Of a DNA stretch of 42,136 bases, positions 1 through 42,136 are shown piece after piece. The notes under the pieces were generated by a model. That model saw only the letters and a list, made by a program, of their open reading frames with translations, searched no databases and had not been told where the DNA came from. This DNA is from an uncultured Microcaldota archaeon. Its GTDB lineage: Archaea > Micrarchaeota > Micrarchaeia > CAILAH01. Numbering within the stretch: position 1 is the first letter of the stretch; each line of letters opens with the position of its first letter. Made by a program: the position numbers and the translations under genes. The stretch lies in assembly GCA_903832205.1 (NCBI GenBank), contig CAILAH010000059.1, forward strand, positions 1 through 42,136. Direction: 5' to 3'.

Positions 1-1
1 G

Positions 2-229
2 AAAGTGATGGCAGATACGACGAATGTTTCAAAGTTTAGTGCGAGGCCGGGGACGGAGGCCGCAGCGATGGAGCAGGTTGACAGGAGAGTAATAATGGAG
101 AGAAGCAAGGAAATGGATGGGGGCAAGCAGATTGTTGTTGACAGAAAGGGAATGAAGATTGGGGACAGGATAAGGGTAAAGCTAATTTCTGCGGGAGTTG
201 CGTATATCAAAGGAAAACGGATAAAGTGA
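2..229 (+). CDS. C-terminal fragment of archaeal MiaB-like / CDKAL1-type tRNA (t6A37) methylthiotransferase, truncated by window edge
   Basis: TNVSKFSARPGTEAA motif followed by TRAM-like C-terminus GDRIRVKLISAGVAYIKGKRI; frame open at the left edge. Confidence 0.75.
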   Translation, partial: KVMADTTNVSKFSARPGTEAAAMEQVDRRVIMERSKEMDGGKQIVVDRKGMKIGDRIRVKLISAGVAYIKGKRIK

Positions 230-257
230 GAAAAAAATTACGAAAGAAAAATAGGAA

Positions 258-1157
258 TTATGAGCCGGAAGAGCTTGAAGCAGTTTGCGCTGCCTTCTGG
301 TTTTGGTGGAATTCGTGCCAGCTGTCAAGCGATGCCTGCTTTCTGAACCATTCCGCACCTTCTGTAGTGAACCCTGCTGGTTGTGCCAAAAGCCTTTTCT
401 TCTCAAGCTTGTCTAAACGGCGCATTATCCCTAGAGTGGTGGTTGGTTTGAGCATCATGGCAAGATAGCCATCGACGCCGTATCTTTCCACTGCCGCATA
501 GGTTTGGTAAACGTGGCTTTCCCAAGTCAGCCTGAGGATGATGTTCTTTGTTATTGTAAATGCGATGGGGACCGCAAAAACGCTGCTTATAAGTGCGCCC
601 TTACCTGCCGTTTGCTCTATGCTCGAAACAACATTAGGGAGGCCATTATAGGCTGCAAGGGCTATGCCCAAGGAAATAAAGAAATCGCGGCCAAAGGAGC
701 CATCAACAAACCAGAAGCCCCCTGGATTATCATGGATCCCCTTATCATAAGGATTGGCACGGCTTGACGGCTCGGTTGCAATCTCGAGAAACAAGCGGTC
801 TATGTTTGGTATCCGGGTAATTAAGGAAAAACTTCCCCAGAAACACTTGGGAGGAGGGCGATACAACTGCCTTAGTATTAGAATGTTGTTCAGTGCCCAA
901 AGGCGCGCCTGCTCTGCATTCAAAACTCCGGTAAATGGCAAGTAGAGGCCTTCATCGGAAGTTGTGTTGCCGCGCATTCTGCCATAGGATACCTGGCTTT
1001 CCATCCATTCTTTGAGAGGTGCAAGCGGGACGCCTGACAGCTGGGACATACGACCTGCTACTTTGTCAGAAGTTATTTCATGATAGCGGAAAAACGTGCG
1101 GGATGCTTCCGCGAGTTTCTTGCTAGGCTGTTTGTTTCTAGCAAAAGTTGCGTTCAT
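258..1157 (-). CDS. hypothetical protein, 299 aa
   Basis: long ORF with no opposing coding signal; no family recognised. Confidence 0.6.
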   Translation of the reverse strand: MNATFARNKQPSKKLAEASRTFFRYHEITSDKVAGRMSQLSGVPLAPLKEWMESQVSYGRMRGNTTSDEGLYLPFTGVLNAEQARLWALNNILILRQLYRPPPKCFWGSFSLITRIPNIDRLFLEIATEPSSRANPYDKGIHDNPGGFWFVDGSFGRDFFISLGIALAAYNGLPNVVSSIEQTAGKGALISSVFAVPIAFTITKNIILRLTWESHVYQTYAAVERYGVDGYLAMMLKPTTTLGIMRRLDKLEKKRLLAQPAGFTTEGAEWFRKQASLDSWHEFHQNQKAAQTASSSSGS

Positions 1158-1233
1158 GTGATTATTATCACTGACAAATTTAAAAAACGGAACTTATCAA
1201 GTAAGAAAAAATTACGAAAGAAAAAATAGAAAA

Positions 1234-2445
1234 TTACTGGTCGGAGCCGCCGTCCTTGTCTTCCGTGCTCACGGTCTCGAAATCTATCTTTCCGATCGTG
1301 ACCGTGTGGATGCGGGTGCCGTCGACGAGCTGCCACATCTGGCCTGAGTGGTAAAGCCCCTGCTCGGGCTCTTTGCCTGCGACGTTGATCTCGACCTCAA
1401 CCATGGTGTTGCCGTTGCTCGAGCCTATGAACGCCTTGCCCAGCTTCAGGGTGATGTTCTTGCTCACCTTGACAATGGAGCTCTCGCCGTGGTCGTTGCT
1501 GCTGTCATCAACCAGTATGCCGATTGCGACCGTTGTCTTTGCGCACAGGTCCTTGGGCGCATTCGGGTCCTGGTAGAGCTCATCGCCGAACTCTATCGGG
1601 TCCAAAACCAATTCGCCTGACTCGGTTGTGACGCTGTAGCCGTCCTTGCCAATCCTCACGCCCTCCTTTGTGAGCGTGTAATCGGGAGTTACGACCTTGA
1701 GGTCCGCAACCAGGATATCGCCCTCCTCATCCCAGGACTCGACGCCCTTTGATGTGAGCTCGACATCGAACTCGCCGACCTTGAACTTTGCTGTGCCATC
1801 TTCGCTCAAAATCATCGTGCTTGTTTCCTCGCCTGATACTGCGTTGAGCAGCACCCTGCTTGTGTAGTAGATTTCATCAACGGACTGGTCCATCAGCTTC
1901 ACGCCGTAGCCGTTCACGACCTCGGCCTTGCCTCTCGCAATAACCGTAACGTCGCCGTTCTCATCCCTCAGGAGAAGGTCGCCATTGTTGCTTGAGAGCG
2001 TTGCGGTATACTCCTTGTCGCCGATCTGCACCTTGTCGCCCATTTTTACGAAAACCTGGTTGCCCGCGACACTGAGCTTGAGAAGCACGTTTGCCGTAGT
2101 TGTTGAAATGCACTGGTGGCCCGCGTCCTGCTGGCCGCCGTCCGCGACAACTGCCGCGTCTGCGCCCGCATCAACGGGGCCTGCATCCTTGTGGCCTACA
2201 TCCAGGCTTGGAACGCCTGCATCATACAGCTGGCCTGCTTCAGGCTGCGAGGTTCCTGCATCATCCTTCACCTCTGCTGAAGAGAGGTCGGTGTTGCCCT
2301 CACATGCCATAAGGCTTCCTGCGAGCAGGAGCGCGCTAAATGCGGCGGCTGCCCTGTTGATTTTTGCCTTCTTTCCCCTAAGCAGCTTCACCTGGTTTGC
2401 ATCGATAGAATCCTTTTCCTTCACAACTGGTTTTATTTCAGACAT
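1234..2445 (-). CDS. putative lipoprotein / S-layer-like surface protein with DAG-repeat linker
   Basis: LLLAGSLMAC lipobox, Asp/Ala/Gly-rich linker (DAG..DAGPVDAGADAAVVADGGQQDAG), beta-rich body; TATA-like gtttataaac upstream. Confidence 0.7.
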   Translation of the reverse strand: MSEIKPVVKEKDSIDANQVKLLRGKKAKINRAAAAFSALLLAGSLMACEGNTDLSSAEVKDDAGTSQPEAGQLYDAGVPSLDVGHKDAGPVDAGADAAVVADGGQQDAGHQCISTTTANVLLKLSVAGNQVFVKMGDKVQIGDKEYTATLSSNNGDLLLRDENGDVTVIARGKAEVVNGYGVKLMDQSVDEIYYTSRVLLNAVSGEETSTMILSEDGTAKFKVGEFDVELTSKGVESWDEEGDILVADLKVVTPDYTLTKEGVRIGKDGYSVTTESGELVLDPIEFGDELYQDPNAPKDLCAKTTVAIGILVDDSSNDHGESSIVKVSKNITLKLGKAFIGSSNGNTMVEVEINVAGKEPEQGLYHSGQMWQLVDGTRIHTVTIGKIDFETVSTEDKDGGSDQ

Positions 2446-2597
2446 TAAACAACCTCCTAGTGATTTTTAGGACGTGCCGATGTTTATAAACGTTTCCATT
2501 GGCGCAAAACCGCAGGGCGGTATGCAAATGCCCCCTTCCAATTCGGTGGCTAGCTTATTGCTACTGTTTTTTATTAGTTGATATGCATAATCTATGC

Positions 2598-3572
2598 ATG
2601 AATGAGGCGAAGTACATCCCCTGGACAGAGAAGTACAGGCCGGCCAGGGTCAGCGACATTGCAGGGCAGAAGGAGATAGTGGAGCGCCTCGAGTCCTATG
2701 TGAGGGAGAAAAACCTTCCAAATCTTCTATTTGCCGGGCCTGCAGGGGTGGGAAAGACCACCGCGGCCATTGCCATTGCAAAGGAATTGTACGGGAAAGA
2801 GTTCAGGGAAAGCTTTTTGGAATTGAACGCGAGCGATGAGCGCGGCATTGATATTGTCAGGGGCAAGATAAAGGATTTTGCAAGGTCGGTGCCCATAGCG
2901 AACGTGCCGTTCAAGATCATATTCCTGGATGAGGCGGATGCGCTCACATCCGACGCGCAGAATGCGCTCAGGAGGACGATGGAAATGTACGCCAACGTCA
3001 CCAGGTTCATACTTTCATGCAACTATTCATCCAAGATAATCGAGCCCATACAGAGCAGGTGCGCCATGTTCAGGTTCACCCAGCTGAAGAGCGAGGACAT
3101 CGAGAAGATGATACACCACATCTCAAAGGCGGAGGAGATGCAGCTGCCAAAGGAGGCGGTGGACGCGCTCATTGATGTGGGCGAAGGCGACATGAGAAAG
3201 ACTATCACGCTCCTGCAGAGCGCAGCGCTCTACTCAAAGAAGATTACCGAGAAGCAGGTTTACGGGCTTGCCGCAAAGGCGAAGCCGAAGGAGATTTCAG
3301 AGATAATCGAGAAGGCCTATGCGGGCGAGTTCGCAGAGTCGAGGAAGATGCTTGAGAAAGTGATGGTCGGCTATGGGATGAGCGGGCAGGACGTGCTCGA
3401 CCAGATATATTCGGAGATTGTGAAGATGAACATCCCGGACATGGCCAAGGTGCGGCTCGTTGACAAGGTGGGCGAGTACAACTTCAGGCTTTCGGAAGGC
3501 GCGGATGAGAGGATACAGATTACCGCGCTGCTTGCGCAGATTTCATTGGAAGGGCGGACGGAGAAAAAATAA
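2598..3572 (+). CDS. rfcS: replication factor C small subunit
   Basis: WTEKYRPARVSDIAGQ, GPAGVGKTT Walker A, FLDEADALT Walker B, ALRRTMEMY; likely start at ATG 2598, not the ORF-track start 2499. Confidence 0.95.
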   Translation: MNEAKYIPWTEKYRPARVSDIAGQKEIVERLESYVREKNLPNLLFAGPAGVGKTTAAIAIAKELYGKEFRESFLELNASDERGIDIVRGKIKDFARSVPIANVPFKIIFLDEADALTSDAQNALRRTMEMYANVTRFILSCNYSSKIIEPIQSRCAMFRFTQLKSEDIEKMIHHISKAEEMQLPKEAVDALIDVGEGDMRKTITLLQSAALYSKKITEKQVYGLAAKAKPKEISEIIEKAYAGEFAESRKMLEKVMVGYGMSGQDVLDQIYSEIVKMNIPDMAKVRLVDKVGEYNFRLSEGADERIQITALLAQISLEGRTEKK

Positions 3573-3669
3573 TGATACGCCAAGGGAAGAGGGCGGGCAG
3601 GAAAAAAGCAATGAAGTGCATGGAAGAGGACAGATGAGAAAAATGATGATTATGAAAGAGGGGATTTGA

Positions 3670-4230
3670 ATGGGTAAGTCGCTGTTGTTTATCATATTGC
3701 TGGTTGCCGGCATTGCCGTGTTCACGGCCGGATGCATAAAGCCGCAGGACGGCTCGGATACCATGACGTTCGAGAAATCCATCATAAATGATGCCAAGGC
3801 CAGATATCCTGACGCAAACATCGTGGAGATTGAGGGCTCTGAAATGAGTGCCGGCGTCAACATGACAAACGTGCGCGTCTCATTTGGCATTGGCACCATC
3901 TGCCCCTCCAGGATGAGGCTGAGGTACAAGAACACGTTCGGCTATGAGACGGGCGTGCCGACCTACATAGTGAAGGACTGCGAGTACAAGTGCGAGGGCA
4001 ACTGCATAATCACGGGCGAGGAAGAGGCAATCATTGCTGCGCACAAGCTGCCCGGGACCGAGCAGGTGCAGGCATTCATTGGCGACGGGACGGGGATTAA
4101 GACTTCCGCGGCATACTCTGCGGAGTTTGGCACCTGGCTGGTCACATTCAACAGGCAGTCGGATGGCTCAAAGATGGTTGTGAAGCTGACCTCAATGAAT
4201 CCAAGCGTGCTTCAGATTGAAATGGAATAG
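3670..4230 (+). CDS. hypothetical lipoprotein
   Basis: signal peptide with AGC lipobox. Confidence 0.6.
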   Translation: MGKSLLFIILLVAGIAVFTAGCIKPQDGSDTMTFEKSIINDAKARYPDANIVEIEGSEMSAGVNMTNVRVSFGIGTICPSRMRLRYKNTFGYETGVPTYIVKDCEYKCEGNCIITGEEEAIIAAHKLPGTEQVQAFIGDGTGIKTSAAYSAEFGTWLVTFNRQSDGSKMVVKLTSMNPSVLQIEME

Positions 4231-4238
4231 GTGGTAAA

Positions 4239-4709
4239 ATGAAACTGAATGCGAAAATAAGCCCGGAAGAACTGAAGAAGGATTACCCGACCCTTTGGGA
4301 TGTGGGGCAGAAAACAAAAAGGCTTGCCCCGATAATGCTCGGTTCCTACATTCTTATGTTTGTTTTCTTCATAATAGCTTACGCCGTTTTGAAGAGCAGC
4401 AATCTCGCAGCATTCGTTTTTGGCCTGGGAATCACGATCATTAGCTTATCCGGAATTTACTCGTACTTCGTCATTTTACCAAAAAGCGCGCAATACGGGA
4501 AAGAACTAAATGAGCTGGCGCAAAAATTGATGAAACAGGATAAAAACGCCACAACAGAAGCTACTGCGAAGCTAATAGGGTTGCAATATAGTGTATCGAA
4601 AACTCCCGGGCTCCTGACTTTCAACTCTCTAATGGCACTATTGTTTTCAGTAGTCGGGCTTCTGTTCGGAATATTTATGATGGTCGGGGGCATCCTATTT
4701 AAGTTATAG
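4239..4709 (+). CDS. hypothetical membrane protein
   Basis: several hydrophobic segments; 8 nt after the preceding stop. Confidence 0.6.
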   Translation: MKLNAKISPEELKKDYPTLWDVGQKTKRLAPIMLGSYILMFVFFIIAYAVLKSSNLAAFVFGLGITIISLSGIYSYFVILPKSAQYGKELNELAQKLMKQDKNATTEATAKLIGLQYSVSKTPGLLTFNSLMALLFSVVGLLFGIFMMVGGILFKL

Positions 4710-4803
4710 GCTTCTTTTTCCCAAATTCTACGTTCTTGTGCAGGAAGATGCAACTTGACATAGAGATTTAATGATTATACTGAAACTATATGCGGTAACC
4801 CAC

Positions 4804-6120
4804 ATGCGAATCGACAGATTTTACTTCATCGTTTTCTTGGTTTTAGGAGCTTTGTTATTCGGATGCACTCAGCCAACTTACAAAGGTTGTGCATATGATA
4901 ATCCAACTTGTGGCCAGGATCATTTATGTACAAATAATACCTGTGTTCTTAGGCAAGGCTGCCAGTATGCCAATCCTTCTTGTTCTCCAGGTTATGATTG
5001 CATTTCCAATGACTGTGTCTTAAGTGAAAGGGATCCGCTAAATAAAATCAACTCATTGTTTAACCAGGCAGATTATTCCCAACAAGGCTTCATGTATTAT
5101 GCCGCCGATTTATACAAGGAAGGCCTTTTCCCTTCCCTGCCGTATTTGACCCCGATAAAGAACCAGGGCAATAGAGGCAATTGTTGGGCATTTACCCAAG
5201 TGGCCGCTGCTGAAATATTTTCACTTAACAGGCCAGACCTATCGGAACAAAATTATGTTTTCTGGAGATATGCCACAGGACGGCCCGCACCAGAATTAGG
5301 AGTGCCCATTGGCCTTGAAAGCGAATGGCCTTACAATCCTGCTCTTTGTAAGGCTCCCCCCTATTACGAAGGAAATTCCCAGATGGGCGAATATGTTGTT
5401 TCAGGCCAAACCTTTCCCTGTGGCCTGCCGGATGTTCCCAGCCCGTCCTGGACTGATGGGAAACACAGCAGCGTAAGTGGGAATACTGTCACCTACACGG
5501 GTGGAGGGATTCCCAGCGGAACAATGGGGGATGGCCAAGGAATCATTGTTGATGATACCACAATCCAATCATATGTGCCAATTAATAGCAAGTTCGGAAG
5601 ATGCATGATTGGCCAATCACTAAATATAGACCATCCAACCGACAAAGATATGGAGAAAATAATTACCCTCCTTATTGACCTTAGGTATCTGGTCGGGGTC
5701 GATATTTACAATATGAACGAAATATCTCCTCAAGGGTTTGTTCACGGCGGCATTACGGAATCAAGCCAACACGAGGTTCTCCTGATTGGATTCGTGCCTA
5801 ATGCAAAAGTACCGAATGAAGTTAAACAAAACCCATACTATAGCAGCGGCGAAGTAGGATATTTCATAGCCAAAAACTCAGCGACAACAGGCAGTGGAGA
5901 TTATGGATTTATTTATTTCCCCTATTCGTGGCTTAAGGCCAACATGTGGAGTGCCAGTGAATACAGATATGATGTTAATTCAACAATTTATCAAGATTGC
6001 CCTAAAAGGCCAGATGCAGGTGTTCCAACAGATATTCCTGTGGGCGATTCACCATGTAAATCTGGATTTGACTGTTATACCAATCAATTATGCAATAATG
6101 GCTTTTGCCAGAATTCATAA
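4804..6120 (+). CDS. papain-like (C1 family) cysteine peptidase lipoprotein with N-terminal Cys-rich modules
   Basis: LFGC lipobox; PIKNQGNRGNCWAFT (active-site Cys), HEVLLIGF (His), YFIAKNSATT (Asn). Confidence 0.85.
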   Translation: MRIDRFYFIVFLVLGALLFGCTQPTYKGCAYDNPTCGQDHLCTNNTCVLRQGCQYANPSCSPGYDCISNDCVLSERDPLNKINSLFNQADYSQQGFMYYAADLYKEGLFPSLPYLTPIKNQGNRGNCWAFTQVAAAEIFSLNRPDLSEQNYVFWRYATGRPAPELGVPIGLESEWPYNPALCKAPPYYEGNSQMGEYVVSGQTFPCGLPDVPSPSWTDGKHSSVSGNTVTYTGGGIPSGTMGDGQGIIVDDTTIQSYVPINSKFGRCMIGQSLNIDHPTDKDMEKIITLLIDLRYLVGVDIYNMNEISPQGFVHGGITESSQHEVLLIGFVPNAKVPNEVKQNPYYSSGEVGYFIAKNSATTGSGDYGFIYFPYSWLKANMWSASEYRYDVNSTIYQDCPKRPDAGVPTDIPVGDSPCKSGFDCYTNQLCNNGFCQNS

Positions 6121-6144
6121 CTGAAATGGCACTTATGTTATCCG

Positions 6145-8091
6145 TTATTTTTCCCAGGGCTTCTTTTTCTTGAATACCTGCTTCAGCCCAAAGATTATCA
6201 GGGCCAGGATAATGGCGCCGAATATTACGGCCGCCGCGCTCAGCATGGTGAGGAAATTCGCGTCCTCGGCAATCTTTTTCTGCGCATTCAGCTCCTTTAC
6301 GGCCTCATCGGCATACTGCTCTGCGAGCACGGGGTCGTCATAGAGCACCGAGGTTGCATTTGCGATGAGCGCGGAGGCCCTCGCGGTGTCTGCCGAGAGC
6401 TTCTTTGAATTGTTCAGCTCGGTGAACAATGCCTGCGCCTGCGCAATGCTGCTGTTTGCGGAAATGAACGCGCCCTTCTTTGCATTGAGCAGCGACTGGG
6501 CATCGCTCAACTTTGAGACGAGCTCGGTGAGCTTTGTGTAGGCCGTGTCCAGCTCATAATTATCAATGTCCTCGCCGGTCGTGTTAAGCAGGAACTCGAT
6601 GCGGTCCGCCGTGTAGGGAACCTTATAGTAGTCAAGCTCCGACCGTATCTGCGCGTAGGTCTGCTGCGCATCCGTAAGCTGCGACTTGTAATTGTCGATG
6701 CGCTGGTTTTCAACGCCTTCTTCCGAGTCCTGCACATGGGAGAGCGACGCATAGCGGATCTCAAGCTCTTTGAGCATTACGTTCGCATCCGCATAATTCC
6801 CGCTGTCGATGTTATTGTTAACTGAAGTGAGCTCCAGGAATATCTTGTTTGCCGCATACTGGAGCGAGCCGGAGAGGTTCGCCGAAAGCGCCTGCGTGTT
6901 TGCGGCAAGCGCAGTGCTGCGGTTCTGCAGGTTCGCCTTTACCTGCGGGCCGAGGAAAGACGCATCGCCCTCAAGCTGCGGGCCGATGCCCTTCAGCGTG
7001 GAGTAGGCAACGTCATACTTGGAATCGTTGAGCTGTGCGAATGCGGCCGCAAGCGCGGTCCTATAGGTTGGGCACCTGTCTATTGTGTTTATCTTGATAT
7101 CACTCGCAACGGTGTAGAGGCTGCATACCGCATCAACTTTCTTGGATGTTTCCGCAAAGAGCGAGACGACATCACCTTCGCCGAGCAGGCTTGACTTGTT
7201 CAGGTAGAGAATGATGAGCGACTGGTTCTTGTAGTCAGTCACATAGAGCTGGTCCCCTGATGGGAATATGCCGGAGATTTGCTTGAACTTGTAGGTTGAG
7301 TTGTCAATGGAGTAGACCACGCGGCCGTCAGATTTGAGCAGGACCTCTATGGATGTCTTTTCGTTCTGCACCACGTATATGTAATCCGCATCGACCGCCA
7401 CAAAATGCGGGTTGGAAAGCGTGCTGCCCGAGCTGCCCCTGCCGTATGATTGCGAGTAATTTTCCTCATTTGTGAATACGGCAATCCTGTTGTTCTCCGT
7501 GTCCGCAATGTATATGGTGTCGTTGTAAACGAAAAGGCCTTCGGGGTACTTGAAGATGGCATCGCCGATTCCCAGGTAGTTCCAGCTTATGCTGCTCTTG
7601 AACACGTACTTGTTGGGGCTGTACTCCGAGAGCACGTTTACCTGGCCTTTGTCGCGGTCAAGCATGTAAATTGTGTCCTTGGATGCGGCAATGGCCGCCG
7701 GGTACTGGAGCGCGTAGGATTCGCTGTCGCCCTTGAACTTGAACTCGCCCGTGTTCTTGTCGAACTTGAACACCTTGCTTCCCTTGTCGAGCACGTAGAG
7801 GTAATCGCCGTCAACCCATGCACTAACCACGTTGGACATGTAATCGTCAACGCCCGGCCCCACCGCGCCGAAAGACTTGCTTGTGCGGAACTTTCCTGTG
7901 GGCTCTATGTAGTACTTGTACACGAGGCGGTCGTCGTTATACCAAATGTAAATGTAGCTGCCGTCAACGAATACGCCCTGCGGGTGCAGGTCCGAGCGCG
8001 GCACATAGGTGCTGTTAAGCTCGAACCTTGCGGCGCACGCTAGCGGCATAATAAGAAGCAGCGCGAAGAGCGCAATAATTATTTTTTTCAT
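6145..8091 (-). CDS. NHL/beta-propeller-like repeat protein with coiled-coil region and C-terminal TM anchor
   Basis: repeats such as YPEGLFVYNDTIYIADTENNRIAVF; C-terminal AAAVIFGAIILALIIFGLKQVFKKKK; likely start MKKIIIALFALLL. Confidence 0.75.
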   Translation of the reverse strand: MKKIIIALFALLLIMPLACAARFELNSTYVPRSDLHPQGVFVDGSYIYIWYNDDRLVYKYYIEPTGKFRTSKSFGAVGPGVDDYMSNVVSAWVDGDYLYVLDKGSKVFKFDKNTGEFKFKGDSESYALQYPAAIAASKDTIYMLDRDKGQVNVLSEYSPNKYVFKSSISWNYLGIGDAIFKYPEGLFVYNDTIYIADTENNRIAVFTNEENYSQSYGRGSSGSTLSNPHFVAVDADYIYVVQNEKTSIEVLLKSDGRVVYSIDNSTYKFKQISGIFPSGDQLYVTDYKNQSLIILYLNKSSLLGEGDVVSLFAETSKKVDAVCSLYTVASDIKINTIDRCPTYRTALAAAFAQLNDSKYDVAYSTLKGIGPQLEGDASFLGPQVKANLQNRSTALAANTQALSANLSGSLQYAANKIFLELTSVNNNIDSGNYADANVMLKELEIRYASLSHVQDSEEGVENQRIDNYKSQLTDAQQTYAQIRSELDYYKVPYTADRIEFLLNTTGEDIDNYELDTAYTKLTELVSKLSDAQSLLNAKKGAFISANSSIAQAQALFTELNNSKKLSADTARASALIANATSVLYDDPVLAEQYADEAVKELNAQKKIAEDANFLTMLSAAAVIFGAIILALIIFGLKQVFKKKKPWEK

Positions 8092-8130
8092 CATAAACAA
8101 CAACCCCCTATATTTTGAACTATACACGGC

Positions 8131-9897
8131 TCACGCAAGCCTCTGCTTGGTTATCCTGAGTATGTGCATGAGCAGTGAAATCTCTTTCTCTGATAGCGTC
8201 TTATTATACTTTTCGAGATAGAGGTCGGCGTCCCTCTTGGGCACGTAGGTGTAGAGCGTCTTGCCATAGGCCACGTCCTTGCCGAACATCACATCATCAA
8301 CCGAGATTGCCACCTCGGCGCCCTGCTCGGCCTCAGGGATGGACTCCTTGTCTTCCTGTATTGCCCTTATCTTGCCGAGTATCCTGCCGTTCTCATCAAT
8401 GATTGTGGCCTCGGGCCGTATCCTGCCAACCTCGATCTTGACCCCGAACACGGCTGGCTTGCTCGCGCGGAAGCATAGGCCCGGCAGTATGTGCATCTGC
8501 GCCACCGGCTGCAGCTTGTCAATCACGTTGCGCTTCTCCTCGGCCTCCTGCTCCTCCTTCCACTTGAAGAAGTTCTCGATGAGCTGGTATATCACGCCCT
8601 CCACGAATATGGGGACCTTGCACTCGCGCGCGTACTGGTCCACGTCCTTTGGCACCTTCGTGTTGAATACGAGTATGGCGCGGTCAAGCTTGTTCTGTAT
8701 TCCCACAGCGGAGCAGTCAGCCACATCCTTGCGCGATACCGCGCCTATGCCGACGCTGCGCACCTTAATGCCCGCGTGCGAGAGCAGGCGGATTGCCGCC
8801 TCCAGCGAGCCAAGGGTATCGGCGCGTACGGTGACGCCCTCGCCGTCGCTGAACGAGAGCACGGAGGAGACCTCTTCCTTGAGCTCATCAATCGCCGGGT
8901 CGTCTTCGCCCGTCACCACGATGAGCGTTGAGCCGGGGATTGCATCCTCCAAATCGGGCGCCGCAATCTTGATTCCTGCCGCTGCGCCCACGATTGTGAC
9001 ATTTGAGAACTTGTCTTTGGGGTCGCGCATCTCATCCAGCGGCCTGGGCCTGAGCATTGCGCGGATATGCGTCACCCTGTGCCCACCGAACGTTGCGAAC
9101 GCAATCTTGTCGTTGACGCGGATTGCGCCGTCGTAAAGTATGGCATCAAGGGTTTTGCCAAGGCCGGGCTCCTCCTTCACCTCAATGATGCTGGCGCGGC
9201 CTGGCGCGGACTGGTTGATGTGCAGCCGGTTCTCAAGGAACTTCTGCGCAAGCCCCGTGAGCATGATGAGCACCTCTGCAATGCCCTCGTGCGTCTTTGC
9301 GCTCACGGGCACGATTGCAATCTCCTTGGTGAAATCGCCAATGCGGTCGAACCTCTCGGAATTGAACCCGTGCTCCGCGAGCTTTGAGACGGTATTGTAA
9401 ATCTTGGTGTCAAGCTCATCCTGCGTCATTTTCTGCTGCTTCTGCAGCGATTCCATCACCGAATTGGTCTTCTGCGACCTCCACCCCTGCACCAGGTCAA
9501 CTTTGCTGAGCGCGACTATGAAAGGCGTCTTATACTCCTTGAGTATGTTCAGCGCCTCGATGGTCTGCGGCTGGAAGCCCTGGGATGCGTCAACGACGAG
9601 GACGGCAATGTCCGCGATTGAGCCGCCCCTCTTGCGCAGGCTGGTGAACGCCTCGTGCCCCGGCGTGTCGATAAAGAGAAGTCCGGGAACGGTGATTTTG
9701 AGCTTCATCTTCTCCAGGAGAGGGCCGCCGATGCTTTTGAGCACTTCCGTCGGCACCTCACTGGCGCCAATGTGCTGGGTGATTGCCCCCTTCTCGTGCT
9801 TGTGCACGTTCGTGTTCCTGATTGAGTCTAGGAGCATCGTCTTTCCATGGTCTACATGGCCCATGACCACCACAATGGGCTGCCTAATGAATTCCAT
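8131..9897 (-). CDS. infB: translation initiation factor aIF5B
   Basis: MGHVDHGKT G1, DTPGHEAF G3, SKVDL G4, full eIF5B-like domain order. Confidence 0.95.
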   Translation of the reverse strand: MEFIRQPIVVVMGHVDHGKTMLLDSIRNTNVHKHEKGAITQHIGASEVPTEVLKSIGGPLLEKMKLKITVPGLLFIDTPGHEAFTSLRKRGGSIADIAVLVVDASQGFQPQTIEALNILKEYKTPFIVALSKVDLVQGWRSQKTNSVMESLQKQQKMTQDELDTKIYNTVSKLAEHGFNSERFDRIGDFTKEIAIVPVSAKTHEGIAEVLIMLTGLAQKFLENRLHINQSAPGRASIIEVKEEPGLGKTLDAILYDGAIRVNDKIAFATFGGHRVTHIRAMLRPRPLDEMRDPKDKFSNVTIVGAAAGIKIAAPDLEDAIPGSTLIVVTGEDDPAIDELKEEVSSVLSFSDGEGVTVRADTLGSLEAAIRLLSHAGIKVRSVGIGAVSRKDVADCSAVGIQNKLDRAILVFNTKVPKDVDQYARECKVPIFVEGVIYQLIENFFKWKEEQEAEEKRNVIDKLQPVAQMHILPGLCFRASKPAVFGVKIEVGRIRPEATIIDENGRILGKIRAIQEDKESIPEAEQGAEVAISVDDVMFGKDVAYGKTLYTYVPKRDADLYLEKYNKTLSEKEISLLMHILRITKQRLA

Positions 9898-9969
9898 GCC
9901 GGCACCTTTGCATCACTACTATTCATTCGTAATATAAAGCTTTTTAATTTTCAGTGAGATGTAGATGGC

Positions 9970-10680
9970 GTGAGCGACGACATTGAATTCTTAGATGTGG
10001 CACTCCTTAAGAGGATTGACGCGGAAACCACCGTGGAAAGCTTCGGCTCCAGGATAAGCAGCACGTTTTTTGAGGCGGCCAACCTGCTGGGCACACTGAA
10101 GATAAAAGGGCTTATTGACATACATTCCGCAATCGGCAACAGCCCCGTGCTTATCACCGAGAAGGGCAGGATGCTGCTGAAGGATTTGGACGTGAATGCC
10201 GAGGCCGAGCCGAGCAAAATGGACCTGGCGGTGCTGGGAAGCATACGCGGCGGGCTCAAGAACCCGAAGCAGATTGAGGGCACGCTCAACATAAAGAGCA
10301 ACGATATTGCCTATGCAATTTACAAGCTGGCGAAAAGGGGATTCATAGATTACAGGGTGAGAAATGCGGGCGTGGAGCTGATGCTCACGACCCAGGGGTT
10401 CGAGGAAGAGAACCCGACCGTGAAGGAGCACGCGAACCGGGCGCTCGCAAAGATTGCGCTCGCCAAGCCGGAAATGAAGGGGCCGGGTGAAGTGAGGAAC
10501 AGGGCCGCGGAGGAGCTTGCTGCAGAGGATTTCGGCGGCGAGGGGCAGGAGGACGTGCAGGCGGAGGACAGGAACACGTCCAAGGTCCTGTATTATGCTA
10601 ACAGGTATAAATGGCATGCGCTCGGGCTCATTGTAGTCGTTGCTGCGGCCGCCATTTACATCCTATACCTAAGGAAGTGA
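9970..10680 (+). CDS. winged-helix-like protein with C-terminal TM helix
   Basis: two HTH-like segments (NDIAYAIYKLAKRGFIDYRV) and terminal IVVVAAAAIYILYL. Confidence 0.6.
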   Translation: MSDDIEFLDVALLKRIDAETTVESFGSRISSTFFEAANLLGTLKIKGLIDIHSAIGNSPVLITEKGRMLLKDLDVNAEAEPSKMDLAVLGSIRGGLKNPKQIEGTLNIKSNDIAYAIYKLAKRGFIDYRVRNAGVELMLTTQGFEEENPTVKEHANRALAKIALAKPEMKGPGEVRNRAAEELAAEDFGGEGQEDVQAEDRNTSKVLYYANRYKWHALGLIVVVAAAAIYILYLRK

Positions 10681-10684
10681 TGCC

Positions 10685-11296
10685 ATGGATGCGTCAGATG
10701 ACTTGAGGATTTTTACGGATAGGGGGGTTAAATTGCCCAAGTTTGAGGTTGTCCCCATAGGCCAGAGGCCTAAGTTTTTCCCAGCGGAGAGGTATGTGAT
10801 TAAGGCGCTGGGAAAGGGGCTTGTGCACAAGACTGATGTGGGCGCAATCAAGACGAACGTGGAGAGGGAGAGCGTCGAGGTTGAAATGAGGCGGATGAGA
10901 AATAAGCTGGACAGGTTCAAGCTTGACGGGTTTATCATACAGGAGCAGGTGCCAAAAGGGACCGAGGTTATCATTGGTGCAAAGAGGGATGAGCAGTTTG
11001 GTGACGTTGTTCTATTTGGTTTGGGCGGCGTTTATGTTGAATTGTACAAGGATGCCTCGGTGAGGCTTTGCCCAATCTCAACGAATGATGCGCTTGAGAT
11101 GATTGGAGAGACAAAGGCCGCAAAAATATTCGATGGATTCCGCGGGGCGGAGCCCATTGACAAGCTGATGGTTGCGGGGATTATCAAGAAGGTGTGCACA
11201 ATCATGCACTACAACAACATAAAGGAGATTGACTTGAACCCGGTTATACTTTATCCAAAGAGCTATTTTGCAGTGGATGTGAGGGTGATTAGATGA
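10685..11296 (+). CDS. ADP-forming acyl/acetyl-CoA synthetase, beta (ATP-grasp) subunit
   Basis: GLVHKTDVGAIKTNV, GAKRDEQFGDVVLFGLGGVYVEL, EIDLNPVI. Confidence 0.88.
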   Translation: MDASDDLRIFTDRGVKLPKFEVVPIGQRPKFFPAERYVIKALGKGLVHKTDVGAIKTNVERESVEVEMRRMRNKLDRFKLDGFIIQEQVPKGTEVIIGAKRDEQFGDVVLFGLGGVYVELYKDASVRLCPISTNDALEMIGETKAAKIFDGFRGAEPIDKLMVAGIIKKVCTIMHYNNIKEIDLNPVILYPKSYFAVDVRVIR

Positions 11297-12957
11297 AGGG
11301 GAATAAACGCGGAAAGCTCTCATACAAAGTCGCAAAACTCCTTAAATCCCTGCCGGAAGCGAAAGTTACATCCGTCAAATACTTCCCTGAAAACACATTA
11401 TATACGGACATCTATTCGTCATCTTTCAAGACCGCGGACATGCGCGCGGTGCTTGACCCTGACAGCGTGGTTGTGATTGGGGCATCGAGAAATCCCACGA
11501 AGGTCGGGCATGCAATGCTCAAGAATTTGATAACTGGCGGCTACAGCGGGAAATTGTTTGCTGTGAACCCGAACGCCGACAGCATACTTGGCGTGAAATG
11601 CTACAAGAGCATCACCGCCATACCGCAAAAGATTGACTGCGCAATGATTGCGGTCCCCGCTGAGGATGTCAATCAGGTAATGGAGGAGTGCGGAAAGAAA
11701 GGAGTGAAGGGCGCGATTATAATTTCCGGCGGGTTCAAGGAAATCGGCGAGTGGGAACGCGAGAACAAGCTCGCAGAAATAAGCAGGAAGTATGGCATCG
11801 CGGTAATCGGCCCCAACTGCCTCGGCATCGTGAACATGAAGAAGCATATTGACTGCATATTCCTGCCCACCTATAAGATGAAGAGGCCCAACTTCGGGAA
11901 AATCAGCTTCATTACGCAGAGCGGTGCGGTGGGCTCGACCATTCTTGATTTGGTCGGAGAGTCCAACATTGGCGTTTCAAAATTCATTTCATACGGCAAC
12001 GCGGCCGTGCTCGATGAGAGCGACCTGCTGCGCTATTTGCGCGAGGATGAGGACACCGCAGTGATTGTGATTTACATTGAGGGCGTAAAGAACGGCAGGA
12101 TATTTTACGAGGAGCTCAGGAAGACGTGCGCGGTGAAGCCGGTGGTGGTGCTCAAGGCAGGCAAGGGCACGCTCGCGGCGGGCGCTGCCAAGTCGCACAC
12201 CGGGGCGCTTGCGGGCGATTACAAGGTGTTCCAGTCCATGCTCAGGCAGGCCGGCGCGGTTGAGGCGGAAAACCTTCCTGAATTGTTCAACCTCTCAAAA
12301 ATATTCCTGCAGCCCCTGCCAAAAGGGGATAGGATATTCGTGCTCACAAACGGCGGCGGGGACGGAGTGCTCGCCGTTGACGCAATTGAGAAGAACGGCC
12401 TGAGGCTCGCCGAGATAAGCGCGAAGATGAGGGCGAAGCTGAAAAAAGTGCTGCCATCGCACGTGGTTGTCGGGAATCCGTTCGACCTAACGGGTGATGC
12501 CGACAGCAAAAGATATGGCATGGCGCTAAACGAGATAGTGAATGAGGAGGGCGTTGATGCCATCATTGCGATTACGCTTTTCCAGACCGCCGGGCTTGGT
12601 TCCGAAGTGGTGAACACGGTGATTGATGCGGACATCAAGACCGATAAGACCATTGTGTCCGTGGCAACGGGCGGGGATTACACGCGCCTGCTGCTTGGAA
12701 TAATAGAGTCTTCGGGCGTGCCTGCCTACGGCTCGCCGAGCGAAGCGGTGGATTCAATCGCCAAGGCGCTCTGGTACTACAAGAAGCGGGAGAAGAACGT
12801 CGCTGAAAACGAGGCAAAGGACCAGCAGCATCTGTCTGCGGCACTTGGCAAGGCGCTGGAGCGCGGGCCGGAAAAGCAAAATGCGCCTGCTTCTGTGCAG
12901 GCGAATGTGCTGCGCACGGGCGCGAATGCCCTGCCGCCAAAGGCCCGCCATAAGTGA
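11293..12957 (+). CDS. ADP-forming acyl/acetyl-CoA synthetase, alpha subunit
   Basis: VVVIGASRNPTKVGHAMLKNL, GPNCLGIVN, KSHTGALAGD, TNGGGDGVLAVDA; ATGA overlap with beta subunit; alternative start 11440. Confidence 0.9.
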   Translation: MKGNKRGKLSYKVAKLLKSLPEAKVTSVKYFPENTLYTDIYSSSFKTADMRAVLDPDSVVVIGASRNPTKVGHAMLKNLITGGYSGKLFAVNPNADSILGVKCYKSITAIPQKIDCAMIAVPAEDVNQVMEECGKKGVKGAIIISGGFKEIGEWERENKLAEISRKYGIAVIGPNCLGIVNMKKHIDCIFLPTYKMKRPNFGKISFITQSGAVGSTILDLVGESNIGVSKFISYGNAAVLDESDLLRYLREDEDTAVIVIYIEGVKNGRIFYEELRKTCAVKPVVVLKAGKGTLAAGAAKSHTGALAGDYKVFQSMLRQAGAVEAENLPELFNLSKIFLQPLPKGDRIFVLTNGGGDGVLAVDAIEKNGLRLAEISAKMRAKLKKVLPSHVVVGNPFDLTGDADSKRYGMALNEIVNEEGVDAIIAITLFQTAGLGSEVVNTVIDADIKTDKTIVSVATGGDYTRLLLGIIESSGVPAYGSPSEAVDSIAKALWYYKKREKNVAENEAKDQQHLSAALGKALERGPEKQNAPASVQANVLRTGANALPPKARHK

Positions 12958-13886
12958 GCATTATGCTTTTACAACTACAGCTCAGCAGCCTCTTGCTGCT
13001 TTTTCTACTTTACCTAAACATCAAGGTCATACGCAGGTATCTGGCCACTGACAACACCAATTATGTGATACTGGTTGCGGTGCTGCTTTTTGCGTTCTTC
13101 AATTTCTGGCTCACTACCTACAGTGAGATTCTTGGAAAATTCCAGGAGCAGTTCACCATCATCATGAATCTCCTTCCCATAATAATCATCATTGCAATCG
13201 TGTGGCTTGAAGGCAGGAGAAAAAAGGAGGAGCGCGAAAAGCTCAAGACGAGGGAGTTCTTCTCCAAGTATGTTTCAGAGAAGATTGTGAATTCATTGTT
13301 GAAGGAAAAGAAGTTGGAGCTGGGCGGCAAGAAGGTGCCGGTGACTGCATTGTTCACTGATGTGCGCGGGTTCACGGCCATGTCCGAAAAGCTTGACCCG
13401 AAGCAGGTGGTCGATGTGCTGAACGGGCATTTCGATATCATTAACGAGGAGATGTTCAGGGAAGACGGCACGGTGCTCAAGTACATCGGCGATTCCGCAA
13501 TGGCGGTGTTCAATGCGCCAGTGCTGCAGGAGGACCATGCGGTGAGGGCGGTGCGCGCGTGCGTCAATACGCAAAAGAGGATGCTTGCATATTCGGCCGA
13601 AGCTAAGATAAAATTCGGCGTTGATTTCACAATCGGGATCGGGGTCAACACGGGCGAGGCGGTCGTAGGAAACATCGGCTCCCACAGGTATATGGATTAC
13701 ACCATCATCGGCGATGCGGTTAATACGGCCGCAAGGCTGAACGGGCAGGCAAAGGCGGGTGAGGTCGTGATAAGCGACAGCACCCATGAGCTTGTGAAGG
13801 ATAAGTTCAGGTTCTCCGAGCCCGAAGCGGTGATGGTGAAGGGGAAGGCGCAGCCCGTAAAGATTTACAGGGTGTTATACGAGTGA
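12954..13886 (+). CDS. membrane-anchored class III adenylate/guanylate cyclase
   Basis: FTDVRGFT, LKYIGDSAMAVF, YTIIGDAVNTAARL; two N-terminal TM segments; GTGA overlap with upstream stop (alternative ATG 12963). Confidence 0.92.
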   Translation: MSIMLLQLQLSSLLLLFLLYLNIKVIRRYLATDNTNYVILVAVLLFAFFNFWLTTYSEILGKFQEQFTIIMNLLPIIIIIAIVWLEGRRKKEEREKLKTREFFSKYVSEKIVNSLLKEKKLELGGKKVPVTALFTDVRGFTAMSEKLDPKQVVDVLNGHFDIINEEMFREDGTVLKYIGDSAMAVFNAPVLQEDHAVRAVRACVNTQKRMLAYSAEAKIKFGVDFTIGIGVNTGEAVVGNIGSHRYMDYTIIGDAVNTAARLNGQAKAGEVVISDSTHELVKDKFRFSEPEAVMVKGKAQPVKIYRVLYE

Positions 13887-14056
13887 AGAGTTGGACATTT
13901 AGAGAAATAAGAAAATGAAGTGGGAAGAAGAAAAAGTGAAGATGGAAATAGCAGATGCGCAATGAAAAATGTAAAGCAACAAGGCAAAGATGGAAATGGC
14001 TGAATGTGAAGCAAGATGAAAGTGGCTGAAGTGCAATAAAAGAAGGTGAAGATGAG

Positions 14057-14596
14057 ATGATAACGGAATACCTATACGCATTCCTGATGTCACAGGACGG
14101 TATGCGCAGGGTGCTTGAGAAGAGGGGATGGAAAATCCCGCTGGTAATGCTAATCGTGGCGCTGCTTGCAGTATGCCTTCCCGCAAGGCAGCCCTTCTCA
14201 TTCTCGGATTATGCCTATAATATCATGCTGTTGGGATGGAGTTCCATACTCATAAACGCCGTTGTTGCGGGATTGGCCACCGTACTTTTCCACGCAAAGT
14301 TTGCAGGCAATTTCTTCGGCCTCCTCAGGATCACTGCCGCCGCATTCATAATCAACACGCTGCTGCTCCTTCTGCTTTATGCAATAGGGATTCCGTTTGG
14401 CGCAAGCGGCACTTTGCTTGCGGCTGCAGCAACGCTCATCTCAACGTATTATTTTGCGGTGCTGCTCGCAATTGCCGCGGGATGCAACATTAATGCAGAA
14501 TCGCAAAATGAGAAAATAAAAAAGTATGCAGTGGAAATCACCGCACTGCTTTTGTGGTATGCGTTCACATTCTACATACTTGCGCTGACCATTTAA
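14057..14596 (+). CDS. Yip1-like multi-pass membrane protein
   Basis: about five hydrophobic helices; family assignment by overall pattern only. Confidence 0.5.
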   Translation: MITEYLYAFLMSQDGMRRVLEKRGWKIPLVMLIVALLAVCLPARQPFSFSDYAYNIMLLGWSSILINAVVAGLATVLFHAKFAGNFFGLLRITAAAFIINTLLLLLLYAIGIPFGASGTLLAAAATLISTYYFAVLLAIAAGCNINAESQNEKIKKYAVEITALLLWYAFTFYILALTI

Positions 14597-14601
14597 TCGT
14601 T

Positions 14602-15747
14602 CTAATTTTTCCTGCTTGCGGCATAGAGCGCCCCAACAACCAGGAGGATTGCTGCCGCAGTGCCGCATCCCGATGGCTTGGGCGCTACATCATCAGTTAG
14701 GCCCTGTGAGATGGGCTCTGAAATCTGGTTGATGGTTGCCACGGCATAAAGGCTCAGCCCGCCAGTGCTCACCTCGTATATGTAATAGTCGCCGCTTTCG
14801 GTTACCGTTGGCGTGAGCACTTCCGTGCCGCCGTCTTCCGTATAGCGCAGGATTACCACATCGCCATTCACCATGCTCTTGGGCACCTTGAAGCGCAGGA
14901 CTGCCGATTTGATATTCGTCCCGTCCTTCAGGTTGTCCAGGTTTATCTCGATTGAGTCAAGGGTTGTGAAATTTGTATTTTTGTCATACTTCAGCTGCAC
15001 CGCCTGCCTGAACTTGTCGCGAATCTCCTGCGTGAGGTCCACGCGCTGGGCATTCACGTTTGAATCAAGCTCAATTGAGTTGAGGTCCGCAACAATCTCA
15101 ATGCCTATGCCGTTGGCAAGCTGGCCTGAAACGGAAATCACTCCGTCCTGGAGGGTCCTTGTGCCGTCCTTCTCGCCAATAACCGTCCCCTCAATTGTAA
15201 CATTCAGGTTCCTGCCGTTGCTTTGGACAGAAATGTTGCGCTCGAGCGGCGGGCAGAAATCGAACTTTCTTGAGAGCTCGCCAAGCGCGAACGTGCATCC
15301 CGCATCATCGCACCCGCCGTAGATTTTTGCGCCTTTCACGGTGCAGGAGACCGTGTTGGCATCGGTGTTTGTGCAGCTGCACGGCGTTTTCGCCATGTTT
15401 GTGCAGATGAGCTGCACCAGCGCCGCGCTGGGCTGTATCATTCCCACGTCCTTATCTATTCCAAGGAAGGATGCGATGCAGGTCTTGTCATCGCATTTCA
15501 CAAGCAGGTTCTCGTTGAAATCCACTTTGCACGCCTTGCCGCCGATGTCTTCGTAGCAGGAGCAGGTGGCGTGCAGCCTGTTCTCGCACACCTTCTCCAT
15601 CAACGCAGTGTTGTCTGCGGTGGCGCGGGGGATGCAGGCAGGCGCCTCTACTGTGCCATCTGCAGAAACAAGGGCATCCTGTGCGAAAAGGATTGCGGGT
15701 AAAAATGCCAAAAGCAATGCAACGAGAAATATTTGTTTGATGCGCAT
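14602..15747 (-). CDS. secreted/membrane-anchored surface protein
   Basis: signal peptide, Cys-rich N-terminal half, C-terminal CGTAAAILLVVGALYAASRKN anchor. Confidence 0.65.
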   Translation of the reverse strand: MRIKQIFLVALLLAFLPAILFAQDALVSADGTVEAPACIPRATADNTALMEKVCENRLHATCSCYEDIGGKACKVDFNENLLVKCDDKTCIASFLGIDKDVGMIQPSAALVQLICTNMAKTPCSCTNTDANTVSCTVKGAKIYGGCDDAGCTFALGELSRKFDFCPPLERNISVQSNGRNLNVTIEGTVIGEKDGTRTLQDGVISVSGQLANGIGIEIVADLNSIELDSNVNAQRVDLTQEIRDKFRQAVQLKYDKNTNFTTLDSIEINLDNLKDGTNIKSAVLRFKVPKSMVNGDVVILRYTEDGGTEVLTPTVTESGDYYIYEVSTGGLSLYAVATINQISEPISQGLTDDVAPKPSGCGTAAAILLVVGALYAASRKN

Positions 15748-15807
15748 GCTCAGTTAAGGAAGGGGTTTTCTTAAAAATATTAGCTGCCCGCCTTTTCGAA
15801 AGGAGGA

Positions 15808-15874
15808 GGAATGAGATTAAGAGGGGGAATGAAGGTAGAGGGAGAAAGGGGGACACTTTCCCCTGTCTCCTCTT
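15808..15874. repeat. copy 1 of hairpin-containing repeat abutting the 3' end of tRNA-Ala
   Basis: ggaatgagatta...ggagaaagggggacactttcccctgtctcctctta, nearly identical to 15994-16040. Confidence 0.8.
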
Positions 15875-15875
15875 A

Positions 15876-16077
15876 TGGACTCGCGGGGAATCGAACCCCG
15901 AGCCTCCACCTTGTCCTTTGTCATTCGCAGATGCGAATGAACAACCGACACTAAAAGAAATCTTCTAGTGCCGTTCCCAAACCCCTGTGAGGGGGAATGA
16001 GATTAGAAGGAGAAAGGGGGACGCTTCCCCCTGTCTCCTCTTGCGAAGGTGGCGTCATACCGTTAGACCACGAGCCC
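15876..16077 (-). tRNA. tRNA-Ala (anticodon CGC) with ~130-nt intron at 37/38 (15912-16041)
   Basis: Minus strand: GGGCTCG acceptor pairs CGAGTCC with G3:U70 Ala identity pair, discriminator A; stem CCACC/GGTGG, loop TTCGCAA; T-arm CGGGG-TTCGATT-CCCCG; TATA-like AT-rich element upstream (~16105-16118). Confidence 0.88.
15994..16040. repeat. copy 2 of the hairpin-containing repeat, inside the tRNA-Ala intron abutting the 5' splice side
   Basis: ggaatgagattagaaggagaaagggggacgcttccccctgtctcctctt; self-complementary GGAGA..GGGGG/CCCCC..TCTCC. Confidence 0.8.
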
Positions 16078-16119
16078 ACGCTAACTAAGATGGTTTAAGG
16101 GATGTTAAATATAAATTAA

Positions 16120-16587
16120 TTAGAAGGCGAGTGCCCTTGCCATTGCCTGCTTTTCGTTTGCATCGATTGTGGAGCCGCACTTATAGCACTTGAAAGAGCA
16201 ATCGGATGCGGAATCAAAATCATATGTTTCCTGGCAGGATGCACAGAAAAAAGCGGGGACCGGGATTTCGACCACGTCGGCTTTTACGACGGCATCAAAA
16301 TTACAATTCTTGAGGAACGTCTTGAGCTTATCCTGCTTAAGTGTCCAGATATAGGTATACTTGCCGGTATCGTCGTCAAAGCTCCTCTTGTACTCTATGA
16401 GGTTATGGTTAAAGAGCTTATTCAGGACGGCCCTGATTTTTGAGGGCTTGACCCTGATTTGCATGGAAATATACTCCGCGGAAACGGGTTTTTTCAAAAA
16501 GGGCAGCACGATGACAAAGAGCTCTCCAAAGTGAACCACTGCCTTGTTCTTAACGTCAATGTTGCTATTGATATATTTCATAACCAT
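16120..16587 (-). CDS. tfe: transcription initiation factor E alpha subunit (TFE)
   Basis: winged helix, then YTYIWTL, then zinc ribbon CASC..CYKC. Confidence 0.75.
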   Translation of the reverse strand: MVMKYINSNIDVKNKAVVHFGELFVIVLPFLKKPVSAEYISMQIRVKPSKIRAVLNKLFNHNLIEYKRSFDDDTGKYTYIWTLKQDKLKTFLKNCNFDAVVKADVVEIPVPAFFCASCQETYDFDSASDCSFKCYKCGSTIDANEKQAMARALAF

Positions 16588-16727
16588 ATAATCACTTTGT
16601 GAGCATGAGCATATTATATTTGAACTTCCCTGCTTATATACCTTTTGATTTGTTTATAACAATCGCAGGGTAATCGCTAACATTCCATCCAAACTATATA
16701 AGCGTATCATTTATTGTACGGCCGTTC

Positions 16728-17462
16728 TTAAACCCTATCCCGTTTTGCCGAACTCATGAAACCCTTGAAATAGCGGTTTATATTCTGAACATCCCTCTCG
16801 TGCCAGGGCTCAAACATGGGATGCCCCTTTACCACCCCCTGGGCAAGGTCTATGATGTACAGTTTGCCATTCGGGGCGCAGAGGACATTGTATTCGCTCA
16901 AATCAGCGTGCACAAAGCCGTTTTCGTACATTTTTTCGGCCTCTCTGAGGAGGAATTTATAGTCTTTTTCCGGGTCAAAGGGCCCGTGCGCTTTGAGGGT
17001 AGGTGCTGCGCCGCCCTCCTCACCTATGAAGTCCATTACCAATATATTATTGCGGAATGTGTGCGGGTGGGGGACCAGCACGCCCATTCTCTCGCACAAA
17101 AGGAGGTTCCTGTATTCTTTTTTCACCCATTCATGCACCAATTTACGCCTGTTCTTCCTTATCCTAAACCTGGGGTCATTGGCTATGTACTCGATCATGT
17201 GCTTGAAATCGCTGTTCTCCACATTGTAAATCTTCACTGCAAGGTGCTCCGCGGGATATCCCTCGGGCGGAGTGGCACGAAAGACAACCGATTCCTTGCC
17301 CTGGCGTATGGGAAAGTCCAGCGACTGGATTATGCCCTGGGACATCAATTCGGCAATGGTCTGCATTGCAAACTTGTCGAGGACGTTTGCCTCTATCTTC
17401 ACCTGTTCCTTGAGCATCCTGTCCTCGCGCAGGGCGCCCTTCCTCTTTGATATTATGGCCAT
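16728..17462 (-). CDS. RIO1-family serine protein kinase
   Basis: GKESVVFRA, LAVKIYNV, VHADLSEYNVL, IIDLAQGV. Confidence 0.92.
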   Translation of the reverse strand: MAIISKRKGALREDRMLKEQVKIEANVLDKFAMQTIAELMSQGIIQSLDFPIRQGKESVVFRATPPEGYPAEHLAVKIYNVENSDFKHMIEYIANDPRFRIRKNRRKLVHEWVKKEYRNLLLCERMGVLVPHPHTFRNNILVMDFIGEEGGAAPTLKAHGPFDPEKDYKFLLREAEKMYENGFVHADLSEYNVLCAPNGKLYIIDLAQGVVKGHPMFEPWHERDVQNINRYFKGFMSSAKRDRV

Positions 17463-17511
17463 TGGAATAATTAGTGAAACTGGAATTTAATAAGATAGAA
17501 AAATTTGAAAA

Positions 17512-17976
17512 TCAGTATCCGAAGTTCCTCGGTAGGAAGTTCCTGTTCTTCAGCCACTCCACCTGAATCCTCGTGTATCTCCACGCAACATCGCCCTTTA
17601 GGGGGTCGATTTCCCAGGGGACCATGAGGATTACGTCGCCGTTTTTTATCCACGCATCCCTTTTCATCCTGCCGGGAATGCGCGCGATGCGTTCCTTACC
17701 GTCAATGCAGTTGACGCGCAGCCTGCTTGCGCCGAGAAGCGCAGTTACCACGCCGAAGATTTCATTGGGCAGGGGCTTCCTGACGCGCATCTGCTCCATG
17801 TCGGGCATTGGCCCGCCCGCATGATAGCCTCCGCCGCCCCTTGCGCCGCCCTTTCCGCCCTTTCCTCGGCCACGGTTTCCTCCGCCGCCCCTTCCGCGGC
17901 CGCCGGTTGCGCGGTGGCCGTGGCTGCCTGCAGGCGATGCCTGAAAGCTTCCGATGTTATTGCTAATTCCAATCAT
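17512..17976 (-). CDS. eif1a: translation initiation factor aIF1A with Gly/Arg-rich N-terminal extension
   Basis: OB-fold core GVVTALLGASRLRVNCIDGKERIARIPGRMKRDAWIKNGDVILMVPWE. Confidence 0.92.
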   Translation of the reverse strand: MIGISNNIGSFQASPAGSHGHRATGGRGRGGGGNRGRGKGGKGGARGGGGYHAGGPMPDMEQMRVRKPLPNEIFGVVTALLGASRLRVNCIDGKERIARIPGRMKRDAWIKNGDVILMVPWEIDPLKGDVAWRYTRIQVEWLKNRNFLPRNFGY

Positions 17977-17977
17977 T

Positions 17978-18388
17978 CTATAACCTCACGGGCGCGCGCG
18001 CGCCGCATGCCTCACAAATGAGCGTCTTGACGTTCCTTTCAACGGTCTCAATGTGCGTGTCGTACCTCTTGCACACCTTGCACCTAACGAACTTGTTGAC
18101 AAAATCCTGGATTTTTGAAGCGAGAAGCCTGTTATCCACCCTCCCGTTAAAGATGAGGCGCTTGCCGTCAATGCTGCTGGGAACCGCAAGCTCTTTCGAG
18201 AGGAATTTGGCCACCATTGCGGGCTCCCTGCGAATCACCGAGCACACGTCGCCGAAGTTGCGCACAAGGGTCTTGGTTCCCTGCTCCAGCACTTCAATGT
18301 CGGGAAGCTCGAAGCGCTCGCCTGAGGCCTCGCGCTGTGGAATGTTTTTATACACTCTCTCCAAAAGATTATCGTAATCCTCTTTCAT
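17978..18388 (-). CDS. translation initiation factor aIF2 subunit beta
   Basis: GKRLIFNGRV, FVNKFVRCKVCKRYDT, CEACGARAPV zinc ribbon. Confidence 0.93.
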   Translation of the reverse strand: MKEDYDNLLERVYKNIPQREASGERFELPDIEVLEQGTKTLVRNFGDVCSVIRREPAMVAKFLSKELAVPSSIDGKRLIFNGRVDNRLLASKIQDFVNKFVRCKVCKRYDTHIETVERNVKTLICEACGARAPVRL

Positions 18389-18449
18389 GCGTTTATAATT
18401 GAAAAGACCAAGATATAAAAAGGTGCGCGGGGTTTTTCAGAGGGAAAAA

Positions 18450-19349
18450 ATGAAGGAATATACGATGAATGAGCTGCTCAAGGGGTGCTTCGTCCCCATA
18501 GACAAGCCCAGGGGGCCGCCCAGCGCGCAGGTGGGCCAGTGGGTGCGCGAGATACTTGGCGTGCAGAAGAACGGCCACATAGGGACGCTTGACCCCAACG
18601 TTTCCGGCGTGCTGCTTATCGGGATAAACAAGGCGATCAGATTAAGCCAGTATTTGAGCGGCCAGGACAAGGAGTATGTAGGCATCATGCACCTGCACAG
18701 GGAGATTGATGAGAGGAAGATCAGGGAGGTTGTGGAAAGCTTTGAGGGCAGGATTTCACAGAAGCCCCCGCTCAGGAGCGCGGTCGCAAAGAGGTGGAGG
18801 GAAAGGACAATCAGGGAGATTGAGGTACTTGAGATAGATGGAAGGGACGTGCTCATGCGCGTCGAGTGCGAGGCGGGGACGTACATAAGGAAATTGATGT
18901 TTGATATGGGAAAAAAGCTTAGATGCGGCGCCAACATGCTCGAGCTCAGGAGGATTAGGAGCGGGCTGGTAAAGGAGGAGCACACGTTCACGCTCTATGA
19001 GCTGCAGGCCGCGGTGAAGAGATGGAAAGAGGACGGCGATGAAACGCAATTGAGAAAGATGCTCATTGCGCCTGAGGAAATTATTGATTTGGATGAGATT
19101 ATTGTTAAGGAAAGCGCGTTGCCATCACTTGCCTACGGGTCGCCCATTTACAGGAGAGGTTTGGTAATTGATTCAGGTGAAAGATTGCCCGGCCGTGGCG
19201 AGTCCGTCCTGGTTTATTCCGAGGAAGGGAGGTTCTGCGGCGTTGCGCAGGTTGAGGACGGGCCCGAGATGTATGCAAAGCTGCATGTGAACTGGCTTGA
19301 GGCAAAGGACTTTACAAAAAAGTGGGGAGACAAAAAAGATTTGAAGTGA
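18450..19349 (+). CDS. Cbf5/TruB-family tRNA/rRNA pseudouridine synthase
   Basis: GHIGTLDPNVSGVL catalytic motif, YVGIMHLH, AGTYIRKL, PUA-like C-terminus. Confidence 0.93.
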   Translation: MKEYTMNELLKGCFVPIDKPRGPPSAQVGQWVREILGVQKNGHIGTLDPNVSGVLLIGINKAIRLSQYLSGQDKEYVGIMHLHREIDERKIREVVESFEGRISQKPPLRSAVAKRWRERTIREIEVLEIDGRDVLMRVECEAGTYIRKLMFDMGKKLRCGANMLELRRIRSGLVKEEHTFTLYELQAAVKRWKEDGDETQLRKMLIAPEEIIDLDEIIVKESALPSLAYGSPIYRRGLVIDSGERLPGRGESVLVYSEEGRFCGVAQVEDGPEMYAKLHVNWLEAKDFTKKWGDKKDLK

Positions 19350-19388
19350 TGGAAGGCTTTTTAAAACGGTGGCAACAGAACAGTTGCC

Positions 19389-19892
19389 ATGCAAAACGCT
19401 ACAAAATTTCAAAAGATCAGGGTGGCTGGGAAAAAGGCCGCTTTCCACGCATTGGCGCCGCTCGTTGCGGGCGTGATCGCTTTTTCTGGATGTGCAACCA
19501 AGACCGACTCGCTGGAAAGCTGGTCGCACGGCACACGCACCATTTTCCTCTGCAATGACGGCAAGATGAAATGCATAAATGATAGGTCAAGGATGCGCGA
19601 GATTGCAAAGGAGTGCAAGGAAGACAAAAAGGGCTGCAGGCCTGTTGCAAATGTCAGCACTGGAAATTTTACCAGCGAGATTGGAATGGACAGGAAGCTT
19701 TCGGACCTGGCTGCGCCACATTTAATAGAGGCGTGCAGGGTAAGGTCAAGCGAGGAGACCGTGATAATCGAGGAGAACGAGGTTGAGAATGCAAACACGC
19801 TGAGCATGCCAAACGGGATTGAGAACATCAGAAGGATTTCATTCAAGGATGCGGCGGGCTTCTGCAGCGCCTCAGTACAAAAAGCGAAATAA
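19389..19892 (+). CDS. hypothetical lipoprotein with long n-region
   Basis: VIAFSGCATK lipobox after a long N-terminal basic segment. Confidence 0.6.
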   Translation: MQNATKFQKIRVAGKKAAFHALAPLVAGVIAFSGCATKTDSLESWSHGTRTIFLCNDGKMKCINDRSRMREIAKECKEDKKGCRPVANVSTGNFTSEIGMDRKLSDLAAPHLIEACRVRSSEETVIIEENEVENANTLSMPNGIENIRRISFKDAAGFCSASVQKAK

Positions 19893-19928
19893 ACTGTAAT
19901 TATTTCTTTTCTGATTTCAGCGTTCTTT

Positions 19929-20741
19929 TTATGATTTGTTCTTCCCTAGTTTTTCCTTCTGCTTTGCTTCCTGCCAGATTTTCTTCGCCTCTTCAACTGT
20001 TACATTTCTTCCTTCAATCAGGTAGGGCTTCCTGCGCTCAATCTTTTTAATTATGCTCTCAATTACGTCATCGCCCTTGAACTTGCCTTCGCGCTCGCAG
20101 ATGTGCGCAAGCACCACCGCGTCCCAGATGACGTCGCCGATCTCCTCGCGTACGTTTTCATAATCTTTCTTGTCGAATGCCTCAAGCAGCTCGCGCAGCT
20201 CATCCTTGAGCTCGTGCACATACGCTTCCGAGCCCTTGTCCCTGCACCAGGGGCAGTGGGCTGCGTTCTTCCTTGAAAGATGCATTAGGGCGTTTGCATC
20301 ATACCTCCCCGCACCTTTGCTATTATGAATTACCCTTTCCTTTATCATCGTGGTCTTGTACTTTTTTGGGTTGAGCTTGCACGTGTCCTTCATCACTTTG
20401 ATTTTATTTCTCTGACAATAGTCCCAGAGGGGCTTTGCAAGCACCTGGTCATAGCCGAGGAATACAATATCTGGATTAATCTTCTTGAGTGTGACGAGCA
20501 TGTCTTTCTTGTGGCCGACTACTGCCCTGTCAACAACACCGATTGCTTTTATCATCTCGAGCCGCTCCTTCTCATTGTGCACGGGAACCTTGCCGGCCTT
20601 TCGTGCAATCGGGTCGGAGCCGATTACCACAACGAGCTCGTCGCCGAGTGATTTTGCGTGCTTCAAAAAGTGTATGTGCCCCAGGTGTATTATGTCGAAT
20701 ATGCCTGCTGCGAGGATAGTGGTTTTTTGTTTTGAAACCAT
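19929..20741 (-). CDS. nucleotidyltransferase (FAD synthase / RibL-like cytidylyltransferase fold) fused to MazG-like pyrophosphohydrolase
   Basis: GIFDIIHLGHIHFLKHAK (HxGH) N-terminal; CPWCRDKG...ELKDELRELLEAF...VREEIGDVIWD...DDVIESIIKKIERRKPYL C-terminal. Confidence 0.82.
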   Translation of the reverse strand: MVSKQKTTILAAGIFDIIHLGHIHFLKHAKSLGDELVVVIGSDPIARKAGKVPVHNEKERLEMIKAIGVVDRAVVGHKKDMLVTLKKINPDIVFLGYDQVLAKPLWDYCQRNKIKVMKDTCKLNPKKYKTTMIKERVIHNSKGAGRYDANALMHLSRKNAAHCPWCRDKGSEAYVHELKDELRELLEAFDKKDYENVREEIGDVIWDAVVLAHICEREGKFKGDDVIESIIKKIERRKPYLIEGRNVTVEEAKKIWQEAKQKEKLGKNKS

Positions 20742-20777
20742 GTTGCGTCCCTTGGTTTATTGTTTTTCACGCGAAGA

Positions 20778-21923
20778 TTAATTCTTGTTTGGTTTTCCCC
20801 TGGCAGCCTCTTTCAATGACTTATCATACTTCTCGAAGAAGACCTCCCAGGAGAAATTGGCTTTCACGTGCTTCTTGCCTGCCTTCCCCATCTTTTCAAC
20901 AAGGGAGGGGTCGTTCACGAGCAGGTTCATGCACGTGGCCATCTCATCGGTGTCCTTGCAAAGGAAGCCTGTCTTTTCGTGGAGTATTGTTTCGCGCGGG
21001 CCGCCCTCATCAATTGCGATTACAGGCTTCTCGGATGCCATCGCCTCAAGCGGGATTATGCCGAAGTCCTCATCGATTGGGGTGAAAAGCACCGCAGTGC
21101 ATTTTGAATAGAGCTCGATTAATTCTAGATAGGTAACATTGAGTTTTATTTCCCCAAACCCATTCAGGAGTTTGGATATTTTCTCATAATATGCCTGGTG
21201 CTCGCCGCGGCCTTGGATGAGTGAGCCCGCGATTATGAGCTTGTACCCTTTGTTGTGCAGGCCGCTTTTCCTGAATGCCTCGATTGCAAGCTCAAACCTT
21301 TTCTCGGGTGTAATGCGCGAGGGGTAGAAGAAATATTTCTTGCAGCCTTCATTCTTGTAGTGCGATGGCGTAATGCCTGGATAGATTATGTCCGATTCCC
21401 TATGCAGGTATTTTTTAATGCGGGCCTGTGAGTTCAAAGAGATTGTGGATATCTTCTCAATCTTTGGAAGCACATTAAATTCCAACTGTTTGTAAACCTG
21501 TATTGAGGACCAAAACATTGCCTTTCCCAAAATACCTCTCTGGCCCATTCTCCAATTGTAAAGGTCAAACGCCTCACGATTGGGAGTATAACAATACCAA
21601 AACATCCTTGGGTTCCTGTTCCTTGCCCATTCACTCGGTGTGCCGTGTGCATTCACAACATCGTAATCTTCCTTTATCTTGAAGTTCCAGAAAGATTCGC
21701 CGCTCTGCATTGCCCATCTTAAGCGCTCGGGAAAAACTGCTGCAGGGGTAGTTAGTAAGGGCTTTACGATGCGGATGTCAAACTCCTTGAACTCCGCGAA
21801 CGTATTGTCCGGGACGTAACGGTAGGTATAGATTACCGGATTATATTTCCTGGCAATCTCCATCACCACTTTTTCGAGCCCGCCCTTTGTGTGCAGGAAA
21901 GGCTGCAGCAGCACAACGTCCAT
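20778..21923 (-). CDS. GT4-family glycosyltransferase
   Basis: FFYPSRITPEKRFELAIEAF, EDFGIIPLEAMASEKPVIAIDEGGPRETI. Confidence 0.88.
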   Translation of the reverse strand: MDVVLLQPFLHTKGGLEKVVMEIARKYNPVIYTYRYVPDNTFAEFKEFDIRIVKPLLTTPAAVFPERLRWAMQSGESFWNFKIKEDYDVVNAHGTPSEWARNRNPRMFWYCYTPNREAFDLYNWRMGQRGILGKAMFWSSIQVYKQLEFNVLPKIEKISTISLNSQARIKKYLHRESDIIYPGITPSHYKNEGCKKYFFYPSRITPEKRFELAIEAFRKSGLHNKGYKLIIAGSLIQGRGEHQAYYEKISKLLNGFGEIKLNVTYLELIELYSKCTAVLFTPIDEDFGIIPLEAMASEKPVIAIDEGGPRETILHEKTGFLCKDTDEMATCMNLLVNDPSLVEKMGKAGKKHVKANFSWEVFFEKYDKSLKEAARGKPNKN

Positions 21924-21968
21924 GTTAGGAATATGCGGCTGGAATTTATAAAACTAGAAGCGGACGGG

Positions 21969-24872
21969 CTATTTCTTCAGCGGCTCCGGCTCGGGCTTAA
22001 ACTCGGCGGTGTTTTTCCCAAACTCCATGCCCACTGCATTATTCTTATCGTCAAACTTGAATGAAACAACATGTATGGAGATATCGTCGTTGGGGGCATA
22101 GGTTGTCCTTTTAATAGAATTGGCAACTGCATACCCCATGCCGTTCTTCTCCTTTCCGGTGCTACACGCAATGAGGCCAATAAATCCGCCTTTCTTGACT
22201 GGTTCTGCCTTTCCAATCTCATCAAGAAGCAGCTGGTGATACTCGGCCGTGAGCTTGCTCTTGAAGTAGGGCACCTCATCAATCACGTGGTCGCCGAAAT
22301 CAATTTCCGTTGGTGTCCCATGGCCCGCAAATACAAGGAAATCCGCCTGCCCGTGCCTCATCCTGAACTGCTTGAGAAAATCCGTGATGCTCTGCACGCT
22401 CTGCGTTTCGAAAACATAAATGTCGTAGCCATTATGGGACAGCGCAACAAAATTTTCGTAGAAAAGATGGAAAGTGCCCGACGTGTCATTCTTGTTGAGT
22501 ACGAAAATTGCCCTCTTTGCGGTGCTGTCTGCGGAGGCAGTTGCCGAACTTTGATTGGGGACTTCCACACTCATGTCCTCATTGGCAAGGAAGGGCAGCC
22601 TGGCCAGGACGGAGGGCGGATATCTCTTGAAATATTCTATATCGAACGTCTGGCCGATATTGGAAATCTGCTGCGGGGTAAGAAACACCAGCGCATAGGG
22701 CAGGTTTTCGAACGCCTCAAAGGCAAGGGCAATATTCTTTCCATGCGAGAGCAATTTATTGTATTTGGGCGAAATGTAAAGGAGTGATTCATATAGCTGG
22801 GTCTTGCCCACTTCACTTAAAAATTTACGCAAATCTTTTTTCCCATCCAGCTCCCAGAGAAAATTCTCCCTGTCCTTCATCGACTCGTTTCTTAATATTT
22901 TTATTATAACATTGGCGATGGACTTGATTACCTTGCCATCCTGGGTTCGCGCGGACTCTGCCAGGTCTATAATTAATGACGCCCTGAAGGCAGGATTATT
23001 GCTCATCACATACTGCTCCAAATCTGCTTCGTCAATCTTATCAAAAATAAGGTAGGCGAGCTTATCCAATTCCTCCATAGGTATCTGGATCATAGATATG
23101 GCAAGCGTCATTTCTGCTGATAGCCTGCGGTTTCCCCATTTGATGAGCAACTCTTTTTTATCCGCAAGCGGTGCATCTTTGAATATTTCAAAGAATTTTT
23201 CTTCCGATATGCTGTCCATGCTTATAACATTATAAAATATCAAATCCCGTATGCCTTCTTCATCGGTGTTTTTAAGCAGGTAATTCATGTCCAGGCCTGA
23301 AAGCTCCCCTAGCTCTTTTTTGAATTCTTTGAGAATGAATTGCCTTAGCCCGTTTATGCCATTATTACCGTGCGCATAGGCCATTGCAATGAAATGCGTA
23401 GGTGGCAAATCTTCACACTTTGGAATTTTAATGGCCGGATATCTTGCAATTCGGGCCATTATCATCGTGGCAGTATTATAATCCTGTGCCGATATGAGTC
23501 CACGAAGGTAAGCGGATAAATCCTCCGAACATGAATATGAAAGCGCTATCCTTGTACGAATTATGAATTGTTTGGCAAGGTTTTTCCTTGTTTCACTCTT
23601 AAACGTTTGCTTGAAAAGGGCTTTCCAATCCATTTCTGAAAGGTCGGATTTGGAAGTGAGTGCTGCCATATATTTGGGATTCATGGAGAGCAGGATGCCA
23701 CGCGTTATTGGCATGTTTATTGCAACTAAAACGTCATCCGCCTGTCCCAAGTCGAAGTCGTTGAGCTTATCGACAAAGGCTGAAAATGTCAGCCCTTGGC
23801 CAGCAAGCTTTGCCAGCCTGTCGCGGCTATTCTCTTTCATCATCTGTGCTAAAACCGAGCCCTCAACAAGGGGAATTTCCCCGTTATTGCCCGTGCATTT
23901 CTTGCTATAGGATTCGGCACTTTTTGAATGGAGAGGATAATTTGCACAGGCAAATGAGATGCCTCCCGTTTGTGTCCACGTGTTAAGCGCGTCCTGTTCT
24001 GCAGGGGTCCTGGATACACTAATGCCAAACTCATCCGTATGCACCCTTTTCAATAGGGTTCCCCAATCCCTGCTGTAGGCCTCCACAAACTGGACAAGAG
24101 ACGCGTAGGTGTTTATATCACCATAAACCTCACTGCGCTTGAGAAGCTCTGAAATCACGTTATGGAATAGGGCTTCCGAAAATCTCGGCATTGACGTCTC
24201 TAATTTTTTGCCATTGTACATCTCTTTTGTGCAAGCCCAGTTGGAGCCGGACATGTCAAGAATTATTTTTGATGCCGCCAGGGTGTCAACAAAGAAATTC
24301 AGGGAGGAAGTATCGGCGTTGCGTATGAACTCCCTTATTGAATCGCCAAATTGCTCTTCCGGTTTTATACAGCCGGCAAGCACCTTAATTATTGCGAATT
24401 CCAAATCGTCCGCGCGCCCGAGCCCGAGGGCTTGGGGCACCATGTAGAGAATGTGGGACAGGGAGCTGTCCGTACCTTCAGATTTTGACTTCGCGATTGC
24501 GTCCCTTACATTATGGGAGCGCTTCTTGTAAAGTGCCAATTCGGCATCGTCATTTTCGTTTATTTTAATCTTGTAATTTTGGTCAGGAAATGCGGAAAAA
24601 TTCGCCAGGAGATGGCGATTTTTCAACACCACAAATTCAGTTTCGGCTTTGTACTTTTTGTAATTATACTCTTCTGTGCAATTGACATATCGGCCTTCCA
24701 CCAATATGGGATCCAGCCGGAGAATTCTCCCTTCCGTTGCACAGGCTGAAACGGCCAGGCCGCCCGCAACAATGAGCGGGAGCACCTTCCTTGAAAACCA
24801 GCTTTGCTTTTTCTTTCTGCTTTCGCCGTTTGGAACCTCTTCAATGCGGCCATGCCTTGTGAGGGACCTCAT
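21969..24872 (-). CDS. 967-aa lipoprotein with helical-repeat body and C-terminal putative clan-CD (caspase-like) peptidase domain
   Basis: LAVSACATEG lipobox; C-terminal ADFLVFAGHGTP and GGFIGLIACSTGKE (HG...AC dyad pattern). Confidence 0.65.
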   Translation of the reverse strand: MRSLTRHGRIEEVPNGESRKKKQSWFSRKVLPLIVAGGLAVSACATEGRILRLDPILVEGRYVNCTEEYNYKKYKAETEFVVLKNRHLLANFSAFPDQNYKIKINENDDAELALYKKRSHNVRDAIAKSKSEGTDSSLSHILYMVPQALGLGRADDLEFAIIKVLAGCIKPEEQFGDSIREFIRNADTSSLNFFVDTLAASKIILDMSGSNWACTKEMYNGKKLETSMPRFSEALFHNVISELLKRSEVYGDINTYASLVQFVEAYSRDWGTLLKRVHTDEFGISVSRTPAEQDALNTWTQTGGISFACANYPLHSKSAESYSKKCTGNNGEIPLVEGSVLAQMMKENSRDRLAKLAGQGLTFSAFVDKLNDFDLGQADDVLVAINMPITRGILLSMNPKYMAALTSKSDLSEMDWKALFKQTFKSETRKNLAKQFIIRTRIALSYSCSEDLSAYLRGLISAQDYNTATMIMARIARYPAIKIPKCEDLPPTHFIAMAYAHGNNGINGLRQFILKEFKKELGELSGLDMNYLLKNTDEEGIRDLIFYNVISMDSISEEKFFEIFKDAPLADKKELLIKWGNRRLSAEMTLAISMIQIPMEELDKLAYLIFDKIDEADLEQYVMSNNPAFRASLIIDLAESARTQDGKVIKSIANVIIKILRNESMKDRENFLWELDGKKDLRKFLSEVGKTQLYESLLYISPKYNKLLSHGKNIALAFEAFENLPYALVFLTPQQISNIGQTFDIEYFKRYPPSVLARLPFLANEDMSVEVPNQSSATASADSTAKRAIFVLNKNDTSGTFHLFYENFVALSHNGYDIYVFETQSVQSITDFLKQFRMRHGQADFLVFAGHGTPTEIDFGDHVIDEVPYFKSKLTAEYHQLLLDEIGKAEPVKKGGFIGLIACSTGKEKNGMGYAVANSIKRTTYAPNDDISIHVVSFKFDDKNNAVGMEFGKNTAEFKPEPEPLKK

Positions 24873-24925
24873 CGGATAAATAACGACAAATCAGACAATT
24901 TAAACGTTGCTATGGGCAAAAGCCT

Positions 24926-25735
24926 CTACTGTGCCCTGCTAATCTCAATTTTTATGGGATACTTGCCGCCCGTTGAAAGGATTATAGAGGTGCCATTATC
25001 AAGGATTTCAAAGTTGTTGAACTCGGGGCGCGAGGCGAAGAGCAGTGGCTCCCTACCGCCGTCAATCTTCTTTGCCTTGAACATCTTTGAGAGGGGGCGC
25101 TCCATCACGCCGCTGTGCTTCTTGCGGCTTGAATTTGCTATCGCATAATGCACGCCGTGGCGCTTGCCCAAATAGATCGCAACGTGGCCGTACTTCTCCT
25201 TTGGCGTGGGGCTCGCAACCTCACCGAGAACCTGCCGGTGGAATATCAAATCCCCGATGTTTTCATCGCCAAGCGAGCGGATAAGCTCGGGCTTGCGCTT
25301 TTTTTCTATCACCATTTTTGTGGAATTCCACTGCCCATAGGTGGTCTTGCCAATGTCCGCTGCAACTTTGTAGTTGGTATCAGGGTCAACTTGGGCAAGC
25401 ACTGAAAGGAACTGTATGGAGATTGCGCGGTTGTACGCCTCATAGGTGAATAGCGCGCAGTCCCACTCGCCCAGCTTGTATTTGCGCTTGTGGTTCTCCA
25501 CCATGAGGCGCTCCGCCTCAGCAACGATTGCCTTTGATGCGCTCTCGCGGTTACGCCATCTTGCAATGAATAGCTTGGATGAAACTTCTGCGATCATATG
25601 GAGGTCTTGTCTTATTGCAGCTGCCTGTGCCCCTGTAAAACTTGCAGCTGGCTTGAAAACGGATGCCTGGGCATATGCCGGCTCAAGAAGGAGGAGCGGT
25701 AGCGCGGCTGCGAGCAGGTGGCGATACATTTTCAT
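24926..25735 (-). CDS. secreted NlpC/P60-like cysteine peptidase
   Basis: signal peptide MKMYRHLLAAALPLLLLEPAYAQA; GEWDCALFTYEAY, GDLIFH, YGHVAIYLGK..HYAIANSS. Confidence 0.72.
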   Translation of the reverse strand: MKMYRHLLAAALPLLLLEPAYAQASVFKPAASFTGAQAAAIRQDLHMIAEVSSKLFIARWRNRESASKAIVAEAERLMVENHKRKYKLGEWDCALFTYEAYNRAISIQFLSVLAQVDPDTNYKVAADIGKTTYGQWNSTKMVIEKKRKPELIRSLGDENIGDLIFHRQVLGEVASPTPKEKYGHVAIYLGKRHGVHYAIANSSRKKHSGVMERPLSKMFKAKKIDGGREPLLFASRPEFNNFEILDNGTSIILSTGGKYPIKIEISRAQ

Positions 25736-25860
25736 TCGGTTCTTTCTCTTGCTGGCCCTAACCTGTTCGCAAGTATTTTCGCCTGTAGCCTTGCCTACAC
25801 ATGACTGCATGCATTATCTCTGTCTGTTCCGTTTAAAAAATGTTTCGCAAATACCTCTCC

Positions 25861-26328
25861 ATGGAAGACTACTACCATCTCATTTACCCCATGAGGACCA
25901 TACTCATAAGCTCAAAATCAGGCGCGAAGGAATCTGTGATGGCTGCGGACTGGTGCATGCCGCTCTCGTTCGACCCGCCAATGTTCGGCGTTGCAATCGG
26001 GAAGAAGAGGTTCACCTATGAATTAGTTAAGGAATCCAAGGCCTATGCGATTAATTTGGTATCGCCGGAGATGAAGGGCAAGATGCTCACCTGCGGCACA
26101 AAGAGCGGAAGGACGATTGACAAGTTCAGGGAGGCCGGGCTCAAGAGGGAAGATGGGAAGATTACGGTTTTGGTGGGGGACTCGCCCGCAAGCATTGAGT
26201 GCAAGGTTGTCGATGAGGTTGGGGCTGGGGACCACGTGCTTTTCGTCGGTGAAGTAGTGAATGCAGTGATAAGGAAAAAGGACAGGGGAATATATCATTT
26301 TGGCGACATGCGCTTTGCGGAACTGTGA
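25861..26328 (+). CDS. flavin reductase-like (FMN-binding) domain protein
   Basis: RTILISSKSG..NVMAADWCMPLSFDPPMFGVAIG-type pattern; FAVNLVS-like YAINLVSPEMKG. Confidence 0.8.
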   Translation: MEDYYHLIYPMRTILISSKSGAKESVMAADWCMPLSFDPPMFGVAIGKKRFTYELVKESKAYAINLVSPEMKGKMLTCGTKSGRTIDKFREAGLKREDGKITVLVGDSPASIECKVVDEVGAGDHVLFVGEVVNAVIRKKDRGIYHFGDMRFAEL

Positions 26329-26438
26329 AAACAGCTACCACAAGCCTTAAATAGCTGACCTGCATCAATAATACTACTTATTGCGGGAAGCATGTATGCT
26401 ACCGCCATAGGAAGATAAAAAAAAAAGAAGTGAAATAA

Positions 26439-26597
26439 ATGGATAGAGATAGAGATAGAGGATTCGGTGGCGACCGACCAATGTACGACGCAAAGTGTTC
26501 CGACTGCGGAGCAGCATGCCAGGTGCCATTCCAGCCAACCGCTGGAAAGCCCGTGTACTGCCGCGACTGCTACAGGAAGCACAAGCCAAGCTTCTGA
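26439..26597 (+). CDS. 52-aa RD/RG-leader protein with CxxC-x17-CxxC zinc-binding-like motif
   Basis: MDRDRDRGFGGDRPMYDAKCSDCGAACQVPFQPTAGKPVYCRDCYRKHKPSF; translated by hand (below ORF-track cutoff). Confidence 0.8.
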   Translation: MDRDRDRGFGGDRPMYDAKCSDCGAACQVPFQPTAGKPVYCRDCYRKHKPSF

Positions 26598-26703
26598 GTT
26601 TAGAGAAATTTAGACTAGGAGGAATTTTCAATTTTTTGTTTATTTTTTGTTTTACGTTTCCAATCGCAACTTTTAAGAACCAATTCTGCTCCCACTAGGA
26701 CGT

Positions 26704-26823
26704 ATGCCACTGATTCACAAGCAGTACGACGCTTTAAGGAAGAACCCGAGGGGCGGGTATGGAAAGTGGATTCCAGCTTATGGGAAACCTGGCCAACCGC
26801 AGCATGAAAAGGCGGGTTTCTAG
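26704..26823 (+). CDS. 39-aa small protein of unknown function
   Basis: MPLIHKQYDALRKNPRGGYGKWIPAYGKPGQPQHEKAGF; TATA-like cttttaag upstream. Confidence 0.4.
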   Translation: MPLIHKQYDALRKNPRGGYGKWIPAYGKPGQPQHEKAGF

Positions 26824-26870
26824 TTTTGGAGATATAAATTTGTGCTCACCAAAGTTCTAGCGGTGGATAA

Positions 26871-27515
26871 ATGAAATATGAGATATTGATTCTGTCTCTG
26901 GTTGCCCTGGTTCTGCTTGCAGGATGCACGCAGCCAACGCAGCCACAGATGGTCGGAAACGACACGGATGCTCACGGATGCAAGGCGTCCGCAGGCTACT
27001 CGTGGTGCGCAGAGCTCAACAAGTGCATAAGGCCTTGGGAGGAGAACTGCACGACGGCAGTGATGCCGGGAAGCGACCGTGATGAGCACGGATGCATACC
27101 TTCGGCAGGCTACCAGTGGTGCGAATCGTCGCAGAAGTGCTACAGGTCTTTCGAAGAGAACTGCACTGAGCTTCTTGTCGGAAACGACAGTGATGAGCAC
27201 GGGTGCAAGGCATCTGCAGGATACACCTGGTGCGAGAACAAGCAGAAATGCATAAGGTCCTGGGAAGAGAACTGCACTAGCAGTGCGCTCGAGCCAAAGG
27301 CAAGGGAATTCTGCGGCCAGGAGAACATTGCGGCTGTCTTTGTGTGCGGGCCGAACATCAGGACGGTGACCAAGCTTATAGGGGGCGGCTCAACAATCTA
27401 TGACGCGGATGGCAAGGAACTTGCCAAGTGCCCTGTCGTTGCGCCAAGCGCAATGAGCCCGCAGTGCCAGATGTTCATCCTCGGCAACAACTGTGTTGAG
27501 GAGCAGGTCTGTTAG
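26871..27515 (+). CDS. lipoprotein with three tandem Cys-containing repeats
   Basis: LLAGC lipobox; three copies of G(N/S)D.D.HGC..SAGY.WC....KC.R..EENCT. Confidence 0.8.
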   Translation: MKYEILILSLVALVLLAGCTQPTQPQMVGNDTDAHGCKASAGYSWCAELNKCIRPWEENCTTAVMPGSDRDEHGCIPSAGYQWCESSQKCYRSFEENCTELLVGNDSDEHGCKASAGYTWCENKQKCIRSWEENCTSSALEPKAREFCGQENIAAVFVCGPNIRTVTKLIGGGSTIYDADGKELAKCPVVAPSAMSPQCQMFILGNNCVEEQVC

Positions 27516-27575
27516 GCGCTTTTTTTTCCTTTTCATTTTTAACTTTTCTCCCTAATCTTTTAGCGGTGGGATAAA

Positions 27576-28988
27576 ATGCAATATGAGAAATTAATGCTAA
27601 TCTCAATTTTGCTTGGTGCGATACTGGCACCGGCAATTTATGCGGCTGGCGCGCTGGGATGCAACCCGGGAACCGCTGAATGCGTCGACTCGACGAGCTA
27701 TCATGTGTGCAACAGTTATGCATTGTGGGACCCGACAGTTAGCTGCCTTATGGGGCAACTATGCTCCAACGGCCAGTGCCAGGATGCAATAGGCTGCAGC
27801 CCGGGGACTACTGAGTGCGTCGATTCAACGAGCTACCACACCTGCAACGGCAGGGCAATATGGGACCCGGTGCAATATTGTGGTTACGGGCAGCAGTGCT
27901 CAAACGGCCAGTGCATACCGACACCCCAGTGCCAGTACCAGCAGACCAGGTGCGCGCCGAGCGACCCGAACGAAGTGCAGCGCTGCAACACGCAGCAGCA
28001 GTGGGAGAACTGGAGGTCCTGCGACTTGGGATGCAACCAGGGCAACTGCAGGGACTGTAACCCGGGGGAAAAAAGATGCTCCGATGATTACAGGTATCAA
28101 CGATGCGATTCAACGGGCGAGTGGGGGCCAACCTCAAGCTGCGGAAGGAATTATGTGTGCAGCAAGGGCGACTGTGTGCAGTCATCACTAGGTGAGTGCA
28201 ACGGCGTAGGCACGTTCAGGTGCGCGCCAAGCGACACCAGCATGCTCCAGAGATGCAGCAGCAACGGCAACTGGCAGAACTGGAACCACTGCAGCATAGG
28301 CTGCATGTACAACGGGTGCGTCCAGTGCGTGCCCGGCGACAAGCAGTGCTATGACACGTCAAGTTACATGAAATGCAACCCTGAGGGACAGTGGGGAAGC
28401 CAGATAACCTGCCCGTCAGGTAATTACTGCAGCAACGGCGACTGCAGCCCGCCCGCCGCGGACCAGTGCAAGAGCAACGGCCTGAAGAGGTGCTCTGCAA
28501 CCAACTCAAAGATGGTGCAGGTGTGCGATAGCGGCGTGTATAAGGATTACCTGCAGTGCGACAACGGCTGCATTAACGGCCAGTGCGCTGACTGCGCGCC
28601 AAGCACGCAGGTATGCGCGGGCGCAACCAACTACCGCATCTGCAGTGCGGACGGCCAGCTTTCAGACCCCATGAACTGCCTTGAAGGGTTCACCTGCGAC
28701 AACGGGCAGTGCGTTGCAACGCCCCAGTGCACGGACGGGCAGCGCAACTGCGTCTCCGACACGATTTACTCGTGCAAGGGCGAGCAGTGGCAGCTTCTCC
28801 TGCAGTGCCCCAGCAATACGGACTGCAAGGAGTCTGCGGGCAGTGCATACTGCGCTGCTGAAACTCCAGTACAGCCGGCACAGCCGCCAGGAATCCTGAG
28901 CGACCCGCTTGGTGTTGCCGCAGTTATTGTGGTGACGCTTGCAGTCGCGGGGATTGGCGCCTACATCCTCATGGGGAAGAAAAAATAG
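27576..28988 (+). CDS. Cys-rich repeat surface protein with C-terminal TM
   Basis: repeats of C.PG...C.D...Y..C.. ..W.....C..G..CSNG.C; C-terminal VAAVIVVTLAVAGIGAYILMGKKK. Confidence 0.75.
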   Translation: MQYEKLMLISILLGAILAPAIYAAGALGCNPGTAECVDSTSYHVCNSYALWDPTVSCLMGQLCSNGQCQDAIGCSPGTTECVDSTSYHTCNGRAIWDPVQYCGYGQQCSNGQCIPTPQCQYQQTRCAPSDPNEVQRCNTQQQWENWRSCDLGCNQGNCRDCNPGEKRCSDDYRYQRCDSTGEWGPTSSCGRNYVCSKGDCVQSSLGECNGVGTFRCAPSDTSMLQRCSSNGNWQNWNHCSIGCMYNGCVQCVPGDKQCYDTSSYMKCNPEGQWGSQITCPSGNYCSNGDCSPPAADQCKSNGLKRCSATNSKMVQVCDSGVYKDYLQCDNGCINGQCADCAPSTQVCAGATNYRICSADGQLSDPMNCLEGFTCDNGQCVATPQCTDGQRNCVSDTIYSCKGEQWQLLLQCPSNTDCKESAGSAYCAAETPVQPAQPPGILSDPLGVAAVIVVTLAVAGIGAYILMGKKK

Positions 28989-29078
28989 AGTAAAACTTTT
29001 TCTTATTTTCTTATTATTTCCTCGTCTAGACCCCAACTAATCTTTTATAAACCTCACTTGCCTCAAATATCCACCTGT

Positions 29079-29150
29079 GTGCACTTTCTTTGCACGGCAA
29101 AGACAAGCGTTTGCCAAAAGCAAACGGTGCATCATTCGCATGTGCGAATG
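29079..29150 (+). other. hairpin array in the presumed 5' leader of eS6
   Basis: GTGCA-N7-TGCAC; CGTTTGC-caaaa-GCAAACG; TCATTCGCA-tg-TGCGAATGA; TATA-like ttttataaa at ~29043. Confidence 0.75.
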
Positions 29151-29194
29151 AATGACCTGCGCTAAGAAATGTTGCGGCACTGGGGGTAAAGAGT

Positions 29195-29596
29195 ATGAAA
29201 CTAAACCTATCAGAGAAGGACGGAAACACCTATAAGGTGGAGCTTGACGTGGACAAGTCAAGGATGCTTGTTGGAAGAAAAATCGGCGAGGAAGTCGAAG
29301 GCGACCTCGTTGGCGCCGCGGGATACACATTCATAATCAAGGGCGGCAGCGATTTGTCAGGATTTCCAATGCGCACGGACATTCCGGGTGCGGGAAAGAA
29401 ACACATCCTGCTCGCAAGGGGGACGGGAATAAGGAAGGCAATCCATGGGCAGAGGCTCAGGAAAGCTGTGAGGGGCAATACCGTGTCAGACCAGATAACG
29501 CAGGTTAACATGATCGTGAAGACGGAAGGTGCGCAGAAACTCGCTGAGCTTTTCCCGAAGACGGAGAAAAAGGAAGGAGAAGAGAAGAAGAAATAA
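29195..29596 (+). CDS. rps6e: 30S ribosomal protein eS6
   Basis: GGSDLSGFPMRTDI, RGTGIRKAIHGQRLRKAVRGNTVSDQITQVNM. Confidence 0.95.
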   Translation: MKLNLSEKDGNTYKVELDVDKSRMLVGRKIGEEVEGDLVGAAGYTFIIKGGSDLSGFPMRTDIPGAGKKHILLARGTGIRKAIHGQRLRKAVRGNTVSDQITQVNMIVKTEGAQKLAELFPKTEKKEGEEKKK

Positions 29597-29610
29597 TTGG
29601 TGAATTATAG

Positions 29611-30813
29611 ATGCAGCCCGAAATGAACATCGTGATGCTCGGCCATGTTGACCATGGCAAGACCAGCATAACCAAGGCGCTGAGCGGCGTGTGGACTGAT
29701 ACGCACAGCGAAGAGGTGAAGAGGGGCATTACGATTAAGATGGGATATGCGGACGTGAACATTTACAAGTGCCCCAAGTGCGAGCCGCCGTCAAATTTCG
29801 GAACAACGGAAATCTGCGGCAAGTGCGGCTCAAAGGCGGAGCTCATGAGGAAATTCTCAATCCTCGATGCGCCCGGCCATGAAACGCTGATGACCACGGC
29901 GATTGCGGCATCAAGCATTACTGACGGCGCATTGCTGGTTATTGCGGCCAATGAGGAATGCCCGCAGCCCCAGACGCTTGAGCACCTGATGGTGCTTGAG
30001 GTGCTTGGGATCAAGAACATAATCGTGATACAGAATAAGGTCGATATCGTCACGCCAGAAAAGGCAAAGCTGAATCATGAGCAAATCATGCAGTTCCTGA
30101 AGGGCACCAATGCGGAGAATGCGCCCATCATACCGCTGGCTGCGAATTACGGCATAAACATCGATGCGCTGCTTGAGGCGATTTACAAGCACATTTCTGT
30201 GCCTGAAAGGAACAAGAAGCTCCCGCTCAGGATGTTCGTTGCAAGGTCGTTTGATGTGAACAAGCCGGGCTCTGAAATCACAAAGCTCGTGGGCTCGGTG
30301 CTTGGCGGCTCGGTCGTCCAGGGCGAGATTCGCGAGGGCGACCAGATTGAAATCTCCCCGGGAATAATCACGGATGAGAAGAAGGGAACCTATGAGAGGC
30401 TGCACGCCACTGTTACTGAAATCAGGTGCGGAAAGGACCACATTGCCTCTGCGGGGCCCGGAGGGCTGCTCGCGGTCTCAACACTGCTTGACCCCTCGCT
30501 TGCAAAATCAGACGGGCTGGTGGGCCAGATTGTCGGCAAGCCGGGAACGCTTCCTGACCAGGTCAAGGAGCTGCTTGTGGAATATCACCTGTTCGAGAGG
30601 GCAGACATGCAGATGCCCATGATGCAGCTCAACGAGCCAATCGTCCTGAGCGTAGGCACGGCGGTCACTGTGGGCGTTGTGCGCGGCCTGAAGAAGGGCG
30701 TTGCGGACGTGGTGCTCAAGAGGCCCATTGTCGCGGAGAAGGGAAGCAAGCTTGCAATCAGCAGAAGGCACGGGAACCGCTGGAGGCTCGGTGGGTTCGG
30801 AATCATAAAATAG
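29611..30813 (+). CDS. translation initiation factor aIF2 subunit gamma
   Basis: MLGHVDHGKTSITKALSG, DAPGHETLM, IQNKVDIV, zinc knuckle CPKCEPP..CGKC. Confidence 0.95.
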   Translation: MQPEMNIVMLGHVDHGKTSITKALSGVWTDTHSEEVKRGITIKMGYADVNIYKCPKCEPPSNFGTTEICGKCGSKAELMRKFSILDAPGHETLMTTAIAASSITDGALLVIAANEECPQPQTLEHLMVLEVLGIKNIIVIQNKVDIVTPEKAKLNHEQIMQFLKGTNAENAPIIPLAANYGINIDALLEAIYKHISVPERNKKLPLRMFVARSFDVNKPGSEITKLVGSVLGGSVVQGEIREGDQIEISPGIITDEKKGTYERLHATVTEIRCGKDHIASAGPGGLLAVSTLLDPSLAKSDGLVGQIVGKPGTLPDQVKELLVEYHLFERADMQMPMMQLNEPIVLSVGTAVTVGVVRGLKKGVADVVLKRPIVAEKGSKLAISRRHGNRWRLGGFGIIK

Positions 30814-30818
30814 GCCAA

Positions 30819-31493
30819 CTATTTTTTCCCGCGTTTTATTTTACTTTTGCCAAACTGCTCATTGAAGAGAAGGTACGAATATATGGTTCCATATGCGGCC
30901 ACGAACAGGACGGGAATGATTACAAAGAGCAATGTGTAATCCCTCCACAGGAGGCCCACTAGAGAGATGAGGCCGCACAGCTTGAACAGGAATCCTGTCC
31001 GCCGGTTGGTTTTTTCCCACACCTCATCGCTGCTCAAAGTCCACGGGGTCCTTAGCCCTATGAACCAGTTTCGCTTCGTGTTTTCCATAAGGGCTCCCAT
31101 AAAGTAAAACAGTAATGCGAGTGCGGGAACGAGCGCCATGTTCATGTCAAATGTAAGGCCCAGGCTCCAGAGTATGGTGAGCACGTAAATGTAGAGCATG
31201 AAGAGGGTTATTGCGGCAATGAAAAGGTCGAAGTAATCCCTGAATTTTGCTATGTTCGCGCGGAGCGGGTCTATGAGCGGTATGACCAGGAAGAGAAGGT
31301 AGAGCACAAGCATGAGGGACGGCAGCAGGAAGAGGCCCCAGAGCTTGGGCATGGTGCCGTTGACCTCGCCCTTATAATTCCAGTGCGATGCCATCACATC
31401 GGGAAACGACGGTGAGAAATAAAGATACAGCGCAATCGCAAATGAAACCAGGATGAGCGCAATTGTAATCGCATTTGTTGCTTTAGGCCCCAT
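30819..31493 (-). CDS. DUF1648/SdpI-like membrane protein
   Basis: FPDVMASHWNYKGEVNGTMPK and NWFIGLRTPWTLSSDEVWEKTNRRTG. Confidence 0.82.
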   Translation of the reverse strand: MGPKATNAITIALILVSFAIALYLYFSPSFPDVMASHWNYKGEVNGTMPKLWGLFLLPSLMLVLYLLFLVIPLIDPLRANIAKFRDYFDLFIAAITLFMLYIYVLTILWSLGLTFDMNMALVPALALLFYFMGALMENTKRNWFIGLRTPWTLSSDEVWEKTNRRTGFLFKLCGLISLVGLLWRDYTLLFVIIPVLFVAAYGTIYSYLLFNEQFGKSKIKRGKK

Positions 31494-31854
31494 GACATAG
31501 CATAGAACGGCAAAGTAATTATTGCTGCTTCAGGCTTTCCCCACCTTCTTTCCTCTTTTTCCTTTTGAATTTTCCGTTTTACTGAATTCTCGCCTGAGAA
31601 TTTTTTACGACGTTAAACTCGGTTGCCTGAAATGTATCCTATTGTGAATTAGGTGTGCCCGTAAGACAAAAACAACACGTAAGGGGCGCGATTTTCGGAA
31701 AGCAGGAACGTGAGCGCTCGGTTTCGCTTTTTAGAGAGCTAAATGCGCTCGCAGTGGATGGCGGACCCACTTCGCCCAAAACGCGAAAATTCATTTTCAG
31801 AATAGGAAAACTACCTAAAGAACAAATAAAAACAAAACAAGCACTAACAGAGGT

Positions 31855-33882
31855 ATGAGTGGGGACGATGGGCTCGTAACTGAGCTCGAGGAATTTTTCT
31901 CTGCAGCCTACGTCCCAGCCATCGCCCTGCTGAAAAAGGAGTTCCCAAAAAGAAGGAGCCTCATTGTTGATTTTGTGGAGCTTGAGAAATGGAACGCCGA
32001 TCTTGCAGACCTGCTGCTCATGCAGCCGGACAAGGTAATTCCCGCGGCCAAAGAGGCGCTGGGAAGATGCGGCATCGTTAAGGTCTACGACTATGAGCCG
32101 CACGTGAGGTTTGCGAACCTCCCCAACACTGAGCTTTTGGTGCAGGACATCGGCTCCGCGCACATAGACAGGCTCATCAGGATTGAAGGCGTGGTGACCA
32201 AGAGGGTGGAAACCAAGCCGAAAGTGAAAATGGCAATGTACAAGTGCTCGAACTGCGGCGCCACCTACAAGGTGGAGATTACAAAGAGCAGCAAGCCCAT
32301 GGCCATGTGCGAAGTGTGCAAGAAGAAGATTGATTTTGCGGAGGAGGAATCATATTTTGTCGATATGCAGATGGCAGAGATGCAGGAGCTGCTTGAGAGG
32401 CTGAAAGGAGGCGCGCCGGCAAGCAACATCCAGCTCATGATTGAGGACGACCTGGTGAACACCTACAACCCGGGCGACAACCTGATCATTAACGGGATAT
32501 TGAGGATAAGGCTGCCGCCCCAGAAGGCAAAGATGGAGAATGTTTACCTGAAATACATCGATGTGGTGTGCATCGAGAAGATGCAGAAGGATTTCGAGCA
32601 GCTGGAAATTTCCGAAGAAGAGGAGGCGCTGATTAAGGAGATGGCGAAGGACCCGAACATCCTGAAGAAAATCGCCGCATCGGTTGCCCCGGGCATTTAC
32701 GGGCACGAAAAGATTAAGGAGGCAATCTCGCTGCAGCTTTTTGGCGGCACGAAAAACAAGATGCTGCCGGGCGGGGCGCCAGTGCGCAACGATGTGCACC
32801 TGCTTTTGATTGGAGACCCTGGAGCTGCAAAATCCAGGCTGCTGCAGTATGTCGCAGACGTTGCGCCCAAGAGCGTATACGTGAGCGGAAAATCCGTATC
32901 CGGTGTCGGCCTTACGGCCAGCGCGGAAAAAGACGAGCTCGGTGACGGCGGCTGGGTGCTCAAAGCAGGTGCGCTAGTGCTCGCCAGCGGGGGAATTGCC
33001 TGCATTGATGAATTTGACAAGATTGATGATAGGGAGAGGGCCGCACTGCACGAGGCCATGGAAATGCAGACTGTCTCAGTGGCAAAGGCAGGCATAGTCG
33101 CGAGGTTCAGGACAAAGACTGCAATCATTGCGGCTGCAAACCCCAAATTCGGCAGGTTCAACCCCAATCAGTACCCTGCCGACCAGTTTGATATTCCGCC
33201 GACGCTGCTGAGCAGGTTCGATCTGATATTCCCGATTTTCGACGTGCTTGATGAGGAGAAGGACAGGGAGCTGGCAAGGCACATACTGGAGCCGCACGCG
33301 GGCATAAAAAGCGAGAAGAGGGTGTTTGAGGATTACATCGAGAAGGATCTTCTGAGAAAATACATCGCCTATGCGAGGAGGAACATCAACCCGACGCTCA
33401 CAAGGGATGCCATGGAAAGGATTTCCGAATATTACGTCGAGATGAGAAAGCTCGGGAGAAGGGAGGGCTCGGTGCCCATCACGCCCAGGCAGATTGAGGG
33501 GCTTATCAGGCTGAGTGAGGCGGCGGCAAAATCACGGCTGAGCAACTCGGTGGAGATGGAGGATACGGGAAAGGCAATCAAGCTGTTCGATTTTGCGCTC
33601 AAGCAGATTGCCATGGATGCGGCAACGGGCAAGCTGGACATAGATATCATTGCGACCGGGCAGCCCAAGGCGAGGACGGAGAGGTTCGCGCTCATACTCA
33701 ACATCATCAAGGACCTGTCAACCAAATACGACATGATCGACATCAATGAGATAAAGAGCGCCGCCAGGGAGTTCAATATCGACGATAACGAGGCCAACAG
33801 GATAGTGGAGCAGCTGCTTGACAAGGGCGAGGTGTACAGGCCGAAGCACGGGTTCGTGAAGCTGCTTGACAAGAAGGGATAG
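31855..33882 (+). CDS. mcm: replicative helicase MCM
   Basis: zinc finger CSNCGATY..CEVCKKK, GDPGAAKSRLLQYV, GGIACIDEFDKI, LLSRFDLIF. Confidence 0.97.
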   Translation: MSGDDGLVTELEEFFSAAYVPAIALLKKEFPKRRSLIVDFVELEKWNADLADLLLMQPDKVIPAAKEALGRCGIVKVYDYEPHVRFANLPNTELLVQDIGSAHIDRLIRIEGVVTKRVETKPKVKMAMYKCSNCGATYKVEITKSSKPMAMCEVCKKKIDFAEEESYFVDMQMAEMQELLERLKGGAPASNIQLMIEDDLVNTYNPGDNLIINGILRIRLPPQKAKMENVYLKYIDVVCIEKMQKDFEQLEISEEEEALIKEMAKDPNILKKIAASVAPGIYGHEKIKEAISLQLFGGTKNKMLPGGAPVRNDVHLLLIGDPGAAKSRLLQYVADVAPKSVYVSGKSVSGVGLTASAEKDELGDGGWVLKAGALVLASGGIACIDEFDKIDDRERAALHEAMEMQTVSVAKAGIVARFRTKTAIIAAANPKFGRFNPNQYPADQFDIPPTLLSRFDLIFPIFDVLDEEKDRELARHILEPHAGIKSEKRVFEDYIEKDLLRKYIAYARRNINPTLTRDAMERISEYYVEMRKLGRREGSVPITPRQIEGLIRLSEAAAKSRLSNSVEMEDTGKAIKLFDFALKQIAMDAATGKLDIDIIATGQPKARTERFALILNIIKDLSTKYDMIDINEIKSAAREFNIDDNEANRIVEQLLDKGEVYRPKHGFVKLLDKKG

Positions 33883-33950
33883 GCAATCTAGCAGGCTGAA
33901 GAGGGCGTGTGCAGGGCATAATAAAAAGCATTTGCATTCTAATTAGTGCG

Positions 33951-34829
33951 ATGAGGACTGTTGTGAAGCTGCTTGTGCTTTTTGTCGTTGCGCAGATACT
34001 CGGGCTAATTGTCGCCTACGCATTCATTGCGGGCGGCGCCGCATCGCAGATTTCTGTGGGACAATTCTCGCTCGAGGACATGTTCTTCATGGTAATCGGG
34101 TTCGCGTTCGCGGTCCTCCTTTTGCTCGCGCTCATCAAATTCTATAGGGGCGATTTGCTTTACAAGCTGATGGAATTTATCGTCATTGCGGCCGCCACAT
34201 TCATTGTGTTTTCCGGGATAGGATATTATGTCGGCTACGGCATTGAGGTGGCCGCCGTGCTTGCAATTGCGCTCTCTTCATTGAAGTTCATCTATCCCAA
34301 AATGAAAAACGTTACGGCAACCGCGTCGAGCGCAGGTGTCGCAGTGATGTTCTCATTATTCCTTTCATTCTGGGAGGCGGTGCTTTTCCTCGTCGTCATG
34401 AGCGCCTATGATTACATCGCCGTGTTCATCACCAAGCACATGGTGACGCTGGCATCGGAATTCGGCAAGAGGGAGATGTCCTTCTCCATCACATCACAGG
34501 AGAAGGTGAAGGAGAAGGTCCTCGTGAAGACTGCCAGGGGAAAGACTCAGGAGAAAATTGAGGAGAGGACCGAGAGATTGGAGCTGGGCACGGGCGACAT
34601 TGCGCTCCCGCTCGCATTCAGCCTTGTTGTGTTCAGGCAGGTGGCCGCCACGAGCCTTGGCGCCGCAATCAGCACATTCATCATCATGGGGGTATTTTCG
34701 GCGCTTGCGCTGGGGATTGTGCTCGCCTATGTCAAAAAGAAGAAGCTGTTTTTGCCCGCGCTTCCGCCCATACTGCTTGGCACGCTGCTCGGCTATATGC
34801 TGGCTTACGTGAGCGGAATGATAGTGTGA
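33951..34829 (+). CDS. presenilin/SPP-like intramembrane aspartyl protease
   Basis: MSAYDYIAVFIT (YD), LGTGDIALPLAFS (GxGD), LPALPPILLG (PAL) in hydrophobic segments. Confidence 0.82.
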   Translation: MRTVVKLLVLFVVAQILGLIVAYAFIAGGAASQISVGQFSLEDMFFMVIGFAFAVLLLLALIKFYRGDLLYKLMEFIVIAAATFIVFSGIGYYVGYGIEVAAVLAIALSSLKFIYPKMKNVTATASSAGVAVMFSLFLSFWEAVLFLVVMSAYDYIAVFITKHMVTLASEFGKREMSFSITSQEKVKEKVLVKTARGKTQEKIEERTERLELGTGDIALPLAFSLVVFRQVAATSLGAAISTFIIMGVFSALALGIVLAYVKKKKLFLPALPPILLGTLLGYMLAYVSGMIV

Positions 34830-34858
34830 GGCACCACGGGCTAAAGCCCTGTGGCCTC
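34828..34858. repeat. REP-like inverted repeat
   Basis: gaggcaccacGGGCTaaAGCCCtgtggcctc overlapping the stop codon of the presenilin-like CDS. Confidence 0.6.
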
Positions 34859-34920
34859 TGTGAGCAAATTAGCGCCTAATCTTTGCTGAAAAGTAAAATT
34901 AAGAAAAAAAGAGCTAATTA

Positions 34921-35337
34921 TTACCCGCGCGTGCTCGCTGATGCATTGCCCTTCGAGGAAATCTCAATCCTGGGCGGGACAAGCGGCGGGGCGAGGTTCA
35001 CTGCACGTGCAACGAACACGCCGTTCACACCGGAGCTGAAGTTGATAAGGTTCAGCAGCGGCTGCGCAATATCGTTGGGCAGCTTCTGCTCCACCCTCCA
35101 GCTGCGCTCGATTTCCTTGGCGCCCGCTGCGGTGTCCTTTGCATATACTGTGCCGCTGATTTTAAGATAGCCAACGTCGTCAGTATAGGTCACGTTGTAG
35201 GTAAAGTCCATTATCAGGTCGTCCCCGACTGCCTTTATCTCATCGATGTTTATGTTTATGTTGAGGCCGCTTATGAGCGCATCCTTCTCTCTTTTCGCCT
35301 CGACATAGTTCAGCTTTACTCCTCTGAATTCAACCAT
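34921..35337 (-). CDS. hypothetical protein (possibly SecB-like fold)
   Basis: compact alpha/beta 138-aa ORF; fold suggestion is only by pattern. Confidence 0.5.
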   Translation of the reverse strand: MVEFRGVKLNYVEAKREKDALISGLNININIDEIKAVGDDLIMDFTYNVTYTDDVGYLKISGTVYAKDTAAGAKEIERSWRVEQKLPNDIAQPLLNLINFSSGVNGVFVARAVNLAPPLVPPRIEISSKGNASASTRG

Positions 35338-35374
35338 ACATACACCTCTTGTTTAATCTTATCCCATTACTGAT

Positions 35375-36655
35375 TTAAATGTTTTGGTACCTCGTCATTT
35401 CGAAGCCGGTTGCACGGGCGTGGACCTCCTTTATGTCCTTTTCCTTAAGCTCGACATAGAGGTGCAGCGCCTCATCGCTGAACACGCCCTTGAGGAAGTC
35501 GTGGTCGCTGAGCAGCGAGCTCAATGATTCGGCCAGTGAGCGCGGCGGCGCAACCTCCCTCTTGTCGTCGAACGGCATCTTCTTGCCTATGCCGTCAAGC
35601 CCGGCTGCAAGCAATGCCGTGTAGGCAATGTAGGGGTTAAGGGTCGGGTCCGCGAACCTGTACTCCACCCTCTTGTCCGCCTCGCCCTTCAGCGGGGTCG
35701 GTATGCGGACGACGTTGTTCATTGCCTTTACCCTCTCCATGTGGGTGAAATCCTTGTAGGACATTGTCGACGGGAGCAGGAATGCGCTCAATGCGCGCAT
35801 GTGGTCTGTGACGCCTGCCAGGAAATAGTATCCCAGCTGGCTTAGCGCCTTGCCGCCGTCAAGGTCGAGGAACACGTTCTCGCCGCCCTTCCAGGCACTG
35901 ACGTTCAAATGTGCCTCGCTCATGGGCTCTGAATCGGAAATCTTCGAGGCGAAGGTTGCCATCGCGCCGACCAGCATGGCGGAGTTCTTGGTGATATGCT
36001 TTATCGTCATGAAGTCGTCGGCTGCCTTTATTACGGGGGCGGGGCCGAGAGCAACCTCGTGCTGCAGCCTGCCCTTCTCATGGTGCAGTGCGACCACGTC
36101 GACGCCGCAGAGGTCGGCATAGTCGCCTATCTGCAGGCGGACTGCCCTGCCCAGGTCGGCGTTCATTGTCTCGAACCTCCTGTTTGCCTGGTCGAACTCG
36201 CCGTCATACTGGCTCACCGCAAGCTCGCGTGAGTCGAAGTAGGCGCCGTAGCTGAACTTTGATGAGTCCGTTACCATTGCGTCCATTATGTAAAAGTCAA
36301 CTTCTGTGCCGAGCGAAAAGGCGAGCTTCTGGTCTTTTGCGGCCAGTTTTTCCAGGATGCCCCTCGGGTCCATGGGCGATGTGCTTGATGCCATAAACCT
36401 GACCGTGCTGGGCTCCCAGGGAATCACCGCAAATGTTGACGGGTCGGGAATGAGCGACACGTGGTCGCCGCTCTCGTAGAGCACGGACTTCCTGTCCACT
36501 GCAATCACACCCTCCTTGAATGAGCGCGCCTCAAGCGATTTAGCGGGTATTGTGACGGTCTTAAGGAAGCCGAGCATATCCGTGTACTGTATGTCAACCC
36601 ACCTGTACCTGTCAGCGTTAATACGTTCCAAAATCTTCTCTCCATCGTCTGCCAT
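35375..36655 (-). CDS. divergent glutamine synthetase family protein
   Basis: HHEKGRLQHEVAL, RVEYRFADPTLNPYIAYTALLAAGLDGIGKK; several canonical motifs altered. Confidence 0.85.
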   Translation of the reverse strand: MADDGEKILERINADRYRWVDIQYTDMLGFLKTVTIPAKSLEARSFKEGVIAVDRKSVLYESGDHVSLIPDPSTFAVIPWEPSTVRFMASSTSPMDPRGILEKLAAKDQKLAFSLGTEVDFYIMDAMVTDSSKFSYGAYFDSRELAVSQYDGEFDQANRRFETMNADLGRAVRLQIGDYADLCGVDVVALHHEKGRLQHEVALGPAPVIKAADDFMTIKHITKNSAMLVGAMATFASKISDSEPMSEAHLNVSAWKGGENVFLDLDGGKALSQLGYYFLAGVTDHMRALSAFLLPSTMSYKDFTHMERVKAMNNVVRIPTPLKGEADKRVEYRFADPTLNPYIAYTALLAAGLDGIGKKMPFDDKREVAPPRSLAESLSSLLSDHDFLKGVFSDEALHLYVELKEKDIKEVHARATGFEMTRYQNI

Positions 36656-36743
36656 TCATATCACCGTATGCAATTAACTCTGCATAACAATTTATATTAT
36701 TTTATAAGAGCAAATTGCAAAAACAATTGAGCTTGCGTTTGCA

Positions 36744-36809
36744 ATTTGCTAGCTAGCAAATGTGCAAAATCGCTCGGCGATTTTGACATGCTAGAAACCT
36801 TCGGTTTCT
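36744..36809. other. three consecutive perfect inverted repeats
   Basis: ATTTGCTAGCTAGCAAAT; CAAAATCGC-tcg-GCGATTTTG; AGAAACC-ttc-GGTTTCT. Confidence 0.85.
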
Positions 36810-36883
36810 GCGCAACACATATAAACGTTCATAAATCAATATGTTTTGCTATAATTCAACAAATACGCTAACGAGAGGTAACT

Positions 36884-37075
36884 GTGATGATAAAAAGATG
36901 TGAGCGATGCAGCGACGAAACGCACTTCCTTGAGAAATGCACTTTCTGCGGGAAGTACATTTGCAGGAACTGTTTGCATACCGCGAAGAATCTGGAAAAG
37001 ATAAAGCGCGTGGTAATCTGCAAGGGGTGCTTCGGCGACGCAAAGAAAATTAAGGAATACGACAGCATGAAGTAA
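36884..37075 (+). CDS. small double zinc-finger-like protein
   Basis: C-x2-C...C-x2-C..C-x2-C...C-x2-C spacing in 63 aa; TATA-like catataaac upstream (~36818). Confidence 0.65.
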   Translation: MMIKRCERCSDETHFLEKCTFCGKYICRNCLHTAKNLEKIKRVVICKGCFGDAKKIKEYDSMK

Positions 37076-37133
37076 TGTTACGCTTGGGATGCGCCCTGCT
37101 GCTCTAGTTCCGCGTGGCGGTCCTGGGGTTGCA

Positions 37134-37182
37134 GCACATTTTCCTGAAAGGAAAATTGTGCCGCCGTTTGCCTTCAGGCAAA
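37134..37182. other. two adjacent hairpins upstream of tRNA-Phe
   Basis: GCACATTTTCCT-gaa-AGGAAAATTGTGC (one bulge); TTTGCCT-tc-AGGCAAA. Confidence 0.8.
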
Positions 37183-37207
37183 GGAGTGGGGGCGGAAGAT
37201 CCCCTGC

Positions 37208-37426
37208 GCCGCAGTAGCTCAGCCTGGGAGAGCACTCGAGACATTTTTGGGCGCGGCCCAAAAAGTCGGTGAAGCTGAAGAGCCTGGGTTGGTAAGTCAA
37301 TCTGGTTACGCCCTTGTGGTTTGTGTCTCCTCCGTGAGGGGGATGGGGCAGAGCACACGGGGAAGGGGGAAGCATCCCCCTTCCGCAGTGACCGGGGGAT
37401 CGTTGGTTCAAATCCGACCTGCGGCA
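37208..37426 (+). tRNA. tRNA-Phe (anticodon GAA) with two predicted introns (approx. 37239-37273 and 37281-37390)
   Basis: GCCGCAG/CTGCGGC acceptor + A; D-arm GCTC-AGCCTGGGA-GAGC; reconstructed anticodon arm CTCG|G-CTGAAG|A-CCGGG; T-arm GTTGG-TTCAAAT-CCGAC. Confidence 0.78.
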
Positions 37427-37488
37427 TACTTCTTTTCTTTTGGAAAAAGAAAAGACCTATACTAGAAAAGAAAACTTTAGGGATCCCA

Positions 37489-37974
37489 ATGGAATTTTTG
37501 GATATCGTTGATGACAATGACAACGTAATCGGGCGCGAGGAGTACAGCCAGGTTTACAAAAAGAATCTTACGCATAGGATTGCGCACATCATAATTTTCA
37601 ACAATAAGGGGGAGATGGCGCTGCAGATGAGGAGCGCGGAAAAGAGATTCTGCCCCGGGCACTGGTGCACTTCTGCGGGAGGGCACGTACATTCTGGAGA
37701 GAGCTATAATGATGCGGCGCTCAGGGAGACGGAGGAGGAGTTGGGAGTGCGGGCGAAAATGAAGTTTCTGGCAAAGGACGTTTACATCTCAACTGTAGTG
37801 CCGAAGAAATTCCTCGCAACCTTTACTGCAAGACACAACGGCCCGTTTAACCCGAACCCGAAAGAGGTGGAAAGGGTTGAATTCTTCAGTATGGATGAGA
37901 TTTGGAGAATGATTCGTGAAGGGGAGAAATTCCACCCAGAACTGATTTTCATCCTAAACAAACACTTTAAATGA
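37489..37974 (+). CDS. NUDIX hydrolase / isopentenyl-diphosphate isomerase-like
   Basis: GGHVHSGESYNDAALRETEEELG Nudix box; ORF-track start 37321 lies inside the tRNA, so ATG 37489 preferred. Confidence 0.88.
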   Translation: MEFLDIVDDNDNVIGREEYSQVYKKNLTHRIAHIIIFNNKGEMALQMRSAEKRFCPGHWCTSAGGHVHSGESYNDAALRETEEELGVRAKMKFLAKDVYISTVVPKKFLATFTARHNGPFNPNPKEVERVEFFSMDEIWRMIREGEKFHPELIFILNKHFK

Positions 37975-37993
37975 ATTTTGCGGAATTAGACTC

Positions 37994-38320
37994 ATGGTGA
38001 AAAAAATAGCTGAGGCAAATCATGTTGGCGACATAATGAAGGGGGTCGTCATTGGCATTGGCGCCGCAATCATTGGTGTTGCTGTTGCGCTTATTGGGAT
38101 TGTTGCCATATTCCTGTTTGCGATACTTGGCGCGCTGATGGGCGCAATCACAGGGTTCATCGTGGGATTTGTGCCGGTGCTTGGGCCGTTGGTTGCCCAG
38201 GGGTTCATGATGATTGGAGTGCAGAACCCAAACCTTGTGGCGCTGGGCGCGATGCTCGGGTTCGTCGGCGGGTTCTTTAAGCAGCACCAGTCGAACACCA
38301 GTACCTGTAAGTGCAAGTAG
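37994..38320 (+). CDS. small glycine-rich membrane protein
   Basis: hydrophobic Gly/Ala/Ile-rich 108 aa. Confidence 0.5.
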   Translation: MVKKIAEANHVGDIMKGVVIGIGAAIIGVAVALIGIVAIFLFAILGALMGAITGFIVGFVPVLGPLVAQGFMMIGVQNPNLVALGAMLGFVGGFFKQHQSNTSTCKCK

Positions 38321-38352
38321 AAAATAAAAAAAGAATTTTCTAATTTTTTTAT

Positions 38353-39756
38353 TTAGTTGCAGGCGCCGTCCTGGCAGTAGTGGCCGTAGCCGCAGTCAAC
38401 GGTGATTGACCCTATGCCGCTCTGGAGGCAGTAGTACTCCTCTACGCTGCTTGCAGTATAGCAGGAGTCATATATTGGCTGGCCGCCCGTCAGCTGCACA
38501 TATCCTCTTGTGTGGATATCCTGGCCGTTGTCGGATTCTGTGCATCCCACCTCTTTTATGCACGCGCCGTTGTTGCAGTAGTAGCCGGAGGCGCAGTCCA
38601 GGTCTACGTGAGCCATGTTGCTGCTGGAAGTGCAGTAGTAGTCCCTCACCGTGTAATTGTCCACACAGGTGTCCGCCTGCTTCTGCGTCCCAACGGTCAC
38701 CGTGCCGCGCTTTAATTTGTCCACCGTGTTCTCGTCATCCGTGCAGGTGGGGTTTGTAAGTGGCACGCACGCGCCGTTAAGGCAGGTGTACTTGGAGGGG
38801 CACTGGATGCGTTCCGAAAGCACTTCGTTGTTCTCACAGTAGTACTCGTTCACAAAGTTCAGGTCGTAGCAGGTGTCGGTGTTCTCGTTGCGCCCCTTGC
38901 TCACCACTCCCTTCACTGACGTGTCCTTGCCGTTGTCGGAGTCGCTGCACTGCGGAAGCGTGCACGCGCCATCATGACAGGAGTAGCCCTGCGGGCAATA
39001 GGTCGTCTTATTCATTATTGTGTTGCTCTCACAGTAGAAGTCAGTTACCCTTTCAACATCGACGCAGTAGTCGGACATTATGGCTGCGCCCTTGGTTGCG
39101 GTGTCCTTCTTGTTGATGTTGTATTTGGTCGTCTCAACGGTTGAGCTGCAGGATTCAATACATGCGCCATCGCTGCACGCAGAGCCGGTGCCGCACTGGA
39201 TATCTTTGGTTGCAATGTTCCCGCTGGAATCGCAGTAGTATTCAATCAGTGTTGAGCTGTCCCTGCAGGAATCGGTAGATGTAGTTCCCGCCTTTGTGGT
39301 TGTGCCTTTCACTGAAGATGACTGACCACCATCGGAATCCGAGCAGGTGGGCTGCACACACACACCACTCTCGCAGTAGTAGTTCTGCGGGCATGCCACG
39401 GTTTCGCTTTTCATTCCGCCCGCCGCGCAGTAGTATTCAACCACGGATGCGCCTGAGCAGGTATCTGCATATGCCGTGGTGCCTGATGTGACCGTGCCTT
39501 TCTCAAGGACGTTGTTGCCGCTGTCACTGTCGCTGCAGGTAGGAATGGCGCATTCTCCCTGGGAGGAAACGCTGACTCCAGCAACCTGCGCGAAGCACGG
39601 GTTCGAATAGGTCTTGCCATCGCTCCCGCAAACGGGGGCATACTGCTCGCTGCAAAATGACGGGGTCGTGCAGCCGAAAAGGAACAGGATTCCTAATGCA
39701 AGCATAATAGGCATGAGCTTCATGTGGAAAGCTTGGCATGCAAAAAATAAAAGCAA
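38353..39756 (-). CDS. lipoprotein with Kazal-like domain and about six Cys-rich repeats
   Basis: LFLFGC lipobox; CSEQYAPVCGSDGKTYSNPCFAQVAGVSVSSQGEC; repeats of C(S/T)DSD.G.....KG....D.C.....V.EYYC......C..GY.C..GAC. Confidence 0.82.
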   Translation of the reverse strand: MLLFFACQAFHMKLMPIMLALGILFLFGCTTPSFCSEQYAPVCGSDGKTYSNPCFAQVAGVSVSSQGECAIPTCSDSDSGNNVLEKGTVTSGTTAYADTCSGASVVEYYCAAGGMKSETVACPQNYYCESGVCVQPTCSDSDGGQSSSVKGTTTKAGTTSTDSCRDSSTLIEYYCDSSGNIATKDIQCGTGSACSDGACIESCSSTVETTKYNINKKDTATKGAAIMSDYCVDVERVTDFYCESNTIMNKTTYCPQGYSCHDGACTLPQCSDSDNGKDTSVKGVVSKGRNENTDTCYDLNFVNEYYCENNEVLSERIQCPSKYTCLNGACVPLTNPTCTDDENTVDKLKRGTVTVGTQKQADTCVDNYTVRDYYCTSSSNMAHVDLDCASGYYCNNGACIKEVGCTESDNGQDIHTRGYVQLTGGQPIYDSCYTASSVEEYYCLQSGIGSITVDCGYGHYCQDGACN

Positions 39757-39830
39757 GTGTTAAGCCCGGCGGGATGTGAAAAGGCTGTACAAAAATCTGC
39801 CGCATTATTTCGCGGCCGCAAAAATCCGAA

Positions 39831-40382
39831 TTATTTCTGCATCTTTGCCGCCTCTTTGTAGAGGTCCTGCAGTGATTTCACGCACGCCATGCCCGCGTTA
39901 AGGTGCAGGTTCAAAATCCGTTCGCTCTCCTCGTTGAATTTCTTCTCGCTTGCCAGATGCGGCCTGTGCCCTGCGGCTTCCTTGTGCTGGCGCAGGATGG
40001 CAAGCTTCCTGTAGCCGTAGTTGTGCACCACGAGATTTCTCCAGGACTTGAACGCCTCCACGCTGCGGACGGCCTTTTTGAAATTCTTCTGGAAATCCTT
40101 GTTCTCGCTGAACAGCGGAGATTCCTCAATAAAATCCCTGGCGGAATAAAGCATGGACATGGAAATGCCGCTCTTGCCAGACTGGATGAGCCTCCTCGCG
40201 ATTATGGACGGCGAGACCTGGCTGAAGATCATGCCGAAAAGCAGCGCGGTGCTCTCATCAATCCACGCATCCGTGGCCGCGAACGCCTCGGCATAACTGC
40301 CCTGGGCGGAATATTTCCGTATGATTTCGGCCGAATAGACCCTGCCGCCGGCGCCTTCGCGGGGCATAGACTCGCCTGACAT
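39831..40382 (-). CDS. helical protein with HEPN-like RxxxxH motif
   Basis: SWRNLVVHNYG in an all-helical ORF; start chosen at ATG 40382. Confidence 0.5.
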   Translation of the reverse strand: MSGESMPREGAGGRVYSAEIIRKYSAQGSYAEAFAATDAWIDESTALLFGMIFSQVSPSIIARRLIQSGKSGISMSMLYSARDFIEESPLFSENKDFQKNFKKAVRSVEAFKSWRNLVVHNYGYRKLAILRQHKEAAGHRPHLASEKKFNEESERILNLHLNAGMACVKSLQDLYKEAAKMQK

Positions 40383-40454
40383 ATCCACACTTAGGCCGCA
40401 TAACTTAATATTCAGATTTTTATAGTTCACATGCCATAATTTAGACGTGGTACT

Positions 40455-40928
40455 ATGAGCGGGGCACAAACGGAATCAATGGCAAAGCTCGACGAGAAGG
40501 AGCTTAAGGCACTTACGCTAAGGATGGAAGGCCTGGAGGGACATCACTCCATAACCAAGTTCATCAGGGCAGGGTATGACGGCGACAAGGACTATATCGA
40601 GTTCGGCGTTATGCAGGGCTTCTCGCCAAACCTGCAGAGCAAATACGGCGATACGGCACTGATTGCAGCCTGCACAAACGGGCAGTCAGGCATCGTGCGA
40701 TATCTCCTGAGGAAGGGCGCAGACCCGAACTTCCCGAATTATGACGGCTCGACGCCGCTCATGTTCGCCGCACTGGCGGGCAACGTGGAAATCGTAAGCC
40801 TGCTTTTGGTGGCGGGTGCGGACACAAGCATAAGGAATGAGTTCGGCACTACCGCGCTGAAAGCGGCAAACAACTGCGGAAATGCGGAGTGCATCGCCGC
40901 ATTAAAGGAGAACGGCGCCGAAAAGTAG
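40455..40928 (+). CDS. ankyrin-repeat protein
   Basis: YGDTALIAACTNGQSGIVRYLLRKGADPN / DGSTPLMFAALAGNVEIVSLLLVAGADTS. Confidence 0.9.
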   Translation: MSGAQTESMAKLDEKELKALTLRMEGLEGHHSITKFIRAGYDGDKDYIEFGVMQGFSPNLQSKYGDTALIAACTNGQSGIVRYLLRKGADPNFPNYDGSTPLMFAALAGNVEIVSLLLVAGADTSIRNEFGTTALKAANNCGNAECIAALKENGAEK

Positions 40929-40964
40929 ATAAAATTAATTTCTTATTTTTCAGTTTTTTACACT

Positions 40965-41786
40965 CTAGAACAGCTTTTCAATGTCAGTTTCCCCGCTTTC
41001 ATTAAGTTTTTCAGGGTCCTTGAAAAATTTCTTTTTGCTGTACTGCTCTATCCCTTTCCAGAGGTAGATTAGCGCGTCGAGGCATTTACCGCACATTTTT
41101 GGGCTTTCCGCCTCCCACATCATTGTGCAGTCCTCGGTTTCAGGATATCCGTTGACCGCGGCCCATTTTGAGTCATGGTGCAGGTTGAGGCCGAACAGGT
41201 GGCCTGCCTCGTGCATCGTAAGCGTTCTTATGAAATTCAAGTCTTGCTGCCTCACCCCGGGAAGCGAGAGCGCAATGTAGCCATATTCAAATTCGGACTG
41301 GCCCCAATGGCGCTTGCCGATTGCAAGCGGCAGGTCCGTGATTATCACATTTGCGTGAATGCCGCCGATGCCTTTTGTATTGCGCGCCTCATCGGAAATC
41401 AGGTGTATGCCCAACTGTGTGCCGTCAAGCGAGCCGTGCCCGTTGGTTGCGCTCTTCAGCATCTCATCAATTGCCGGGTGCGAGCCGGCATAGGTGGTCT
41501 GGAAGGGCAGCAGGCCGATGTTTCTGCTGACCTCGCAAATGCCGCGGAGCACGTTGGCGACCACATCGCCGTTAACCCCTGCTGTCTTGTACACGCGGAT
41601 TTCGCGGCCGTGCACCCACTCGTCCGCCCTCTTGTACTTGCCGTCCTTGTCCTCAACGTGAAGGTAATGGAACTCGTGCGCATTCTGCCAGTATCTCTGC
41701 CAGTTTTCCTTTGACTTGCATTGGGGGCACATGCGCTCGTATTCCTTGCGAGGCATATCTTTCAGAATCTCATCTTTTTCGCCCAT
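40965..41786 (-). CDS. archaemetzincin-like zinc metallopeptidase
   Basis: MHEAGHLFGLNLHHD...CTMMWEAESPKMCGKCLDAL (HExxHxxGxxxH, then CxM and CxxC). Confidence 0.78.
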   Translation of the reverse strand: MGEKDEILKDMPRKEYERMCPQCKSKENWQRYWQNAHEFHYLHVEDKDGKYKRADEWVHGREIRVYKTAGVNGDVVANVLRGICEVSRNIGLLPFQTTYAGSHPAIDEMLKSATNGHGSLDGTQLGIHLISDEARNTKGIGGIHANVIITDLPLAIGKRHWGQSEFEYGYIALSLPGVRQQDLNFIRTLTMHEAGHLFGLNLHHDSKWAAVNGYPETEDCTMMWEAESPKMCGKCLDALIYLWKGIEQYSKKKFFKDPEKLNESGETDIEKLF

Positions 41787-41825
41787 AATTTTGCCTCATT
41801 TGTTCCAGCTGTAAATAAGAAAAGA

Positions 41826-42136
41826 TTAATGCCCGCCGCCGTTGCCGCCGCCCAGCGGCCTGCGGCCGCGCAGATGGTCAACGAGCGCGGCAATGCTCCT
41901 CGAGCCGTACATTTTTGTGTTGGTGTTAAGCGCAACCACGTCGCTCTTTTTTGGCTTAACATTGATAACCATGTTTTTCTTCAGGACCTGCTCAACCTTC
42001 TTCCTCTGGTTTGTGTACTGCCCCTTCGGCCCCTTGTAAAATGACAGGGTCTTCATTGTGCGGTCCAGGTCAGCCTCCTTTGCGCCCGTGCACGCGTTGG
42101 CTGTGAGTATGCAGAGCCCGTCAACTATGAATATTA
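41826..42136 (-). CDS. hypothetical protein, N-terminus beyond window; Gly-rich C-terminus
   Basis: frame stays open upstream of Met 42056 to the window edge (IFIVDGLCILTANACTGAKEADLDRTMKTL...). Confidence 0.6.
   Translation of the reverse strand, partial: IFIVDGLCILTANACTGAKEADLDRTMKTLSFYKGPKGQYTNQRKKVEQVLKKNMVINVKPKKSDVVALNTNTKMYGSRSIAALVDHLRGRRPLGGGNGGGH

Follow-up and report, generated by a model that had tools for sequence, protein, structure and literature searches.

A predicted membrane signalling unit of a class III adenylyl cyclase and a five-helix protein in small archaea, joined in one family to an acyl-CoA synthetase operon

Which proteins make and which read cAMP in archaea has yet to be settled. 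The nucleotide has been measured in several archaeal species, very few of the predicted archaeal adenylyl cyclases belong to class III, and one class IV candidate, Saci_0718 of Sulfolobus, proved to act as a phosphohydrolase (PMC8646023). In DPANN, a class IV cyclase was reported as new (PMC10266531). The rarity of class III cyclases in archaea, stated in the initial annotation of the DNA analyzed here, agrees with PMC8646023 and with our result of 18 out of 301 genomes of the phylum.

The best solved matches to the archaeal cyclase in a Foldseek search were Synechocystis Cya2 (2w01) and Pseudomonas aeruginosa CyaB (3r5g). CyaB, compared by its catalytic fold, is also a class III adenylyl cyclase, and the fold matches with a TMt of 0.92; to our knowledge, CyaB has no separate five-TM partner gene. 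Cya2 and the bacterial CHASE2-type cyclases (PDB 2w01, 6fht) share with the archaeal protein the catalytic domain (Foldseek E about 1e-21, 36% identity) and the cyclase-transducing element (CTE). In the bacterial CHASE2 cyclases, one transmembrane (TM) helix is followed by CHASE2, by further TM helices that immediately precede the catalytic domain (usually three, as estimated by hydropathy, and three also in the archaeal protein), and by the catalytic domain itself. In Cya2, the single substitution E488K switches the substrate from GTP to ATP (PMC5995499). Mycobacterium Rv1625c/Cya (PDB 7yzk) is likewise a membrane-anchored class III cyclase, with an anchor that is regarded as a receptor (PMC4821796, PMC12505454); however, that anchor consists of six helices in one chain, whereas the locus described here encodes three helices in the cyclase and a second, five-TM protein. 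The CHASE2 cyclases of Campylobacterota cluster with a phosphodiesterase and other genes (PMC9239204), which is a precedent for conserved cyclase neighborhoods.

The window is the whole stretch of 42,136 nucleotides that was analyzed, a contig of an uncultured Microcaldota archaeon. It holds a unit of five genes on the + strand, encoding a winged-helix protein, the beta and alpha subunits of an ADP-forming acyl-CoA synthetase (ACD), the cyclase, and a five-TM (5TM) protein. The winged-helix protein, which has a TM tail at its C-terminus, is gene 1 of the ACD operon (9970-10680; PF24409 wHTH, E 1e-6) and ends 4 nt before the start of the ATP-grasp beta subunit (10685-11296; PF13549 ATP-grasp_5, E 5e-45). 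The alpha subunit (11293-12957; PF13607, PF13380, TIGR02717) comprises the CoA-binding part and the phospho-His loop SHTGALAG, matching Succ_CoA_lig with an E of 4e-47 and the acetate-CoA ligase alpha model TIGR02717 with an E of 1e-145, which is under the cut-off of that model. The class III (IIIb-type) cyclase, with three TM helices, a stalk, the CTE, and the catalytic domain, follows at 12954-13886 (PF00211, E 6e-30). Beta and alpha overlap by ATGA (11293-11296), alpha and cyclase by GTGA (12954-12957). Thus, the beta, alpha, and cyclase genes that had been annotated at 10685-13886 with 4-nt overlaps were confirmed by open reading frames, domain matches, and overlaps alike. The GTG start of the cyclase is uncertain, as an in-frame ATG three codons on (12963) suits the family alignment about equally. 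After a spacer at 13887-14056 (+), the 5TM gene occupies 14057-14596; a PGF-pre-PGF surface protein gene (14602-15747), convergent to it, was read as an ordinary neighbor. As two other genera show the same gene order and key residues, the arrangement is not due to chance. Contamination was considered and rejected, as the contig carries aIF2 beta and gamma, Cbf5, and a TFE-like protein. The host is probably a DPANN archaeon, judging by the size of its genome, its archaeal translation genes, and the relatives of the module in Woesearchaeota.

The cyclase passed the Guanylate_cyc model PF00211 with 104.6 bits against a cut-off of 21.9. The six class III key residues that the initial annotation had reported are all present, namely D136 and D180 for the metals, K176 and T250 for the base, and N257 and R261 for the transition state, and they are invariant in an alignment of 16 cyclases. 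In class IIIb adenylyl cyclases, a Lys and a Thr form the base-specifying pair. Both are invariant here, and ATP is the substrate predicted from them. K176 aligns with residue 488 of Cya2, the site of E488K, so that the window cyclase has a Lys at the base-specifying site where Cya2 has a Glu. This archaeal protein is thus a genuine adenylyl cyclase of class III that is probably active.

The AlphaFold model of the cyclase (pLDDT 91) begins with three long helices (residues 2-32, 36-60, and 63-104), the third of which continues into the stalk; a short helix of the CTE and then the catalytic fold come next. The anchor is therefore a three-helix bundle and not the N-terminal TM hairpin that had been annotated. 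Positive charges assign the TM1-TM2 loop, like the catalytic domain, to the inner side of the membrane. The window cyclase lacks the CHASE2 sensor and the first TM helix of the Cya2/CHASE2 type, and a separate 5TM protein is encoded instead; no CHASE2 domain (PF05226) was found in it, whereas the six bacterial relatives tested and the archaeal genome G165 have one. Given the bacterial layout, the archaeal form looks like a CHASE2 cyclase in which the 5TM protein stands in for the extracellular sensor. The anchor profile gave no sequence match to the bacterial CHASE2 cyclases, and a loss of CHASE2 during descent is suggested only by the architecture.

In a maximum-likelihood tree calculated from 69 catalytic domains, the 15 partner-bearing cyclases and the cyclase of genome G030 were separated from the rest by a branch supported at 99/99 and recovered in all 200 bootstrap trees, and the archaeal GAF and CHASE2 cyclases grouped among bacteria. 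By this phylogeny, the cyclases of the unit are placed in one archaeal clade, apart from the bacterial CHASE2-type cyclases. The closest sequences outside the clade were bacterial among the matches listed in one scan; the bacterial members of the tree were the best matches of this one scan, so a bacterial sister may be unsampled.

The initial annotation had named the ACD as the coupled neighbor of the cyclase; the conserved partner is instead the 5TM protein, which was absent from it. A 5TM profile (A2) was built from ten proteins and searched across the phylum (301 genomes). It gave 12 strong matches, each of them immediately 3' of a same-strand gene with a PF00211 domain, and a weak thirteenth (G024, E 7e-4, with a stop), which was discounted. 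Five matches that had not entered the profile all adjoin a cyclase; two of them are among these 12 (G159, G160), and three, with the cyclase just upstream, come from another phylum (G117, G461, G118), reached via the Woesearchaeota records L066 and L086, with G117 and G461 being near-copies. In this other group, the match in G533 stands at a contig end and was left out of the adjacency count, and weaker matches (E above 1e-5) were Yip1-like or broken. Most pairs share 4 nt between the stop of the cyclase and the start of the 5TM gene; exceptionally, the window has a purine-rich spacer of 170 nt containing imperfect repeats in place of this overlap.

The 5TM protein had no match in Pfam or NCBIfam. 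It has five TM helices, as in the Yip1 domain family (PF04893), and the profiles are weakly linked (hhalign probability of 80% against Yip1-like archaeal proteins); nevertheless, the window protein has no PF04893 match, none was above the cut-off in the window's genome (G000), and the best family member reached an E of 0.077. A structure prediction from two sequences was poor (pLDDT 49). The 5TM profile did not match the downstream genes examined at bacterial cyclase loci, and no description of the cyclase and 5TM pair was found in the accessible parts of the open literature on DPANN, Woesearchaeota, and Micrarchaeota cyclases.

Four anchor residues are shared among the partner-bearing cyclases: Y20 and W52 in 15 of 15, P75 and Y56 in 14 of 15 each. 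G030 is the sole short three-helix cyclase without the partner, and the profile search reported no 5TM match in its genome. This cyclase carries Y20F, W52G, Y56I, and P75F with every catalytic residue intact, whereas its sisters keep the four positions except for one Y56F. Its anchor has, however, diverged overall (26-27% identity to the sisters against 40% between sisters) and the case is a single event, so that the G030 anchor is suggestive of a contact with the partner. Across 14 pairs, the divergence of the partner correlated more strongly with that of the TM anchor, at a rho of 0.72, than with that of the catalytic domain, at 0.56, and part of the former value may come from a similar mode of evolution in membrane proteins.

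We therefore favor, with a probability of about two in three, the reading that the cyclase and the 5TM protein constitute a two-gene membrane signalling unit, which in the window's family is joined to the ACD operon. The cyclase would be a class IIIb adenylyl cyclase that forms homodimers and is anchored to the membrane by its three helices, and the 5TM protein would bind this anchor, serving as a sensor or regulatory subunit. As such, it would relay a membrane or external cue via the stalk helix and the CTE to the catalytic dimer and thereby change the cAMP output, with regulation directed from the membrane inward. Such a compact, conserved cyclase with a dedicated membrane partner is a concrete candidate for a cAMP source in tiny-genome archaea, and the 5TM protein is a candidate for how this cAMP is controlled. 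The locus is of more interest for this partner than for the ACD link. We hold more tentatively, at somewhat below even odds, that this is an undescribed two-protein cAMP receptor-synthase of a 3TM cyclase and an obligate 5TM sensor, working through a non-CRP effector in at least two phyla of small archaea and joined in one family to ATP-yielding acyl-CoA metabolism.

As in archaeal ACDs generally, the alpha and beta subunits are separate, both are present, and they have the expected domains; unlike in those, the window set is fronted by the tail-anchored winged-helix gene and followed, in the window's family, by the cyclase unit. An ACD alpha match was found in 106 of 117 relatives. Among 27 ACD loci of other families, 22 had winged helix, beta, and alpha, and in one more the winged helix stood with an alpha that looked fused. 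None of the 27 had a cyclase or 5TM gene in the flanks (about 1.5 kb), and no ACD lay beside the cyclases of other families. The winged helix-beta-alpha operon is thus class-wide, and the cyclase stands behind it in one family only, in three genera (G000, G002, G003). In G003, of another genus of the family, the five-gene order is complete, with a 4-nt overlap of cyclase and 5TM gene; in G002, of the third genus, a beta fragment, alpha, cyclase, and 5TM gene run from the contig end; G001 (64% complete) shows neither gene. The alpha of G004 is cut at a contig end, so G004 is no counterexample to the link. The annotated coupling of cyclase and ACD, and the conservation of the three-gene order proposed as a check on it, therefore held within the family and failed beyond it; the link is real here, yet a local arrangement of two independent modules, the ACD operon and the cyclase with its 5TM protein. 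Joined to the class-wide operon, the unit is probably co-transcribed with the genes that turn acyl-CoA into ATP. That the cyclase reports the fermentative energy state via the ACD, with cAMP tracking acyl-CoA-driven ATP synthesis, would be compatible with a two-gene unit and would suit both the order kept in three genera and the 4-nt overlaps. We consider it rather doubtful, as other families keep their cyclases elsewhere, the 27 loci lack one, and the cyclase has no soluble domain for sensing a metabolite. The shared apparent operon may tie the expression of the cyclase, not necessarily its activity, to acyl-CoA metabolism.

The search for a cNMP-binding (CRP/CAP) domain, also proposed in the initial annotation, found no effector of this type, with no PF00027 match in G000 or in the two family members with the cyclase (G002, G003). 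G000 is 82% complete, but the three family members concur on this absence. Eight further genomes gave just a sub-threshold match in G118, and one of 117 relatives (G011) had a CRP-like protein above the cut-off. Universal stress protein (Usp) was not found in the 82% complete G000. Under the two-gene signalling unit, cAMP would act through an effector that is neither CRP nor Usp. The absence of a CRP-type effector leaves that role open to the 5TM protein itself, which could be a cAMP-responsive membrane protein, or else a maintenance factor that assembles or stabilizes the cyclase; the adjacency data (12 of 12 and 5 of 5) would fit equally, but its short loops and the absence of a recognizable nucleotide-binding region in the protein make this unlikely in our view. 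The missing CRP and Usp, together with the bacterial sequences nearest outside the clade, could also mean that the cyclase is a relic or a recent bacterial acquisition with no signalling role. This is highly improbable for a single archaeal clade spanning two phyla in which the catalytic residues are fully conserved and the partner is kept, and with the unit retained in two further genera of the family.

Upstream, the tail-anchored winged-helix protein (window 9970-10680; L038-L064) precedes beta-alpha class-wide, and its TM tail was present in all 19 homologues examined. It is a candidate membrane-bound ACD regulator, and we know of no such regulator described.

The partner was missing beside the long cyclases with GAF domains (the second copy of G049, G038, and L086), beside the CHASE2 cyclase of G165, and in G060. 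The G165 cyclase (L192:1963-3936) has a bacterial-type CHASE2 sensor and is apparently a separate acquisition. Upstream of the GAF cyclases of G049 and G038 stand two similar genes for proteins of some 200 aa (L027:7996-8601 and L028:4999-5616, respectively); the product of the one in L027 resembles a winged-helix protein and may be a regulator linked to the cyclase. At the 5TM position of G030, close to or overlapping the cyclase end, lies an HD-domain protein that faintly resembles cyclic-nucleotide phosphodiesterases (L032:9151-9921). Finally, two f5 genomes have a predicted surface protein directly upstream of the cyclase (L024:9598-11031, L025:3599-5137), with a C-terminal part in common with the PGF-pre-PGF protein of the window (14602-15747).

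What the first reader, a model, noticed from the sequence alone, without database searches (positions are those of the whole stretch)
15808..16077. Same hairpin block abuts both the tRNA-Ala 3' end and the 5' edge of its intron
On the tRNA sense strand, AAGAGGAGACAGGGG.. follows position 37 (..TTCGCA|AGAGGAGACAGGGGGAAGCGTCCCCCTTTCTCC) and an almost identical block follows the discriminator (..GAGTCCA|TAAGAGGAGACAGGGGAAAGTGTCCCCCTTTCTCC). The direct repeats therefore flank [rest of intron + 3' tRNA half]. This could be a footprint of intron gain by duplication or mobile insertion. It could also be a split-tRNA-like arrangement in which each half carries the same self-complementary trailer.
Basis: seen in the sequence. 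Interest (0 to 1): 0.72.

Follow-up and report, generated by a model that had tools for sequence, protein, structure and literature searches.

The report
Mobile hairpin repeats in archaeal tRNA
Two near-identical hairpin blocks, one forming the start of a spliced-out intron inside a tRNA gene and one sitting just past the gene's end, are copies of a short repeat that moves among tRNA genes in these tiny symbiotic archaea, which gives a snapshot of how archaeal tRNA introns spread.

Summary
On the minus strand lies tRNA-Ala(CGC) with a 130-nt intron. A 54-nt hairpin block (48/54 identical) begins at the intron's 5' edge and again 2 nt after the discriminator base; dinucleotide-preserving shuffles never come close. 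The host is a Micrarchaeum-like archaeon.

The block belongs to a repeat family. Its tail motif matches six times in the five genomes held from this family: both blocks here and four other places that read as tRNA introns (two at contig edges), one of them a T-loop intron beginning at the same edge. A sister genus has the same neighbouring genes, a different short intron and no 3' block; another has no intron. The rest of the Ala intron is a second repeat, shared with a tRNA-Ser intron of a congener.

Across the five genomes, 68 of 70 homologous intron pairs join different tRNAs, and related elements also occur in tRNA 3' flanks and intergenic DNA, in both orientations. A resident epsilon2 (ARMAN-type) splicing endonuclease explains tolerance. 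No Tyr integrase, Y1 transposase or Cas1 was found.

Verdict: DNA-level spread of mobile hairpin elements, one copy intronic and one 3'-flanking, resembling Thermoproteales intron transposition. Not a split tRNA. How the elements move is unresolved.

The parts
15876..16077 (-). tRNA-Ala(CGC) gene, G3:U70, discriminator A73 at 15876
   Evidence: intron-aware cloverleaf search; intronless orthologue in G002 between the same neighbours
16042..16077 (-). exon 1 (positions 1-37)
15912..16041 (-). intron at 37/38, 130 nt, with several internal hairpins; relaxed bulge-helix-bulge (3 of 4 central pairs)
15876..15911 (-). exon 2 (positions 38-73)
15989..16042 (-). block A: hairpin repeat at the 5' edge of the intron (16042 itself is exon base 37)
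   Evidence: the repeat finder; shuffles
15971..16041 (-). module 1 of the intron (hairpin, TCTAATCTCATTCCCCC tail, CCCC..GGGG hairpin); first part 81% identical over 43 nt to the T-loop intron of tRNA-Ser(GCT) in sister genus G003
15912..15958 (-). module 2 of the intron (TTTCTTTTAGTGTCGGTT ... AAAGGACA); 87.5% identical over 48 nt to the tRNA-Ser(TGA) intron of congener G001
15821..15874 (-). block B: second copy of the hairpin repeat, starting 2 nt 3' of the discriminator base
15793..15874 (-). approximate extent of the extra DNA (about 82 nt net) absent after the tRNA in sister genus G003; includes a degenerate tandem copy of the block tail (about 15803-15829)
   Evidence: alignment to G003, the repeat finder D2
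16120..16587 (-). neighbouring transcription factor E (TFIIE-alpha) gene, synteny marker
   Evidence: PF02002, E 7e-12; tblastn
14602..15747 (-). neighbouring gene of unknown function, synteny marker
   Evidence: tblastn to G002 and G003; no confident Pfam match

Best explanation
Blocks A and B are two copies of one short (about 55-75 nt) non-autonomous hairpin element from a set of related elements that has spread through the tRNA genes of this Micrarchaeum-like lineage. One copy was inserted at anticodon-loop site 37/38. Together with a second element it makes up the present intron, which the resident epsilon2 (ARMAN-type) endonuclease can remove because the exon loop pairs with the intron's 3' end in a relaxed bulge-helix-bulge. 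The other copy went in immediately after the tRNA 3' end, where it would be discarded with the 3' trailer. Shown here: the repeat, the family, its presence in other tRNA introns, the orthologous loci without it, the endonuclease gene, and the conserved splice pairing. Inferred: splicing in the cell, and spread at the DNA level (because sister element families occur in both orientations and also outside introns). Not known: the enzyme that moves the elements.
For: Two copies far beyond chance. Among 147 related genomes the tail motif CTCCYTCTAMYYTCATWCCCCC has exact hits only in the own genome and in G003; all six hits (0-3 mismatches) in the family genomes G000-G004 lie in or beside tRNA genes as far as their context can be read. 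The same block starts at the 5' edge of a T-loop intron of tRNA-Ser(GCT) in G003, with a full BHB. The 3' part of the Ala intron matches a tRNA-Ser intron of the congener (E 2e-11). 70 homologous intron pairs among 84 introns, 68 between different anticodons, 21 between anticodon-loop and T-loop sites. Expected central splice helix in 58/61 anticodon-loop and 26/27 T-loop introns, against 12.5 and 5.1 for random 4-mers of the same introns. Two sister element families lie in both orientations in introns and tRNA flanks, and one also in intergenic DNA. Locus comparison: G003 has the same gene order, a 37-nt unrelated intron and no 3' block; G002 has no intron. Epsilon2 endonuclease present (PDB 4fz2, E 1e-120).
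Against: No mobilising enzyme was found: Tyr integrase, Y1 (HUH) transposase and Cas1 are absent from the five drafts. No clear target-site duplication flanks block B or the Ala intron (only an ambiguous CAAG at the intron). Copies A and B are closest to each other over the hairpin, so B may be a local duplicate of A rather than an independent arrival. All copies of this particular block whose tRNA context can be read have the same orientation relative to the tRNA; two-way orientation is shown only for the sister families. The genome is an 82%-complete draft, and several copies sit at contig ends.
Confidence: 0.72

Rival explanations
1. Local duplication: block B was copied from block A (or the reverse) inside this locus by template switching or unequal recombination, without a mobile element acting at this site.
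For: A and B are more alike over the hairpin (89% over 54 nt) than either is to a copy elsewhere (81% or less for the longer matches), and they lie 168 bp apart. Tandem copies of element parts are common nearby: block B's own tail is repeated, tRNA introns in G003 carry tandem copies, and tRNA 3' ends are tandemly repeated downstream of several tRNA genes.
Against: In the tail, block A is closer to the C31 copy than to block B. The shared segment starts at the intron 5' end and not in exon 1, so the boundary matches an element terminus. Elements of the other families sit in the same place after other tRNA genes, e.g. Pro(CGG) and Cys(GCA), whose own introns are of other families.
Confidence: 0.25
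2. RNA-level spread: the excised intron RNA was inserted into other tRNA transcripts (reverse splicing, or ligation to a 3' end) and copied back into DNA.
For: Block B begins within a base of where the excised intron would begin, and introns of one family carry 3' ends fitted to their new exon.
Against: Two of the element families occur in both orientations relative to the tRNA, and one also in intergenic DNA, which RNA-level insertion would not give readily. Block B lacks the second module of the present intron.
Confidence: 0.12
3. The two hairpins are functional RNA parts (processing or termination signals) kept by selection next to each exon end.
For: Both are strong hairpins and would be in the primary transcript if it runs past the 3' end.
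Against: They are absent from the orthologous gene in G002, and block B is absent in G003. No Rfam match at gathering cut-offs. Most other tRNA genes of the genome lack this block.
Confidence: 0.06
4. Split-tRNA-like gene in which each half carries the same self-complementary trailer.
For: Each tRNA part is followed by the same hairpin; the two blocks could pair with each other (-48.7 kcal/mol).
Against: The halves are colinear and 130 nt apart, the cis product is a complete cloverleaf, there is no second locus for either half, and the sister genus has one contiguous gene. Self-folding of A and B together (-43.9) is close to their duplex.
Confidence: 0.02
5. Chance similarity of purine/pyrimidine-rich sequence.
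For: Both blocks contain runs of G and C.
Against: Score 42 against a maximum of 18 in 2000 shuffles.
Confidence: 0.01

Closest known systems
[quoted passage not shown] 2010, as summarised in PMC4090602 and PMC4033280)
   Different: Different phylum (Micrarchaeota). Here related elements also occur outside introns (tRNA 3' flanks, intergenic, beside what looks like SRP RNA) and in both orientations, and introns are composites of separable hairpin modules.
Introns of ARMAN-1/ARMAN-2 tRNA genes with epsilon2 splicing endonuclease (PMC4033280, PMC6379350, PMC12397907)
   Same: Same lineage and the same enzyme type (4fz2); multiple introns and relaxed BHB motifs were already known.
   Different: In the parts of these papers read here, sequence relatedness of introns between tRNAs, T-loop copies of one block and a 3'-flank copy were not described.
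Caldiarchaeum tRNA-Thr disruption by an integrated mobile element (PMC3293823)
   Same: Intron gain at a tRNA tied to mobile DNA and tRNA-sequence repeats.
   Different: That insertion is about 1.9 kb, codes for a putative recombinase and is explained by pNOB8-type integration; here the elements are about 55-75 nt, non-coding, and no Tyr integrase was found.
REP/MITE-type palindromic repeats
   Same: Short, non-coding, palindromic, interspersed.
   Different: No Y1 transposase, no clear terminal repeats or target duplication at this locus, and a strong bias to tRNA genes.

Membership tests
Archaeal BHB tRNA intron | Removing the insert restores a complete tRNA | tested here: met
   72-nt tRNA-Ala(CGC), all stems, G3:U70
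Archaeal BHB tRNA intron | Bulge-helix-bulge at the exon-intron junctions | tested here: met
   3 of 4 central pairs, no inner helix, i.e. a relaxed form; 58/61 anticodon-loop introns in the set have at least 3
Archaeal BHB tRNA intron | Splicing endonuclease able to cut relaxed motifs | tested here: met
   390-aa epsilon2-like EndA, 4fz2 E 1e-120; cutting of this substrate not tested
Archaeal BHB tRNA intron | Excision in the cell | not testable with these tools
   no RNA data
Transposed tRNA introns (Thermoproteales type) | Similar introns in tRNAs of different identity | tested here: met
   68 of 70 homologous pairs
[quoted passage not shown]
   21 anticodon-loop to T-loop pairs; this block in both
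Transposed tRNA introns (Thermoproteales type) | Found in Thermoproteales | tested here: not met
   host is Micrarchaeota, so same kind, different lineage
Split tRNA | Halves transcribed from separate loci | tested here: not met
   colinear, 130 nt apart
MITE / IS200-605 / REP element | Cognate Y1 transposase in the genome | tested here: not met
   PF01797 absent in five drafts; DDE transposases not searched
MITE | Terminal inverted repeats and target-site duplication | tested here: inconclusive
   possible ATGAGGGGG/CCCCCTCAT ends in a sister family; tRNA 3'-end duplications beside sister elements; none at block B
tRNA-targeting integrative element (Tyr integrase) or casposon | Integrase or Cas1 gene | tested here: not met
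   PF00589 and PF01867 absent in five drafts

The most novel reading that the evidence does not exclude
A class of tiny non-coding elements in Micrarchaeota targets tRNA genes as DNA (anticodon loop, T-loop and 3' end), duplicating tRNA 3' ends in some cases, and turns into spliceable introns wherever the element end can pair with the exon loop. This would be a DNA-level route for archaeal intron gain, driven by an enzyme not yet recognised.
Probability: 0.35. Interest if true: 0.85.

Novelty: new variant of a known kind. Interest (0 to 1): 0.64.

Why it matters
How archaeal tRNA genes gain introns has been an open question since similar introns were found in different tRNAs of Thermoproteales; the reviews read here say the mechanism is unknown and ask for snapshots of insertion events. 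This locus and its relatives give such snapshots: the same element as an anticodon-loop intron, as a T-loop intron, and as an insert just behind the tRNA, with orthologous loci that lack it in sister genera. That makes intron gain testable by strain comparison in a lineage (ARMAN-2 relatives) that carries a broad-specificity splicing enzyme.

Tried and rejected
ARAGORN and Rfam at gathering cut-offs found nothing here; weak Rfam hits (IMES-5, microRNA families) were taken as chance on G/C hairpins. A scan for relatives of the TFE protein in named genomes failed; aIF2-gamma worked. Resident Tyr integrase, Y1 transposase and Cas1 were sought as movers and not found. The viral contig collection holds neither this block's tail motif nor the core of a sister element. 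A tRNA 3'-end duplication was sought beside block B and not found. Split tRNA and low complexity were considered and rejected. Minus-strand matches between introns were not used alone as proof of inversion because hairpins match themselves in reverse; asymmetric cores were used instead.

Full report
WHAT IS THERE. The window is contig C59 of a 1.11-Mb, 82%-complete draft. Its aIF2-gamma is 85% identical to that of a Micrarchaeota MAG (SKW51) and 79% to a Candidatus Micrarchaeum MAG, so the host is a Micrarchaeum-like (ARMAN-2-related) archaeon. On the minus strand, tRNA-Ala(CGC) runs 16077-15876 with G3:U70; exon 1 ends with A37 at 16042, the intron is 16041-15912 (130 nt), and exon 2 is 15911-15876. 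The gene lies between a TFE gene (PF02002) and a gene of unknown function, all on one strand.

THE REPEAT. Block A (16042-15989) and block B (15874-15821) agree at 48 of 54 positions without gaps. In 2000 dinucleotide-preserving shuffle pairs the best local score was 18, against 42 observed. Each block folds into a hairpin with arms GAGGAGA.AGGGG / CCCC.TTTCTCC. The shared segment begins one base before the intron start in A and two bases after the discriminator in B, so it coincides with an intron end rather than with an arbitrary point.

A REPEAT FAMILY IN tRNA GENES. The tail motif of the block was searched in 147 related genomes. Exact matches were found only in the own genome (blocks A and B, and the start of contig C31) and in sister genus G003 (start of contig C35). 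With up to three mismatches, the family genomes G000-G004 add the tRNA-Lys(CTT) intron of G000 and the T-loop intron of tRNA-Ser(GCT) in G003. The C31 copy is followed by AAAATCCTGCTCCCTGCA, which reads as the 3' part of a tRNA-Leu-like T-arm and acceptor; the C35 copies, in tandem, precede a tRNA 3' half. The G003 tRNA-Ser intron starts TAGAGGAGAAGATGGGGG, the same edge as in tRNA-Ala, with a complete BHB: TTCA/TGAA centre, AAT and TCT bulges, AGAGGAG/TTCCTCT inner helix. Matches with three mismatches elsewhere in the class are close to the level of the reversed-pattern control and are not counted.

THE INTRON IS A COMPOSITE. The 5' part of the Ala intron matches the G003 tRNA-Ser T-loop intron (81% over 43 nt) and less closely a G003 tRNA-Leu(CAG) intron (78% over 58 nt). 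The 3' part (15958-15912) matches the tRNA-Ser(TGA) intron of congener G001 (87.5% over 48 nt, E 2e-11), and a stretch overlapping it upstream matches tRNA-Thr introns of G003 (86% over 36 nt).

LARGER PICTURE. An intron-aware tRNA search gave 93 tRNA genes in five genomes; 84 introns of at least 20 nt, at the anticodon loop and the T-loop, were compared. The sample is not unbiased: some loci were brought in by element searches. Of 70 homologous intron pairs (E below 1e-3), 68 join tRNAs of different anticodon and 21 join an anticodon-loop with a T-loop site. Some matches rest on simple T/C-rich hairpins, so the count is indicative. The predicted central splice helix is present (at least 3 of 4 pairs) in 58 of 61 anticodon-loop and 26 of 27 T-loop introns, against 12.5 and 5.1 expected from random 4-mers of the same introns, so these are BHB-type introns. 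The genome encodes a 390-aa EndA matching the ARMAN-2 epsilon2 enzyme over its length (4fz2, E 1e-120), the type reported to cut relaxed motifs (PMC6379350).

OUTSIDE INTRONS. Sister element families occur in tRNA 3' flanks, next to what looks like SRP RNA, and in plain intergenic DNA, in both orientations. Examples: 2 nt after tRNA-Pro(CGG), a few nt after tRNA-Cys(GCA), and directly after the stop codon of the EndA gene. Block B is one more case of a 3'-flank copy. The orthologous locus in G003 has the same gene order, a 37-nt intron and only 12 nt between GAGTCCAT and the shared AATATTTTTAAG, where G000 has about 82 nt more. G002 has an intronless gene between the same two neighbours.

HOW IT MOST LIKELY WORKS. 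Short hairpin elements enter tRNA genes as DNA. In the anticodon or T-loop they persist if their 3' end can pair with the exon loop so that EndA removes them; behind the 3' end they persist because the trailer is trimmed. The DNA-level inference rests on both orientations and on intergenic copies of the sister families. What moves them is unknown: Tyr integrase, Y1 transposase and Cas1 were not found in the five drafts although control genomes rang. For this locus, copying of B from A within the locus remains possible (0.25).

COMPARISON. [quoted passage not shown] 2010, read here through PMC4090602 and PMC4033280), whose mechanism is called unknown. Multiple introns in ARMAN-1/2 tRNAs are also known (PMC4033280). 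I found no description of shared mobile introns or of 3'-flank copies in Micrarchaeota in the papers searched; that library lacks most subscription papers and preprints, so this is weak evidence of novelty.

Noticed in passing
G002 loci L308, L310, L312-L317; G000 L320, L321, L326, L327; G003 L324; G004 L325: The 3' ends of many tRNA genes (9-16 nt plus up to about 20-30 nt of flank) are repeated downstream after an insert of about 35-190 nt; in G002 one insert core is shared between Gly and Glu tRNAs and some units are tandem (about 84-bp period). It looks like a long target-site duplication at tRNA 3' ends, with no Cas1 or integrase found.
   Followed up: partly
window 15876-16077; L187 (G002), L009 (G003), L319 (G004): tRNA-Ala(CGC) is inverted relative to the TFE gene in G002 and G004 but co-directional in G000 and G003, although G003 and G004 share a genus.
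   Followed up: partly
L319 (G004:C16) about 70-250: A tandem array of a palindromic unit of about 40-50 bp sits directly behind tRNA-Ala(CGC) in G004, the same position as block B.
   Followed up: no
L219/L304 (G000:C13:35177-35240): A copy of the second element family lies directly after the stop codon of the tRNA splicing endonuclease gene in G000 and not in the four relatives; chance or regulation is open.
   Followed up: partly
L253 (G000:C26:51734) and L237 (G003:C37:12176): A third element family abuts what looks like the 3' end of the SRP RNA gene in two genera, next to tRNA-Ser(GCT).
   Followed up: no
L172 and L243 (G003): Runs of N join repeated intron segments in G003 tRNA-Ser and tRNA-Asn, so some long introns there may be scaffolding artefacts.
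   Followed up: no
window 27069-27278: Tandem 111-bp coding repeat (1.9 copies) in a cysteine-rich, lipoprotein-like gene.
   Followed up: no

Follow-up and report, generated by a model that had tools for sequence, protein, structure and literature searches.

The locus and its predicted protein

The window, meaning the whole stretch of 42,136 nucleotides analyzed here, contains an ORF of 967 amino acids at positions 21969–24872, which proved to be a real reading frame and lies on the minus strand, a detail that the sequence-only reading did not give. It encodes a putative lipoprotein with a C-terminal caspase-like domain. The archaeal origin supposed for the DNA is borne out both by archaeal MCM and aIF5B-type genes on the same contig and by the named relatives of the protein from our scan, which are Candidatus Micrarchaeota.

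Residues 1–44 (24741–24872, minus strand) comprise, from sequence and hydropathy, a basic N-region, a hydrophobic stretch with a hydropathy of 2.48 over 12 residues, which is among the highest of 40 family members, and a lipobox, V41-S-A-C44, matching [LVI][ASTVI][GAS]C. The lipobox claimed earlier is thus present, and it is the one feature that speaks for the surface tethering also claimed, suggesting a surface lipoprotein whose export is plausible and whose processing and lipid attachment are predicted. Lipobox proteins have been described from haloarchaea (PMC2945643).

Residues 45–722 (22707–24740, minus strand) form a region predicted at low confidence to be helical. In the full-length model the first ∼720 residues are helical with pLDDT mostly 30–60, the best-modelled part being around residues 530–690 (pLDDT about 50–80). 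This region had been described as both helical and repeat-like, and only the former holds, at that low confidence: local self-alignments of residues 45–720 score no higher than shuffles, and the same test found a relative with Pfam HEAT/ARM repeats, L049, to be strongly repetitive. There is no relative of the first 720 residues among the family members, and the fold search with the full-length model returned no usable match for this part. Neither a TPR nor a SAVED domain was matched in the protein by Pfam or PADLOC, the N-terminal fold model being too uncertain to judge.

Elsewhere in the window, a papain-family cysteine protease (Peptidase_C1, E 1.1e-5) with the lipobox LLFGCTQP is encoded at 4771–6120 (plus strand), and its product is a putative second surface cysteine protease on the contig. 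The product of the gene at 38353–39756 (minus strand) is a lipoprotein rich in Cys, in which several Cys-rich units recur alongside a Kazal-type protease-inhibitor domain (E 1.8e-7). Another lipobox protein, encoded at 26871–27515 (plus strand), repeats a unit of the form HGCxxSAGYxWCExxxKCxRxxEENCT three times. The class III adenylate/guanylate cyclase domain encoded at 12954–13886 (plus strand; PF00211, E 6e-30) is unexpected in a small DPANN genome.

The C-terminal caspase-like domain

Residues 723–967 (21972–22706, minus strand) are the conserved family domain according to the family alignment, with a predicted fold core at ∼785–962. The two motifs quoted from the sequence beforehand are present: FLVFAGHGTP, where the predicted catalytic His851 (22320–22322, minus strand; motif GHG) follows directly on a strand at 843–849, and FIGLIACSTG, where the predicted nucleophile Cys903 (22164–22166, minus strand; motif ACSTG) lies just past a strand at 892–901, both as placed by alignment and model. 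The pattern of six hydrophobic residues and HG, then 30–90 residues, then six hydrophobic residues and C-x-[TSA]-G turns up a single time among the 129 window frames of at least 100 amino acids, and none of 5000 shuffled versions of the 967-aa frame contains it.

Searched by itself against Pfam, NCBIfam, PADLOC and PDB sequences, the protein gave chance matches or none. When 97 related genomes were searched with the whole protein, there were eight matching places, in seven of the genomes, all only over about residues 664–958, and the alignment of these relatives (A2) has 15 invariant columns, including the His and Gly of the first motif and the Cys, Thr and Gly of the second. AlphaFold2 run on A2 modelled the C-terminal 245 residues as a caspase-haemoglobinase domain (pLDDT 78.5, pTM 0.80). 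With this model the only Foldseek match below 1e-3 was 9qpe_G (E 1.4e-4), followed by CED-3 and caspase-11, interspersed with dehydrogenases of similar E-values. VIA-align separated the two clearly, all 50 of the 50 matches listed being clan CD proteins; the best among them was 9qpe (Z 12.0, 3.1 A, 149 residues), and a SAVED-CHAT protein scored Z 11.8 (3.7 A, 158 residues), a C11 peptidase Z 10.0, and legumain and caspases 8.5–9.3. Residues 781–963 of the full-length model gave the same outcome (Z 13.2 and 12.9). In a search of PDB sequences with the A2 profile, the CHAT protein 8tl0 ranked first (E 0.059) and the DUF4347 protein 9qpe third (E 0.19), matches that are weak alone; in both alignments HG falls on HG and C on C.

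The structure 9qpe is that of Tce1 (PA0256), a putative cysteine protease effector of a Pseudomonas T6SS with a DUF4347 domain and a putative catalytic dyad of His186/Cys240 (PMC13323088). In the profile alignment His851 and Cys903 fall on these two residues, the numbering of 9qpe being counted from residue 110. The likeness is limited to the domain, however, since Tce1 is an injected effector of 310 residues that lacks a lipobox, has no more than a short domain at its N-terminus and shares 11–14% identity with the window protein. The SAVED-CHAT and TPR-CHAT proteins of type III CRISPR systems (PDB 8tl0) resemble it both in the domain (VIA-align Z 11.8–13.2) and in layout, with a C-terminal caspase-like domain behind a sensing or helical part, but a SAVED or TPR domain was not detected in the window protein with Pfam or PADLOC. 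Metacaspases and orthocaspases (Peptidase C14) have the clan CD fold and His-Cys dyad in common with the window protein, but its sequence falls below the cut-off for that family, and C11 and C13 peptidases (clostripain-like 6n9j and legumain) share the fold (Z 9–10) but not the flanking architecture or any sequence-level match.

The clan CD interpretation offered from the motifs is therefore supported by the predicted caspase-haemoglobinase alpha/beta fold, with the conserved His-Gly after one core strand and the Cys after the next, and we regard the modelled fold with its His851/Cys903 dyad as solid. The domain is predicted to be catalytically competent, and would act as an endopeptidase through this dyad. 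A further conserved residue, Asp796 (22485–22487, minus strand), stands after the first strand in an N-x-x-D-x-N-G-x-F motif, and this Asp is kept in 56 of 59 family domains. In metacaspases an acidic residue in the specificity pocket favours basic substrates, and by that likeness Asp796 could, as a guess on our part, sit in such a pocket and have the same effect.

A divergent family in Micrarchaeota

With the A2 profile, ∼66 occurrences of the domain were found, spread over 39 of the 301 Micrarchaeota genomes searched, the class and phylum searches covering the same 301. Conservation of His and Cys in homologues had been set beforehand as a test of the clan CD interpretation, and both residues are present in 59/59 distinct domains (the Gly after His in 57, Thr in 51 and the last Gly in 52), a count that is somewhat biased in that the collecting profile rewards these columns, with most scores far exceeding the contribution of two residues. 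A clan CD domain may lack proteolytic activity or need a trigger to act, and as the fold alone proves no function and proteolysis is a prediction here, the domain might be a catalytically dead module for binding or assembly. The invariance of both residues while most other positions vary makes this very improbable.

Four relatives pass the Pfam cut-off for DUF4347 (PF14252), to which six of nine family members show weak matches, and the window protein, which falls below that curated cut-off, passes no Pfam, NCBIfam or PADLOC model; this places it in a divergent clan CD/DUF4347-like branch. For CHAT (PF12770) there was no match to the window protein and one among nine members (E 0.17), and for Peptidase_C14/metacaspase (PF00656) the score was 15.6 bits vs a cut-off of 21.4. 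The branch leading to the window protein on the domain tree is long, and the row closest to it is L035 at 33%. Its host genome encodes a second family member, which has no export signal (L047, on contig C57 of G000; the window contig is C59), and some relatives carry up to nine copies per genome.

The expectation that such a protein would be unusual in archaea holds in one respect, canonical C14 domains being rare in the class (2/296 genomes), but not for the divergent family, given its presence in 39 of 301 Micrarchaeota genomes. A survey in 2012 covered 114 archaeal genomes and listed caspase homologues in 5, each of these from Euryarchaeota (PMC3501461). A pattern scan with subset A3 matched only Micrarchaeota, with two narrow patterns that give no gauge of absence elsewhere, and single-protein scans of genome contigs and viral contigs found no match. 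The literature search returned no account of the family, of its occurrence in Micrarchaeota or of its layout; whilst the fold and chemistry are already known, the family appears to be previously unrecorded, as far as that search reached.

Genomic context and turnover

Adjacent upstream of the caspase-like gene, across a gap of 53 bp, lies a gene for a secreted-looking NlpC/P60-like protein of 294 residues (24926–25810, minus strand; NLPC_P60 E 4e-4, below the Pfam cut-off), and co-transcription of the two is possible. The only congener, G001, whose genome is 64% complete, keeps the order of TruB, cytidylyltransferase/MazG, glycosyltransferase and NlpC/P60-like genes at 51–77% identity, and the 967-aa gene is absent exactly between the last two, in a contiguous stretch. 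The gene was thus gained or lost recently, and the family profile found no match elsewhere in this 64% complete genome. The NlpC/P60-like protein was considered as an obligate partner and rejected, being present in only 3/296 genomes and in a congener without the caspase-like gene.

Turnover is also seen in G043, where eight copies form one clade (SH-aLRT 99) and seven of them lie head to tail on one strand (L048:5232-19569). These seven share about 50–63% identity in their C-terminal domains. A conserved neighbour or operon partner of family members was looked for and none was found. In two genomes, related proteins of about 220–235 residues directly follow family members (L052:6661-7314 and L053:13414-14115), and these are a possible partner in that subgroup. 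One gene away from another member, a secreted-looking protein of 766 residues (L014:10264-12564, plus strand) has thrombospondin type 3 repeats and the motifs GNHGAEDG and SHCYSG, possibly marking another clan CD domain (C13-like, E 0.065).

Architecture, export and function

The family domain is usually C-terminal and preceded by about 200–1100 residues, with some very long members continuing past it. In one protein of 2183 residues (L053:6866-13414, plus strand) it is accompanied by a GHKL/HATPase_c domain (E 6.8e-11), and L049 has HEAT/ARM repeats above the Pfam cut-off. In pairwise comparison of 40 members, similarity was found between C-terminal domains in 718/780 pairs vs 68/780 for the N-terminal parts, and within the G043 group identity is about 48–63% between the former and about 26–41% between the latter. 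A retained protease joined to a changeable N-terminal part is what would be expected of proteases that recognise other cells, hosts or invaders, and we consider it somewhat probable that the window protein is a modular surface-tethered caspase-like protease, whose conserved C-terminal protease domain stands behind a helical recognition region that varies.

An obvious export signal is found in only four of the 40 members (the window protein, L060, L030 and L044), which are scattered on the domain tree and need four changes to explain, most branches of that tree being weakly supported. The remaining members, about 36 of 40, have no obvious export signal and most look cytosolic, which means that the function common to the family cannot be one at the surface.

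The papain-like lipoprotein encoded on the same contig (4771–6120) indicates that surface proteolysis may be part of the physiology of this cell, and a housekeeping or nutritional surface protease would fit with that, one that obtains peptides by digesting proteins of the environment or of a host and has its helical part as a spacer. Such a role is improbable in view of the patchy distribution of the family, the absence of the gene at the congener's syntenic site, the much greater divergence of the N-terminal part compared with the protease, and the mostly cytosolic nature of the family.

The main rival explanation is a sensor-effector protease that works inside the cell, as those of the TPR-CHAT or SAVED-CHAT kind do. 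Its N-terminal part would sense stress or an invader and free the caspase-like domain to attack proteins of the cell itself; the copy in the window would then be a membrane-anchored version exposed to the cytosol, or one whose hydrophobic N-terminus is no more than an anchor. SAVED-CHAT is among the closest structures, most members have no export signal, and a variable N-terminal part, a conserved effector, tandem expansion, the fusion to a GHKL ATPase in L053 and the HEAT/ARM repeats of relatives all agree with it. The lipobox of the window protein argues against it, as do the missing PADLOC match, the lack of recurrent partner genes and the failure to find the family on phages, plasmids or viral contigs. 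This explanation suits most of the family better than it suits the window member, for which we rate it as possible but doubtful.

If the window protein is a surface-tethered modular protease, it would be anchored in the membrane through its lipobox, and its C-terminal clan CD cysteine peptidase would be catalytically competent, most likely using the His851/Cys903 dyad to cleave proteins on the cell surface or beyond it. The helical N-terminal part of 720 residues would bind a partner or substrate and control access or activation, and the family would keep the protease domain while the recognition part is exchanged or evolves fast. Such proteins may serve in conflict between cells or in encounters with hosts or invaders.

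Proteases of the caspase type are drivers of immunity and cell death, both in eukaryotes and in many bacteria. A bolder suggestion, which we put forward with considerable reserve, is that a lineage-specific set of caspase-like receptors, multiplied in tandem and pairing a conserved protease with helical recognition parts that diversify fast, acts as an innate immune or conflict system in Micrarchaeota cells with genomes of ∼1 Mb, with some of them, including the window copy, redirected to the surface against hosts or competitors. The variability and tandem expansion of this caspase-like family suggest that these tiny symbiont-type archaea use proteases in conflict or in the control of a host, and the family offers a concrete and testable set of genes for the dealings of Micrarchaeota with hosts, rivals or viruses.
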